Assembly (NCBI GenBank): GCA_027449865.1
Contig: DAIDKV010000208.1
Coordinates: 1 to 49,090 of the forward strand
Source: Planctomycetales bacterium
GTDB lineage: Bacteria; Planctomycetota; Planctomycetia; Isosphaerales; Isosphaeraceae
Direction: 5' to 3'
Length of the DNA: 49,090 nt
How positions within the stretch are numbered: position 1 is the first letter of the stretch; each line of letters opens with the position of its first letter. The translations under genes and the position numbers were made by a program. Positions 1 through 49,090 of this stretch are shown piece by piece. The notes below the pieces were generated by a model, which saw only the letters and a program-made list of their open reading frames with translations, searched no databases and was not told the origin of the DNA.

Positions 1-1193
1 GCCCGAGTCATCTCGGCATGCCCGACAAAGGTCACCGATCCCGCCGCGGCGGCCAGCCGACGGGCCTGCTCGGGCTTCTCGATCGGAACGATCGAGAGTC
101 CCTCGGCGAGGTCGGGGTCGAGGCCGCTGGCGACGAAAAGGTCGGCCCAGGCGGCGGCGCGGGCGATTCGCCGGGCGATCGGATAATCCTCGGCGCTTTC
201 CAGTTCGCGCAGGGCCGAGGCCGCCTCACTCGGATCATCGAGGGTCGATAGCCGCTGCAAGGCCGGCCCGATCGGCCCGGAGGCACGCGAGAGGATCGCG
301 ATCCGGCCGCCGCGGCGGACCAGGCCGGCCGCCGTCTCGATCGCGGCGGCCAGGTCTTCCAGTGAGGCGGGACGGTCGCCCGGATCGTCTCGGAATCCAA
401 CGCCCGCAATCACCAGTTCGGCTCGCTCGGGTGCCTCCATCGTCCAGTGCCGATCGATCGCGGCAATCCCCCGATCGCGAACGGCGACGTCGCGTCCGGC
501 GAGAATTTCCAGCATCCCTGACGCCGCCGCCAGAATCCCCACGTGAAACTGAGAGCCGAGCAACCAGCTCACCTCGGCCGCCTCTTCGAGTTCGGCCTCT
601 TGGCGATGAGACCGAGCTTCCGCGGAGCCGGCCGCGCCTCCCCCGCGGAACGCCTGAAGGGTTGACCGGTCGCTCATCCCGGGAAAGAGCAGGTTCCAGG
701 GCCCCCGATGGCCCCCCTCGGAGTTGTGACGGAGCAGGCCGACCGGCACGACGACATCGGCATCGGTCAGCGACCGATTCAGGTAGACCCTTCGTCCCGC
801 CCGGGTACTGGCGAGATACGCGATCCGTGAGCGGTCGTCGGGGTCATGTACCTCGACCGATCCCCCCCCATACAGGCCGCCGCCTGGCCTGGCCGGCGAG
901 ACGATCGTGATCGTCTCGCGATCGATCCCAGCACACCCAAGTACCTCGATCATGGCCGCCACGACGGTATCGACGCCCGGTATCTCCGGGTCGATCGCCA
1001 GCGCAACCTGGTCGCCCGGCACGAGCATCTGCCGGAACGCCGGAAAATCGTGGGGATGCTCCAGCGCTTCGGCGATGGCCGACACGGCGGCCGACGGATC
1101 GAGCCCTTCCGGCCCTCCCCACCGGGCAACCAGACGCTCTTCCGGAATCTCGAACTCCAGGTTCGACCCCTGGAAATCGACCTCGACTCGCAT
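1..1193 (-). CDS. LarA-like (DUF2088) domain protein, C-terminus cut by window edge
   Basis: The frame is open from the ATG at 1193 to the left edge, giving at least 397 residues, so only a short C-terminal piece should be missing. The N-terminus (MRVEVDFQGSNLEFEIPEER), the later PGDQVALAIDPE segment and the central VPVGLLRH...LLFPG segment follow the order of the nickel-pincer lactate racemase LarA/DUF2088 family. The aligned LarA region normally reads H..AGFSGGRK...PG. Here the His is kept but the Gly-Gly-Arg-Lys part is replaced (HRGPWN), so the lysine that holds the nickel cofactor in LarA appears to be absent, and the enzymatic role is uncertain. An in-frame ATG at 1349 would add 52 residues of low-complexity sequence unlike the family; I prefer 1193. 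It lies downstream of the porin gene on the same strand. Confidence 0.75.
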   Translation of the reverse strand, partial: MRVEVDFQGSNLEFEIPEERLVARWGGPEGLDPSAAVSAIAEALEHPHDFPAFRQMLVPGDQVALAIDPEIPGVDTVVAAMIEVLGCAGIDRETITIVSPARPGGGLYGGGSVEVHDPDDRSRIAYLASTRAGRRVYLNRSLTDADVVVPVGLLRHNSEGGHRGPWNLLFPGMSDRSTLQAFRGGGAAGSAEARSHRQEAELEEAAEVSWLLGSQFHVGILAAASGMLEILAGRDVAVRDRGIAAIDRHWTMEAPERAELVIAGVGFRDDPGDRPASLEDLAAAIETAAGLVRRGGRIAILSRASGPIGPALQRLSTLDDPSEAASALRELESAEDYPIARRIARAAAWADLFVASGLDPDLAEGLSIVPIEKPEQARRLAAAAGSVTFVGHAEMTR

Positions 1194-1355
1194 CGAACGG
1201 CCCCGAGTGACCCGGCCTGGCGGCCGGCGATATTCGACCCCCGCAACGCCGGAGGATCGCTCGACCCCCGCCCGAAATGATAGGCCCTCGTTCGCGGCAG
1301 GGTCAAGCGAGACCGAGGCCGCAACTCCCGCGCCGGCGGCACGGGACATCGGCGC

Positions 1356-3065
1356 TCAGAAGTAGAACTGGAACCGGAGCCAGAGCAAATCATTCGTCGA
1401 CCGGAACCCGCCCGACCGGAAATAGATCGGCTGGCCAAACATCGAGTGCTGCCAGTCGAAGTAAATCTTGATCGATCGGTTCAGATACCAGTTCATCCCC
1501 ACGTCGGTCATGTTCACGTGGTTGGTCCAGAGATTCGGGTCGGCCAGCCCCGAGGTGAACACCTGATTCGAGACCGAGACGTTGCTGAACCGAAAGAACG
1601 GCTCGAATGCACCCAGGCCAAACTTCCCCGGGCGGAGGTCAAACCGGCGGATCGGGTCGACCACGGTCCGCTCGGCGAGCGTCTCGCCAGTCAACAAATA
1701 CGCAAGGGCAATGTAATACCCATCGGCCTGGAGCGGGACCGGCCTTCGGTTGTCGACAGCGTAACTGTCAATCCCGCCGCCAAACGAACCGATCAGGGAG
1801 AGTCCCCCATAATAGTAGGCCAGGTGTAAATCGTAGAGCTGGCGCAACCCCCGCTCTCGGGTGTTCGAGTTGAACGCCAGGAACGGAACGGCGGCGTTGT
1901 TCACCGGATCGGTGTCGTTCAGCCCCACGGCGGCGGCGTTGACGTTGGTCCGCATCACTGCCGGCTGATCGATGTTGTCCTGAATGCCATAGTCGAACGA
2001 GCCGCCAAAGTTCAGACGCTTGAGGAACGAGTCCGTCCGAACGAACGGCTGGAAGTTCAGGAAGGCGACCACATCCTTCGCGGAGTTGTAGTCCTGAATC
2101 GAGTTCCGCGGTCCATCGAACATCCCAACCGCGTACTCGATCCGATCCTCCAGAAAAGAGCCCCACTCCTGGATGCCGACCATCCGGTTGAGACCGAAAT
2201 TCTCATTGAAAAGCGAACGCTCGGGCGTAATCAACCGCCAGTTATTGAGCTTGTACCACTCGTAAGCGAAGGGAACCTTGAATCGGCCGATTCGGAACTG
2301 AAAACGTGGATCATAGTTAAAATTGAGGAAGACGTTCAAAAAGCCGAACGTCGTGTAGCTCCGCTGGAACGAGAGCTGGTAGGTGATCGGCCGGGTGTAG
2401 TGACCCTGGAAGTAAAATCGCGTTCGGGGGATGTAAAAACCGCTGTGAGTCAACGCCTGTGTCGCGCCCAGGTAGTCCAGCGAGTCAGCCTGCAACTCAG
2501 CCCGGAATTTCAGGATGAACTCGTCGTCCTCGGTCGCGAACCCGACCCCATCCTTGCCGTAGTCAAAATAACCCTTGAGCGGAACCCGGCCGAGTCGGCG
2601 ATTCCCCTTGATCTGTGCATTCGGCAGGAGACGAAGACCGCTCGAGCGCATACCCCCCTCGGTATAGGCCTCGGGAGGCAACTCGGGACTGTCCGCCGGT
2701 CCGATCCCCGCGAGACCACTGTCCTTCGGATCGCCTGGGCCGGCTCCATCGCTCTCGCCCGAATCCCTGGAATCCTTCTCCTTGACCTTCGTCGAAAGGT
2801 CCTTGACCTCCTTCGTGAGCTTCTGATTCTCGTCCGAGAGCTTTTCGAGCCGGTCGAGCAGCTTCCTGTTCTGCTCTTCCAGCTTCTTGAGCCGCTCCTC
2901 GACCGAGTCGTCCTTCGCGGAACCGGTCGATGCGGAGGATCCGTTCGGATCGTTGGAGGGCAAGGGCGGTGTCTGGCCGAGAGCGGGCGTCCGGAGCCCG
3001 GCCCCGAGGCTGAGCGAGACGACCAGCCAGCCGGCTCGTGCCAGGCGCCCTCGGCCGTAAGCCAT
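1356..3065 (-). CDS. Outer-membrane porin, phosphate-selective O/P type
   Basis: Protein of 569 residues. It begins with a signal peptide (basic start, hydrophobic stretch to about residue 30, ALGQ cleavage-like site), followed by a charged coiled coil (about residues 54–97, EERLKKLEEQ and similar heptads), an acidic linker, and a beta-rich C-terminal barrel. The barrel starts with PLKGYFDYGKDGVGF and contains short alternating strands rich in Tyr/Phe/Arg, ending in LWLRFQFYF with a terminal aromatic typical of outer-membrane barrels. This arrangement matches Pfam phosphate-selective porin O/P proteins, which are common in planctomycetes with a coiled-coil spacer before the barrel. The inferred role is diffusion of anions or small solutes across the outer membrane; actual selectivity cannot be read from sequence. 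A Shine–Dalgarno-like GGGGAGG precedes the ATG. A promoter candidate with a dyad in its spacer lies upstream at 3285–3313. Confidence 0.85.
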   Translation of the reverse strand: MAYGRGRLARAGWLVVSLSLGAGLRTPALGQTPPLPSNDPNGSSASTGSAKDDSVEERLKKLEEQNRKLLDRLEKLSDENQKLTKEVKDLSTKVKEKDSRDSGESDGAGPGDPKDSGLAGIGPADSPELPPEAYTEGGMRSSGLRLLPNAQIKGNRRLGRVPLKGYFDYGKDGVGFATEDDEFILKFRAELQADSLDYLGATQALTHSGFYIPRTRFYFQGHYTRPITYQLSFQRSYTTFGFLNVFLNFNYDPRFQFRIGRFKVPFAYEWYKLNNWRLITPERSLFNENFGLNRMVGIQEWGSFLEDRIEYAVGMFDGPRNSIQDYNSAKDVVAFLNFQPFVRTDSFLKRLNFGGSFDYGIQDNIDQPAVMRTNVNAAAVGLNDTDPVNNAAVPFLAFNSNTRERGLRQLYDLHLAYYYGGLSLIGSFGGGIDSYAVDNRRPVPLQADGYYIALAYLLTGETLAERTVVDPIRRFDLRPGKFGLGAFEPFFRFSNVSVSNQVFTSGLADPNLWTNHVNMTDVGMNWYLNRSIKIYFDWQHSMFGQPIYFRSGGFRSTNDLLWLRFQFYF

Positions 3066-3284
3066 CTCGCGCCTGCCTCCCCTGGGCCGAACCTCGATCC
3101 GGGATCAGACCAGACTCCCAGCCCGTTCGGGCAAGTCGAGCCCCTGAGTCCGGCCGTCCAAATCTCTGGCTCATCGGACCGGCGCGGACCGTTCCTTGAA
3201 AAAATCCCGAAAACCCCGAGAGAATCGCCTGAGAGGTGCGAGAGGGATCCCTTGCTCCGACTGGCAAGGAGAGCTTTCAGGGGA

Positions 3285-3313
3285 TACTTACGGGAATCCC
3301 GGGGATTCGGCAA
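3285..3313 (-). promoter_or_regulatory. Candidate sigma70-type promoter of the porin gene with internal dyad
   Basis: Reading the minus strand, TTGCCG (3313–3308) and TAAGTA (3290–3285) are separated by exactly 17 bases. The spacer is largely a perfect dyad, GAATCCC-G-GGGATTC (3294–3308). It would give a leader of roughly 210 bases before the porin start at 3065. A protein binding the dyad would sit directly between the -35 and -10 boxes. Confidence 0.4.
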
Positions 3314-3335
3314 CGGCAAAAGCGTACCGGGCGAA

Positions 3336-4232
3336 TCAGAGACGATCGGATGCCGCGATGCTCCTTTCGGAACCCGCTTCGATCATCGCCTCGCTAATCT
3401 TCCAGAGCCTTTGAGCGGCGTTGCGATTCTGCGCCTCGCGCGACGGCACCGCCGGTTTGCATTTATCAAAGTATCGGCCCGAAACGCCTTCGACCTCCGG
3501 CGAACTCGCCAGGTGGATCGTCGTCTTCGCCCCCGCCTCGGGCGAGATCGCGGCGAACGGTGCGATTGCCTTGAAGAGAAAGCCCATCCAGCCCGTGAAC
3601 TCGCTGAAGAATCGCGTTCGTACAAATCCCGGATGGAGCGAGTTGGCCGTCACCCCGGTCCCTTCGATCCGACGCGCCAGCTCATCGGTGAACAGAATGT
3701 TCGCCAGCTTCGATTGCTGATAGGCCCGCCATCCACCGTACTTGCGACGCTCCTGCTGGAGGTCGTCGAAATCAATCCGACCGCCCCGATGGGCCTCCGA
3801 GGCCACATTCACCACCCGAGCAGGGGCGCTGGCCTTCAGCAGCGGAAGGAGTTCCTGCGTGAGCAGGAAATACGAGAAATGGTTCAGAGCGAGGGTCATC
3901 TCGATTCCGTCGGCGCTTTCCCGCCGCTCGAGGAGCATCCCGCCCGCGTTGTTAACCAGCACGTCGAGCCGATCGAGTCGGTCGCGGACCTCCGCGGCCA
4001 GCCGACGGACCTCCGCCTGCACCGAGAGATCGGCAACCATCGACTCCAGGGCGTTCGAGCCGGTCTCCGACCGGATCCGATCGAGGGTCGCGGCGCAGCG
4101 CTCGACCGACCGGCCGACGACCATCACCCGCGCCCCCATTCGGGCCAACTCGCGGGCGGTGATTTCGCCGATTCCGGAGGTCGCCCCGGTGACGAGGCAG
4201 GTCTTTCCTTTCATCGATCCGTCGGTCGCCAT
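3336..4232 (-). CDS. Short-chain dehydrogenase/reductase (retinol dehydrogenase-like)
   Basis: Protein of 298 residues, a normal length for a classical SDR. The Rossmann cofactor motif TGATSGIG is at residues 15–22, NNAG at 94–97, the catalytic Ser at about 145 (VNVASEAH), and the YxxxK pair at Tyr171/Lys175 (YQQSK). The arrangement resembles the WWOX/retinol dehydrogenase-like SDR subgroup, NAD(P)(H)-dependent oxidoreductases of unpredictable substrate. The ATG at 4232 is chosen because a GGAG sits eight bases upstream and the previous cupin gene stops just before it; the frame is open further upstream but overlaps the cupin. It follows the cupin gene by 25 bases on the same strand, so the two are probably co-transcribed. 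The substrate is unknown. Confidence 0.88.
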   Translation of the reverse strand: MATDGSMKGKTCLVTGATSGIGEITARELARMGARVMVVGRSVERCAATLDRIRSETGSNALESMVADLSVQAEVRRLAAEVRDRLDRLDVLVNNAGGMLLERRESADGIEMTLALNHFSYFLLTQELLPLLKASAPARVVNVASEAHRGGRIDFDDLQQERRKYGGWRAYQQSKLANILFTDELARRIEGTGVTANSLHPGFVRTRFFSEFTGWMGFLFKAIAPFAAISPEAGAKTTIHLASSPEVEGVSGRYFDKCKPAVPSREAQNRNAAQRLWKISEAMIEAGSERSIAASDRL

Positions 4233-4257
4233 GGCGTGGTCTCCGGTCGCGGTTCGT

Positions 4258-4623
4258 TCATTCGGGGTCGCGATGGGCGGCCTCAAGTCCGAAGGCCGGC
4301 AGGCAGACGGCGATATATTCAGCGCCCTCGGGATCGGGGGTGCTGTACCGAATCCACTCGCCCCGACGAACGACCACCGCCTGTCCGGCGTCCACTTCGA
4401 TCGTTCCGTCGCGGTGTTCGACACGAAGCCGTCCGGCCAGGACGACTGTGTATTCGTCAAACTCGGGCGTCTGGCCCGGCTCGACCCATCCGCCGGGGCT
4501 CCGCATCCGCGCGATGCTCACCGCGGCCTCGCCGTTGTTCACGCGACCGACGAACTCGTCGATGAGTTTGGGCTTGTTCCCGGCCGCCTCCACCCGAGTC
4601 GGGCCCGCGATCCGCTCCGGCAT
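4258..4623 (-). CDS. Small single-domain cupin protein
   Basis: Protein of 121 residues with the pattern of a single conserved beta-barrel cupin_2 domain: PGQTPEFDEYTVVLAGRLRV (motif 1 region, with fewer His ligands than usual), an intermediate strand with EVDAGQAVVVRRGEW, and a final strand YIAVCLPAFG. Motif 1 normally has two His and a Glu for the metal. Here only the Glu/Asp pair near FDEYT is evident, so metal binding is doubtful. A clear GAGGGA precedes the ATG at 4623. Such proteins act as small-molecule sensors, isomerases or sugar-binding barrels; nothing more specific can be said. It sits immediately upstream of the SDR gene on the same strand. Confidence 0.78.
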   Translation of the reverse strand: MPERIAGPTRVEAAGNKPKLIDEFVGRVNNGEAAVSIARMRSPGGWVEPGQTPEFDEYTVVLAGRLRVEHRDGTIEVDAGQAVVVRRGEWIRYSTPDPEGAEYIAVCLPAFGLEAAHRDPE

Positions 4624-4725
4624 CGACCGATTCCCTCAATGAGATCACCCGTCGCGGACCGACCGACAGGCAGGACGCGACGGGATCATGCTAGGCCCGC
4701 TCGCCCGCGAGCGTCAAGGGACCGA

Positions 4726-6276
4726 TCAGGCCGCCCGCGATCCTCGAAAACCTTCGCGCCCCTCGACCACCGCCGTTAGTGCCAGGGCCATCCTCTCGAA
4801 GACCTCACCCCAGGCGTTCAATCGAGACTGTCGGAAGAGCCGGAGGGTCGGATACCAGGGAGAATCGTCTTGGCCGGTCATCCATCGCCACTCCGAGGCG
4901 ACCGAGAGCCCCATCCAGACCGGAACACCCATCCCCCCCGCCAGATGGGCCACCGCCGAATCGGGCGCGATAACCAGGTCGAGGTTCGCGACAATCGCCG
5001 CGGTCTCGCTGAAATCCCGGGCACGCCGGCCAGGAAGCTCGACCACCGGAAAGCGACCACCCAGACCAGCGATTTGCTCCGTTCCGTGCTCCGCCTGAAG
5101 GCTGACAAGACAGATTCCTGGAATCCGGGCGATGGGCTCCAACTCGGCCAGCCGAAACGATCGCCAGTGGTCGGCTCGATGCTTCGGCTGCCCCTGCCAG
5201 GCGATCCCTATCCGAAACGGTCGAACACCCGTCTCCTGGTCGACGGATGTCGAGGCATCGAGAATCGATCGCCAGTGTTCGGACTGTGCTGGCTCGGCCT
5301 GGAGGTACGGAACCCGCGCCGGTATCGTCTCAACCGTGGTCCCCAGGATCGCCGGCAGGCTCATCAGCGGGGCATGGATGTGGCAGGCCGGTTCGAAACC
5401 CTGACCATCGCAGGCCAGGTCAACTCCTTCACACCTCGAGAGCAGCCGGACCAGCGACGGCTGGCAGAGGAGCGTCACACGCCCTCCCAGCGCCTTGACC
5501 ATCGGCGCGAACCGGACGAACTGGAGCGTGTCGCCATAGCCCTGCTCGAAGTGGAGCAGGAGCGTCTGCTCGTCGAACCGTCCTCCGTTCCAGAACGTCC
5601 GGTTGATCCGAACGCCTCCGTGCTTGGGATGGCTGAGCCGCCACTCATGCTCGGGCCATCCCTGCTCGTATTGGCCGGTCGCCAGCAAGGCGTAAGCCCG
5701 GTTGCGCCGAAGGTCGGGGTTGAGCGGGTCGATGGCGACCCCTCGGTCGTAGAGCGCCAGGGCTTCCCGCCAGCGTCCCTGCCGGACGAGATTTACCGCC
5801 GCATTTTGAAGGGCCTCGACTGAATCCGGGCACATTTGAAGCGCCTGCTCCAGCATCGGCGCGGCCCCGTCGAAGTCGCCCCTGTTCGAAACGACGGACC
5901 CCAGGCTCATCACCGCGTGAAAGATCCGGGGATGGATCGCCAGCGCGGTCCGGAAGCACTCCTCGGCCTCGGGATCGCGTTCCTGGGTCATGAGCAGGAG
6001 GCCAAGGTTGGTCCAGACCCGATAGTCGTTGGGGTGGCTTCGCGCCGCCTCTCGATAGATCGCCTCGGCTTCCTCGGCACGATCCTGCCGCCAGACCGCG
6101 ACGCCCAGCTCATTGAGGGCATCGATGTCTCCTGGATCGATCGCCAGCGCCTGGCGCGAGACCGCCTCGGCCTCGGCATATCGCCCCTCAAGAGCCAGAC
6201 GAACCGCCCGGTCGCGCCGCGAGGTCTCCCCCGCCGACGACCCATCGACCTCCTCCATCCCCGCCATCTCGAACAT
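4726..6276 (-). CDS. TPR protein with glycosyltransferase family 9-like C-terminal domain
   Basis: Protein of 516 residues. The N-terminal half (about residues 20–210) is made of tetratricopeptide repeats, for example ALEGRYAEAEAVSRQALAID, GDIDALNELGVAVWRQ and later 34-residue units. The C-terminal half has the signature of the TPR-linked heptosyltransferase-like domain: FRIGIAWQGQPKHRADHWRS, an ARDFSETAAIVANLDLVI segment and the closing motif APDSAVAHLAGGMGVPVW followed by EWRWM. Similar proteins are widespread in planctomycetes and proteobacteria and are presumed to take part in surface polysaccharide or protein glycosylation, without a defined acceptor. The start at 6276 has GGGAGG eight bases upstream. 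It is divergent from the zinc-ribbon gene at 6584. Confidence 0.85.
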   Translation of the reverse strand: MFEMAGMEEVDGSSAGETSRRDRAVRLALEGRYAEAEAVSRQALAIDPGDIDALNELGVAVWRQDRAEEAEAIYREAARSHPNDYRVWTNLGLLLMTQERDPEAEECFRTALAIHPRIFHAVMSLGSVVSNRGDFDGAAPMLEQALQMCPDSVEALQNAAVNLVRQGRWREALALYDRGVAIDPLNPDLRRNRAYALLATGQYEQGWPEHEWRLSHPKHGGVRINRTFWNGGRFDEQTLLLHFEQGYGDTLQFVRFAPMVKALGGRVTLLCQPSLVRLLSRCEGVDLACDGQGFEPACHIHAPLMSLPAILGTTVETIPARVPYLQAEPAQSEHWRSILDASTSVDQETGVRPFRIGIAWQGQPKHRADHWRSFRLAELEPIARIPGICLVSLQAEHGTEQIAGLGGRFPVVELPGRRARDFSETAAIVANLDLVIAPDSAVAHLAGGMGVPVWMGLSVASEWRWMTGQDDSPWYPTLRLFRQSRLNAWGEVFERMALALTAVVEGREGFRGSRAA

Positions 6277-6583
6277 GGTTCCGGCCTCCCGCCCCTCCTG
6301 GGCGCCAGTAATTTAGCCGGACTCCCTCTCTGCTCCAAGCCCGTCTCTTCAAGGCACCACCATCATCCACCACCAAATCCGACGACGACGGCCAGGATTG
6401 GCCTGCTACCTGCATACCGCCGGAAACGTCCGAAGAAGTGCGGGATCGCGTGTGGTTCCCTTTGCCATACCTCGACGTGCCCGCCTGATGTTGATTTAAA
6501 GCAACAACCGATTTGGCGCCGCCCAGACGGTTCGATTAATCTGCCAACGCCACTGGTGAATCGTCGGTTCCGGGGACCCGCTC
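6277..6583. other. Divergent intergenic region with promoter and dyad candidates
   Basis: No gene is seen in these 307 bases between divergent genes. On the plus strand TTGGCG (6513–6518) and ATTAAT (6535–6540), 16 bases apart, form a modest promoter candidate for the zinc-ribbon gene. Just upstream is a near-perfect 16-base dyad, GTTGATTTAAAGCAAC (6490–6505, one mismatched pair), which could be an operator. The region is locally richer in A/T than its surroundings. Confidence 0.35.
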
Positions 6584-7297
6584 ATGTACATTCGCTGTCC
6601 AAACTGCGGACGACGTGGGCACTTGCCGGACAAGTGGGCGCCCGAGGCTCACAGCCTCCGGTGCCGGAAGTGCCGTGCGATGTTCAAGACGCCTGAACTG
6701 GCCCCCAGCGGAGCTGGCCAGGCTCTGACGGCCGGGTTCGACGCCATCGCAGGCGTCGGACGCGCGGAGACACGATCGGCCTATCGAAACGACGGATTCT
6801 TCAGCGGGTTTGATGATCCCCCGGTCGGCACGCGTCTGGCAAGCCCGGGCGACTCCAACTACGAGCTGACCTTCACACTGGGCGACGCCGAGGGCGAGTC
6901 CGACCCGGAATGGGGTCCCATCCCGGATTCAACGAGTCCTGAGCCCCCCAGTTCCGATGAGATTCCCGTTCTGGCGCCGGTCTCGATCGAGAGCGACGAG
7001 TCGTGGGCGTATCGATTCCTTCGGTTGTGGCGCACCCGGATGATCGTCACGGCCTCGGTTCTTTTCGGCGTCGGCCTGCCGGTCCTGGGCTACCTCCTCT
7101 TCCAACTGCTCCGACCAGGTTCGGCTCCGGATCGGACGACCGCGGCGCTGATCGCCGGACTCGCCAGTGCCCTGGCCCTTCTCATGCTCTCCGTCCCGCT
7201 CCTTCTGCTGGCTTCCTTCATGGCCGAGCTCGTCCGCGAGGTGCGCAGACTCGGCGATCTCTCCACCGATCGAACCAACGTCCGCAACCGTCTCTGA
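6584..7297 (+). CDS. Zinc-ribbon protein with two membrane segments, unknown function
   Basis: Protein of 237 residues. It opens with a compact zinc ribbon, CPNC (Cys5, Cys8) and CRKC (Cys27, Cys30), the MJ0042-type knuckle frequent at the start of planctomycete membrane proteins. A hydrophilic, acidic Pro/Ser-rich linker follows (about residues 40–145). Two hydrophobic segments come next, about 150–172 (VTASVLFGVGLPVLGYLLF) and 185–212 (Ala/Leu-rich), and the protein ends in a short charged tail. The likely topology places both ends in the cytoplasm with the zinc ribbon inside. No catalytic motif is visible and I do not recognise a specific function. The start ATG directly precedes the first Cys motif; the ribosome site is weak. 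Confidence 0.75.
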   Translation: MYIRCPNCGRRGHLPDKWAPEAHSLRCRKCRAMFKTPELAPSGAGQALTAGFDAIAGVGRAETRSAYRNDGFFSGFDDPPVGTRLASPGDSNYELTFTLGDAEGESDPEWGPIPDSTSPEPPSSDEIPVLAPVSIESDESWAYRFLRLWRTRMIVTASVLFGVGLPVLGYLLFQLLRPGSAPDRTTAALIAGLASALALLMLSVPLLLLASFMAELVREVRRLGDLSTDRTNVRNRL

Positions 7298-7427
7298 TCC
7301 CGGATTCGCAAAAACCCACCCAGATCTCGCACCAGGAAAATCCGATTCCTTGCGCCGTTCGCTCTCGCTGGCGACTTTTCGGAAAAAGAATTCTGGGAAA
7401 AATCCCGGGAAGACGCCGGAAATTTCC

Positions 7428-7433
7428 TATACT
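7428..7433 (+). promoter_or_regulatory. Possible -10 element before the 7485 gene
   Basis: TATACT lies 51 bases before the ATG at 7485 in an A/T-rich patch, but no convincing -35 box is found at 16–18 bases upstream. Kept only as a weak candidate. Confidence 0.25.
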
Positions 7434-7484
7434 CCGGGGCAAGAGGATGGGCAACTTGAAGATTCCGCGGTAGAGGCAACGATC

Positions 7485-8033
7485 ATGGCAATCATCGCGA
7501 AGACAGCGATTGTTCGGTCGACGTGGCGACGACCCGGGCCGATCCGGAAGCGTCTGGGGGTTCAGACAGGCCGTCCGGGGGCATGGACGACCGACGAGTC
7601 GGGCGAGTATCGGAAGCGTCTGGAGGCGTGGACAGGGAGTCTTGGCCCTCGGAACGAGGTGGAGCGTTATCTGGTGGAGCGGGCGGTCTCGCTCTCCTGG
7701 CAGATCGATCAGGCCGATCGGCCTCGGCTTTCGGAGGGATCGGCCGAGATCGCGGAGGTCAAGGACACCTCCGAGCGGATGCTTCGCTATCAGCTTGCCT
7801 GTGGCCGGGTGCTGCTGCGAACCCTCGACGCGTTGACCCGGATGCGCGAAGCGGGCGATTCCAGGTCCCCCGCGGGTGAAACGGGCGACCTGCGCGTCCA
7901 GACCGGATCGCGACGACGGGTCGGCGGGTACCCGATCCCGATCGACCCGGCCCCAACGGTGGCCTGTGCTGATCGGATTCCGGTCCGGCTCCGTCGGGCC
8001 CGAGCCGCCGAGGCGGCGGCCTCGGCCAGTTGA
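7485..8033 (+). CDS. Uncharacterised 182-residue protein, possibly a remnant of a planctomycete family
   Basis: The ATG at 7485 opens a 182-residue frame: a basic N-terminus, then SGEYRKRLEAWTGSLGP, NEVERYLVERAVSLSWQIDQ, a basic Ser/Arg-rich middle and an Ala-rich tail. The segment in which a Glu-rich helix is followed by 'LVERAVSLSWQID' recalls a large uncharacterised planctomycete family that begins with a TGPRTPEGK...LKHG motif; that motif is missing here, so this could be a decayed copy. I cannot assign a function. The frame extends upstream to 7167 but that part overlaps the previous gene and is probably not translated. Coding status is moderately supported by third-position G/C preference. 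Confidence 0.5.
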   Translation: MAIIAKTAIVRSTWRRPGPIRKRLGVQTGRPGAWTTDESGEYRKRLEAWTGSLGPRNEVERYLVERAVSLSWQIDQADRPRLSEGSAEIAEVKDTSERMLRYQLACGRVLLRTLDALTRMREAGDSRSPAGETGDLRVQTGSRRRVGGYPIPIDPAPTVACADRIPVRLRRARAAEAAASAS

Positions 8034-8086
8034 AGACATAACGATCCCCGGGATTGTTAAGGTCGGTGGTCGCCGAGACTTCGCGC

Positions 8087-8117
8087 TTGGCAATCCGGAT
8101 GGCGCCCGTTCTATAAT
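8087..8117 (+). promoter_or_regulatory. Candidate promoter of the 8207–22047 cluster
   Basis: A perfect -10 hexamer TATAAT (8112–8117) is preceded by TTGGCA (8087–8092) with a 19-base spacer, slightly long. Transcription would begin about 85 bases before the first gene of the cluster. The exact consensus -10 is striking in such GC-rich DNA. Confidence 0.55.
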
Positions 8118-8206
8118 GAACGTCCATCCGGGTCGCCGCCTCTCTCGGCGACCTCCCGGCCGGGATTCTCCGGCCACTGGCTCGACCATCCCGGCGGGAT
8201 TCCCCG

Positions 8207-10771
8207 ATGCGATCTTTCGTCCGCCCGCTCGCCGCGCTCGTCTCGACCGTGAGCGTGTCCCTTCTGGCCGGCGCGGCCACCGCGGCCGACCTCGACGAGG
8301 CCGAAGCCCTTTTCCGCGCCGGCAAATATGATGAGTGCGCCCGCGCCGCCGCCGCGGAACTCGCCGGGTTCAACGGATGGGACGAGCGTTGGCGTCTCCT
8401 CAAGATCGCCTCCGAGATGCAGCGCGGCCGGTACGGGGCGGCGATGGAGACAGTTGAGGTCTCGTTCCGGCACCTGCACTCCAGTATCCCGCTCCGACTG
8501 GTCGCCCGCGATGTCTACCGGTTCAACGGCCGGGACGACGAGATCCCTCGGCTCATGTCGAACCTCGAGCGGATCGTGATGGGCTCGCCACAGCGGTTCG
8601 CCACTCCGGAAGGGCTGGTGGCCCTCGGCCGATACTTCCTGCTGGTCGGGCAGGACTCGCGGAAGGTCCTCGACCTTTTCTTCGACCCGGCCATCAAGCG
8701 CCAGCCCGACCTGCTCGACGGGTACCATGCGATTGCGGAGCTTGCCCTGGCGAAACAGGATTTCGCGCTGGCCGCCGAAACGCTCCGCAAGGCCCCGAAG
8801 AAGTCCGCGACGGAAGACCCCTACTATCATTACCTGCTCGCCCGGGCCTATGCCTCCGACGATCGCCCGGCCGCCGGCAAGGAACTGGCCGAGGCCCTGA
8901 AGCTCAACCCTCACCATGTCGACAGCCTGATCCTGGCCGCTGATCGCCTGGTCGAGGACGAGAAGTACGACGAGGCGGCGAGACTGCTGGCGAAGGTGCA
9001 CGAGGTCAATCCGCACGAGCCCAGGGCTTTCGCCTATCAAGCCGTTCTGGCGCACCTGCGGAGCGATCCGGCCGGCGAGGCCGAGGCGCGCTCGAAGGCC
9101 CTCGGGCACTGGAGCCGCAACCCCGAGGTCGACCACATCATCGGCCGCGAGCTCTCTCAGAAATACCGGTTTGCCGAGGGCTCCGCCTACCAGCGGAAGT
9201 CGCTTGAGTTTGACCCGTCCTACCAGCCCGCCCGATTGCAGCTCTGCCAGGATCTGCTCCGGCTCGGTGAGGAGTCCGAAGGCTGGAAGCTCGCCGCCGA
9301 CGTCGTTACTAGCGATCCCTACAATGTCGTCGCTTTCAACCTGTCGACTCTCCACGATCGACTCGGCGGGTTCCGGACGCTTGAGGCCGATGGCCTGATT
9401 GTCCGGATGGACCCGCGCGAGGCGGATCTCTACGGGCGTCGCGTGGTCGATCTGCTCGTCCGGGCCCGAAAGACGCTCGCCGATCGTTACGGCGCGACGC
9501 CGCCACGTCCCGTGGTTGTGGAAATCTTCCCCCAGCGTAAGGAATTCGCCGTCCGGACGTTCGGCCTCCCGGGTGCTGACGGCTTGCTCGGCGTCTGTTT
9601 CGGACGGGTGATCACGGCGAATAGCCCGGCCAGCCAGGGTGAACACCCCACAAACTGGGAGTCGGTTCTCTGGCACGAGTTCTGCCACGTGATCACGCTG
9701 AGCAAAACCCACAACAAGATGCCCAGGTGGCTCAGCGAGGGGATCTCGGTCCACGAGGAGGAGCGCGCCGACCCCTCCTGGGCAACGCCGATGAGCCCGA
9801 AGTTCCGGGCAAAGCTCCTCAGCCCAGACCTCACGCCGATGAGCCAGCTCAGCGCGGCCTTCCTGAACGCCAAGTCGTCCCTCGACCTGCAATTCGCGTA
9901 TTACGAATCGACGATGGCCGTCGCCTTCCTGATGGAGCGGATCGGCGTCGAGGGGATGCGCAGCCTCCTTGACGACCTGGGAGCCGGCGTCTTGATGAAC
10001 GAGGCGCTGCCGCGTCGGGCAAAAATGTCGCTGAAGGAACTGGATGACCAGTTCACGCGATACGCCCGCGATCGCGCGGGCGCCGGAATCTCCAACGTCA
10101 CCTGGGAAGAAGCCGACCTGCCGCCGAACGCCGATTCAACCGCCATCGAGACCTGGCTCCAGAAGCATCCGAAAAGCTTCCACGGCCACCGACTCCTGGC
10201 CGCCCGTCTGATCGCGGAAGGAAAGCTGACCCGGGCGAAGTCGGAAATCGAGGCGCTGAAGTTGATGGACCCGGCTTACGTCGGGCCGGAGAACGCCTAC
10301 ATGTTACAGGCCACCCTCGCCCGGAAAGAGTCGGACCCAGCCGCCGAGCGACGGGCGCTGGAGGAACTGGTCGGGCGCGACGGCAGCGCCAGCCCGGCCT
10401 ATCTGCGGCTCCTGGAGCTGGAAGAATCGGCCCGGAACTGGAAGGCCCTCGCCCGGGACGCCGACCGAATGCTCGCGATCAACCCTCTGATCCCGGCACC
10501 GCATCGAGCGATGGCCCTCGCCTCGGAGGAGCTGGGCTCGCTCGACGTCGCGATCGACGCGTTCCGGGCCGTCTCGCTTCTCGACGACTCCGACCCGGCC
10601 GGCCTCCACTACCGGATGGCCCGGCTCCTGGCGCGGCGGGGACGTCGCAACGAGGCCCGGCGCGAGGCGTTGAAATCGCTCGAAGAGGCTCCTCGATTCC
10701 TCGACGCTCACAAGCTCCTGCTCGAACTGGTCGAATCCCCCACTGAGGGACAGCGAGGCCCGGCCCAATGA
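8207..10771 (+). CDS. Exported TPR protein with gluzincin (peptidase MA-like) domain
   Basis: Protein of 854 residues. A signal peptide spans about residues 1–27 (hydrophobic core LAALVSTVSVSLLAGAATAA). TPR-like helical repeats follow from about 28 to 410, and a metalloprotease domain contains LWHEFCHVITL with the zinc motif HEFCH at residues 490–494. Some 20 residues later comes WLSEGISVHEEE, the third-ligand Glu region typical of gluzincins of the peptidase MA family. More TPR repeats run from about 645 to the end. The catalytic Glu491 is present, so it may be an active periplasmic protease, though no substrate is known. Its stop overlaps the next gene start (ATGA), tying it translationally to the DUF4159–MoxR genes. 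A promoter candidate lies at 8087–8117. Confidence 0.85.
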   Translation: MRSFVRPLAALVSTVSVSLLAGAATAADLDEAEALFRAGKYDECARAAAAELAGFNGWDERWRLLKIASEMQRGRYGAAMETVEVSFRHLHSSIPLRLVARDVYRFNGRDDEIPRLMSNLERIVMGSPQRFATPEGLVALGRYFLLVGQDSRKVLDLFFDPAIKRQPDLLDGYHAIAELALAKQDFALAAETLRKAPKKSATEDPYYHYLLARAYASDDRPAAGKELAEALKLNPHHVDSLILAADRLVEDEKYDEAARLLAKVHEVNPHEPRAFAYQAVLAHLRSDPAGEAEARSKALGHWSRNPEVDHIIGRELSQKYRFAEGSAYQRKSLEFDPSYQPARLQLCQDLLRLGEESEGWKLAADVVTSDPYNVVAFNLSTLHDRLGGFRTLEADGLIVRMDPREADLYGRRVVDLLVRARKTLADRYGATPPRPVVVEIFPQRKEFAVRTFGLPGADGLLGVCFGRVITANSPASQGEHPTNWESVLWHEFCHVITLSKTHNKMPRWLSEGISVHEEERADPSWATPMSPKFRAKLLSPDLTPMSQLSAAFLNAKSSLDLQFAYYESTMAVAFLMERIGVEGMRSLLDDLGAGVLMNEALPRRAKMSLKELDDQFTRYARDRAGAGISNVTWEEADLPPNADSTAIETWLQKHPKSFHGHRLLAARLIAEGKLTRAKSEIEALKLMDPAYVGPENAYMLQATLARKESDPAAERRALEELVGRDGSASPAYLRLLELEESARNWKALARDADRMLAINPLIPAPHRAMALASEELGSLDVAIDAFRAVSLLDDSDPAGLHYRMARLLARRGRRNEARREALKSLEEAPRFLDAHKLLLELVESPTEGQRGPAQ

Positions 10772-11637
10772 AGCGTCGACGCGCGACTCTGCTGGCAGTC
10801 CTGATTCTGTTCGCCCTCGTTTCCGGCATTGCGGTCGCCCAGCGCTACGGGCGAGGCCGAGGTGGTTGGGGCAGGCGATTCCCCGGCCAGATCCCGGCCG
10901 ATCGCGCCGGCGTCCCCGACTGGAAGGTCGACCCGCGGTTCCCACACGACATCTTCACCTTCGTCCGGGTCCAGTACGACTCCGGAGACGGTGGTCACGG
11001 CCGTCGGGGCTGGGGCGGCGGCTGGGCCACCGACTTCCCCGATAGCGACCTCAATTTCTCTTACCGGCTCCAGCAGTTGACCTCCATGAAGGTCAATCCC
11101 AACCCGATCAGCCTCCGCCTGACCGACCCTAAACTGTTCGACTATCCGTTCCTCTACATGATCGAGCCCGGCGAGCTCGAATTCTCCGAGGAGGAGGTCG
11201 TCTCGCTCCGTCGCTATCTGCTCAATGGCGGCTTCCTGATGGTTGACGACTTCTGGGGCGACGAGTACGAAAACTTCCACGAGCAGATGAGGCGCGTCTT
11301 CCCCGAGCCCGACCAGGAGCCGACCGAACTCGACGTGTCTCACGAGATCTTCCACTGCGTTTATCAGCTCAGGGAGAAACCTCAAGTTCCGAGTATCCAC
11401 TCCTGGCTCCAGACCGGCGAAACCTGGGAGCCCTGGCACGGCGGCGACCCGAAGACCGTCCATTACAAGGGCATCTTCGACAACAAGAAGCGGATGATGG
11501 TTCTGATCTGCCACAACACCGACCTCGGCGACGGCTGGGAACGCGAGGGCGAGAGCGAGGACTACTTCCGAGAGTTCTCCGAGAAGAAGTCGTACCCGAT
11601 GGGCATCAACATCGTCACGTACGCCATGACGCACTAG
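10768..11637 (+). CDS. DUF4159 domain protein, exported
   Basis: Protein of 289 residues with a signal peptide (basic MKRRR, hydrophobic LLAVLILFALVSGIAVA, then a Gly/Arg-rich segment). The body contains FTFVRVQYDSGDGG, a DLNFSYRLQQLT segment and a LNGGFLMVDDFWGDEY segment typical of DUF4159, a domain of glutamine-amidotransferase-like fold often encoded next to MoxR/DUF58/BatA genes. No catalytic Cys–His–Glu triad is obvious, so it is more likely a binding than an enzymatic domain. The start overlaps the previous stop by four bases. The function is unknown; the neighbourhood suggests a periplasmic component of the MoxR/vWA system. Confidence 0.85.
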   Translation: MKRRRATLLAVLILFALVSGIAVAQRYGRGRGGWGRRFPGQIPADRAGVPDWKVDPRFPHDIFTFVRVQYDSGDGGHGRRGWGGGWATDFPDSDLNFSYRLQQLTSMKVNPNPISLRLTDPKLFDYPFLYMIEPGELEFSEEEVVSLRRYLLNGGFLMVDDFWGDEYENFHEQMRRVFPEPDQEPTELDVSHEIFHCVYQLREKPQVPSIHSWLQTGETWEPWHGGDPKTVHYKGIFDNKKRMMVLICHNTDLGDGWEREGESEDYFREFSEKKSYPMGINIVTYAMTH

Positions 11638-11695
11638 TCATTGGTTCCGAGTCGCCGCGACGAGGTGACACGAACCCATGATCAGGAACCAATGA
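11638..11695 (+). promoter_or_regulatory. Inverted repeat between DUF4159 and MoxR genes
   Basis: TCATTGGTTCC (11638–11648) and GGAACCAATGA (11685–11695) are perfect 11-base inverted repeats starting immediately after the DUF4159 stop codon and ending just before the MoxR start. The second arm is followed by a CCAATGA repeat that includes the sequence just before the MoxR ATG, so a stem would place that start region close to structure. This is the only gap (61 bases) in the otherwise overlapping cluster. There is no U-run, so it is not a classical terminator. Confidence 0.45.
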
Positions 11696-11698
11696 CCA

Positions 11699-12697
11699 AT
11701 GACCGACGAATATGAAGAAGAGAAGCAGGTCGTCGAGAAGATCCACGAGAGCCGAGGTCGGATCGACCACGAGTTATCGAAGGTGATCGTCGGGCAGAAA
11801 GAGGTTTCGCAGCAGCTTTTGATCAGCCTGTTCGCCGGTGGACACTGCCTGATCACCGGGGCGCCCGGCCTGGCGAAGACGCTCCTCGTCCGTTCAATCG
11901 CTCAGGTCTTCGAGCTAAAATTCCAGCGCATCCAGTTCACGCCCGACCTGATGCCAGCCGACATCACCGGGACCGAGATCCTTGAGGAGACGACCGAGGG
12001 CCGGCGCCGGATGGTCTTCGTCAAGGGACCGATCTTCGCCAACGTGATCCTCGCCGACGAGATCAACCGGACTCCGCCCAAGACCCAGGCCGCGCTCCTC
12101 GAAGCGATGCAGGAGCACCAGGTCACGGCGGCCGGAGTCCGATACCCGCTGGAGGAGCCGTTTTTCGTCCTGGCGACCCAGAACCCGATCGAGATGGAGG
12201 GAACTTACCCCCTCCCCGAGGCTCAGCTCGACCGGTTCCTCTTCAACGTCGTGATTGACTACCTGCCCGAGGACGACGAGGTTGCCGTGGTCCGTCAGAC
12301 GACCTCAAAGAAGCCCGAGCCGATCGTCCCGCTCTTCGACGGTAAGGACGTTGTCGCCTTCCACGAGGTCGTCCGCCGCGTCCCGGTCGCCGAGGAGTTG
12401 ATCCGACATGCCGTTCGCCTGGCCTCGGCGACGCGTCCCGCCCCCGATGCCCCCTCGTTTATCAACGAGTGGGTTACCTGGGGCGCGGGTCTTCGCGCGG
12501 CGCAGTCGCTGATCCTCGGTGCCAAGGCCCGGGCCCTGCTCGGAGGCCGGTTCCACGTCGCCCCCGAGGATCTGACGGCCCTGATTCACCCGACGTTTCG
12601 CCACCGCGTTTTGCTCGGATACCGGGCCGAGGCCGACGGCGTGACCGTCGACCAGGTCATCGATCGCCTGCTCGATCACGTGAAAGGCCCGCTCTGA
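11699..12697 (+). CDS. moxR: MoxR-family AAA+ ATPase
   Basis: Protein of 332 residues, a normal MoxR length. Walker A GAPGLAKT is at residues 54–61, Walker B is VILADEINR, and sensor-1 (LATQNPIEMEGTYPLPEAQ) and the arginine-finger region (LDRFLFNV) follow. The C-terminal lid domain ends the protein. MoxR proteins act as cytoplasmic chaperone-like ATPases for partners containing von Willebrand A domains, and three such candidates follow directly (DUF58, BatA-type and a second vWA protein). The stop codon overlaps the next ATG (TGATG). The start at 11699 is the first ATG of the frame, just after an inverted repeat. Confidence 0.95.
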   Translation: MTDEYEEEKQVVEKIHESRGRIDHELSKVIVGQKEVSQQLLISLFAGGHCLITGAPGLAKTLLVRSIAQVFELKFQRIQFTPDLMPADITGTEILEETTEGRRRMVFVKGPIFANVILADEINRTPPKTQAALLEAMQEHQVTAAGVRYPLEEPFFVLATQNPIEMEGTYPLPEAQLDRFLFNVVIDYLPEDDEVAVVRQTTSKKPEPIVPLFDGKDVVAFHEVVRRVPVAEELIRHAVRLASATRPAPDAPSFINEWVTWGAGLRAAQSLILGAKARALLGGRFHVAPEDLTALIHPTFRHRVLLGYRAEADGVTVDQVIDRLLDHVKGPL

Positions 12698-13650
12698 TGG
12701 AGGTCACCTCGCGCACCGATCCGAGAAATCTCATCGATCCGCAGACTCTCATGCGGATCAAGAGTCTGGAGGTGCGCGCGCGGGTGGTTGTCGAGGGTTT
12801 CTTCCGGGGGCTTCACAAAAGTCCGTTTCACGGCTTCTCGGTCGAGTTCAGCGAGTACCGCGCCTACACGCCCGGCGACGATCCTCGCTACCTCGACTGG
12901 AAACTCTACGCTCGCTCCGACCGCTACCACATCAAGCGATTCGAAGACGAGACCAATCTCCGCTGCCAGATCGTCCTCGACACCAGCCGGTCGATGGGAT
13001 ACGGGACAATCGGCTACACCAAGATGGAGTACGCCCGGACCGCCGCGGCGACTCTCGCCTATTTCCTCTCGACCCAGCGCGACGCCTGCGGGCTGATCAC
13101 CTTCGAGGACCGGATCGTCGAGTTCATCCCGGCCCGGTATCGCCCCGGCCACCTCCGCCGGATTCTCGCTGTCCTGGAGCGCGAGCCCACCGGCCGGGCC
13201 ACCGACCTCGCCGGGCCGATCGAGGAGGTCGCCGCGGCCGTCCGGCGGCGTGGACTGATCGTCCTGCTCTCCGATCTCCTTGCCGACGCCTCCTCGCTTC
13301 GAACCCGACTTGGCTATCTCAGGTCGCAGGGGCACGACGTGGTCGTCCTCCGGATCCTCGACCCGGCCGAGGTCGGATTCGCCTTCGAGGCGCCGGCGAT
13401 GTTCCGCGACGTCGAGTCCGGACGCGAGATGTACGTCGATCCCGCCCAGGCCCGCGCCGAATATCGAAGGCGGTTCGACGCCCACGCCGAGGAGATCCGC
13501 CGGGCCTGCCTCGACCTCGGGATCGAATACGAAACGATCACGACTGACCGGCCGCTGGAGCTGGTCCTCTTCGACCTGCTTCGCGCCCGGATGAGGCGAG
13601 GACGCCACCCAGGCCGCCGCGCTGCTTCGCGACGGGGAGGCACCGCATGA
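12697..13650 (+). CDS. DUF58 / vWA-fold protein
   Basis: Protein of 317 residues. The DUF58 signature lies at about residues 55–69 (YRAYTPGDDPRYLDWKLYAR), and a MIDAS-type metal site follows: DTSRSMG at 95–101. The C-terminal half is a vWA-like alpha/beta domain (IVLLSDLLADAS). DUF58 proteins are the standard partner of MoxR and are thought to be remodelled by it. The start at 12697 is chosen because it overlaps the MoxR stop (TGATG) and begins the conserved domain; the frame is open earlier but inside MoxR. It ends with ATGA overlapping the BatA-type gene. Confidence 0.93.
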   Translation: MEVTSRTDPRNLIDPQTLMRIKSLEVRARVVVEGFFRGLHKSPFHGFSVEFSEYRAYTPGDDPRYLDWKLYARSDRYHIKRFEDETNLRCQIVLDTSRSMGYGTIGYTKMEYARTAAATLAYFLSTQRDACGLITFEDRIVEFIPARYRPGHLRRILAVLEREPTGRATDLAGPIEEVAAAVRRRGLIVLLSDLLADASSLRTRLGYLRSQGHDVVVLRILDPAEVGFAFEAPAMFRDVESGREMYVDPAQARAEYRRRFDAHAEEIRRACLDLGIEYETITTDRPLELVLFDLLRARMRRGRHPGRRAASRRGGTA

Positions 13651-15740
13651 GCGCCCTGACCCCGCTCTACCTGCTCGGCGTGCTGGCGGTCGCCGCACCC
13701 ATTGTCTTCCACCTGATCCGACGATCACCGAGCGGCCAGATTCCCTTCAGCTCACTCCTGTTTTTAACCCCCTCGCCGCCGAGGCTCGCGCGTCGGAGCC
13801 GGCTCGATAACATCCTACTCCTGATCCTGCGCGCCTCGGTCCTCTGCCTGCTGGCCTTCGCCTTCGCCCGGCCTTTTCTGCGGCAGAAGGCCGAGTGGAA
13901 CGTCGGCGAGAACGAGACGCGTCGACGGACAGCCGTCCTCATCGACACCAGCGCCAGCCTGCGCCGGGGTAATCTGTGGGACCGAGCCCGCGCCGAGGCC
14001 CGCCGCGCCCTCGGCGAAACGGGTCCGACCGATGAGATCGCGCTGCTCGCCTTCGACCGATCGACCCGCCCCGTTGTCACCTTCCGAGAGTCGTCCCAGA
14101 TGGAAGCTGGCCGCCGCCAGGCCCTCGCGCTCGCCCGTCTGGACGAACTGAAGCCGTCGTGGAACGGCACTGACCTCGGCCGGGCCCTCATCGACGCCGT
14201 CGCCGCGATCGAGGACATCGCCGACCCGAGTGAATCGGCCGGGCGGATACCAAGGCGGATCGTTCTCGTGACGGACCTCCAGCGCGGGAGCCGGCTGGAA
14301 TCACTCGGCGAATTCGAGTGGCCGAAGGATGTCGAGCTGATCGTCCGAGCGGTCACCGACGACGCCTCGAACGCAGGATTGCAGCGCCTCGCCGATCCGA
14401 CCGAGGGCGACCGCGAGCCGAGGATTCGCGTCATCAACGACGGCGGATCGCGCAGGGAGCGATTCCGCCTTCGATGGCTCGGCGTCGAGGGCAAGCCGAT
14501 CGGCGAGCCGGTCGACGCTTACGTCCCGCCCGGTGAGAGTCGGGTCGTCCGGATGCCGCGTCCCAAGGAGCCTGCTTCGGCCCGATCGATCGTGCTGGAA
14601 GGCGACGGGAGACCATTCGACAACACGCTCCACGTCGCTGATGAGCCTCAACAGGAAGTCATCGTGCTCTTCCTCGGCGACGACCGCGCCGATGATCCCG
14701 AGGGCCTGCTCTACTACCTCGATCGCGTCTTCCTCGATACACCGAGACGGACCGTCCGGGTCGTGGCGCAGGCCCCATCCGCGCCGATCGCGATCGACCC
14801 AGCTCACCCGGTCCCCCTGGCGATCGTCGCCGCCGAGGTTCCGTCCGAGCAGGCCCGTCGGCTCCGCGACCTCGCCCGATCCGGCTCGACAATCCTCGAC
14901 GTCGCGACCCGACCCAGTCGCGGTCAAACCCTCGCGACACTCCTCGACGTCCCGGCTCGTCCGATCGAGGAATCCCGATCGCGAGAGGCTCTAATTGGTG
15001 AGATCGCCTTCGATCATCCGATCTTCGCCCCGTTCGCTCCGCCTCAGTTTCGCGACTTTACGAAAATCCATTTCTGGAAGCACCGGAAGCTCCATGCCGA
15101 TTCACTCGCCGGCGCCCGGATCCTGGCCCGGTTCGACGATGGCGACCCGGCCGTCGCGGAACGCCCGATCGAGAAGGGTAGCGTGATCGTTCTGACCTCC
15201 GGCTGGAGCCGATCGGATAGCCAGCTCGCTCGATCGTCAAAGTTTGTCCCGATGATGATGGCCATGCTCGACCGACGCGATCCCCGCGCATTCGCGGATG
15301 AGGAACACCTGGTCGGCGACTCGATCAAACTTCCCGCCACGCGGGGGATGACGATCCGGAAGCCGTCGGGCGCCTCGATCTCGATCCCGTCTGACGCCTC
15401 GGTCTTCGACCAGGCGGACGAGCCGGGGATCTACACCTTTGAACTCGCGGACGGACCGCGATCGATCGCCGTGAACCTCGACCCCGCCGAGAGCCGGACC
15501 GAGCCGATTGGAATCGAGACCCTGGAGCAATATGGATGCCGGCTGGCGAAGCCGGCCCACGAGCCGATCGATCGTGAGCAACTCCGGCAGTTGCAAAACG
15601 CCGAGCTGGAGGGACGTCAAAAACTCTGGCGCTGGCTGATCCTGACGGCTGTCGGGATTCTGATCGTCGAGACTGGCCTGGCGGGGCGCGGGCGTCGCGT
15701 CCTCGCGGGCGAAACCGGAGCGGGAGGGCCTTCGTCATGA
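13647..15740 (+). CDS. BatA-domain and vWA membrane protein
   Basis: Protein of 697 residues. The N-terminal BatA domain has two membrane segments, about residues 6–23 and 55–77 (SRLDNILLLILRASVLCLLAFAFARPF in part). A vWA domain follows with MIDAS DTSAS (100–104), then a long periplasmic region, and a C-terminal membrane helix at about 664–683 (LWRWLILTAVGILIVETGL). BatA-type proteins are aerotolerance-related membrane partners of MoxR in Bacteroidetes; in planctomycetes they occur in operons like this one with unknown role. Start and stop overlap the neighbours by four bases each. The protein likely presents its vWA domain to partners at the inner membrane. Confidence 0.9.
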   Translation: MSALTPLYLLGVLAVAAPIVFHLIRRSPSGQIPFSSLLFLTPSPPRLARRSRLDNILLLILRASVLCLLAFAFARPFLRQKAEWNVGENETRRRTAVLIDTSASLRRGNLWDRARAEARRALGETGPTDEIALLAFDRSTRPVVTFRESSQMEAGRRQALALARLDELKPSWNGTDLGRALIDAVAAIEDIADPSESAGRIPRRIVLVTDLQRGSRLESLGEFEWPKDVELIVRAVTDDASNAGLQRLADPTEGDREPRIRVINDGGSRRERFRLRWLGVEGKPIGEPVDAYVPPGESRVVRMPRPKEPASARSIVLEGDGRPFDNTLHVADEPQQEVIVLFLGDDRADDPEGLLYYLDRVFLDTPRRTVRVVAQAPSAPIAIDPAHPVPLAIVAAEVPSEQARRLRDLARSGSTILDVATRPSRGQTLATLLDVPARPIEESRSREALIGEIAFDHPIFAPFAPPQFRDFTKIHFWKHRKLHADSLAGARILARFDDGDPAVAERPIEKGSVIVLTSGWSRSDSQLARSSKFVPMMMAMLDRRDPRAFADEEHLVGDSIKLPATRGMTIRKPSGASISIPSDASVFDQADEPGIYTFELADGPRSIAVNLDPAESRTEPIGIETLEQYGCRLAKPAHEPIDREQLRQLQNAELEGRQKLWRWLILTAVGILIVETGLAGRGRRVLAGETGAGGPSS

Positions 15741-18700
15741 GCGGCAGGCTGAAAGAGGCGCTCGAACAGGTCGCGCGACGGTTCCGGCGAGTTCGGCTCT
15801 GGGGCGGTCTGGCCGCCTGCTGGCTCGTCCTGGCGATCGTTGGACTGGCCCTCGCGCGGATGGGCTTCTGGAAGATCCCACCGCAGTGGACCCCGCCCAC
15901 TCTGGCCCTTCTCGCGATGATGCTCGGGCTCTCCTGCGCGTTGGCCGCCATCCGGAGTGCCCGCGATCCTCGGTGGGTTGCTCGCCGGATCGAATCGCAC
16001 CACCCAGACCTCGGCACCGAACTCCTCGCCGCCGTCGAGCAGGTCGAGTCGGCACCCGACGGCCGCCTCGGCTTCCTGCAATCCTCGGTCGTCCGCGAGG
16101 CCCTCGAACACCGCGAATCGCACGACTGGGATCAGACCGTCCCAGGCTGGCAGCTCGTCCTGGTGAAGGTCGTGCACGCCTTCTGTCTAGCGTTCCTGAT
16201 GATCGTCCTGGTGAACCTCACGCTCCAGTCACAGTCCGCCGCCCGAGGCTCCGCCAACCCGAGAATCGCCGATGCCTCCGAGGTCTCGGTCGAGCCGGGT
16301 GACGTCGAGCTCGAGCGCGGGACAGCGTTGCTGGTCGTCGCCCGGTTCCACGGCGAACCCCCGCCCGACGCCGCACTTGTCCTGGATGGCGATCCAGGCG
16401 AGATCCCACGACGGCCAATGACCCGCGCCCTCGAAGACCCGACCTTCGCCGGCCGGGTCGAGTCGGTCCAGGCCGACCTCTCCTATCACGTCGCCTTCGG
16501 CGACCGGACCACACCTGAGTTCCACGTTCGCGTCTTCGAGTACCCCGAGCTGAAACGGGCCGATGCCCACCTCGACTTCCCCGCCTACACCGGGCTCAAG
16601 CCGAAGCTCGTGGAAGATATCCGACACGTCACGGCCGTCGAGGGAACCACACTGACCCTCATCTGCCGCCTGAACAAGGAGGTCGCCAAGGCAACCCTCG
16701 TCGACAAGGACGGCGCCTCCGTCCCGCTCGTCCGTGACGAATCACCGTCGCCCATCTACAAAGCCTCGTTTAAGCTCGAAGAGTCGCGGAAGTTGACCGT
16801 CAGGCTGGTCGACCGCGAGGGACGATCCAATCCCGAAGAGCCGCAGATCACGATCCATGTCACCCGGAACAAACCGCCGACGGTAAGGGTCACGCGTCCC
16901 TCGCACGACGTCGACGTCTCACCGCTGGAGGAACTCCAACTCGCCGCAACGATGGAGGACGACTTCGGCCTTGTCCGCCAGGGACTCAGCTACGCGATCG
17001 GCGGCGACGTCCCGAAGGAGATCGTCCTCGGCTCGCATCCCGACTCGGCTCGCCCGCTCCGTGCCGAGGCCTCGCACATGCTCGCCCTGGAATCGATGAA
17101 GGCCGTCCCCGATCAGCTTGTCTCCTACTTCTTCTGGGCCGAGGACATCGGCCCCGACGGCCAACTCCGACGCACCGCGGGCGACATGTTCTTCGCCGAG
17201 GTCCGGCCGTTCGAGGAGATCTTCCGCCAGGGCGAGCAGCCCTCCAGCTCGGCCCAGATGCAGGACCAGAACGGCAATGCGCAACGGGCCGAGCAACTCG
17301 CCGAACTCCAGAAGCAGATCATCAACGCTACATGGAAGGTCATACGGCGGGAGACCCGTCCCAAGCCGACCGAGACGTTCGTCGAGGATGTGAAAACCCT
17401 TCGAGACTCGCAGAAGGCCGTGCTCGAACAGGCTAGCCCGCTCGGTGATCGGCTCCGCGATTCGGCCTCGAAGGCCGCGCTGGCGCAGGCCCTCGACTCG
17501 ATGAGAAAAGCCCACGACGAGCTCGGCCAGGCCGCCACCGGCCCCGATGCCAAGAAGCTCATGCCCTCGCTCGCCGCCGAGCAAAACGCCTACCAGTCTC
17601 TTCTGAGGCTTCGCGCCCGAGAGTCGCAGGTCGTCCGGAGTCGGTCCCGGCAAAACCAGAGCAGCCGAAGCTCGTCGAGCCGTTCGCGTCGGCAGCTTGA
17701 CCAACTCGAACTGGCTCCTGACGAGAACCGCTTCGAGGAACAGCGGAGCGCCCAGTCGCAGCAGGAGCAGACCCGTCGCGAACAGGAGCAGGCTGAGAAC
17801 CGGCAAGTCCTCAACCGCCTCCGCGAGCTTGCCCAGCGTCAGAAGGATCTGAACGAGCGGCTGAAGGAACTACAAGCGGCCCTCGAGGCCGCGAAGACCC
17901 AGCAGGCCCGCGAGGAATGGAAGCGACAGCTTCAGCGGCTCCGCGACCAGCAGGAAGAGATCCTCCGCGACACCGACGAACTCCGCCAGCGGATGGAGCA
18001 GGAACAAAACCAGGAGCGAATGGCCGAGGCCCGGCAACAGCTCGAACAGGGGCGCGAGAACCTTCAGCAGGCCTCGCGAGCCCTCGAACAGGGTAATCTC
18101 CCGCAGGCCCAGACCGCTGGTGCCCGCGCCGGCCAGCAACTCGAAGACCTTCGCGAGAAGGTCCGAAAACAGAACGCCAACCAGTTCGCCCAGGAGATGA
18201 CCCAGCTTCGGAACGAGACGCGCAAGCTCGACAACGACCAGAAAAAGATCAACGACCAACTGGACGCCTGGGAGAAGAAACCCGAGCGATCGCTCCGCGA
18301 ATCCGACGACCGCCGCCAGCTCCGCCAGGCCGCCGACGACCAGAAAAAGAAGCTCGACCAGGTTCTCGACCGGATGCGCGCGACTACCCAGCAGGCCGAG
18401 GACTCCGAGCCACTCCTCGCCCGAGGACTGTATGACGCCGTTCGACAATCGAACGAGCAGCACATCCCCGAAGCACTCGACGCCACCCGACAGTTCGTCG
18501 ACGCCGGCTTCCCCGATCAGGCCAACCGCACCGGCCGCCAGGCCGGCGAGGGACTCGAACAGCTCCGACAAAACGTCGAGCGCGCCGCAGACTCGGTCCT
18601 CGGCGACGAGACTGCCGCCCTCCGTCGCGCCCGGAACGAACTGGACGACCTTGCCAATCAGGTGAACCGAGAGATCGCTCAAAATCAGAACCGCGCCAAT

Positions 18701-19702
18701 CCCCAGTCCCGCCGCGAACCGGGCGAGCCAGGCGCGACGAACGAACCCAACACCCGCGGAAATCGCGCGAACGAACCCAACGCGGAGGACCGTCGTTCGG
18801 GTAATCCGCAAGATCGGCAGGCCGATCAGCCCAGAGAGACGAACGCAAATCGCGCGAACGAACCCAACGCGGGAGGCCGGCGCCCGGACAATCAACAGAA
18901 TCCGCAACAGGGCCAGCAACCCGGCGCCGGAGAGCGACAGGACGGGAACGCAAATCGCGAGAACGAACCCAACGCGGGACCTCGCAATCCCAACGATCGA
19001 CAAGCTCAGCAACCTCGACCAGGTGAGGCAGGGAACGCCCCCGCAAATCGCGCGAACGAACCCAACGCCGACTCCCAGAACCCAGGCAATCGGCAAGGTC
19101 AACAGAACCGGCCCGGTGAAGGTCAGCGAGACGGACAACCCGGCGACCAGCGTGGCCAGGGCCAACCGGGCGGTCAGCAACCCAACGGCGGACGCCAGGG
19201 GGGCGGCGGCAACCGAGGCGGGCTCGATCTCGACCGGATCGCCCAGGCGATGCGACAGGAAGGCCCCGCCGGTCCAGGAGGGCCGGGCGGTCCGATCACC
19301 GGCGAAGGATTCCGCCAGTGGTCCGACCGGATGCGCGACGTCGAGGAGTTGATCGAGGATCCCGAGTGGCGCGCCGAGGCCGCCCGCATCCGAGATCGTG
19401 TTCGGGGCGCCCGCGAGGAAGTCCGCCGACACTCCCGAGAACCCGACTGGAACAAGCTTCAAAATCTGGTCACCCGGCCGATCAATGAGCTTCGGCAAAA
19501 GCTCGGCGAGGAGCTCGCCCGCCGAGAGTCGCCCGACTCGCTCGTCCCGATCGACCGCGACCCCGTCCCGCCCCAGTACGCCGAGGGCGTCCGCCGCTAT
19601 TACGAGCGTCTCTCCGCCCTCCAGGGGCGTACCAGCGACCCGACAAAAACCCCGAAGCCAGCCACGGATAACGAACAACGGACAGCGGACCCAAAGAAAT
19701 GA
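15737..19702 (+). CDS. Giant membrane-anchored coiled-coil protein (DUF4175-like)
   Basis: Protein of 1321 residues. Membrane segments lie at about 22–42, 54–72 and 139–160. A periplasmic beta-rich part follows to about 510, containing DUF4175-like sequence (HVTRNKPPTVRVTRPSHDVD). A long Gln/Glu/Arg coiled coil runs from about 515 to 980 (repeated RQKDLNERLKELQAALEAAK-type heptads). After that comes a low-complexity Asn/Gln/Pro/Gly tail of about 980–1170 with repeated NRANEPNA units, then a small charged C-terminal helical domain. The family is typically found beside MoxR/DUF58/BatA genes. The extended coiled coil and flexible tail suggest a structural or tethering role in the cell envelope. 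The start and stop both overlap neighbouring genes by four bases. Confidence 0.8.
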   Translation: MSGRLKEALEQVARRFRRVRLWGGLAACWLVLAIVGLALARMGFWKIPPQWTPPTLALLAMMLGLSCALAAIRSARDPRWVARRIESHHPDLGTELLAAVEQVESAPDGRLGFLQSSVVREALEHRESHDWDQTVPGWQLVLVKVVHAFCLAFLMIVLVNLTLQSQSAARGSANPRIADASEVSVEPGDVELERGTALLVVARFHGEPPPDAALVLDGDPGEIPRRPMTRALEDPTFAGRVESVQADLSYHVAFGDRTTPEFHVRVFEYPELKRADAHLDFPAYTGLKPKLVEDIRHVTAVEGTTLTLICRLNKEVAKATLVDKDGASVPLVRDESPSPIYKASFKLEESRKLTVRLVDREGRSNPEEPQITIHVTRNKPPTVRVTRPSHDVDVSPLEELQLAATMEDDFGLVRQGLSYAIGGDVPKEIVLGSHPDSARPLRAEASHMLALESMKAVPDQLVSYFFWAEDIGPDGQLRRTAGDMFFAEVRPFEEIFRQGEQPSSSAQMQDQNGNAQRAEQLAELQKQIINATWKVIRRETRPKPTETFVEDVKTLRDSQKAVLEQASPLGDRLRDSASKAALAQALDSMRKAHDELGQAATGPDAKKLMPSLAAEQNAYQSLLRLRARESQVVRSRSRQNQSSRSSSSRSRRQLDQLELAPDENRFEEQRSAQSQQEQTRREQEQAENRQVLNRLRELAQRQKDLNERLKELQAALEAAKTQQAREEWKRQLQRLRDQQEEILRDTDELRQRMEQEQNQERMAEARQQLEQGRENLQQASRALEQGNLPQAQTAGARAGQQLEDLREKVRKQNANQFAQEMTQLRNETRKLDNDQKKINDQLDAWEKKPERSLRESDDRRQLRQAADDQKKKLDQVLDRMRATTQQAEDSEPLLARGLYDAVRQSNEQHIPEALDATRQFVDAGFPDQANRTGRQAGEGLEQLRQNVERAADSVLGDETAALRRARNELDDLANQVNREIAQNQNRANPQSRREPGEPGATNEPNTRGNRANEPNAEDRRSGNPQDRQADQPRETNANRANEPNAGGRRPDNQQNPQQGQQPGAGERQDGNANRENEPNAGPRNPNDRQAQQPRPGEAGNAPANRANEPNADSQNPGNRQGQQNRPGEGQRDGQPGDQRGQGQPGGQQPNGGRQGGGGNRGGLDLDRIAQAMRQEGPAGPGGPGGPITGEGFRQWSDRMRDVEELIEDPEWRAEAARIRDRVRGAREEVRRHSREPDWNKLQNLVTRPINELRQKLGEELARRESPDSLVPIDRDPVPPQYAEGVRRYYERLSALQGRTSDPTKTPKPATDNEQRTADPKK
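18761..19068 (+). repeat. Degenerate tandem repeat coding for NRANEPNA units
   Basis: Near-identical copies of AATCGCGCGAACGAACCCAA begin at 18761, 18848, 18953 (one base changed) and 19046, spaced 87, 105 and 93 bases, all multiples of three. A shorter, diverged version lies near 18737. The units encode Asn-Arg-(Ala/Glu)-Asn-Glu-Pro-Asn-Ala inside the Gln/Asn-rich tail, so the repeat is kept in frame while its spacers vary. Confidence 0.85.
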
Positions 19703-22047
19703 CGACTCTTGTCTGGGGCTCGCCTCAATGGTTCGTGACGGTGGGAGCGATCGCGGTGATCGCCGCACTCCTGCTGGTCTGGAGCTACACGCGCGCCCCA
19801 GGGCGTCCGGCGATCCGCCTGCTCGCCGCGTCTCTCAAAATGGCTGGCTTCCTGGCACTTCTGATCTGCCTGGTCGAACCGATGCTCGCCGGGCGAAAAC
19901 CCCGGCGAGGCGCCAATGCCTTCGTGGTCCTCGCCGATAACAGCCAGAGCATGACGATCCGCGATGGCGAGAGATCATCCAGCAGGGGCGACTGGCTCCG
20001 CGATCGGCTCGTCAAGGAGAACGTCTGGAAGACCCGGCTCGAACAGGACTTCGACGTCCGCCGATACACCTTCGATTCCAACCTCCGCGCCGTCGACCAA
20101 TTCGAGGGGCTCGCCTTCGACGGAGTCGGCTCGTCGATCGCGACCTCCCTGAACGCGCTGGCGAAACGGTTCCGCGGCCTGCCGATCGCCGGCGTCCTGG
20201 TCTTCACCGACGGACTTCACACCGACACCGCCGAGATCCCTCCGGCCGGCCTCCCGCCCATCTTCCCTGTGATCCCGCCCTCACCCGGCCGCGCACGCGA
20301 CATAGCCGTTCGAGGGGTCTCGGTCACGGCGACCAACTTCGAGGCCGCGCCCGTGGTCGTTCGGGCGGATGTGGTCGCGACCGGTTATCGAGGCCAGTCG
20401 ATCGTCTCGATCGTCACCGACGAATCGGGCCGCGAACTCGGGCGCGAGGTGGCCCAGGCGTCCGCCGACGGTCAGCCGATCGCGTTCCGGTTCCAGTTCC
20501 GCCCGGAAAAGCCCGGCCTCGGCTTTTACCGTGTTCGAGCCTTCGCCGCCGACGCCGAGCAATCCGCCGAGGGCGTCGAGCAGAACCTCGTCCGCGGCGA
20601 GCAGACCGGCGCCAATAACAGCCGCCTGATCGTCGTCGACCAGGGAGGCGGCCCGTATCGCGTCCTCTACGTCAGTGGACGGCCCGACCCCGAATTCAAG
20701 TTCCTCCGCCGGGCGCTCGAAGAGGACGAGCAGGTTCAACTCGTCGGCCTGATCCGGATCGCCCGCAAGCAGCCGAAGTTCGACTTCCAGAGCAAGGGAA
20801 ATCGCACCAGCCGGTTCTATGAAGGCTTCAATCTCGACGACCCCGACCTCGCCGAGCGCGCTGATCAACCCGTTCTCGTCCGCCTCGGCACCCGAGACGC
20901 CGACGAACTCCGCGACGGCTTCCCCCGATCGGCCGAGGAACTCGACTCGTACCACGCGATGATCCTCGACGACCTGGAGTCCTCGTTCTTCACGCCCGAC
21001 CAACTTGCCCTCCTCCGGAACTTCGTCGCCCATCGCGGAGGTGGATTCCTGATGCTCGGCGGTCCCGACTCGTTCGCGGAAGGCCGATACGACCGGACCC
21101 CCATCGGCGACCTGCTCCCAGTTTACCTCGACCGGACCACGACCGCCGAATCCGAGGCCGAGCGCCGGCTCGTCCTGACCCGAGAGGGAGAACTCCAGCC
21201 CTGGGTGCGCCTCCGGAAGACCGAGGACGAGGAGGCCAAACGGCTCGCCGGGATGCCCGGTTTCCGAACCGTTAGCGCCTCGCGCGGGATCAAACCGGGG
21301 GCGGTCACGCTGGCGGAAGCTCGCGACCCCTCCGGCCAATCGCTCCCCGCGCTCGTCGCCCAGCCCTTCGGCAAGGGCCGGGTTGGAGCGCTCCTGGTCG
21401 GTGGCCTCTGGCGATGGGGCCTGCACCGCGACGACCCGTCCACGAGCGACCTCGAACGCTCCTGGCGACAGACCGTCCGATGGCTCGTCGGTGACGTTCC
21501 CCGCCGCGTCGAGATCTTCGCGAGGCCAAAGGAAGGCGCCTCCTCGCCAACGGTCGATCTTCGCGTCCGCGTCCGCGACGCCGAGTATCGCCCGCTCGAC
21601 AACGCCCATGTCGCCCTTTCGGTCATGCTCCCCGACGGCCGTTCGCTCGCGATCGATGCCGAGCCCGAGAGCCGTGAACCCGGCACCTATGCCGCCTCTT
21701 ATGTCGCCCGAGAACCCGGCCCCTACCGAGTGACCGCGACGGCTACCGGTCCTGAGGGTGCTGAGGTCGGTCGAAGCGAGACCGGATGGGCCGCCCAACC
21801 CGCCGCCGATGAGTTCGCCCAACTGGAACCCAACCGCGACTGGCTCGCCGAACTCGCCCGAAAGACCGGCGGCGAACTCGTGGACGGCGACCGCCTCCCC
21901 GCATTCGTCGCCAGCCTCGCCTCTCGTGACGCACCCATCCAGGAGCCCTGGGTGGCCCCAATCTGGCACCAGCCGCTTTACTTCCTGATCGCGATCGTCT
22001 GTCTCGCCGCCGAATGGGGGATCCGTCGCGTTCACGGCCTCCCCTGA
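19699..22047 (+). CDS. Membrane vWA protein with amidotransferase-like fold
   Basis: Protein of 782 residues. N-terminal membrane helices lie at about 11–30 and 42–62, then a vWA domain with MIDAS-type DNSQSM (80–85) and TDGLHTD. A second alpha/beta domain has LRNFVAHRGGGFLMLGGPDS, which resembles the class I glutamine amidotransferase-like domain found in planctomycete vWA proteins; the nucleophilic Cys is not present at the expected elbow. A C-terminal helix (WHQPLYFLIAIVCLAAEWG, about 755–775) returns to the membrane. It starts inside the previous gene's stop (ATGA). With the BatA-type protein it forms a pair of membrane vWA proteins, probably acting as one complex. Confidence 0.85.
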   Translation: MTTLVWGSPQWFVTVGAIAVIAALLLVWSYTRAPGRPAIRLLAASLKMAGFLALLICLVEPMLAGRKPRRGANAFVVLADNSQSMTIRDGERSSSRGDWLRDRLVKENVWKTRLEQDFDVRRYTFDSNLRAVDQFEGLAFDGVGSSIATSLNALAKRFRGLPIAGVLVFTDGLHTDTAEIPPAGLPPIFPVIPPSPGRARDIAVRGVSVTATNFEAAPVVVRADVVATGYRGQSIVSIVTDESGRELGREVAQASADGQPIAFRFQFRPEKPGLGFYRVRAFAADAEQSAEGVEQNLVRGEQTGANNSRLIVVDQGGGPYRVLYVSGRPDPEFKFLRRALEEDEQVQLVGLIRIARKQPKFDFQSKGNRTSRFYEGFNLDDPDLAERADQPVLVRLGTRDADELRDGFPRSAEELDSYHAMILDDLESSFFTPDQLALLRNFVAHRGGGFLMLGGPDSFAEGRYDRTPIGDLLPVYLDRTTTAESEAERRLVLTREGELQPWVRLRKTEDEEAKRLAGMPGFRTVSASRGIKPGAVTLAEARDPSGQSLPALVAQPFGKGRVGALLVGGLWRWGLHRDDPSTSDLERSWRQTVRWLVGDVPRRVEIFARPKEGASSPTVDLRVRVRDAEYRPLDNAHVALSVMLPDGRSLAIDAEPESREPGTYAASYVAREPGPYRVTATATGPEGAEVGRSETGWAAQPAADEFAQLEPNRDWLAELARKTGGELVDGDRLPAFVASLASRDAPIQEPWVAPIWHQPLYFLIAIVCLAAEWGIRRVHGLP

Positions 22048-22160
22048 CGTCACCCGGCCATCGTCTTATTCTTTTGGATGTTATTTCAAAATAAATAAGA
22101 ATGCATTCGATCAATTGAATCTCTATTTTGAATCTGGAATCCTCGATCTGGAATTCTTAA
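22048..22160 (+). other. A/T-rich spacer with short repeats before the caspase-like gene
   Basis: These 113 bases are strikingly A/T-rich compared with all neighbouring DNA (TTATTTCAAAATAA near 22082–22095) and contain two direct copies of ATCTGGAAT about 15 bases apart (around 22132 and 22147). It breaks the overlap pattern of the upstream cluster and could carry a promoter, a transcript end or the remains of an inserted repeat. Confidence 0.4.
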
Positions 22161-23150
22161 ATGCCATCTACAATGATCCCTTTCCTGATCAGCTTCGCGA
22201 TCGCGTCTCCGCCGATCACCGACCGCCCCTCGGTGGTGATTGCGATCGGTGCCCCAGGCGTGCCGGAGTACGCATCCGCCTTCCGTGCCGCGGCCGATCG
22301 CTGGAAGACGGCCGCCTTGAAGGGGGGTGCCGAGGCGGTCGTCATCGGCGAGGGAACCGCGTCGACTGGACCATCCGACCACGACCGGCTCCGCGAAGCC
22401 ATCTCGGCGAGAGCGGTCGGATCGAAGGAGCCGCTCTGGATCGTCCTGATCGGCCACGGCACCTTCGACGGCAAGGAGGCGAAGTTCAATCTACGAGGGC
22501 CGGATGTCTCCGACGCGGAGATGGCGGACTGGCTCAAGCCGGTGCAGCGCCCGCTCGCACTTCTCAACGGCTCGTCCGCCAGTTCCCCGTTCTTGAGTCG
22601 ACTCTCAGCGCCGGGACGTATCCTCGTCACCGCGACGCGGAGCGGCAGCGAGAGCAGTTACGCCCGCTTCGGCCTGGCCCTTGCCGAGACCATCGCCGAC
22701 CCTGCCGCCGATCTCGACAAGGACGGCCAGACCTCGCTGCTCGAGGCTTACCTCGCAGCCAGCCACCGCGTCGACGAGTTCTACCGGACCCGGTCTCGAC
22801 TGGCGACCGAGCATCCCCTGCTCGACGACAATGGCGACCGCCTCGGCACACCTCCCGACTGGTTCCGTGGCGTCCGCGCTACCCGAGGGGCCCGCGATGG
22901 TGCCCCGGTCGACGGCCTCCGGGCTCATCAACTCCACCTGGTCCCCAGCGACCGAGAACGCCGGCTCCCCGCGGAAGTCCGCCGGCATCGCGACGAACTG
23001 GAGCTAGCTCTCGCCGCCATCCGGAATCGCAAGAGCCAGATGCCGGAAGACGACTATTACCGTCAGATCGAGCCGATCCTGCTGGAACTCGGCCGACTCT
23101 ACCGCGAGGCGGAGTCGGTCACCAGGAAGGAGACCGAAGGAGAAAAGTGA
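22161..23150 (+). CDS. Caspase-fold (C13-like) protein without catalytic Cys, with an EF-hand loop
   Basis: Protein of 329 residues. The first residues are hydrophobic (MIPFLISFAIA) and may be a weak signal or anchor. A caspase-like alpha/beta domain contains PLWIVLIGHGTFDGK with His99 in the expected GHG position. The next strand, where clan-CD proteases place the catalytic Cys, reads LALLNGSSASSPFL, with only Ser residues. A canonical 12-residue EF-hand calcium loop follows at 184–195 (DLDKDGQTSLLE). The C-terminus is charged and helical. The best reading is an inactive caspase/legumain-fold protein with a calcium-binding insert. It closes the vWA cluster after an A/T-rich gap. An alternative start is the second Met (22173). 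The stop lies one base from the convergent tRNA-Phe. Confidence 0.7.
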   Translation: MPSTMIPFLISFAIASPPITDRPSVVIAIGAPGVPEYASAFRAAADRWKTAALKGGAEAVVIGEGTASTGPSDHDRLREAISARAVGSKEPLWIVLIGHGTFDGKEAKFNLRGPDVSDAEMADWLKPVQRPLALLNGSSASSPFLSRLSAPGRILVTATRSGSESSYARFGLALAETIADPAADLDKDGQTSLLEAYLAASHRVDEFYRTRSRLATEHPLLDDNGDRLGTPPDWFRGVRATRGARDGAPVDGLRAHQLHLVPSDRERRLPAEVRRHRDELELALAAIRNRKSQMPEDDYYRQIEPILLELGRLYREAESVTRKETEGEK

Positions 23151-23151
23151 G

Positions 23152-23224
23152 TGGACAGGGGGAGAATTGAACTCCCGACACTGCGATTTTCAGTCGCATG
23201 CTCTACCAACTGAGCTACCTGTCC
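23152..23224 (-). tRNA. tRNA-Phe (anticodon GAA)
   Basis: The minus strand folds into a standard 73-base cloverleaf: acceptor GGACAGG/CCTGTCC, D-arm GCTC...GAGC, anticodon loop CTGAAAA, T-arm with GTTCAATTC. The anticodon GAA reads phenylalanine. The discriminator is A and the CCA end is not encoded. A consensus promoter lies just upstream (23250–23278). Confidence 0.97.
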
Positions 23225-23249
23225 GGCAAACGTTCCATGTACGTATGTG

Positions 23250-23278
23250 AGGATAGCGAGAAGACGAGCCTGTGTCAA
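23250..23278 (-). promoter_or_regulatory. Promoter of tRNA-Phe
   Basis: On the minus strand TTGACA (23278–23273), the full consensus -35, is followed after 17 bases by TATCCT (23255–23250). Transcription would start about 20 bases before the mature tRNA end at 23224. One of the clearest promoters in the window. Confidence 0.75.
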
Positions 23279-23384
23279 CCGCCTCCTCGTCCGATCGCGA
23301 AGATTCGGTCCGGAGGGACGTTCGACGCGAGGAGGAGATAGAATACAACAAGTCCACCATCTTGACCAGAGAGATCTCCCCAAC

Positions 23385-23672
23385 ATGGCAAGGGCGATGC
23401 GAGAGAACTGCCCGACAATCGGCCCGGATCTCGTCGTCGAGGTTCTCAGCAAGAGTCACACGAAGGCGGAGATTGCCCGGCAACTCGTCGAGTCCTTTGC
23501 CGCGGGGACACGGTTGTCCTGGATTGTTGATCCGAAGCCCGAGACGGTGCGAGTCCACCTCGTTCCCCTCGACTCGACCTTGCTGCAAGCGGGCGATCTC
23601 CTCGACGGCGGTGTAGTGATCCCGGAACTCCGGATCGCCGTGGAAGCCCTTTTCGAATGGAAAGACAACTGA
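23385..23672 (+). pseudogene. C-terminal fragment of a Uma2-family (DUF820) nuclease-like protein
   Basis: The reading frame encodes PDLVVEVLSKSHTKAEIARQ, then LSWIVDPKPETVRVHLV and LLDGGVVIPELRI, the ordered C-terminal half of Uma2/DUF820 proteins (restriction-endonuclease fold, abundant in planctomycetes and cyanobacteria). The first half, including the N-terminal active-site region, is missing. The short 95-residue ORF from an ATG at 23385 could still be translated, but the frame upstream runs into the tRNA-Phe promoter and has no Uma2 similarity. The Asp and Glu-x-Leu residues of the PD-(D/E)xK core are partly present (DLVVEVLS). Most likely an inactivated remnant. Confidence 0.7.
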
Positions 23673-23688
23673 GGCCCGCCGCCCTCTC

Positions 23689-24660
23689 ATGGCCCAACTC
23701 ACCCTCTTCCCCGAAGATCGCCCCGCGCAGGCGGCTCGGCTGGCCCCCCAGCTCCGAGCCCTCGCCGATCGAGGCGTCTACCTCGGCACCAGTTCCTGGA
23801 AATACGAGGGATGGCTCGGTTCGATCTATTCTCCCGAGCGATACTCCACCCGCGGCCGAGTCTCGGCCACCCGGTTCGAGGCCGACTGCCTCGCAGAGTA
23901 CGCCGAGACCTTCCCTACCGTCTGCGGTGACTTCAGCTTCTATCAGTTCCCCGCCCCCAACACCTGGAAACGTCTCTTCGAGCAGGTCCCTCCCAACTTC
24001 CAGTTCGCCTTCAAGGTCCCCGAGGAGATCACCGTTCCCGCCTGGCCGCGACACGCTCGCTATGGCAATCGCGCCGGGCATCTCAACACCGCCTTCCTCG
24101 ACGCCGACCTATTCGACCGCCACTTCCTCGCCCCTCTCGCCTCCTATCAGGATCGAATCGCGACCCTGATCCTCGAATTCGGTACGATTGCCCGAAACCT
24201 CATCGCCACGCCAGCCGAGTTCGTGGAACGCCTGGAAGCCTTCCTCGGCAAACTCCCCGGCGGGTTCCGGTACGCGGTCGAGGTCCGCAATCCCGAATAC
24301 CTCTTCCCTGGCTACTTCGCCACCCTCGCGCGCCACGGGACCGCCCACGTGCTCAACTCCTGGACCCGAATGCCCTCCCTCTCCGAGCAACTCAAGCACC
24401 CCGGCGCGATCACCGCCGACTTCCAGGTCGTCCGCGCCCTGCTCCGCCCCGGGCGTACCTACGAACAGGCCGTCCGCCGCTTCTCACCCTATCAATCCCT
24501 CGACGAGCCCGATCCGGCCACTCGCGAGGCCCTCGTCCAGATCGCCTCACACACACCGACTACGGGCCGCCCCTCCTACATATTCGTCAACAACCGACTC
24601 GAAGGCCACGCGCCCAGCACCATCGAGGCCGTTGTCCAGGCCATCGATCACCAGAGATGA
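23689..24660 (+). CDS. DUF72 family protein
   Basis: Protein of 323 residues. The features of DUF72 (YecE-like TIM-barrel proteins) are present in order: GVYLGTSSWKYEGWLG near residue 30, YAETFPTVCGDFSFYQFPAP with the conserved FY pair, FQFAFKVPEEIT, an ILEFGTIARN strand in place of the usual LLQFPP, and the C-terminal PSYIFVNNRLEGHAP. DUF72 proteins are common but have no established biochemical role. The frame starts 16 bases after the Uma2 remnant's stop. It lies upstream of, and is separate from, the tRNA promoter. Confidence 0.88.
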   Translation: MAQLTLFPEDRPAQAARLAPQLRALADRGVYLGTSSWKYEGWLGSIYSPERYSTRGRVSATRFEADCLAEYAETFPTVCGDFSFYQFPAPNTWKRLFEQVPPNFQFAFKVPEEITVPAWPRHARYGNRAGHLNTAFLDADLFDRHFLAPLASYQDRIATLILEFGTIARNLIATPAEFVERLEAFLGKLPGGFRYAVEVRNPEYLFPGYFATLARHGTAHVLNSWTRMPSLSEQLKHPGAITADFQVVRALLRPGRTYEQAVRRFSPYQSLDEPDPATREALVQIASHTPTTGRPSYIFVNNRLEGHAPSTIEAVVQAIDHQR

Positions 24661-24820
24661 CCCTTTCCCATCCACCAAAAATCACGAGGATCACAGAACC
24701 CCTTGCCATCGCTCTTCCACTGTCGTATGATCTCTCTACCCTTAATGCCGCGCCGTCCGTGCGCCCCAGCCACGGGCCCGATCGCTGCGTTTATGTTTTT
24801 GCGACGCATCGGGAAAAGGC

Positions 24821-24848
24821 TTGCAATCCGGCGTTGGGACAGTATAGT
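24821..24848 (+). promoter_or_regulatory. Promoter of the tRNA–tuf operon
   Basis: TTGCAA (24821–24826) and TATAGT (24843–24848) are 16 bases apart, in an otherwise non-coding stretch, and transcription would begin about 70 bases before the first tRNA. The 264-base gap from 24661 contains no gene. Confidence 0.65.
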
Positions 24849-24924
24849 AGAAAATTTCACGGCCCTGGTGAAACGAAGCAAGCTTCAGACCGGGCCGGAT
24901 GGATTCAAGCGGAGCGAACCGGAC

Positions 24925-24997
24925 GCTGGCGTAGCTCAACCGGCAGAGCACCGGTTTTGTAAACCGACGGTTGTGAGTTCGAGTCTCACCGCCAGCT
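24925..24997 (+). tRNA. tRNA-Thr (anticodon TGT)
   Basis: A 73-base cloverleaf with acceptor GCTGGCG/CGCCAGC, D-arm GCTC/GAGC, anticodon loop TTTGTAA and T-arm GTGAG/CTCAC. The anticodon TGT reads threonine. The outermost anticodon-stem pair is a C–A mismatch. The discriminator is T and CCA is not encoded. Confidence 0.95.
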
Positions 24998-25095
24998 CTG
25001 CCGACACGCCACGGCGAACGAAGGCCCCTGCCAACGATCTCCCCACTGCCCGCGAGGTGACAGCCGAGAAAATACAGGACGTGATCGAGATTATC

Positions 25096-25177
25096 GGGTG
25101 GATACCCAAGCGGCCAAAGGGGCCAGACTGTAAATCTGGTGGCACTGCCTTCGCAGGTTCGAATCCTGCTCCACCCA
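25096..25177 (+). tRNA. tRNA-Tyr (anticodon GTA)
   Basis: An 82-base class II tRNA with acceptor GGGTGGA/TCCACCC, anticodon arm CCAGA-CTGTAAA-TCTGG, an extended variable arm (GGCACTGCCTTC) and T-arm GCAGG/CCTGC. The anticodon GTA reads tyrosine. The discriminator is A and CCA is not encoded. Confidence 0.96.
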
Positions 25178-25265
25178 TGTCGTTTCATCGTGGTGAGGAC
25201 GGGTAAAACCCCGAGCTTGCCGTCGGAGGAACGACCCCCGGCACCCCGGGATGAGGATCGAAGAT

Positions 25266-25336
25266 GCGGGTGTAACTCAATGGTAGAGTACCTGCCTTCC
25301 AAGCAGGCTACGTGGGTTCGATTCCCATCACCCGCT
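25266..25336 (+). tRNA. tRNA-Gly (anticodon TCC)
   Basis: A 71-base cloverleaf: acceptor GCGGGTG/CACCCGC, anticodon arm CCTGC-CTTCCAA-GCAGG, T-arm GTGGG/CCCAT region. The anticodon TCC reads glycine. CCA is not encoded. Confidence 0.95.
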
Positions 25337-25415
25337 CTGCCGCAGGTCGAGAGACCTGTGGCGAACCTTCGGATCCTCGAGGGGATCGGAAGGTCGGACT
25401 GGAAGGTATCGAGAA

Positions 25416-25488
<73 letters not shown>

Positions 25489-25536
25489 CTGGAAATCCCG
25501 GGTCGTCGGCCCCGGTCGGGGGCGATGGGCCCCGTC

Positions 25537-25570
25537 GACACTTTGGGGATTGGATCACTCCGAAAGTGTC
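25537..25570 (+). promoter_or_regulatory. Hairpin in the tuf leader
   Basis: GACACTTT (25537–25544) pairs perfectly with AAAGTGTC (25563–25570), extended inward by GGGG/CTCC with one bulged base. It lies between tRNA-Thr and tuf and could be a processing signal that separates the tRNAs from the mRNA, or an attenuator. Confidence 0.4.
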
Positions 25571-25665
25571 CGTCCAGGGGAGCTGGGAACGTTCCCGGCC
25601 GTTGTCGTCAATGGCGCCGTAAGGCGATCAGCCCAAGCAAGGCCAGGCCAAGCAGAGCGGAGCAC

Positions 25666-26877
<1,212 letters not shown>

Positions 26878-27020
26878 TCCAAGCGGTCATCCGGCCGATG
26901 GGCCGGAGATCGCCGCGGGCTCGGACGGTCAACCGCGGATCGGCGGCCACTCACCCCTCGCCGGGATCGGGTGGCCGCCTCGCTTCGTCGGTTGCCGAGG
27001 ATCGAGGTATGCTGAAGGAG

Positions 27021-27035
27021 CCCCGCCTGGCGGGG
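27021..27035 (+). promoter_or_regulatory. Short hairpin just before rpmG
   Basis: CCCCGC (27021–27026) and GCGGGG (27030–27035) form a six-pair stem with a three-base loop, directly upstream of the GGGAG ribosome site of rpmG (about 27037–27041). Its closeness suggests a translational control or mRNA stability role. Confidence 0.35.
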
Positions 27036-27048
27036 TGGGAGCCGATCG

Positions 27049-27201
27049 ATGCGGGAATATGTCTGGCTGGAATGCAACTCGTGCGGCGAACGGAATTACC
27101 GAGTCCAAAAAGAGACCCGGGGCGCCGGCCGGCTCGAGCTGAAGAAGTACTGCCGACGTGAGCGGAAGCATACGTCGCACAAGGAATCGCGCAAGAAGTG
27201 A
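27049..27201 (+). CDS. rpmG: 50S ribosomal protein L33
   Basis: A 50-residue ORF: MREYVWLECNSCGERNY, then Gln-Lys-Glu-Thr-Arg, Leu-Glu-Leu-Lys-Lys-Tyr-Cys and a basic C-terminus ending ESRKK. This is the L33 pattern (E/C-x-x-C near the start, then RLELKKYCRRERKH). Of the zinc-binding cysteines, Cys9, Cys12 and Cys35 are kept but the fourth is replaced (CRRE), so zinc binding is probably reduced or lost. A GGGAG ribosome site lies seven bases upstream. It sits between tuf and tRNA-Trp, the usual order in many bacteria. Confidence 0.95.
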   Translation: MREYVWLECNSCGERNYRVQKETRGAGRLELKKYCRRERKHTSHKESRKK

Positions 27202-27326
27202 CGGCGGCCGTTGGGATCGGATCGAGCGAGGCTCGCCCGGTCCCGCGTCCTGTTTCTTCCGGGACCATCTCGATTCTCAACCGGCGGGTCGCCGGGCAAG
27301 AATCGCTTGGGCCTGCCTGGGCCGTT

Positions 27327-27399
27327 ACGAGCGTAGCTCAATTGGTAGAGCACCGGTCTCCAAAACCGGCGGTTGGGGGTTCGATTCCCTCCGCTCGTG
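27327..27399 (+). tRNA. tRNA-Trp (anticodon CCA)
   Basis: A 73-base cloverleaf: acceptor ACGAGCG/CGCTCGT, D-arm GCTC/GAGC, anticodon arm CCGGT-CTCCAAA-ACCGG, T-arm GGGGG/CTCCC-type pairing. The anticodon CCA reads tryptophan. The discriminator is G and CCA is not encoded. It lies between rpmG and secE as in many bacteria. Confidence 0.96.
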
Positions 27400-27553
27400 C
27401 TTTCTCGCCCGGGGTGTCTCCGGCGGCCGGATCGCCCCGGATGGATCGTTCGGGGGGGCGGGGAAATCGATCAAGGTCCAGGAACGCCACCCAGGCGCCT
27501 GGCTGGTCTCCCTCCCGTCCTCAACCCAGGAAGTCTTCAGAAAGCTCGGTGCC

Positions 27554-28078
27554 ATGGGGAAAGTGCGAGACGAAGTATCGGCGCAGAAGCCCGCGAAGCC
27601 TGGAAAGGCGGCCGGAGGATCCCGCCCGCGCGGGATGTTCGTCCAGTTCCTGGCGAATCTGGCGAGCACCGATCTTTACAAGCCGATCCAGGGGCGGCAT
27701 GCCAGGCTCTACACCGGACTTGGACTGCTCCTGATCGTCCTCGCGGGTGCCTATCAGGTCTCTCAGGCTTCGATCGAGTACACCCCACTCTGGCGGTTCG
27801 GCTTGCCCACCGTCTTCGCCCTGGTCCTGGGTTGGGTGATCCTTCGCCTGGTGCATTTTCCTCCCTTCGCCGACTTCCTGATCGCCACCGAAGCCGAGAT
27901 GAACAAGGTTTCGTGGATCACGCGAGACGACCTGATTCGGGCGACCACCGTGGTTCTCGTGACGGTCCTGGTCCTGGCGACCTTCCTCTACCTGGTCGAC
28001 TTCCTCTGGACACTGATTCTCCAGATGATCGGCGTTCTGAAGTTCGGCGGCGGAGGCGGGCTCGGCTCGACTTCCTGA
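27554..28078 (+). CDS. secE: Preprotein translocase subunit SecE, three-helix form
   Basis: Protein of 174 residues with three hydrophobic helices at about 52–70, 83–101 and 131–156. The conserved SecE cytoplasmic amphipathic segment precedes the last helix: ATEAEMNKVSWITRDDLIRA (the usual Trp-Pro is Trp-Ile). Many bacteria have only the last helix; the three-helix form is also known, e.g. in Escherichia coli. It is part of the SecYEG translocon, stabilising SecY. A basic N-terminus and a Gly-rich C-terminal tail flank the helices. The chosen ATG precedes a hydrophilic start; the frame extends upstream through tRNA-Trp but is not coding there. nusG follows, as usual. Confidence 0.93.
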   Translation: MGKVRDEVSAQKPAKPGKAAGGSRPRGMFVQFLANLASTDLYKPIQGRHARLYTGLGLLLIVLAGAYQVSQASIEYTPLWRFGLPTVFALVLGWVILRLVHFPPFADFLIATEAEMNKVSWITRDDLIRATTVVLVTVLVLATFLYLVDFLWTLILQMIGVLKFGGGGGLGSTS

Positions 28079-28224
28079 CCGGGCCATCCAGCGGACGACC
28101 CGTTGTCCTCCCGGGTGGACCGCCTTGATCCTTCCCCCGATGGGGTCACCGATGTCCTCTCGCCCGGAGTGGACCTCCTCCCAGTCCCCGTGATCCGACC
28201 GCAGACTCGACGCGATTTCTTCCC

Positions 28225-29007
28225 ATGAGCGAACCGATCGACCCGACCACCCCCGAGACCGCGACGGACGAGGAGGCCCAGGCTCCCCACCCGGCGCTTG
28301 AGGTAGACGAGCAGACGCCCGATGGCGGGCGGCTCGATCCCTCCCCCATCGACTCGTCGAGCGACCTCGCCACGCCCGAGGCCTCCTCGAAGACGGTCGA
28401 ACCGGACGACCACGCCTCGACGGCGATCCAGCAACCTTCGGGAACCGCCGCGGACGACGACGAGCCACCGCCCGAACTGGTCTGGTACGTCCTGAAGGTG
28501 CAGAGCAGTCGGGAGGATACCATCCGCCTCGCTCTCCAGAAGAATATCAAGATTCAGGGGCTCGACCGCTACTTCGGCCAGATCGTGGTTCCGACCGAGA
28601 AAATGACCGAGATCCGGAACAACAAGAAGCGGATCGTCGAGCGCAAGACCTACCCCGGCTACATCATGGTTCAGATGGAGCTCAACGAGAAGACCTGGTT
28701 CGTGGTCCGAGAAACCCCGGGCGTCGGAGACTTCGTCGGAGCGCATGGCACCCCGACCAAGATGACCGACGCCGAGGTCAACCAGATGCTCCACCAGGAG
28801 GAAGAGAAGACCACGGCCGAGGCCCCCAAGATCAAGATCAACGTCGAACGCGGGGACCGCGTGAAGATCAAGGACGGCCCGTTCGAGAACTTCGAAGGAT
28901 CCGTCGAGGAAGTGATCGAGGGGCGTGGGCTGGTCAAGGTTATGCTCATCATCTTCAACCGGCCGACGCCGGTGGACCTGGAATACTGGCAGGTCGAGCG
29001 GCTCTGA
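28225..29007 (+). CDS. nusG: Transcription antitermination factor NusG with acidic N-terminal extension
   Basis: Protein of 260 residues versus about 180 in most bacteria. The NGN domain begins near residue 87 ([18 protein letters not shown]) and contains [18 protein letters not shown] and [19 protein letters not shown]; the KOW domain near residue 210 has [20 protein letters not shown]. The first 85 residues are an extra acidic, Asp/Glu/Pro/Thr-rich, probably disordered tail. NusG binds RNA polymerase and couples it to Rho and the ribosome. The ATG at 28225 is the first in the frame; no strong ribosome site is seen, so translation may rely on coupling or an unusual leader. It lies between secE and rplK. 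Confidence 0.95.
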
Positions 29008-29065
29008 TCGCCGGGACAACGCGTGGGTAAGGTCCTCGCACACCACGAATTCAAGGATTATCGCG

Positions 29066-29491
29066 ATGGCGAAGGTGATGACGGCAAAGGTGAAGCTCCA
29101 GTGCCCGGGCGGCCAGGCCACGCCGGCCCCTCCGGTTGGTCCAGCGCTCGGCCAGCATGGAGTGAACATCGGCCAGTTCGTCATGCAGTTCAACGAGCGC
29201 ACCAAGGAGATGAAGGGAACGATCATCCCGGTCGAGATCACGATCTATTCCGACCGGACGTTCGAGTTCATCACCAAGAGCCCGCCGGCGGCGGTCCTTC
29301 TGAAACAGGCGGCCGGGATCGCCTCCGGGTCGCCCGAGCCGCACAAGACAAAGGTTGCGACCGTCACCCAGGATCAGGTGCGCAAGATCGCCGAGACCAA
29401 GCTGGCCGACCTCAACGCCCGTGACCTCGAGCACGCCTGCCGGATCATCGCCGGGACCGCTCGGAGCATGGGCGTCGAGATCAAGAACTGA
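29066..29491 (+). CDS. rplK: 50S ribosomal protein L11
   Basis: Protein of 141 residues, the normal length. The N-terminal hallmarks are [20 protein letters not shown] and [15 protein letters not shown]; the C-terminal RNA-binding domain has [20 protein letters not shown] and a final [11 protein letters not shown]. It forms the stalk base of the ribosome and contacts the GTPase centre. The ATG at 29066 is set by the family start [11 protein letters not shown]; the open frame upstream overlaps nusG. It starts the rplK–rplA–rplJ–rplL ribosomal segment. Confidence 0.98.
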
Positions 29492-29516
29492 TCCATCGGC
29501 GATCCCGATCGAGGGC

Positions 29517-29531
29517 GGGCGGGACCCGCCC
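29517..29531 (+). promoter_or_regulatory. Small hairpin between rplK and rplA
   Basis: GGGCGG (29517–29522), loop GAC, CCGCCC (29526–29531) lies in the 110-base gap before rplA. Because L1 controls its own operon through an RNA site in many bacteria, this could be a translational control element, but L1's target is usually upstream of rplK. Confidence 0.3.
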
Positions 29532-29601
29532 CGAATCATCCCCGGACGCGACCGCCCGCCGGGGCAAGGGTTTCAGGCGGGAGCTCTCAGGAGCGCTCAG
29601 A

Positions 29602-30282
29602 ATGCGAAGGCCATCGAAGAGATATCGGGCCCTCAAGGACAAGATCAAGTCCGAGGCCCCGTTGCCGCTGTCGGACGCCCTCCGGCTGCTGAAGTCGTTC
29701 AACACGACGAAGTTCAACCAGACGGTCGAGGTCTCGACCCACCTGGGAATCGACCCCAAGCAGACGGATCAGAACGTCCGGGGCTCGGTCTCGCTCCCTC
29801 ACGGGATCGGCAAGACCGTCCGGGTCGCCGTCTTCGCGCAGGGAGACAATGCCGAAAAAGCCCGCGCGGCGGGTGCCGACATCGTCGGCGCCGACGACCT
29901 GGCCCAGCAGGTCAAGGGCGGCACAATGAATTTCGATGTGGCCCTGGCCACGCCCGACATGATGGGCGTCGTCGGTCCGCTCGGCCGCGTGCTCGGCCCC
30001 CGCGGGCTGATGCCCTCGCCCCGGTCCGGAACCGTCACCACCGACATCGCCTCGGCCGTCCGCGAGTTCAAGGCGGGCAAGGTCGAGTTCCGCAACGACA
30101 AGGGAGCCAATGTCGCCGTCCCCGTCGGCAAACTCTCCTTCAGCGAGGATCAGCTCGCCGACAATATCCACGCCTTCCTGAACTACCTCCGCTCGCTCCG
30201 GCCGTCGGCCGCGAAGGGAACCTACATCACCTCGATCACCATCTCGGCGACCATGAGCCCGGGCATCCCGGTCTCCGCCTGA
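29602..30282 (+). CDS. rplA: 50S ribosomal protein L1
   Basis: Protein of 226 residues. The conserved parts are present: [10 protein letters not shown] near the start, [20 protein letters not shown], the [20 protein letters not shown] region, [20 protein letters not shown] and the C-terminal [18 protein letters not shown]1 binds 23S rRNA at the exit-site stalk and represses its own mRNA in many bacteria. The start at 29602 matches the family. It follows rplK by 110 bases and is 37 bases before rplJ. Confidence 0.98.
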
Positions 30283-30319
30283 GCCGGGAGGCCCGAACGA
30301 CGGAGGAAATGTCGAAGCC

Positions 30320-30892
30320 ATGAGCAAGTACGTCAAAGAAATGATGATGGACCAGCTTCGGGCGGACCTCGGCGACGACCGCTCGCTGCTGATCCTGGAC
30401 CTGAAGGATCTCGATGCGCAGGCGGAGTTCCAGCTCCGGCGCGACCTGCGGAAGAAGTCGATCCGGCTCCGCGTCCTGAAGAACACCCTGGCCCGCCGGG
30501 TCTTCGCCGACCTCGGCATGGAGGACCTCGGTCAATACCTCACCGGTGCCTCCGCCGCGGCCTGGGGCGGCGAAGGGGTCGCGGAACTCGCCAAGGAGAT
30601 TTCCAAGCAGGTCAAGACCCTCAAGAAGCCGGTCATCAAGGGAGGCGCCGTCGACGGGGTCGTCGTCGGCCCCGAACAGGTCGAGGACATCACCAAGCTC
30701 CCCAGCCGGGAAGTTCTCATCGGTCAGGTCCTCGGGCTCCTCCTCTCACCGGCTCGCGAGGCGCTCGCGCTGATCGGCTCGCCGGCCAGCACCCTGATCG
30801 GCCAGCTCGAGGCTCACCTCGAGAAGCAGGGCGGCGAGGGTCAGACCGAGGCACCGGCGGCCGAGCCCGCCACCGAGACCCCAACCGCCTGA
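30320..30892 (+). CDS. rplJ: 50S ribosomal protein L10
   Basis: Protein of 190 residues. The N-terminal globular domain (KYVKEMMMDQLRADLG, then IRLRVLKNTLARRVF) binds 23S rRNA with L11. A long helix then serves as the binding site for L7/L12 dimers (LLLSPAREALALIGSPASTL). An extra acidic Ala/Glu/Pro tail (EAPAAEPATETPTA) ends the protein and is longer than in most bacteria. It is directly upstream of rplL, with a hairpin between them. Confidence 0.97.
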   Translation: MSKYVKEMMMDQLRADLGDDRSLLILDLKDLDAQAEFQLRRDLRKKSIRLRVLKNTLARRVFADLGMEDLGQYLTGASAAAWGGEGVAELAKEISKQVKTLKKPVIKGGAVDGVVVGPEQVEDITKLPSREVLIGQVLGLLLSPAREALALIGSPASTLIGQLEAHLEKQGGEGQTEAPAAEPATETPTA

Positions 30893-30916
30893 TCGTTCCG
30901 TACCGAACCACGCGAT

Positions 30917-30945
30917 GGGGGCACCGCAACCGCCCCCGCCGTTTT
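30917..30945 (+). terminator. Attenuator-like hairpin between rplJ and rplL
   Basis: GGGGGC (30917–30922) pairs with GCCCCC (30932–30937) across a nine-base loop and is followed by GCCG and TTTT (30942–30945). The short T-run makes it a weak intrinsic terminator, suited to partial termination or processing that adjusts L10:L12 ratios. Confidence 0.5.
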
Positions 30946-31010
30946 GAGATATCCCGGATCGAAGATCGATACCCGAATCCCCGAACTTGCCAGAAAGGAT
31001 CGTTTTACCG

Positions 31011-31421
<411 letters not shown>

Positions 31422-31436
31422 CCCCTCGGCGCGGAC

Positions 31437-31450
31437 CCGAGACGTCTCGG
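31437..31450 (+). repeat. Perfect 14-base palindrome after rplL
   Basis: CCGAGACGTCTCGG is a perfect palindrome 16 bases after the rplL stop. It could be a protein-binding site or the core of a small hairpin ahead of the larger one at 31523. Confidence 0.4.
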
Positions 31451-31522
31451 CCGAGGCCGGCGGCGGTGCCGACTCCCGGCGCCCTCGCCAGGCCACCCGG
31501 AAATCAGGAAGCGAATCGCCCA

Positions 31523-31562
31523 GCCCCGGACCCGGCGGCCCAGCAGCCGCCCGGTCCGGGGC
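31523..31562 (+). promoter_or_regulatory. Large hairpin in the rplL–rpoB gap
   Basis: GCCCCGGACC (31523–31532) pairs perfectly with GGTCCGGGGC (31553–31562); after one C–C mismatch, GGCGGC pairs with GCCGCC around a six-base loop, 16 pairs in total. There is no T-run. In Escherichia coli the same gap holds an attenuator and an RNase III site; this stem is a good candidate for the same kind of control here. Confidence 0.6.
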
Positions 31563-31643
31563 GTTCCGGCGCGCGGCGGCCGGGCGGCACGGGGACCGTG
31601 GCCCCCTCCCCCGCATCCTCATCCCCCTCTGGAGCGCGAGTCC

Positions 31644-35354
<3,711 letters not shown>

Positions 35355-35369
35355 CCAGGGAACCTCCCG

Positions 35370-35405
35370 CCCGGCCTTCCTCCCACGACGGAGCAAGGCC
35401 GGGCT
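35370..35405 (+). terminator. Hairpin after rpoB
   Basis: GCCCGGCCTT (35370–35379) and AAGGCCGGGC (35396–35405) form a perfect 10-pair stem, with CTCC/GGAG pairing again inside. It begins 16 bases after the rpoB stop. There is no strong T-run behind it, so it may be an attenuator or a processing/stability stem rather than a full terminator. Confidence 0.5.
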
Positions 35406-35467
35406 CCCGAAAACCACTCCCCCCGACCGGCATCGCCGGAAAAATCGGGGATGTCAAGAGAATTCCC

Positions 35468-35496
35468 TTGGAAAGTTCCGGAGGCTCGCGTAGGAT
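35468..35496 (+). promoter_or_regulatory. Candidate separate promoter for rpoC
   Basis: TTGGAA (35468–35473) and TAGGAT (35491–35496) are separated by exactly 17 bases, 60 bases downstream of the hairpin that follows rpoB. It would give a leader of about 410 bases before rpoC. Confidence 0.45.
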
Positions 35497-35916
35497 CATA
35501 GGATGCGACCTTATCGAGAGCCGGTCCGAACGCGATCAAATGCGCGACGTCGCCTGCGCGGTTGCGTCTCCTCGTGGGTTCCAGGAACGGCCCTTCATCC
35601 GGTCATCCAGGAGGAGACCGGCCTGGCCTCTCGGGTCTGGGATGACCGGTTCCCACCGTCGCGGCGGCCCTCCCGTGGTGTCCCGAGGGCCGCGATCCAG
35701 GCTTCTTTTCGCCGACAAACCACGGGACACGGCCAGGCCGATCGGATCGGATCGAGCGATCCGACCCCGACCACCGCGGAACGGCCAGGCTGACGTGAGC
35801 GGACACTCCGGGCGGCCTCCCCTTCGCAAGTCGATCGGGGACAATAACCGCCGCTTTCACCCACCAACCACCCCCCGACATGGGCACGCCGACGGGCGTG
35901 CGGAGGAGAGTGTCTC

Positions 35917-40170
<4,254 letters not shown>

Positions 40171-40211
40171 TCCCCCGGCCCTCCGCGTCGCCCGAAGTTC
40201 CCGAAACCACC

Positions 40212-40251
40212 AACCGGCCCGCTCCGTCGATCGCGACGAGGCGGGCCGGTT
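40212..40251. terminator. Bidirectional terminator after rpoC
   Basis: AACCGGCCCGC (40212–40222) and GCGGGCCGGTT (40241–40251) form an 11-pair stem; on the plus strand it is followed by CTCGTTT. It lies 41 bases after the rpoC stop and 36 bases from the stop of the convergent SGNH hydrolase gene, so it can serve both. Confidence 0.75.
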
Positions 40252-40287
40252 CTCGTTTCGGAAGACATGGTCTCGACCCATCGAGCC

Positions 40288-42114
40288 TTACTCGCCCGTT
40301 CGTCTTTTGCCCAGGGGATCGCCGTCGGTCGGCAAGACGCCGATCGCCTCGGGCTCCCACGCGGCCGACCTCGGCGATCGTCCCTGGTTCGGCCAGGCGA
40401 TCGACCTGGAATGATCGTGCGGGACAGTGACCGTCACCGACCAGCTTCCGAGGTTCCCGGCCAGGTCGCGACGGGAAATCGTGATCGTGTACACGCGACC
40501 GGCGCGATCCTCGCCGTCGCGTCGGGCCGCGAGCGGCACCTCGAACGCATAAGAGCCGTCGGCCGAGAGAGCGACCGGCCCACCCTCGTGAACGACTCCC
40601 TCCGAATCGTCGACCGTGTAGGAGGCTCCTCCCAGGTCCACGCCCGAGAGATTGTCGGTGATCCTCCCCGTGACGGTGACCATCACTGTCCGGCCGTCGG
40701 GCGGCCAGAGGCTCGATGGATCGGCCGAGGGAGCCGAGGTCGGCGGCGTCTGGTCGATCCGGATCGTCGGCAAGGCGAGCGGAACCTCCTGGTTCCCCGC
40801 GGCGTCGGTCGCCCGCGCCAGGACGCTGTAGACCCCATCGGCCGAGAGCGTGAAGGCATACTCAGGCGCGCCATCGGCGCCGTAAGGGGCATTCGGGTTG
40901 GCGAGAACGCCCGTCGGCCTCGCGTCTTGCCAGGTCGTCCCGCCGTCGGTGCTGTACTGGACGCTCGCCACGCCTGAGCCAAACCAGTTATCCGAGGCGC
41001 TCAGCGTCACGGTGACCGGTCCGGTCGACCAGCCGTTGGCTCCGGTCGGGGCGGGCAGGTTCACCAGCGTCGACACCGGCGCCACGTGATCGACCTGATG
41101 CACGAACGGGCTGACGTTGAAGTACGAGGGTGGTCCGGCGGGCGGCGTGACTCCGCTCGCGGCGAGGATCTCCTGGTCCGTCATCGGGCTGATGTTGTAC
41201 CCGTACGACCCGTCGAGGGCCTGCACGACCATGTTGGCGAACAGACCCGAGGGGATTCCGCCGGGGTGCTGGCTGTCTTCGTACATCGCGGGCGGGTTGC
41301 CCGTCGCGTTGCCGACGCCCGGGTTGACCGTCACGCCGTCGAAGACCTGGGCCGCCGTGGTCCAGTCCACCAGGCTCTTGAAGTCGAGCAGCGGGAGCCC
41401 GGCGGCGTCGGTCAGGGCCTGCAACTGGACGTTCGCCGAGTCAATCGCGGCGGTCACAATCGCCCGCTTCGAGGGGTCGGACGTCGCGGGGACGTCCTCC
41501 TGAAGGAACGGGGTATCGCCGAAGTCGGGGATATTGGCGACGACCATGTTCGCACCCGCCTGTTGCAGGGCACCGGCCGCCTGCATGATCTGGCCGAGCG
41601 TCCGGTCGATGTAATCCTGAAGGTTTGTCCCGCTGAGCTGCCCGTTGTAGATGCTGAGATAGGTATCCGTGATCGGATTTCCGTTGTTGTCGTTGTAGCC
41701 ATTGGCGACGACGGGATTCCCGTTCGCGTCGGTCATCTGGACCGTCGGCCCGATCGGCCCGAGGTCGTGGGCCCCGACCTCCAGCACGCCGGCCTGGATC
41801 GGGGCACCGGCCTGGATGTCCCGCACCAGGGCGGGAGCCTGCAAGTTCGCCGCGTGATACGCCTCGAAGTTGCCACCGATCTGCGAGGGCATATCGTAGG
41901 CGTAGGCGTGCGTTCCCGGAGGGTTCGGAGCACCGAAGTTCAGCCCTCGGGCGTCGACCAGCTGCTGAACCCAGCTCGGGTTGATCCCCGAGTATCGAGC
42001 GGCGTTCGAGAAGCTGTCGCCCATCACCCCGATCGCGGCGGGGGCCGAGGCGTCCAGCATCGTCCGAGGCTCCAGCGTCCGCACGACCGGCCGCCTCGCT
42101 CGCGTGGCTCTCAT
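40288..42114 (-). CDS. Surface-type SGNH hydrolase with LEPR motif and Ig-like repeats
   Basis: Protein of 608 residues. The N-terminus has the planctomycete LEPR-type export-associated motif (residues 14–21, LEPRTMLD) after a basic start. The SGNH/GDSL hydrolase domain follows: block I is GVMGDSFSNAARY with the catalytic Ser at about 34, and block V is EDSQHPGG with the Asp–x–x–His pair. The rest (about 370–600) consists of Ig-like/chitobiase-type repeats (TLSASDNWFGSGVASVQYST, then DAAGNQEVPLALPTI), typical of extracellular proteins. Expected to be an exported esterase/lipase-like hydrolase acting on polysaccharide esters or lipids; the substrate is unknown. The start at 42114 is supported by GGGAG; an upstream in-frame start would add 30 residues. 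Confidence 0.8.
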   Translation of the reverse strand: MRATRARRPVVRTLEPRTMLDASAPAAIGVMGDSFSNAARYSGINPSWVQQLVDARGLNFGAPNPPGTHAYAYDMPSQIGGNFEAYHAANLQAPALVRDIQAGAPIQAGVLEVGAHDLGPIGPTVQMTDANGNPVVANGYNDNNGNPITDTYLSIYNGQLSGTNLQDYIDRTLGQIMQAAGALQQAGANMVVANIPDFGDTPFLQEDVPATSDPSKRAIVTAAIDSANVQLQALTDAAGLPLLDFKSLVDWTTAAQVFDGVTVNPGVGNATGNPPAMYEDSQHPGGIPSGLFANMVVQALDGSYGYNISPMTDQEILAASGVTPPAGPPSYFNVSPFVHQVDHVAPVSTLVNLPAPTGANGWSTGPVTVTLSASDNWFGSGVASVQYSTDGGTTWQDARPTGVLANPNAPYGADGAPEYAFTLSADGVYSVLARATDAAGNQEVPLALPTIRIDQTPPTSAPSADPSSLWPPDGRTVMVTVTGRITDNLSGVDLGGASYTVDDSEGVVHEGGPVALSADGSYAFEVPLAARRDGEDRAGRVYTITISRRDLAGNLGSWSVTVTVPHDHSRSIAWPNQGRSPRSAAWEPEAIGVLPTDGDPLGKRRTGE

Positions 42115-42423
42115 GATGCGACTCTCCCGGTGGATTCCCAGACCTCGAACGATCCGTCGGCGGACCCCGGGCCTCAGCCCCTCGCGCCAGGCCCCTCCCT
42201 TCACTCAGTTCCTTTTCGCCGCCGATCCGAACGGCTCTCGTGGTTTTTTTCCGACGCGATGACATCCGAATGGTTTCGGACGCTTGAAGATCGGTGAGCG
42301 GTCGGCTAGATTGAGGAAACCTGTCCGCCGTCGATGGAAGTCGAAACCTCAGGTCTCTGATCCTCCAGGGCGATCGCCCCCCGTTCGGGCCGGCAAGCGA
42401 GATCGGCGAAAGCGAGGCGAGGG
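42115..42423. other. Divergent intergenic region
   Basis: These 309 bases separate the divergent SGNH hydrolase and ECF sigma genes and contain no ORF I would support. A clear promoter for the sigma factor is at 42284–42312; no equally good promoter is seen for the minus-strand gene. A T8 run lies at 42243–42250. Confidence 0.5.
42284..42312 (+). promoter_or_regulatory. Promoter of the ECF sigma–kinase genes
   Basis: TTGAAG (42284–42289) and TAGATT (42307–42312) are 17 bases apart. Transcription would start about 105 bases before the sigma factor ATG. The -35 is of the housekeeping type rather than the AAC type usual for ECF autoregulation. Confidence 0.55.
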
Positions 42424-43011
42424 ATGGAGAGCGTCCGAGACGCCGAGGCGATCGAGCGTGCGATGGCCGCCCATCGCGATTACCTCCTGCTGGTCGCCGA
42501 TCGGTCGATGTCGCCCGCGCTGAAGGTCAAGGAAGCCGCCAGCGACCTCGTTCAGGAGGCGATGCTGGCCGCTCATCGAGCCTCGGGCCAGATTCGCCTC
42601 GGCGATCGGTCGCCCTCGGAATTGCGGTCGTGGCTGCGTCGGTTGCTGCTCAACCGGGTGGCTCGGGCGGCCCGGCGTTACTCGGGCACGCTCAAACGCA
42701 AGCTGGCCCGCGAGCTCTCCCTCGACGCCGAGCTGGACCGCCAGGCCATCGCCGAATCCCTCGCCATCGATCAGCCCTCGCCCGGCGGCCTGGCCTCCCG
42801 TCGCGAGCAGGAGGCCCGGATTCGATCGGCCCTCGATCGGCTCCCCGATCGGATGCGAGCGGCCGTCCTCTGGCGGCACCGCGACGGACTCCCCTTCGAC
42901 GAGATCGGCCGACGCCTCGGCTGCTCCGACGTCGCCGCTCGCAAGCTCTGGCTTCGAAGCCTTGACCAGCTTCATCGCGAGTTCACCTCGGGCCAGGCGC
43001 CGGCCCCTTGA
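42424..43011 (+). CDS. ECF-type RNA polymerase sigma factor
   Basis: Protein of 195 residues. Region 2 contains SDLVQEAMLAAHRASGQIRL and an RSWLRRLLLNRVARAARRY segment; region 4 contains RIRSALDRLPDRMRAAVLWR and LPFDEIGRRLGCSDVAARKL, a helix-turn-helix for the -35 element. It resembles the planctomycete ECF group encoded beside Ser/Thr kinases, which usually lack a classical anti-sigma factor. The start follows a GGCGAGGG ribosome site. The kinase gene begins 45 bases downstream, so the two are almost certainly co-transcribed and the kinase may regulate this sigma factor. Confidence 0.93.
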   Translation: MESVRDAEAIERAMAAHRDYLLLVADRSMSPALKVKEAASDLVQEAMLAAHRASGQIRLGDRSPSELRSWLRRLLLNRVARAARRYSGTLKRKLARELSLDAELDRQAIAESLAIDQPSPGGLASRREQEARIRSALDRLPDRMRAAVLWRHRDGLPFDEIGRRLGCSDVAARKLWLRSLDQLHREFTSGQAPAP

Positions 43012-43056
43012 CCCCAGCGGGCCGAACCGTCCCGAAGTCGCGCGAGGTCCCTCTCC

Positions 43057-46000
43057 ATGGAACCCAGCCCCCGACCCGAGAGTGACCCCCTCTCCGACCT
43101 CGACCTCGACCAGCCGCTCGATCCCTCACCCACCGATCTCGATCTGGTCGATCGGCTCCGCTCCGCCAGCGAGGGGCTTCGCCTGCTCGAACGCCTCTGG
43201 CCCAGCAGCCTGGACACCCTCCCCGATCCCTCGACCCCGACGCCGGCCAGCGCGAGCCAGGCCTCCACGGCCGAACCGCCCCGGTTCGGGCGGTTCCGGA
43301 TCGTCCGCGAGCTGGGCCGGGGTGGGTTTGGCGTGGTCTTCCTGGCGATCGATCCGGACCTGGGTCGTCTGGTCGCGTTGAAGGTTCCGCGACCGGAGTG
43401 GCTCCTCGACGCCCCGGTTCGCGAGCGGTTCCTTCGCGAGGCCCGGGCCGTCGCCGCGCTCGATCATCCGGGGATCGCTCCGCTGTATGAGGCCGGCGAG
43501 CGGCATGGCGTCTGCTACATGGCCTCGGCCTATTGCGAGGGGCCCGACCTCGCCGCCTGGCTCCGCGAGCGAAAGGCGCCCGTCGCCCCGAGAACCGCCG
43601 CCAGGATCGCCGCCAGGCTGGCCGACGCCATCGCCCACGCCCACCAGCGGGGCGTCCTTCATCGCGACCTGAAGCCCTCGAACGTCCTGCTGGCACGCCA
43701 TCCCTCCGACGACGACACCGACGACGCCGAAGCCCTCTTGCCCCGGATCGTCGACTTCGGCCTCGCCCGCCTCCTCGACCAGGCCGCCGACGACGTCACC
43801 GCCAGCTTCGCCGCCGCCGGTACCGTCCCTTACATGGCCCCCGAGCAGGCCGGGGGACATCGCGTCGGGCCCGCCGCCGACGTCTATGGACTGGGCGCCG
43901 TCCTTTACTCCATGCTCTGCGGTCGCCCGCCTCGCCGTGGCGCCGCCGACGACGTCGTCCCACCCCGGTCGATCCGGCCCGAGATCCCGCGCGACCTCGA
44001 AGCCGTTTGCCTGAAGTGCCTGGAAAAAGACCCGGCCCGCCGCTACGCGACCGCCGGCCTCCTTCGCGACGACCTCCAGCGCCACCTCGACGGCCTGCCG
44101 ACCCTCGCCCGGTCGGGTGCCCGGTGGAACCGCGTTCGAAGGGTCTGGCGGCGGCACCGCCTGGTGCTGGCCCTCCTGGCGATCGTTGGGGCGATCGTCT
44201 CGGGCGTGTTCTGGTACGAGGACCGGGTTCAAAAGGCCGTCGAGCTGGCCCAGCATCGCGACGAGGAAGCCCGGCAGGTCCGCTTGTCGGCGCGTCGGAC
44301 CCGATACGACGCCGATCTTCGCCTCGCCCGGGAGCGGCTCCACGAGCACAACGTGCGCGAAGCCCTCGCGATCCTCGACCGCAACCGTCCCCGGTCCGGC
44401 GAGACCGACCTTCGCGAGTTCTCCTGGCGATACCTCCGGCGGCTGTCGGACCAGTCGCGTCAGACCCTTCGGGGCTTCAGCCGGGCGGTCTACTCGGTCG
44501 AGTTCTCACCCTCCGGCGACCGCCTCGCCGCCGCGAGCCAGGACGGAACCGTCCGCGTCTGGGAGACCGGCACCTGGCGGACGCTCCTCGCCTTCCGCGC
44601 CGATCGCCAGGAGGCCAACGCCGCGACCTTCTCCCCCGACGGCCGATCGCTGGCCACCGTCGGCGACGAGGGCTCGTTCCGCCTCTGGGATCTCGCCACC
44701 GGCCGCCCCCGGCTGAAGCGGCCCGCCCATCGCGGCGACGCCGTCATCGCTCGCTTCTCGCCGGATGGCCGGAACCTCCTCACCGGCGGACGCAAGGACG
44801 GCCAGATCGCCATCTGGAACCTCCACCAGTGCGCCGAAATGACCCGCCTCGACGCCCATCCCACCGACTTCGAGGCCGCCACCTTCTCCCCCGACGGCCG
44901 CTTCCTCGCGACGATCGGCAGCGGAAGCGTCCGCCTCTGGGACTTCGCCCGCCGGACCATGGTCGCCGAGCGGGTCGAGCCGGGCACCCTCTTTCAGGGA
45001 GCGGCGTTCTCGCACGACGGCCATTGCCTCGCCGTGACGAACCGTCGCGTCGTGCTGCTGAACCTCCCCAGCCTGACGGTCCGCCGCGAGCTGGACAGCC
45101 ATCTCGACGGCGTCTTCGCCGCCGCCTTCTCCGCCGACGATCAGACGGTCTTCTCCGCCGGCGAGGACGGTCTGATCCGAGCCTGGGACACCTCCACCGG
45201 CAAGCTCCGCTGGACCCGTCAAGGACACACGGGCAAGGTCTGGGGCCTCTCCCTCTCGCCCGACGGCCAGACGCTCGCCTCGGCCAGCACCGACGGAACA
45301 GTCAAGCTCTGGGACGCCCGGCCGCCCCTCGACCGCCAGTCGCTCACCCTCCCCGGCACCTTCGCCGCGATCCGGCTCTCCGGCGACGGCCAACGGTTCG
45401 CCGCGATCGACCCAACCGGCCAGTGGACGATCCGTGCCACGATCGACGGCCGCCTCCTCGAGTCGCGAGACCTGCTCGCCCTCCCCTCCGCCGGCCACCC
45501 CTTGCCTCGACCGCCCATCCAGGCCGTCATCGCCGACGACCTGCGAACCCTCCTCCTCGCCGGCGCCGACGGCGGCGTCTGGGCCTGGTCCGGCGAGCGT
45601 GCCTCGTTCCTCACCGGCCCCGCCCCAGGGACGACCGAGCCCATCCCCTTGAACTTGAGGCTCGACGCGAGCGGACGCCGGGCCCTCATCGTCCACCCGA
45701 CGACCTGGCGGCTGGAATACTGGGAGATCCCCTCGGCGCGTCGGATCGACGAGCGGACGGGCCCTTATGGCGATGCGTACCTCTTCCCGGACGGCCGACG
45801 CGTCGCGATCGTCCCGCATGGCTGGCGCCCGCCGATCCTCTGGGAACCGGGCGTGGCGGGGAGGGTTTCCTCGCCCTCGGGGAGGTCATTCAACCCGGTC
45901 CGCCTGGCCTTCTCGCCCGACGGCCGCTGGCTGGCCCATCGCGACCACCTCTCGGAGCCGGGCCGGCACGAGATCGTGCTCCGGGAGACGGAGCGGCTCG

Positions 46001-46272
46001 CGGTGATCCCGGTTCCGATCCACTCCACGGCGCGAGCGTGGAGCCTGGCCTTCGACCCGATTGGCCGAACGCTCGCGGGCGGCTGCGAGGACCAGTCCGT
46101 CCACATCTGGGACATGGCGACGGGCGAGGAGATCCTGACCCTGGGCCCGCTGCCCGGCGTCCCGGGCCATCTTCAATACCTCGACGAGGGCCGAACTCTC
46201 GCCGCGATCCTCGCCCGCCCCGACGGAACGACCGAGCTTTCCTTCTGGCGAACCGACCTGCACCCGAAGTGA
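43057..46272 (+). CDS. Membrane Ser/Thr protein kinase with WD40 propeller
   Basis: Protein of 1071 residues. A disordered acidic N-terminus (1–78) precedes a Hanks-type kinase domain (about 79–345): the glycine loop GRGGFGVVF, Lys109 in VALKV, HRDLKPSN with Asp204, DFG (233–235) and APEQAGG. A single membrane helix follows (about 368–387, LVLALLAIVGAIVSGVFW), then a predicted WD40 beta-propeller (about 465–1060, many LWD/VWE/IWD repeat ends). The kinase side is cytoplasmic; the propeller would face the periplasm and could sense an envelope signal. All catalytic residues look intact. It is coupled to the ECF sigma gene. Confidence 0.95.
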   Translation: MEPSPRPESDPLSDLDLDQPLDPSPTDLDLVDRLRSASEGLRLLERLWPSSLDTLPDPSTPTPASASQASTAEPPRFGRFRIVRELGRGGFGVVFLAIDPDLGRLVALKVPRPEWLLDAPVRERFLREARAVAALDHPGIAPLYEAGERHGVCYMASAYCEGPDLAAWLRERKAPVAPRTAARIAARLADAIAHAHQRGVLHRDLKPSNVLLARHPSDDDTDDAEALLPRIVDFGLARLLDQAADDVTASFAAAGTVPYMAPEQAGGHRVGPAADVYGLGAVLYSMLCGRPPRRGAADDVVPPRSIRPEIPRDLEAVCLKCLEKDPARRYATAGLLRDDLQRHLDGLPTLARSGARWNRVRRVWRRHRLVLALLAIVGAIVSGVFWYEDRVQKAVELAQHRDEEARQVRLSARRTRYDADLRLARERLHEHNVREALAILDRNRPRSGETDLREFSWRYLRRLSDQSRQTLRGFSRAVYSVEFSPSGDRLAAASQDGTVRVWETGTWRTLLAFRADRQEANAATFSPDGRSLATVGDEGSFRLWDLATGRPRLKRPAHRGDAVIARFSPDGRNLLTGGRKDGQIAIWNLHQCAEMTRLDAHPTDFEAATFSPDGRFLATIGSGSVRLWDFARRTMVAERVEPGTLFQGAAFSHDGHCLAVTNRRVVLLNLPSLTVRRELDSHLDGVFAAAFSADDQTVFSAGEDGLIRAWDTSTGKLRWTRQGHTGKVWGLSLSPDGQTLASASTDGTVKLWDARPPLDRQSLTLPGTFAAIRLSGDGQRFAAIDPTGQWTIRATIDGRLLESRDLLALPSAGHPLPRPPIQAVIADDLRTLLLAGADGGVWAWSGERASFLTGPAPGTTEPIPLNLRLDASGRRALIVHPTTWRLEYWEIPSARRIDERTGPYGDAYLFPDGRRVAIVPHGWRPPILWEPGVAGRVSSPSGRSFNPVRLAFSPDGRWLAHRDHLSEPGRHEIVLRETERLAVIPVPIHSTARAWSLAFDPIGRTLAGGCEDQSVHIWDMATGEEILTLGPLPGVPGHLQYLDEGRTLAAILARPDGTTELSFWRTDLHPK

Positions 46273-46321
46273 CCCCGCCCTGCCCTGCCCTGCCCATCCG
46301 ATCGGTCTCAGCCGCCAGCCG

Positions 46322-47395
46322 TTATCCGGCCTCCACCGCGAGGGCCTGGGCCGATGGAGACTCGACCGGCTTGGAGGAGGTCAAATAGCGTCCGAAACGC
46401 TCGGCCGGTGCCTCGATGAAGCGATACGAGAGAGCCGCCATCACCAGGCTCACAGCCACCCAGATCAGCAGCGTCACCGGCCGAGGTCCGACGGCTCCAA
46501 TCCCGGCCATCACCACGGGATGAACAAGATACAGCGAGTAACTGATCCGCCCGAGCCACAGGAACAATCGAGGGATCTCCACGTTACGCAACTGCCGGGC
46601 AATAAGGAACGCGAGAAAGCCCAGCAGAAGCGCGCCCGAGAAGTACTGGCCCCTGGTCGCGACGAAGAATCGCACCAGGTACAGCAAAAGGCCGGCCAGT
46701 GCCCCATACGCGGCCAGGGGACGAAGCTCACCCCGGTCCAGGCGATAAAGGCAGGTCCCAACCGACATGATCGCGAGGAAAAGCAAGAGATCCCAGGTAT
46801 GACACCAACCGGAGAGCCAGTTCCATTCCGGGGCGTAACGACGCACTCCATACGAGAGGAACATCAAGACCCAGGCAACCGTGGCCGGCCTTCGATGAAG
46901 CCCCGCGAGCCAGAGCAAGGAGGCCAACCCATAAAACACCAGCTCGACCCAGAGCGTCCAGGCGACGGGGACGATCGGAAAGCCCAACGCCCCCCGGACC
47001 ATCAAGACATCCAACGGCAGCAGGGAGAGCCCCGGCGCGTTCTCGCCATGCGTTTCCGGCCGAAGGACAATCAGTCCCAGCGTCATGGCCAGGGTGAACC
47101 AGTAGCTAGGATAAAGCCGCCAGAACCTCCGAATCCAGAAGACTCGGAGCGAGGACGATCGCTCGATCGAGACCGGGATGATATACCCGCTGATCGCGAA
47201 GAAGGCGATGACGGCGGCGTGATCCAACGGCACCGTGGTCGCGAAAAAACGATCCACACTCCCCCAGAGCGAGCGGCTGCCATGACTCATCAGGACCGTG
47301 AAGGCCGCCAAACCGCGAAGCGCGTCAAGCCACTCAATCCGTCCGCGGGCGACGCGGTTGGGCAAGTTCGCGTTCGTGGTCGTTTCCGCCGTCAT
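46322..47395 (-). CDS. Acyltransferase 3 family membrane protein (copy A)
   Basis: Protein of 357 residues. It begins with the acyltransferase_3 signature GRIEWLDALRGLAAFTVLMS with the catalytic-type His just after, followed by about ten hydrophobic segments, and ends with YSLYLVHPVVMAGI and FIEAPAERFG. The family O-acylates sugars, peptidoglycan or lipids at the membrane; the donor and acceptor are not predictable. The ATG at 47395 has a strong AAGGGGAG ribosome site. It is one of two tandem copies; copy B (47642–48790) is 25 residues longer. The two genes share upstream control sequence. Confidence 0.9.
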   Translation of the reverse strand: MTAETTTNANLPNRVARGRIEWLDALRGLAAFTVLMSHGSRSLWGSVDRFFATTVPLDHAAVIAFFAISGYIIPVSIERSSSLRVFWIRRFWRLYPSYWFTLAMTLGLIVLRPETHGENAPGLSLLPLDVLMVRGALGFPIVPVAWTLWVELVFYGLASLLWLAGLHRRPATVAWVLMFLSYGVRRYAPEWNWLSGWCHTWDLLLFLAIMSVGTCLYRLDRGELRPLAAYGALAGLLLYLVRFFVATRGQYFSGALLLGFLAFLIARQLRNVEIPRLFLWLGRISYSLYLVHPVVMAGIGAVGPRPVTLLIWVAVSLVMAALSYRFIEAPAERFGRYLTSSKPVESPSAQALAVEAG

Positions 47396-47517
47396 CGCTC
47401 CCCTTTCGTTCCGCCGTCCAGCAAACAATGGCCCCATTCGCCATCCAAACCGATCCCCATCCCGCCACAGACGACAGATCCAGCCACAACATCTCCACCG
47501 TGACCACGTCCTTCAAA

Positions 47518-47545
47518 CCTATCACGGCTCGACACACGACGTCAA
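47518..47545 (-). promoter_or_regulatory. Conserved upstream element of acyltransferase copy A
   Basis: On the minus strand TTGACG (47545–47540) is followed 16 bases later by GATAGG (47523–47518). The -10 is weak, but the whole stretch is almost unchanged in copy B, which argues for function. Confidence 0.35.
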
Positions 47546-47641
47546 ACAAGGCACTACCGGTCGTTGATCCTTGGCAACAAGACTACCGACCGACCGAAAT
47601 CGGCCCGAAGGCCCCCGCGACCACGGCCCGCGTGACAGCCG

Positions 47642-48790
47642 TTATCCGGCCTCCACCGCGAGCGACGCCGACGTCGGAGCCCCGGCCGGCCGGACGCGGC
47701 TGGAGGAGGTCAGCGAGCGCCCAAGGCGTTCGGCCGGTGCCTCGATGAAGCGATACGAGAGAGCCGCCACCACCAGGCTCACAGCCACCCAGACCAGCAG
47801 CGTCAGTGGCCGAGGTCCGACGGGGCCAATCCCGGCGATCACCACGGGATGAACAAGATACAGCGAGTAACTGATCCGCCCGAGCCACAGGAACAGTCGA
47901 GGAATCTCCACGTGACACAACTGCCTGGCAAGAAGGAACACAACGACCCCCATCAGACGTGCGGGCGCATGGGGATCGCCGGTAAGAGAGGCGTCAAACT
48001 CCCATCGGATGTCGCCGACATAACGTGCCGGCGCATAGGGATCAAACGCGGACACCTGGACAATTCGGGCCAGGAGCAATAGTAGACCCGCCAGCGTCCC
48101 ATAGGCGTACACGGGTCGAAGCTCGCCTCGGTCCAGGCGGTGAAGGCACGTCCCAACCGACATGATGGCAAGGTAGAGGAGAAGTTCCCAGGAATGGTAC
48201 CCGCCAGTAAGCAAGTTCAGTCCCGGCGCATAACGCCGGAGCCCAAACGAAAGGAACATCAAGCTCCAGGCGACAGCGGCCGGCCTCTTGTTTAACCCCG
48301 AAATCCACATCAACGACACCAGACCATAGAACACCATCTCGACCCAGAGCGTCCAGGCGCCCGCAACGATCGGCGCACTCACAGACCCCCGAATCATGGC
48401 GAGGTCGAGCGGCAGCATCAATAGACTCGGCTCACCCTGATTTGGAACACTACGCCCCGCAGCCACCAGGCCAACCGCCATCACCAGCGTGACCCCGTAT
48501 GCGGGATAGAGCCGCCAGAACCGACGGATCCAGAATACCTGTAGCGAGGGCGACCGCTCCATCGACATCGGAATGACGTAACCGCTGATCGCGAAGAAGG
48601 AAATGACCGCAACGTGACCCACGTGGAGTGTTCGAGAGTAGAAACCATCCATGGTCGTCCAGAGCATGCAGCCGCCATGTCCCAGGAGGACCGTGAACGC
48701 GGCCAATCCTCGTAACGCATCAAGCCACTCGACACGCGCACCTGCAACACGGCTCTTCCTCGGCTCAGGCGTGGTCGTTTCCGCCGTCAT
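47642..48790 (-). CDS. Acyltransferase 3 family membrane protein (copy B)
   Basis: Protein of 382 residues, clearly paralogous to copy A over its whole length (VEWLDALRGLAAFTVLLGHG, YSLYLVHPVVIAGI, FIEAPAERLG). It differs by an insert of about 25 residues between two late helices containing two related pieces (DPYAPARYVGD and DPHAPARLMG). The same strong ribosome site precedes the ATG at 48790. The hydrophobic helices and signature His are retained, so it is probably functional. Together with copy A and the duplicated leaders it forms a tandem duplication of about 1.3 kb units. Confidence 0.9.
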   Translation of the reverse strand: MTAETTTPEPRKSRVAGARVEWLDALRGLAAFTVLLGHGGCMLWTTMDGFYSRTLHVGHVAVISFFAISGYVIPMSMERSPSLQVFWIRRFWRLYPAYGVTLVMAVGLVAAGRSVPNQGEPSLLMLPLDLAMIRGSVSAPIVAGAWTLWVEMVFYGLVSLMWISGLNKRPAAVAWSLMFLSFGLRRYAPGLNLLTGGYHSWELLLYLAIMSVGTCLHRLDRGELRPVYAYGTLAGLLLLLARIVQVSAFDPYAPARYVGDIRWEFDASLTGDPHAPARLMGVVVFLLARQLCHVEIPRLFLWLGRISYSLYLVHPVVIAGIGPVGPRPLTLLVWVAVSLVVAALSYRFIEAPAERLGRSLTSSSRVRPAGAPTSASLAVEAG

Positions 48791-48876
48791 CGCTCCCCTT
48801 TCATTCCGCCGTCGAGCAAACGATGGCCCCATTCGCCATCCAAACGTATCCCCAACCCGTGGCCGCGTCTCTCGAG

Positions 48877-48904
48877 CCTATCACGGCTCGACACACGACG
48901 TCAA
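48877..48904 (-). promoter_or_regulatory. Conserved upstream element of acyltransferase copy B
   Basis: The same TTGACG (48904–48899), 16-base spacer, GATAGG (48882–48877) arrangement as in copy A. The conserved block reaches from the -35-like box to the -10-like box. Confidence 0.35.
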
Positions 48905-48951
48905 ACAAGGCAATACCGATCGTTGATCCTTCGCAACATCCTCGAAGTGAC

Positions 48952-48974
48952 GGCCGGCCGCCGCGGGGCCGGCC
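48952..48974. repeat. Hairpin 1 near the right edge
   Basis: GGCCGGCC (48952–48959) is repeated as its own complement at 48967–48974, giving an eight-pair stem with a seven-base loop. It is followed closely by the hairpin at 48985–49008. Confidence 0.5.
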
Positions 48975-48984
48975 TTGCAAGCAA

Positions 48985-49008
48985 CTCCCCGCTAAAGGAA
49001 GCGGGGAG
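48985..49008. repeat. Hairpin 2 near the right edge, possible mobile-element end
   Basis: CTCCCCGC (48985–48992) and GCGGGGAG (49001–49008) pair around TAAAGGAA and are followed by CTTT. Such short subterminal hairpins of the CTCCCCGC type are seen at ends of IS200/IS605-type elements, but could also be a terminator. No transposase gene is visible before the window ends. Confidence 0.4.
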
Positions 49009-49090
49009 CTTTCCGGTTCGACCGTCCGACGAATCGGATGGCTTCCCCGTTCTATCGCCTGCTTACGATGACCCATGTAGGAGCCGGCTC

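Follow-up and report, generated by a model that had tools for sequence, protein, structure and literature searches.

A predicted legumain-like pseudoprotease with a conserved calcium-type loop at the end of a Bat-like MoxR-vWA operon

Inactive clan CD proteins of bacteria have been described as pseudo-orthocaspases, in which Ser stands for the catalytic Cys and Tyr for the catalytic His, and an EF-hand motif occurs in some archaeal orthocaspases, seven of which are mentioned (Klemencic et al. 2019, PMC6426788); the words Planctomycetes and Verrucomicrobia are absent from the main text of that paper. Inactive caspase domains are also common in the MoxR-vWA ternary conflict systems, where about 70% of the caspase domains in effector position are inactive; they were interpreted as modules that bind peptides or act in a dominant-negative way (Kaur et al. 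2020, PMC7159879). MoxR and vWA proteins are further encoded by the Bat (Bacteroides aerotolerance) operons, the function of which is unsettled, a deletion in Leptospira biflexa having given no oxidative-stress phenotype (PMC3557215). The protein described here shares features with all of these. What is already known are inactive clan CD proteins and, in a small number of archaeal orthocaspases, EF-hand motifs (PMC6426788), while the combination of a kept His, a family-wide Cys-to-Ser replacement, a calcium loop and a fixed operon is new.

The gene was identified on a stretch of 49,090 nucleotides from a Planctomycetales bacterium (contig DAIDKV010000208.1), hereafter the window. The open reading frame at 22161-23150 (forward strand, stop codon included) starts with ATG, encodes 329 amino acids and was judged to be a real gene; comparison with two congeners gave a dN/dS of 0.18, which indicates purifying selection. 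No additional copy was found in its own genome. Searches with the protein against Pfam, NCBIfam, PADLOC and PDB sequences assigned no family, with no match to Pfam PF01650 (C13) at the cut-off and none to PF00656 (caspase C14); a Peptidase_C13 match below threshold was obtained for 6 of 75 orthologues. The orthologues were collected from genomes of the host family and phylum and from 80 loci on GTDB contigs, and 117 distinct sequences (group I) form the basis of all per-residue counts. Residues 1-20 (22161-22220) make up a hydrophobic stretch, resembling a signal peptide by eye and modelled with low pLDDT, from which it follows that the protein is probably exported.

The initial annotation of this gene proposed a caspase fold. 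AlphaFold2, supplied with an alignment of 75 sequences, produced a model with a pLDDT of 90.7 and a pTM of 0.89, for which Foldseek returned MALT1, legumain, caspases and metacaspases. The ranking by VIA-align was headed by legumains (Z 18.2; 191 residues aligned with an rmsd of 2.6 and 15% identity); metacaspase-4 (Z 17.5) and procaspase-7 (Z 15.0) scored lower. The model shows the alpha-beta fold of legumains and caspases that active C13 proteases have, followed by a C-terminal helical hairpin (residues 271-328, 22971-23144). A clan CD fold is predicted, as had been proposed, with legumain (C13) rather than caspase (C14) as the nearest family.

The gene closes an operon with the order MoxR, DUF58, BatA/vWA, DUF4175, GATase/vWA and pseudoprotease, all on the forward strand. 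Domain matches and related loci support the MoxR AAA+ ATPase (11699-12697), the BatA-type vWA protein (13647-15740) and the DUF4175 protein (15737-19702). The DUF58 open reading frame (12469-13650) overlaps MoxR, and its true start is probably located further in than 12469. The direct upstream partner (19699-22047), assigned by domain match, synteny and co-occurrence, carries GATase1-like, Ig-like and weak vWA domains. By eye, its GATase1-like domain appears to be without the usual class I Cys elbow, and the operon may for this reason contain two degenerate hydrolase folds. Before MoxR, on the same strand, a TPR/Peptidase_MA_2 protein (8207-10771) and a DUF4159 protein (10768-11637) are encoded, which are possibly cotranscribed with the operon.

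Synteny in 80 related loci confirmed the earlier statement that the gene terminates a MoxR/vWA cluster, and showed the operon to be conserved in Planctomycetes and Verrucomicrobia, including adjacency to the MoxR, DUF58 and BatA genes. The GATase/vWA gene precedes the pseudoprotease gene in 74 of these loci; four of the other six are located no more than 220 bases from a contig end, while L094 and L135 are not. When distant homologues were included (86 loci), the median gap to the upstream gene was 28 bases, and in 20 loci the start overlapped that gene by at least 4 bases. Both genes were present in 23 of 45 family genomes and both absent from 21 (Fisher p 6e-12, kinship ignored); in the single discordant genome only the pseudoprotease gene is present, at the edge of a contig. 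The protein is shown by these data to be a near-obligate neighbour of the MoxR-vWA operon. MoxR, DUF58 and the BatA-type vWA protein occur in the same order in Bat operons, to which the operon of the window adds DUF4175, the GATase/vWA protein and the pseudoprotease. MoxR and vWA partners are likewise shared with the ternary conflict systems; those systems, however, are patchy and have their caspase domains fused to vWA proteins (PMC7159879, in the text of which DUF58 is not mentioned), whereas here a separate, probably exported protein ends a conserved Bat-like operon. The PADLOC search for defence systems gave no match apart from weak MoxR hits.

The GHG motif reported earlier is present at residues 98-100 (22452-22460) and places H99 at the position of the catalytic His, which in active C13 proteases stands before a glycine; H99 is invariant (117/117). 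At the place where the catalytic Cys is expected, Ser139 (TCC, 22575-22577) is found within LNGS-S-ASS. BLASTP paired this residue with the Cys of two distant homologues, L182 (NPCHSGGF) and L146 (HSACGSDGF), in alignments that are gapless from position 137 to 144. L146 scores above the Pfam C13 cut-off (28.6 vs 22.8), and phmmer matched the CHSGG of L182 to the CHSGG of metacaspase-4. The register in which a Ser had been assigned to the catalytic Cys position was right, residue 139 being the nucleophile position of the Cys-bearing relatives. The expected Ser or Ala was also found at this position in most orthologues (103 Ser, 11 Ala, 2 Pro, 1 Gly, no Cys), and the tree requires no fewer than 10 changes between these four residues. 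In the protein of the window there is no Cys in all 329 residues. As judged from these alignments, the protein is inactive by the usual criterion, the Cys of active C13 proteases having given way to Ser139 or, in some orthologues, to Ala, Pro or Gly. Legumains are the best structural match and have the same order of His and nucleophile, but the protein differs from them by the missing catalytic Cys, by the absence of a charged S1-pocket residue two positions before it, by its calcium-type loop and by the lack of a Pfam match. With the pseudo-orthocaspases it has in common that Ser replaces Cys; their Tyr-Ser pair is absent, however, since His is kept invariant throughout the family, and the fold is nearer to C13.

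A 'perfect' EF-hand loop had been reported at residues 184-195 (DLDKDGQTSLLE, 22710-22745). The ligands D184, D186, D188, S192 and E195, at loop positions 1, 3, 5, 9 and 12, are each present in 117 of 117 orthologues, and the loop is as conserved as its calcium-binding interpretation called for. When the protein was shuffled 20,000 times, a relaxed EF-loop pattern appeared by chance in 27 cases. The word 'perfect' was not borne out: PROSITE PS00018, in the form of the pattern used here, failed because loop position 8 is T and position 13 is A, and it matched 3 of the 117 orthologues. In the AlphaFold2 model the loop leads into a helix (193-210) but is preceded by just three helical residues (181-183), and the paired helix-loop-helix of an EF-hand is absent. 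Weak EF-hand matches below the Pfam threshold were seen in other members of the orthologue set as well. The loop is better described as a calcium loop of the Dx[DN]xDG type with a helix on its exit side. It resembles the loops surveyed under that name (PMC3123361), here with a DLDKDG motif and Ser and Glu as ligands; caspase and legumain are absent from the survey text, and gingipain is included only for its adhesin domain. In the literature searched, no earlier description of a calcium-type loop on a clan CD fold was found, and for EF-hand loops on legumain- or caspase-like bacterial proteins only the seven archaeal orthocaspases were retrieved.

A second acidic loop follows strand 6 at residues 216-230 (TEHPLLDDNGDRLGT, 22806-22850), with E217, D223 and D226 in 117 of 117 orthologues. 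It is common to groups II and III and to L182. Its stretch TEHxLLDDNGD is conserved as strongly as loop 184-195, and it is a possible second calcium site. Unchanged in all 117 sequences are, besides H99 and the acidic and ligand residues named for the two loops, also S141. Mean entropy was lowest in the calcium loop (0.34 bits), followed by residues 216-230 (0.52) and the cleft (0.65, for segments of our own choice), compared with 1.74 for the remaining domain. A dead enzyme without a purpose is not expected to keep its cleft, and something is presumably bound in it. The invariance of H99 is odd in a dead enzyme and could point to remaining chemistry.

Taken together, the protein is probably best explained as an exported, catalytically dead, calcium-stabilised legumain-like protein whose cleft accommodates a partner from the MoxR-vWA system; a role as a binding component of the operon machine is more likely than an enzymatic one. 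The DLDKDGQTSLLE loop would bind one calcium ion and fix the helix after it, and one or two ions would be bound in all, chiefly for stability. The former substrate cleft, still under strong selection, would bind its peptide or protein partner but leave it uncut. This partner would be part of a complex of the MoxR, DUF58, BatA, DUF4175 and GATase/vWA proteins, whose genes lie immediately upstream, and the ATPase and vWA parts of that complex would load or release it. The nearest precedent for such a cleft-binding role is given by the inactive caspase domains of the other MoxR-vWA systems (PMC7159879). A Cys-bearing C13 protein was considered as a possible pairing partner, and PF01650 found no match in any of 41 host-family genomes.

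The protein could instead still be an enzyme, a serine hydrolase with the fold of legumain in which Ser139 is the nucleophile and acts with His99. This agrees with the presence of H99 in all and of S139 in 103 of the 117 sequences and with the cleft being the most conserved part apart from the acidic loops, but it is quite unlikely, since Ala, Pro or Gly is found at 139 in 14 orthologues scattered on the tree, the site being otherwise unaltered in them, and the S1-pocket residue is also gone. Moreover, Cys-to-Ser swaps are generally inactivating in clan CD proteases. The initial annotation had also named a Cys elsewhere, completing a Cys-His dyad, as evidence against an inactive family, and this objection holds by half, as a Cys does exist at residue 137 in 64 of the 117 orthologues. 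These could be active through a displaced nucleophile, with the protein of the window, which has Gly137 (GGC, 22569-22571), as a recent dead copy. The at least 14 switches between Cys and other residues at 137 (on a tree that includes five group II paralogues) may be counted in favour, together with one weak, non-significant hhalign comparison of the family with a single human legumain sequence (approximate), which set the legumain Cys on 137 and was regarded as uninformative. Against it, the gapless BLASTP alignments give 139 as the nucleophile, and position 137 corresponds to a residue of the S1 pocket, which includes Gln184 of caspase-7 and Asp462 of MALT1 (PMC4357240). Cys at 137 is exchanged freely with Thr (37 of 117), Ala, Gly, Ser and Asn (53 for the five together), as would be expected if the pocket is no longer selected for specificity. 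In caspase-7 and MALT1 the catalytic Cys lies two positions after this pocket residue, as 139 follows 137 in the orthologue alignment; on this alignment, residue 137 is the S1-pocket equivalent and is reduced to a small residue in the protein of the window. His, loops and cleft are, in addition, the same in Cys137 members and in the others. A displaced nucleophile is accordingly very improbable. A variant with Cys137 as nucleophile and repeated loss of catalysis was dropped, the Cys-bearing relatives setting the nucleophile at 139. The fold and the His would also suit an ordinary, active protease of the caspase or legumain kind; with no Cys in the protein and no orthologue with Cys at the nucleophile position, that reading is refuted for the protein of the window and retains hardly any credence.

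As to the calcium, the initial annotation had suggested a calcium-controlled scaffold or sensor, and a rise in calcium could alter the shape of the protein and trigger the MoxR-vWA machine. The ligand set is full and invariant, and activation by calcium is seen elsewhere in clan CD, for example in metacaspases and gingipain R (PMC4357240). The model, however, contains a single loop without a paired EF-hand or a long entering helix. The loop is also found in the Cys-bearing relatives L182, L183, L184, L189 and L191; it therefore predates the loss of Cys, and an invariant loop common to such relatives is no less compatible with a structural site than with a sensor. The periplasm, where the protein presumably resides, is usually rich in calcium. 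A switch is thus rather unlikely, and, as far as the sequences indicate, a structural role of calcium in a binding protein is more likely.

The preferred reading, that of a dead, calcium-stabilised binding protein, has an evolutionary side. The same operon slot is filled by distant homologues in L146-L148, and within this slot Cys is kept by L146 and L150-L152. On a small tree the Cys at 139 requires at least two changes, and several losses or one loss with one regain fit equally well. In two proteins of the slot (L151, L152), Cys139 is kept and the calcium loop is lost (AGQAGGKRPIGLLD, ATPPGGTNGVNLLD), the reverse of the window, and L158, L180 and L181 are without both. Members of a second homologous group (L140-L143) directly adjoin a different MoxR-DUF58 pair in related genomes; they have Ser or Pro at 139 and mostly retain the calcium loop. 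A protein of 740 amino acids (L193:1102-3321) carries an LDDNGDG stretch and carboxypeptidase-regulatory-like domains, with no clear GHG or Cys.

Bat-type MoxR-vWA operons are widespread, and an obligate last gene, whose product has retained the cleft of a protease without its nucleophile, offers a handle on their function, namely the question of what occupies the cleft. The natural series within one operon slot, from the Cys-bearing L146 and L150-L152 to inactive members, makes the change from a protease to a binding part traceable. It is possible, though tentative at present, that across the family the calcium-stabilised pseudoprotease serves a Bat-like MoxR-vWA machine of Planctomycetes and Verrucomicrobia as an exported subunit dedicated to client binding. 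The pseudoprotease would then descend from an active protease, a form still found in this operon slot in some relatives.
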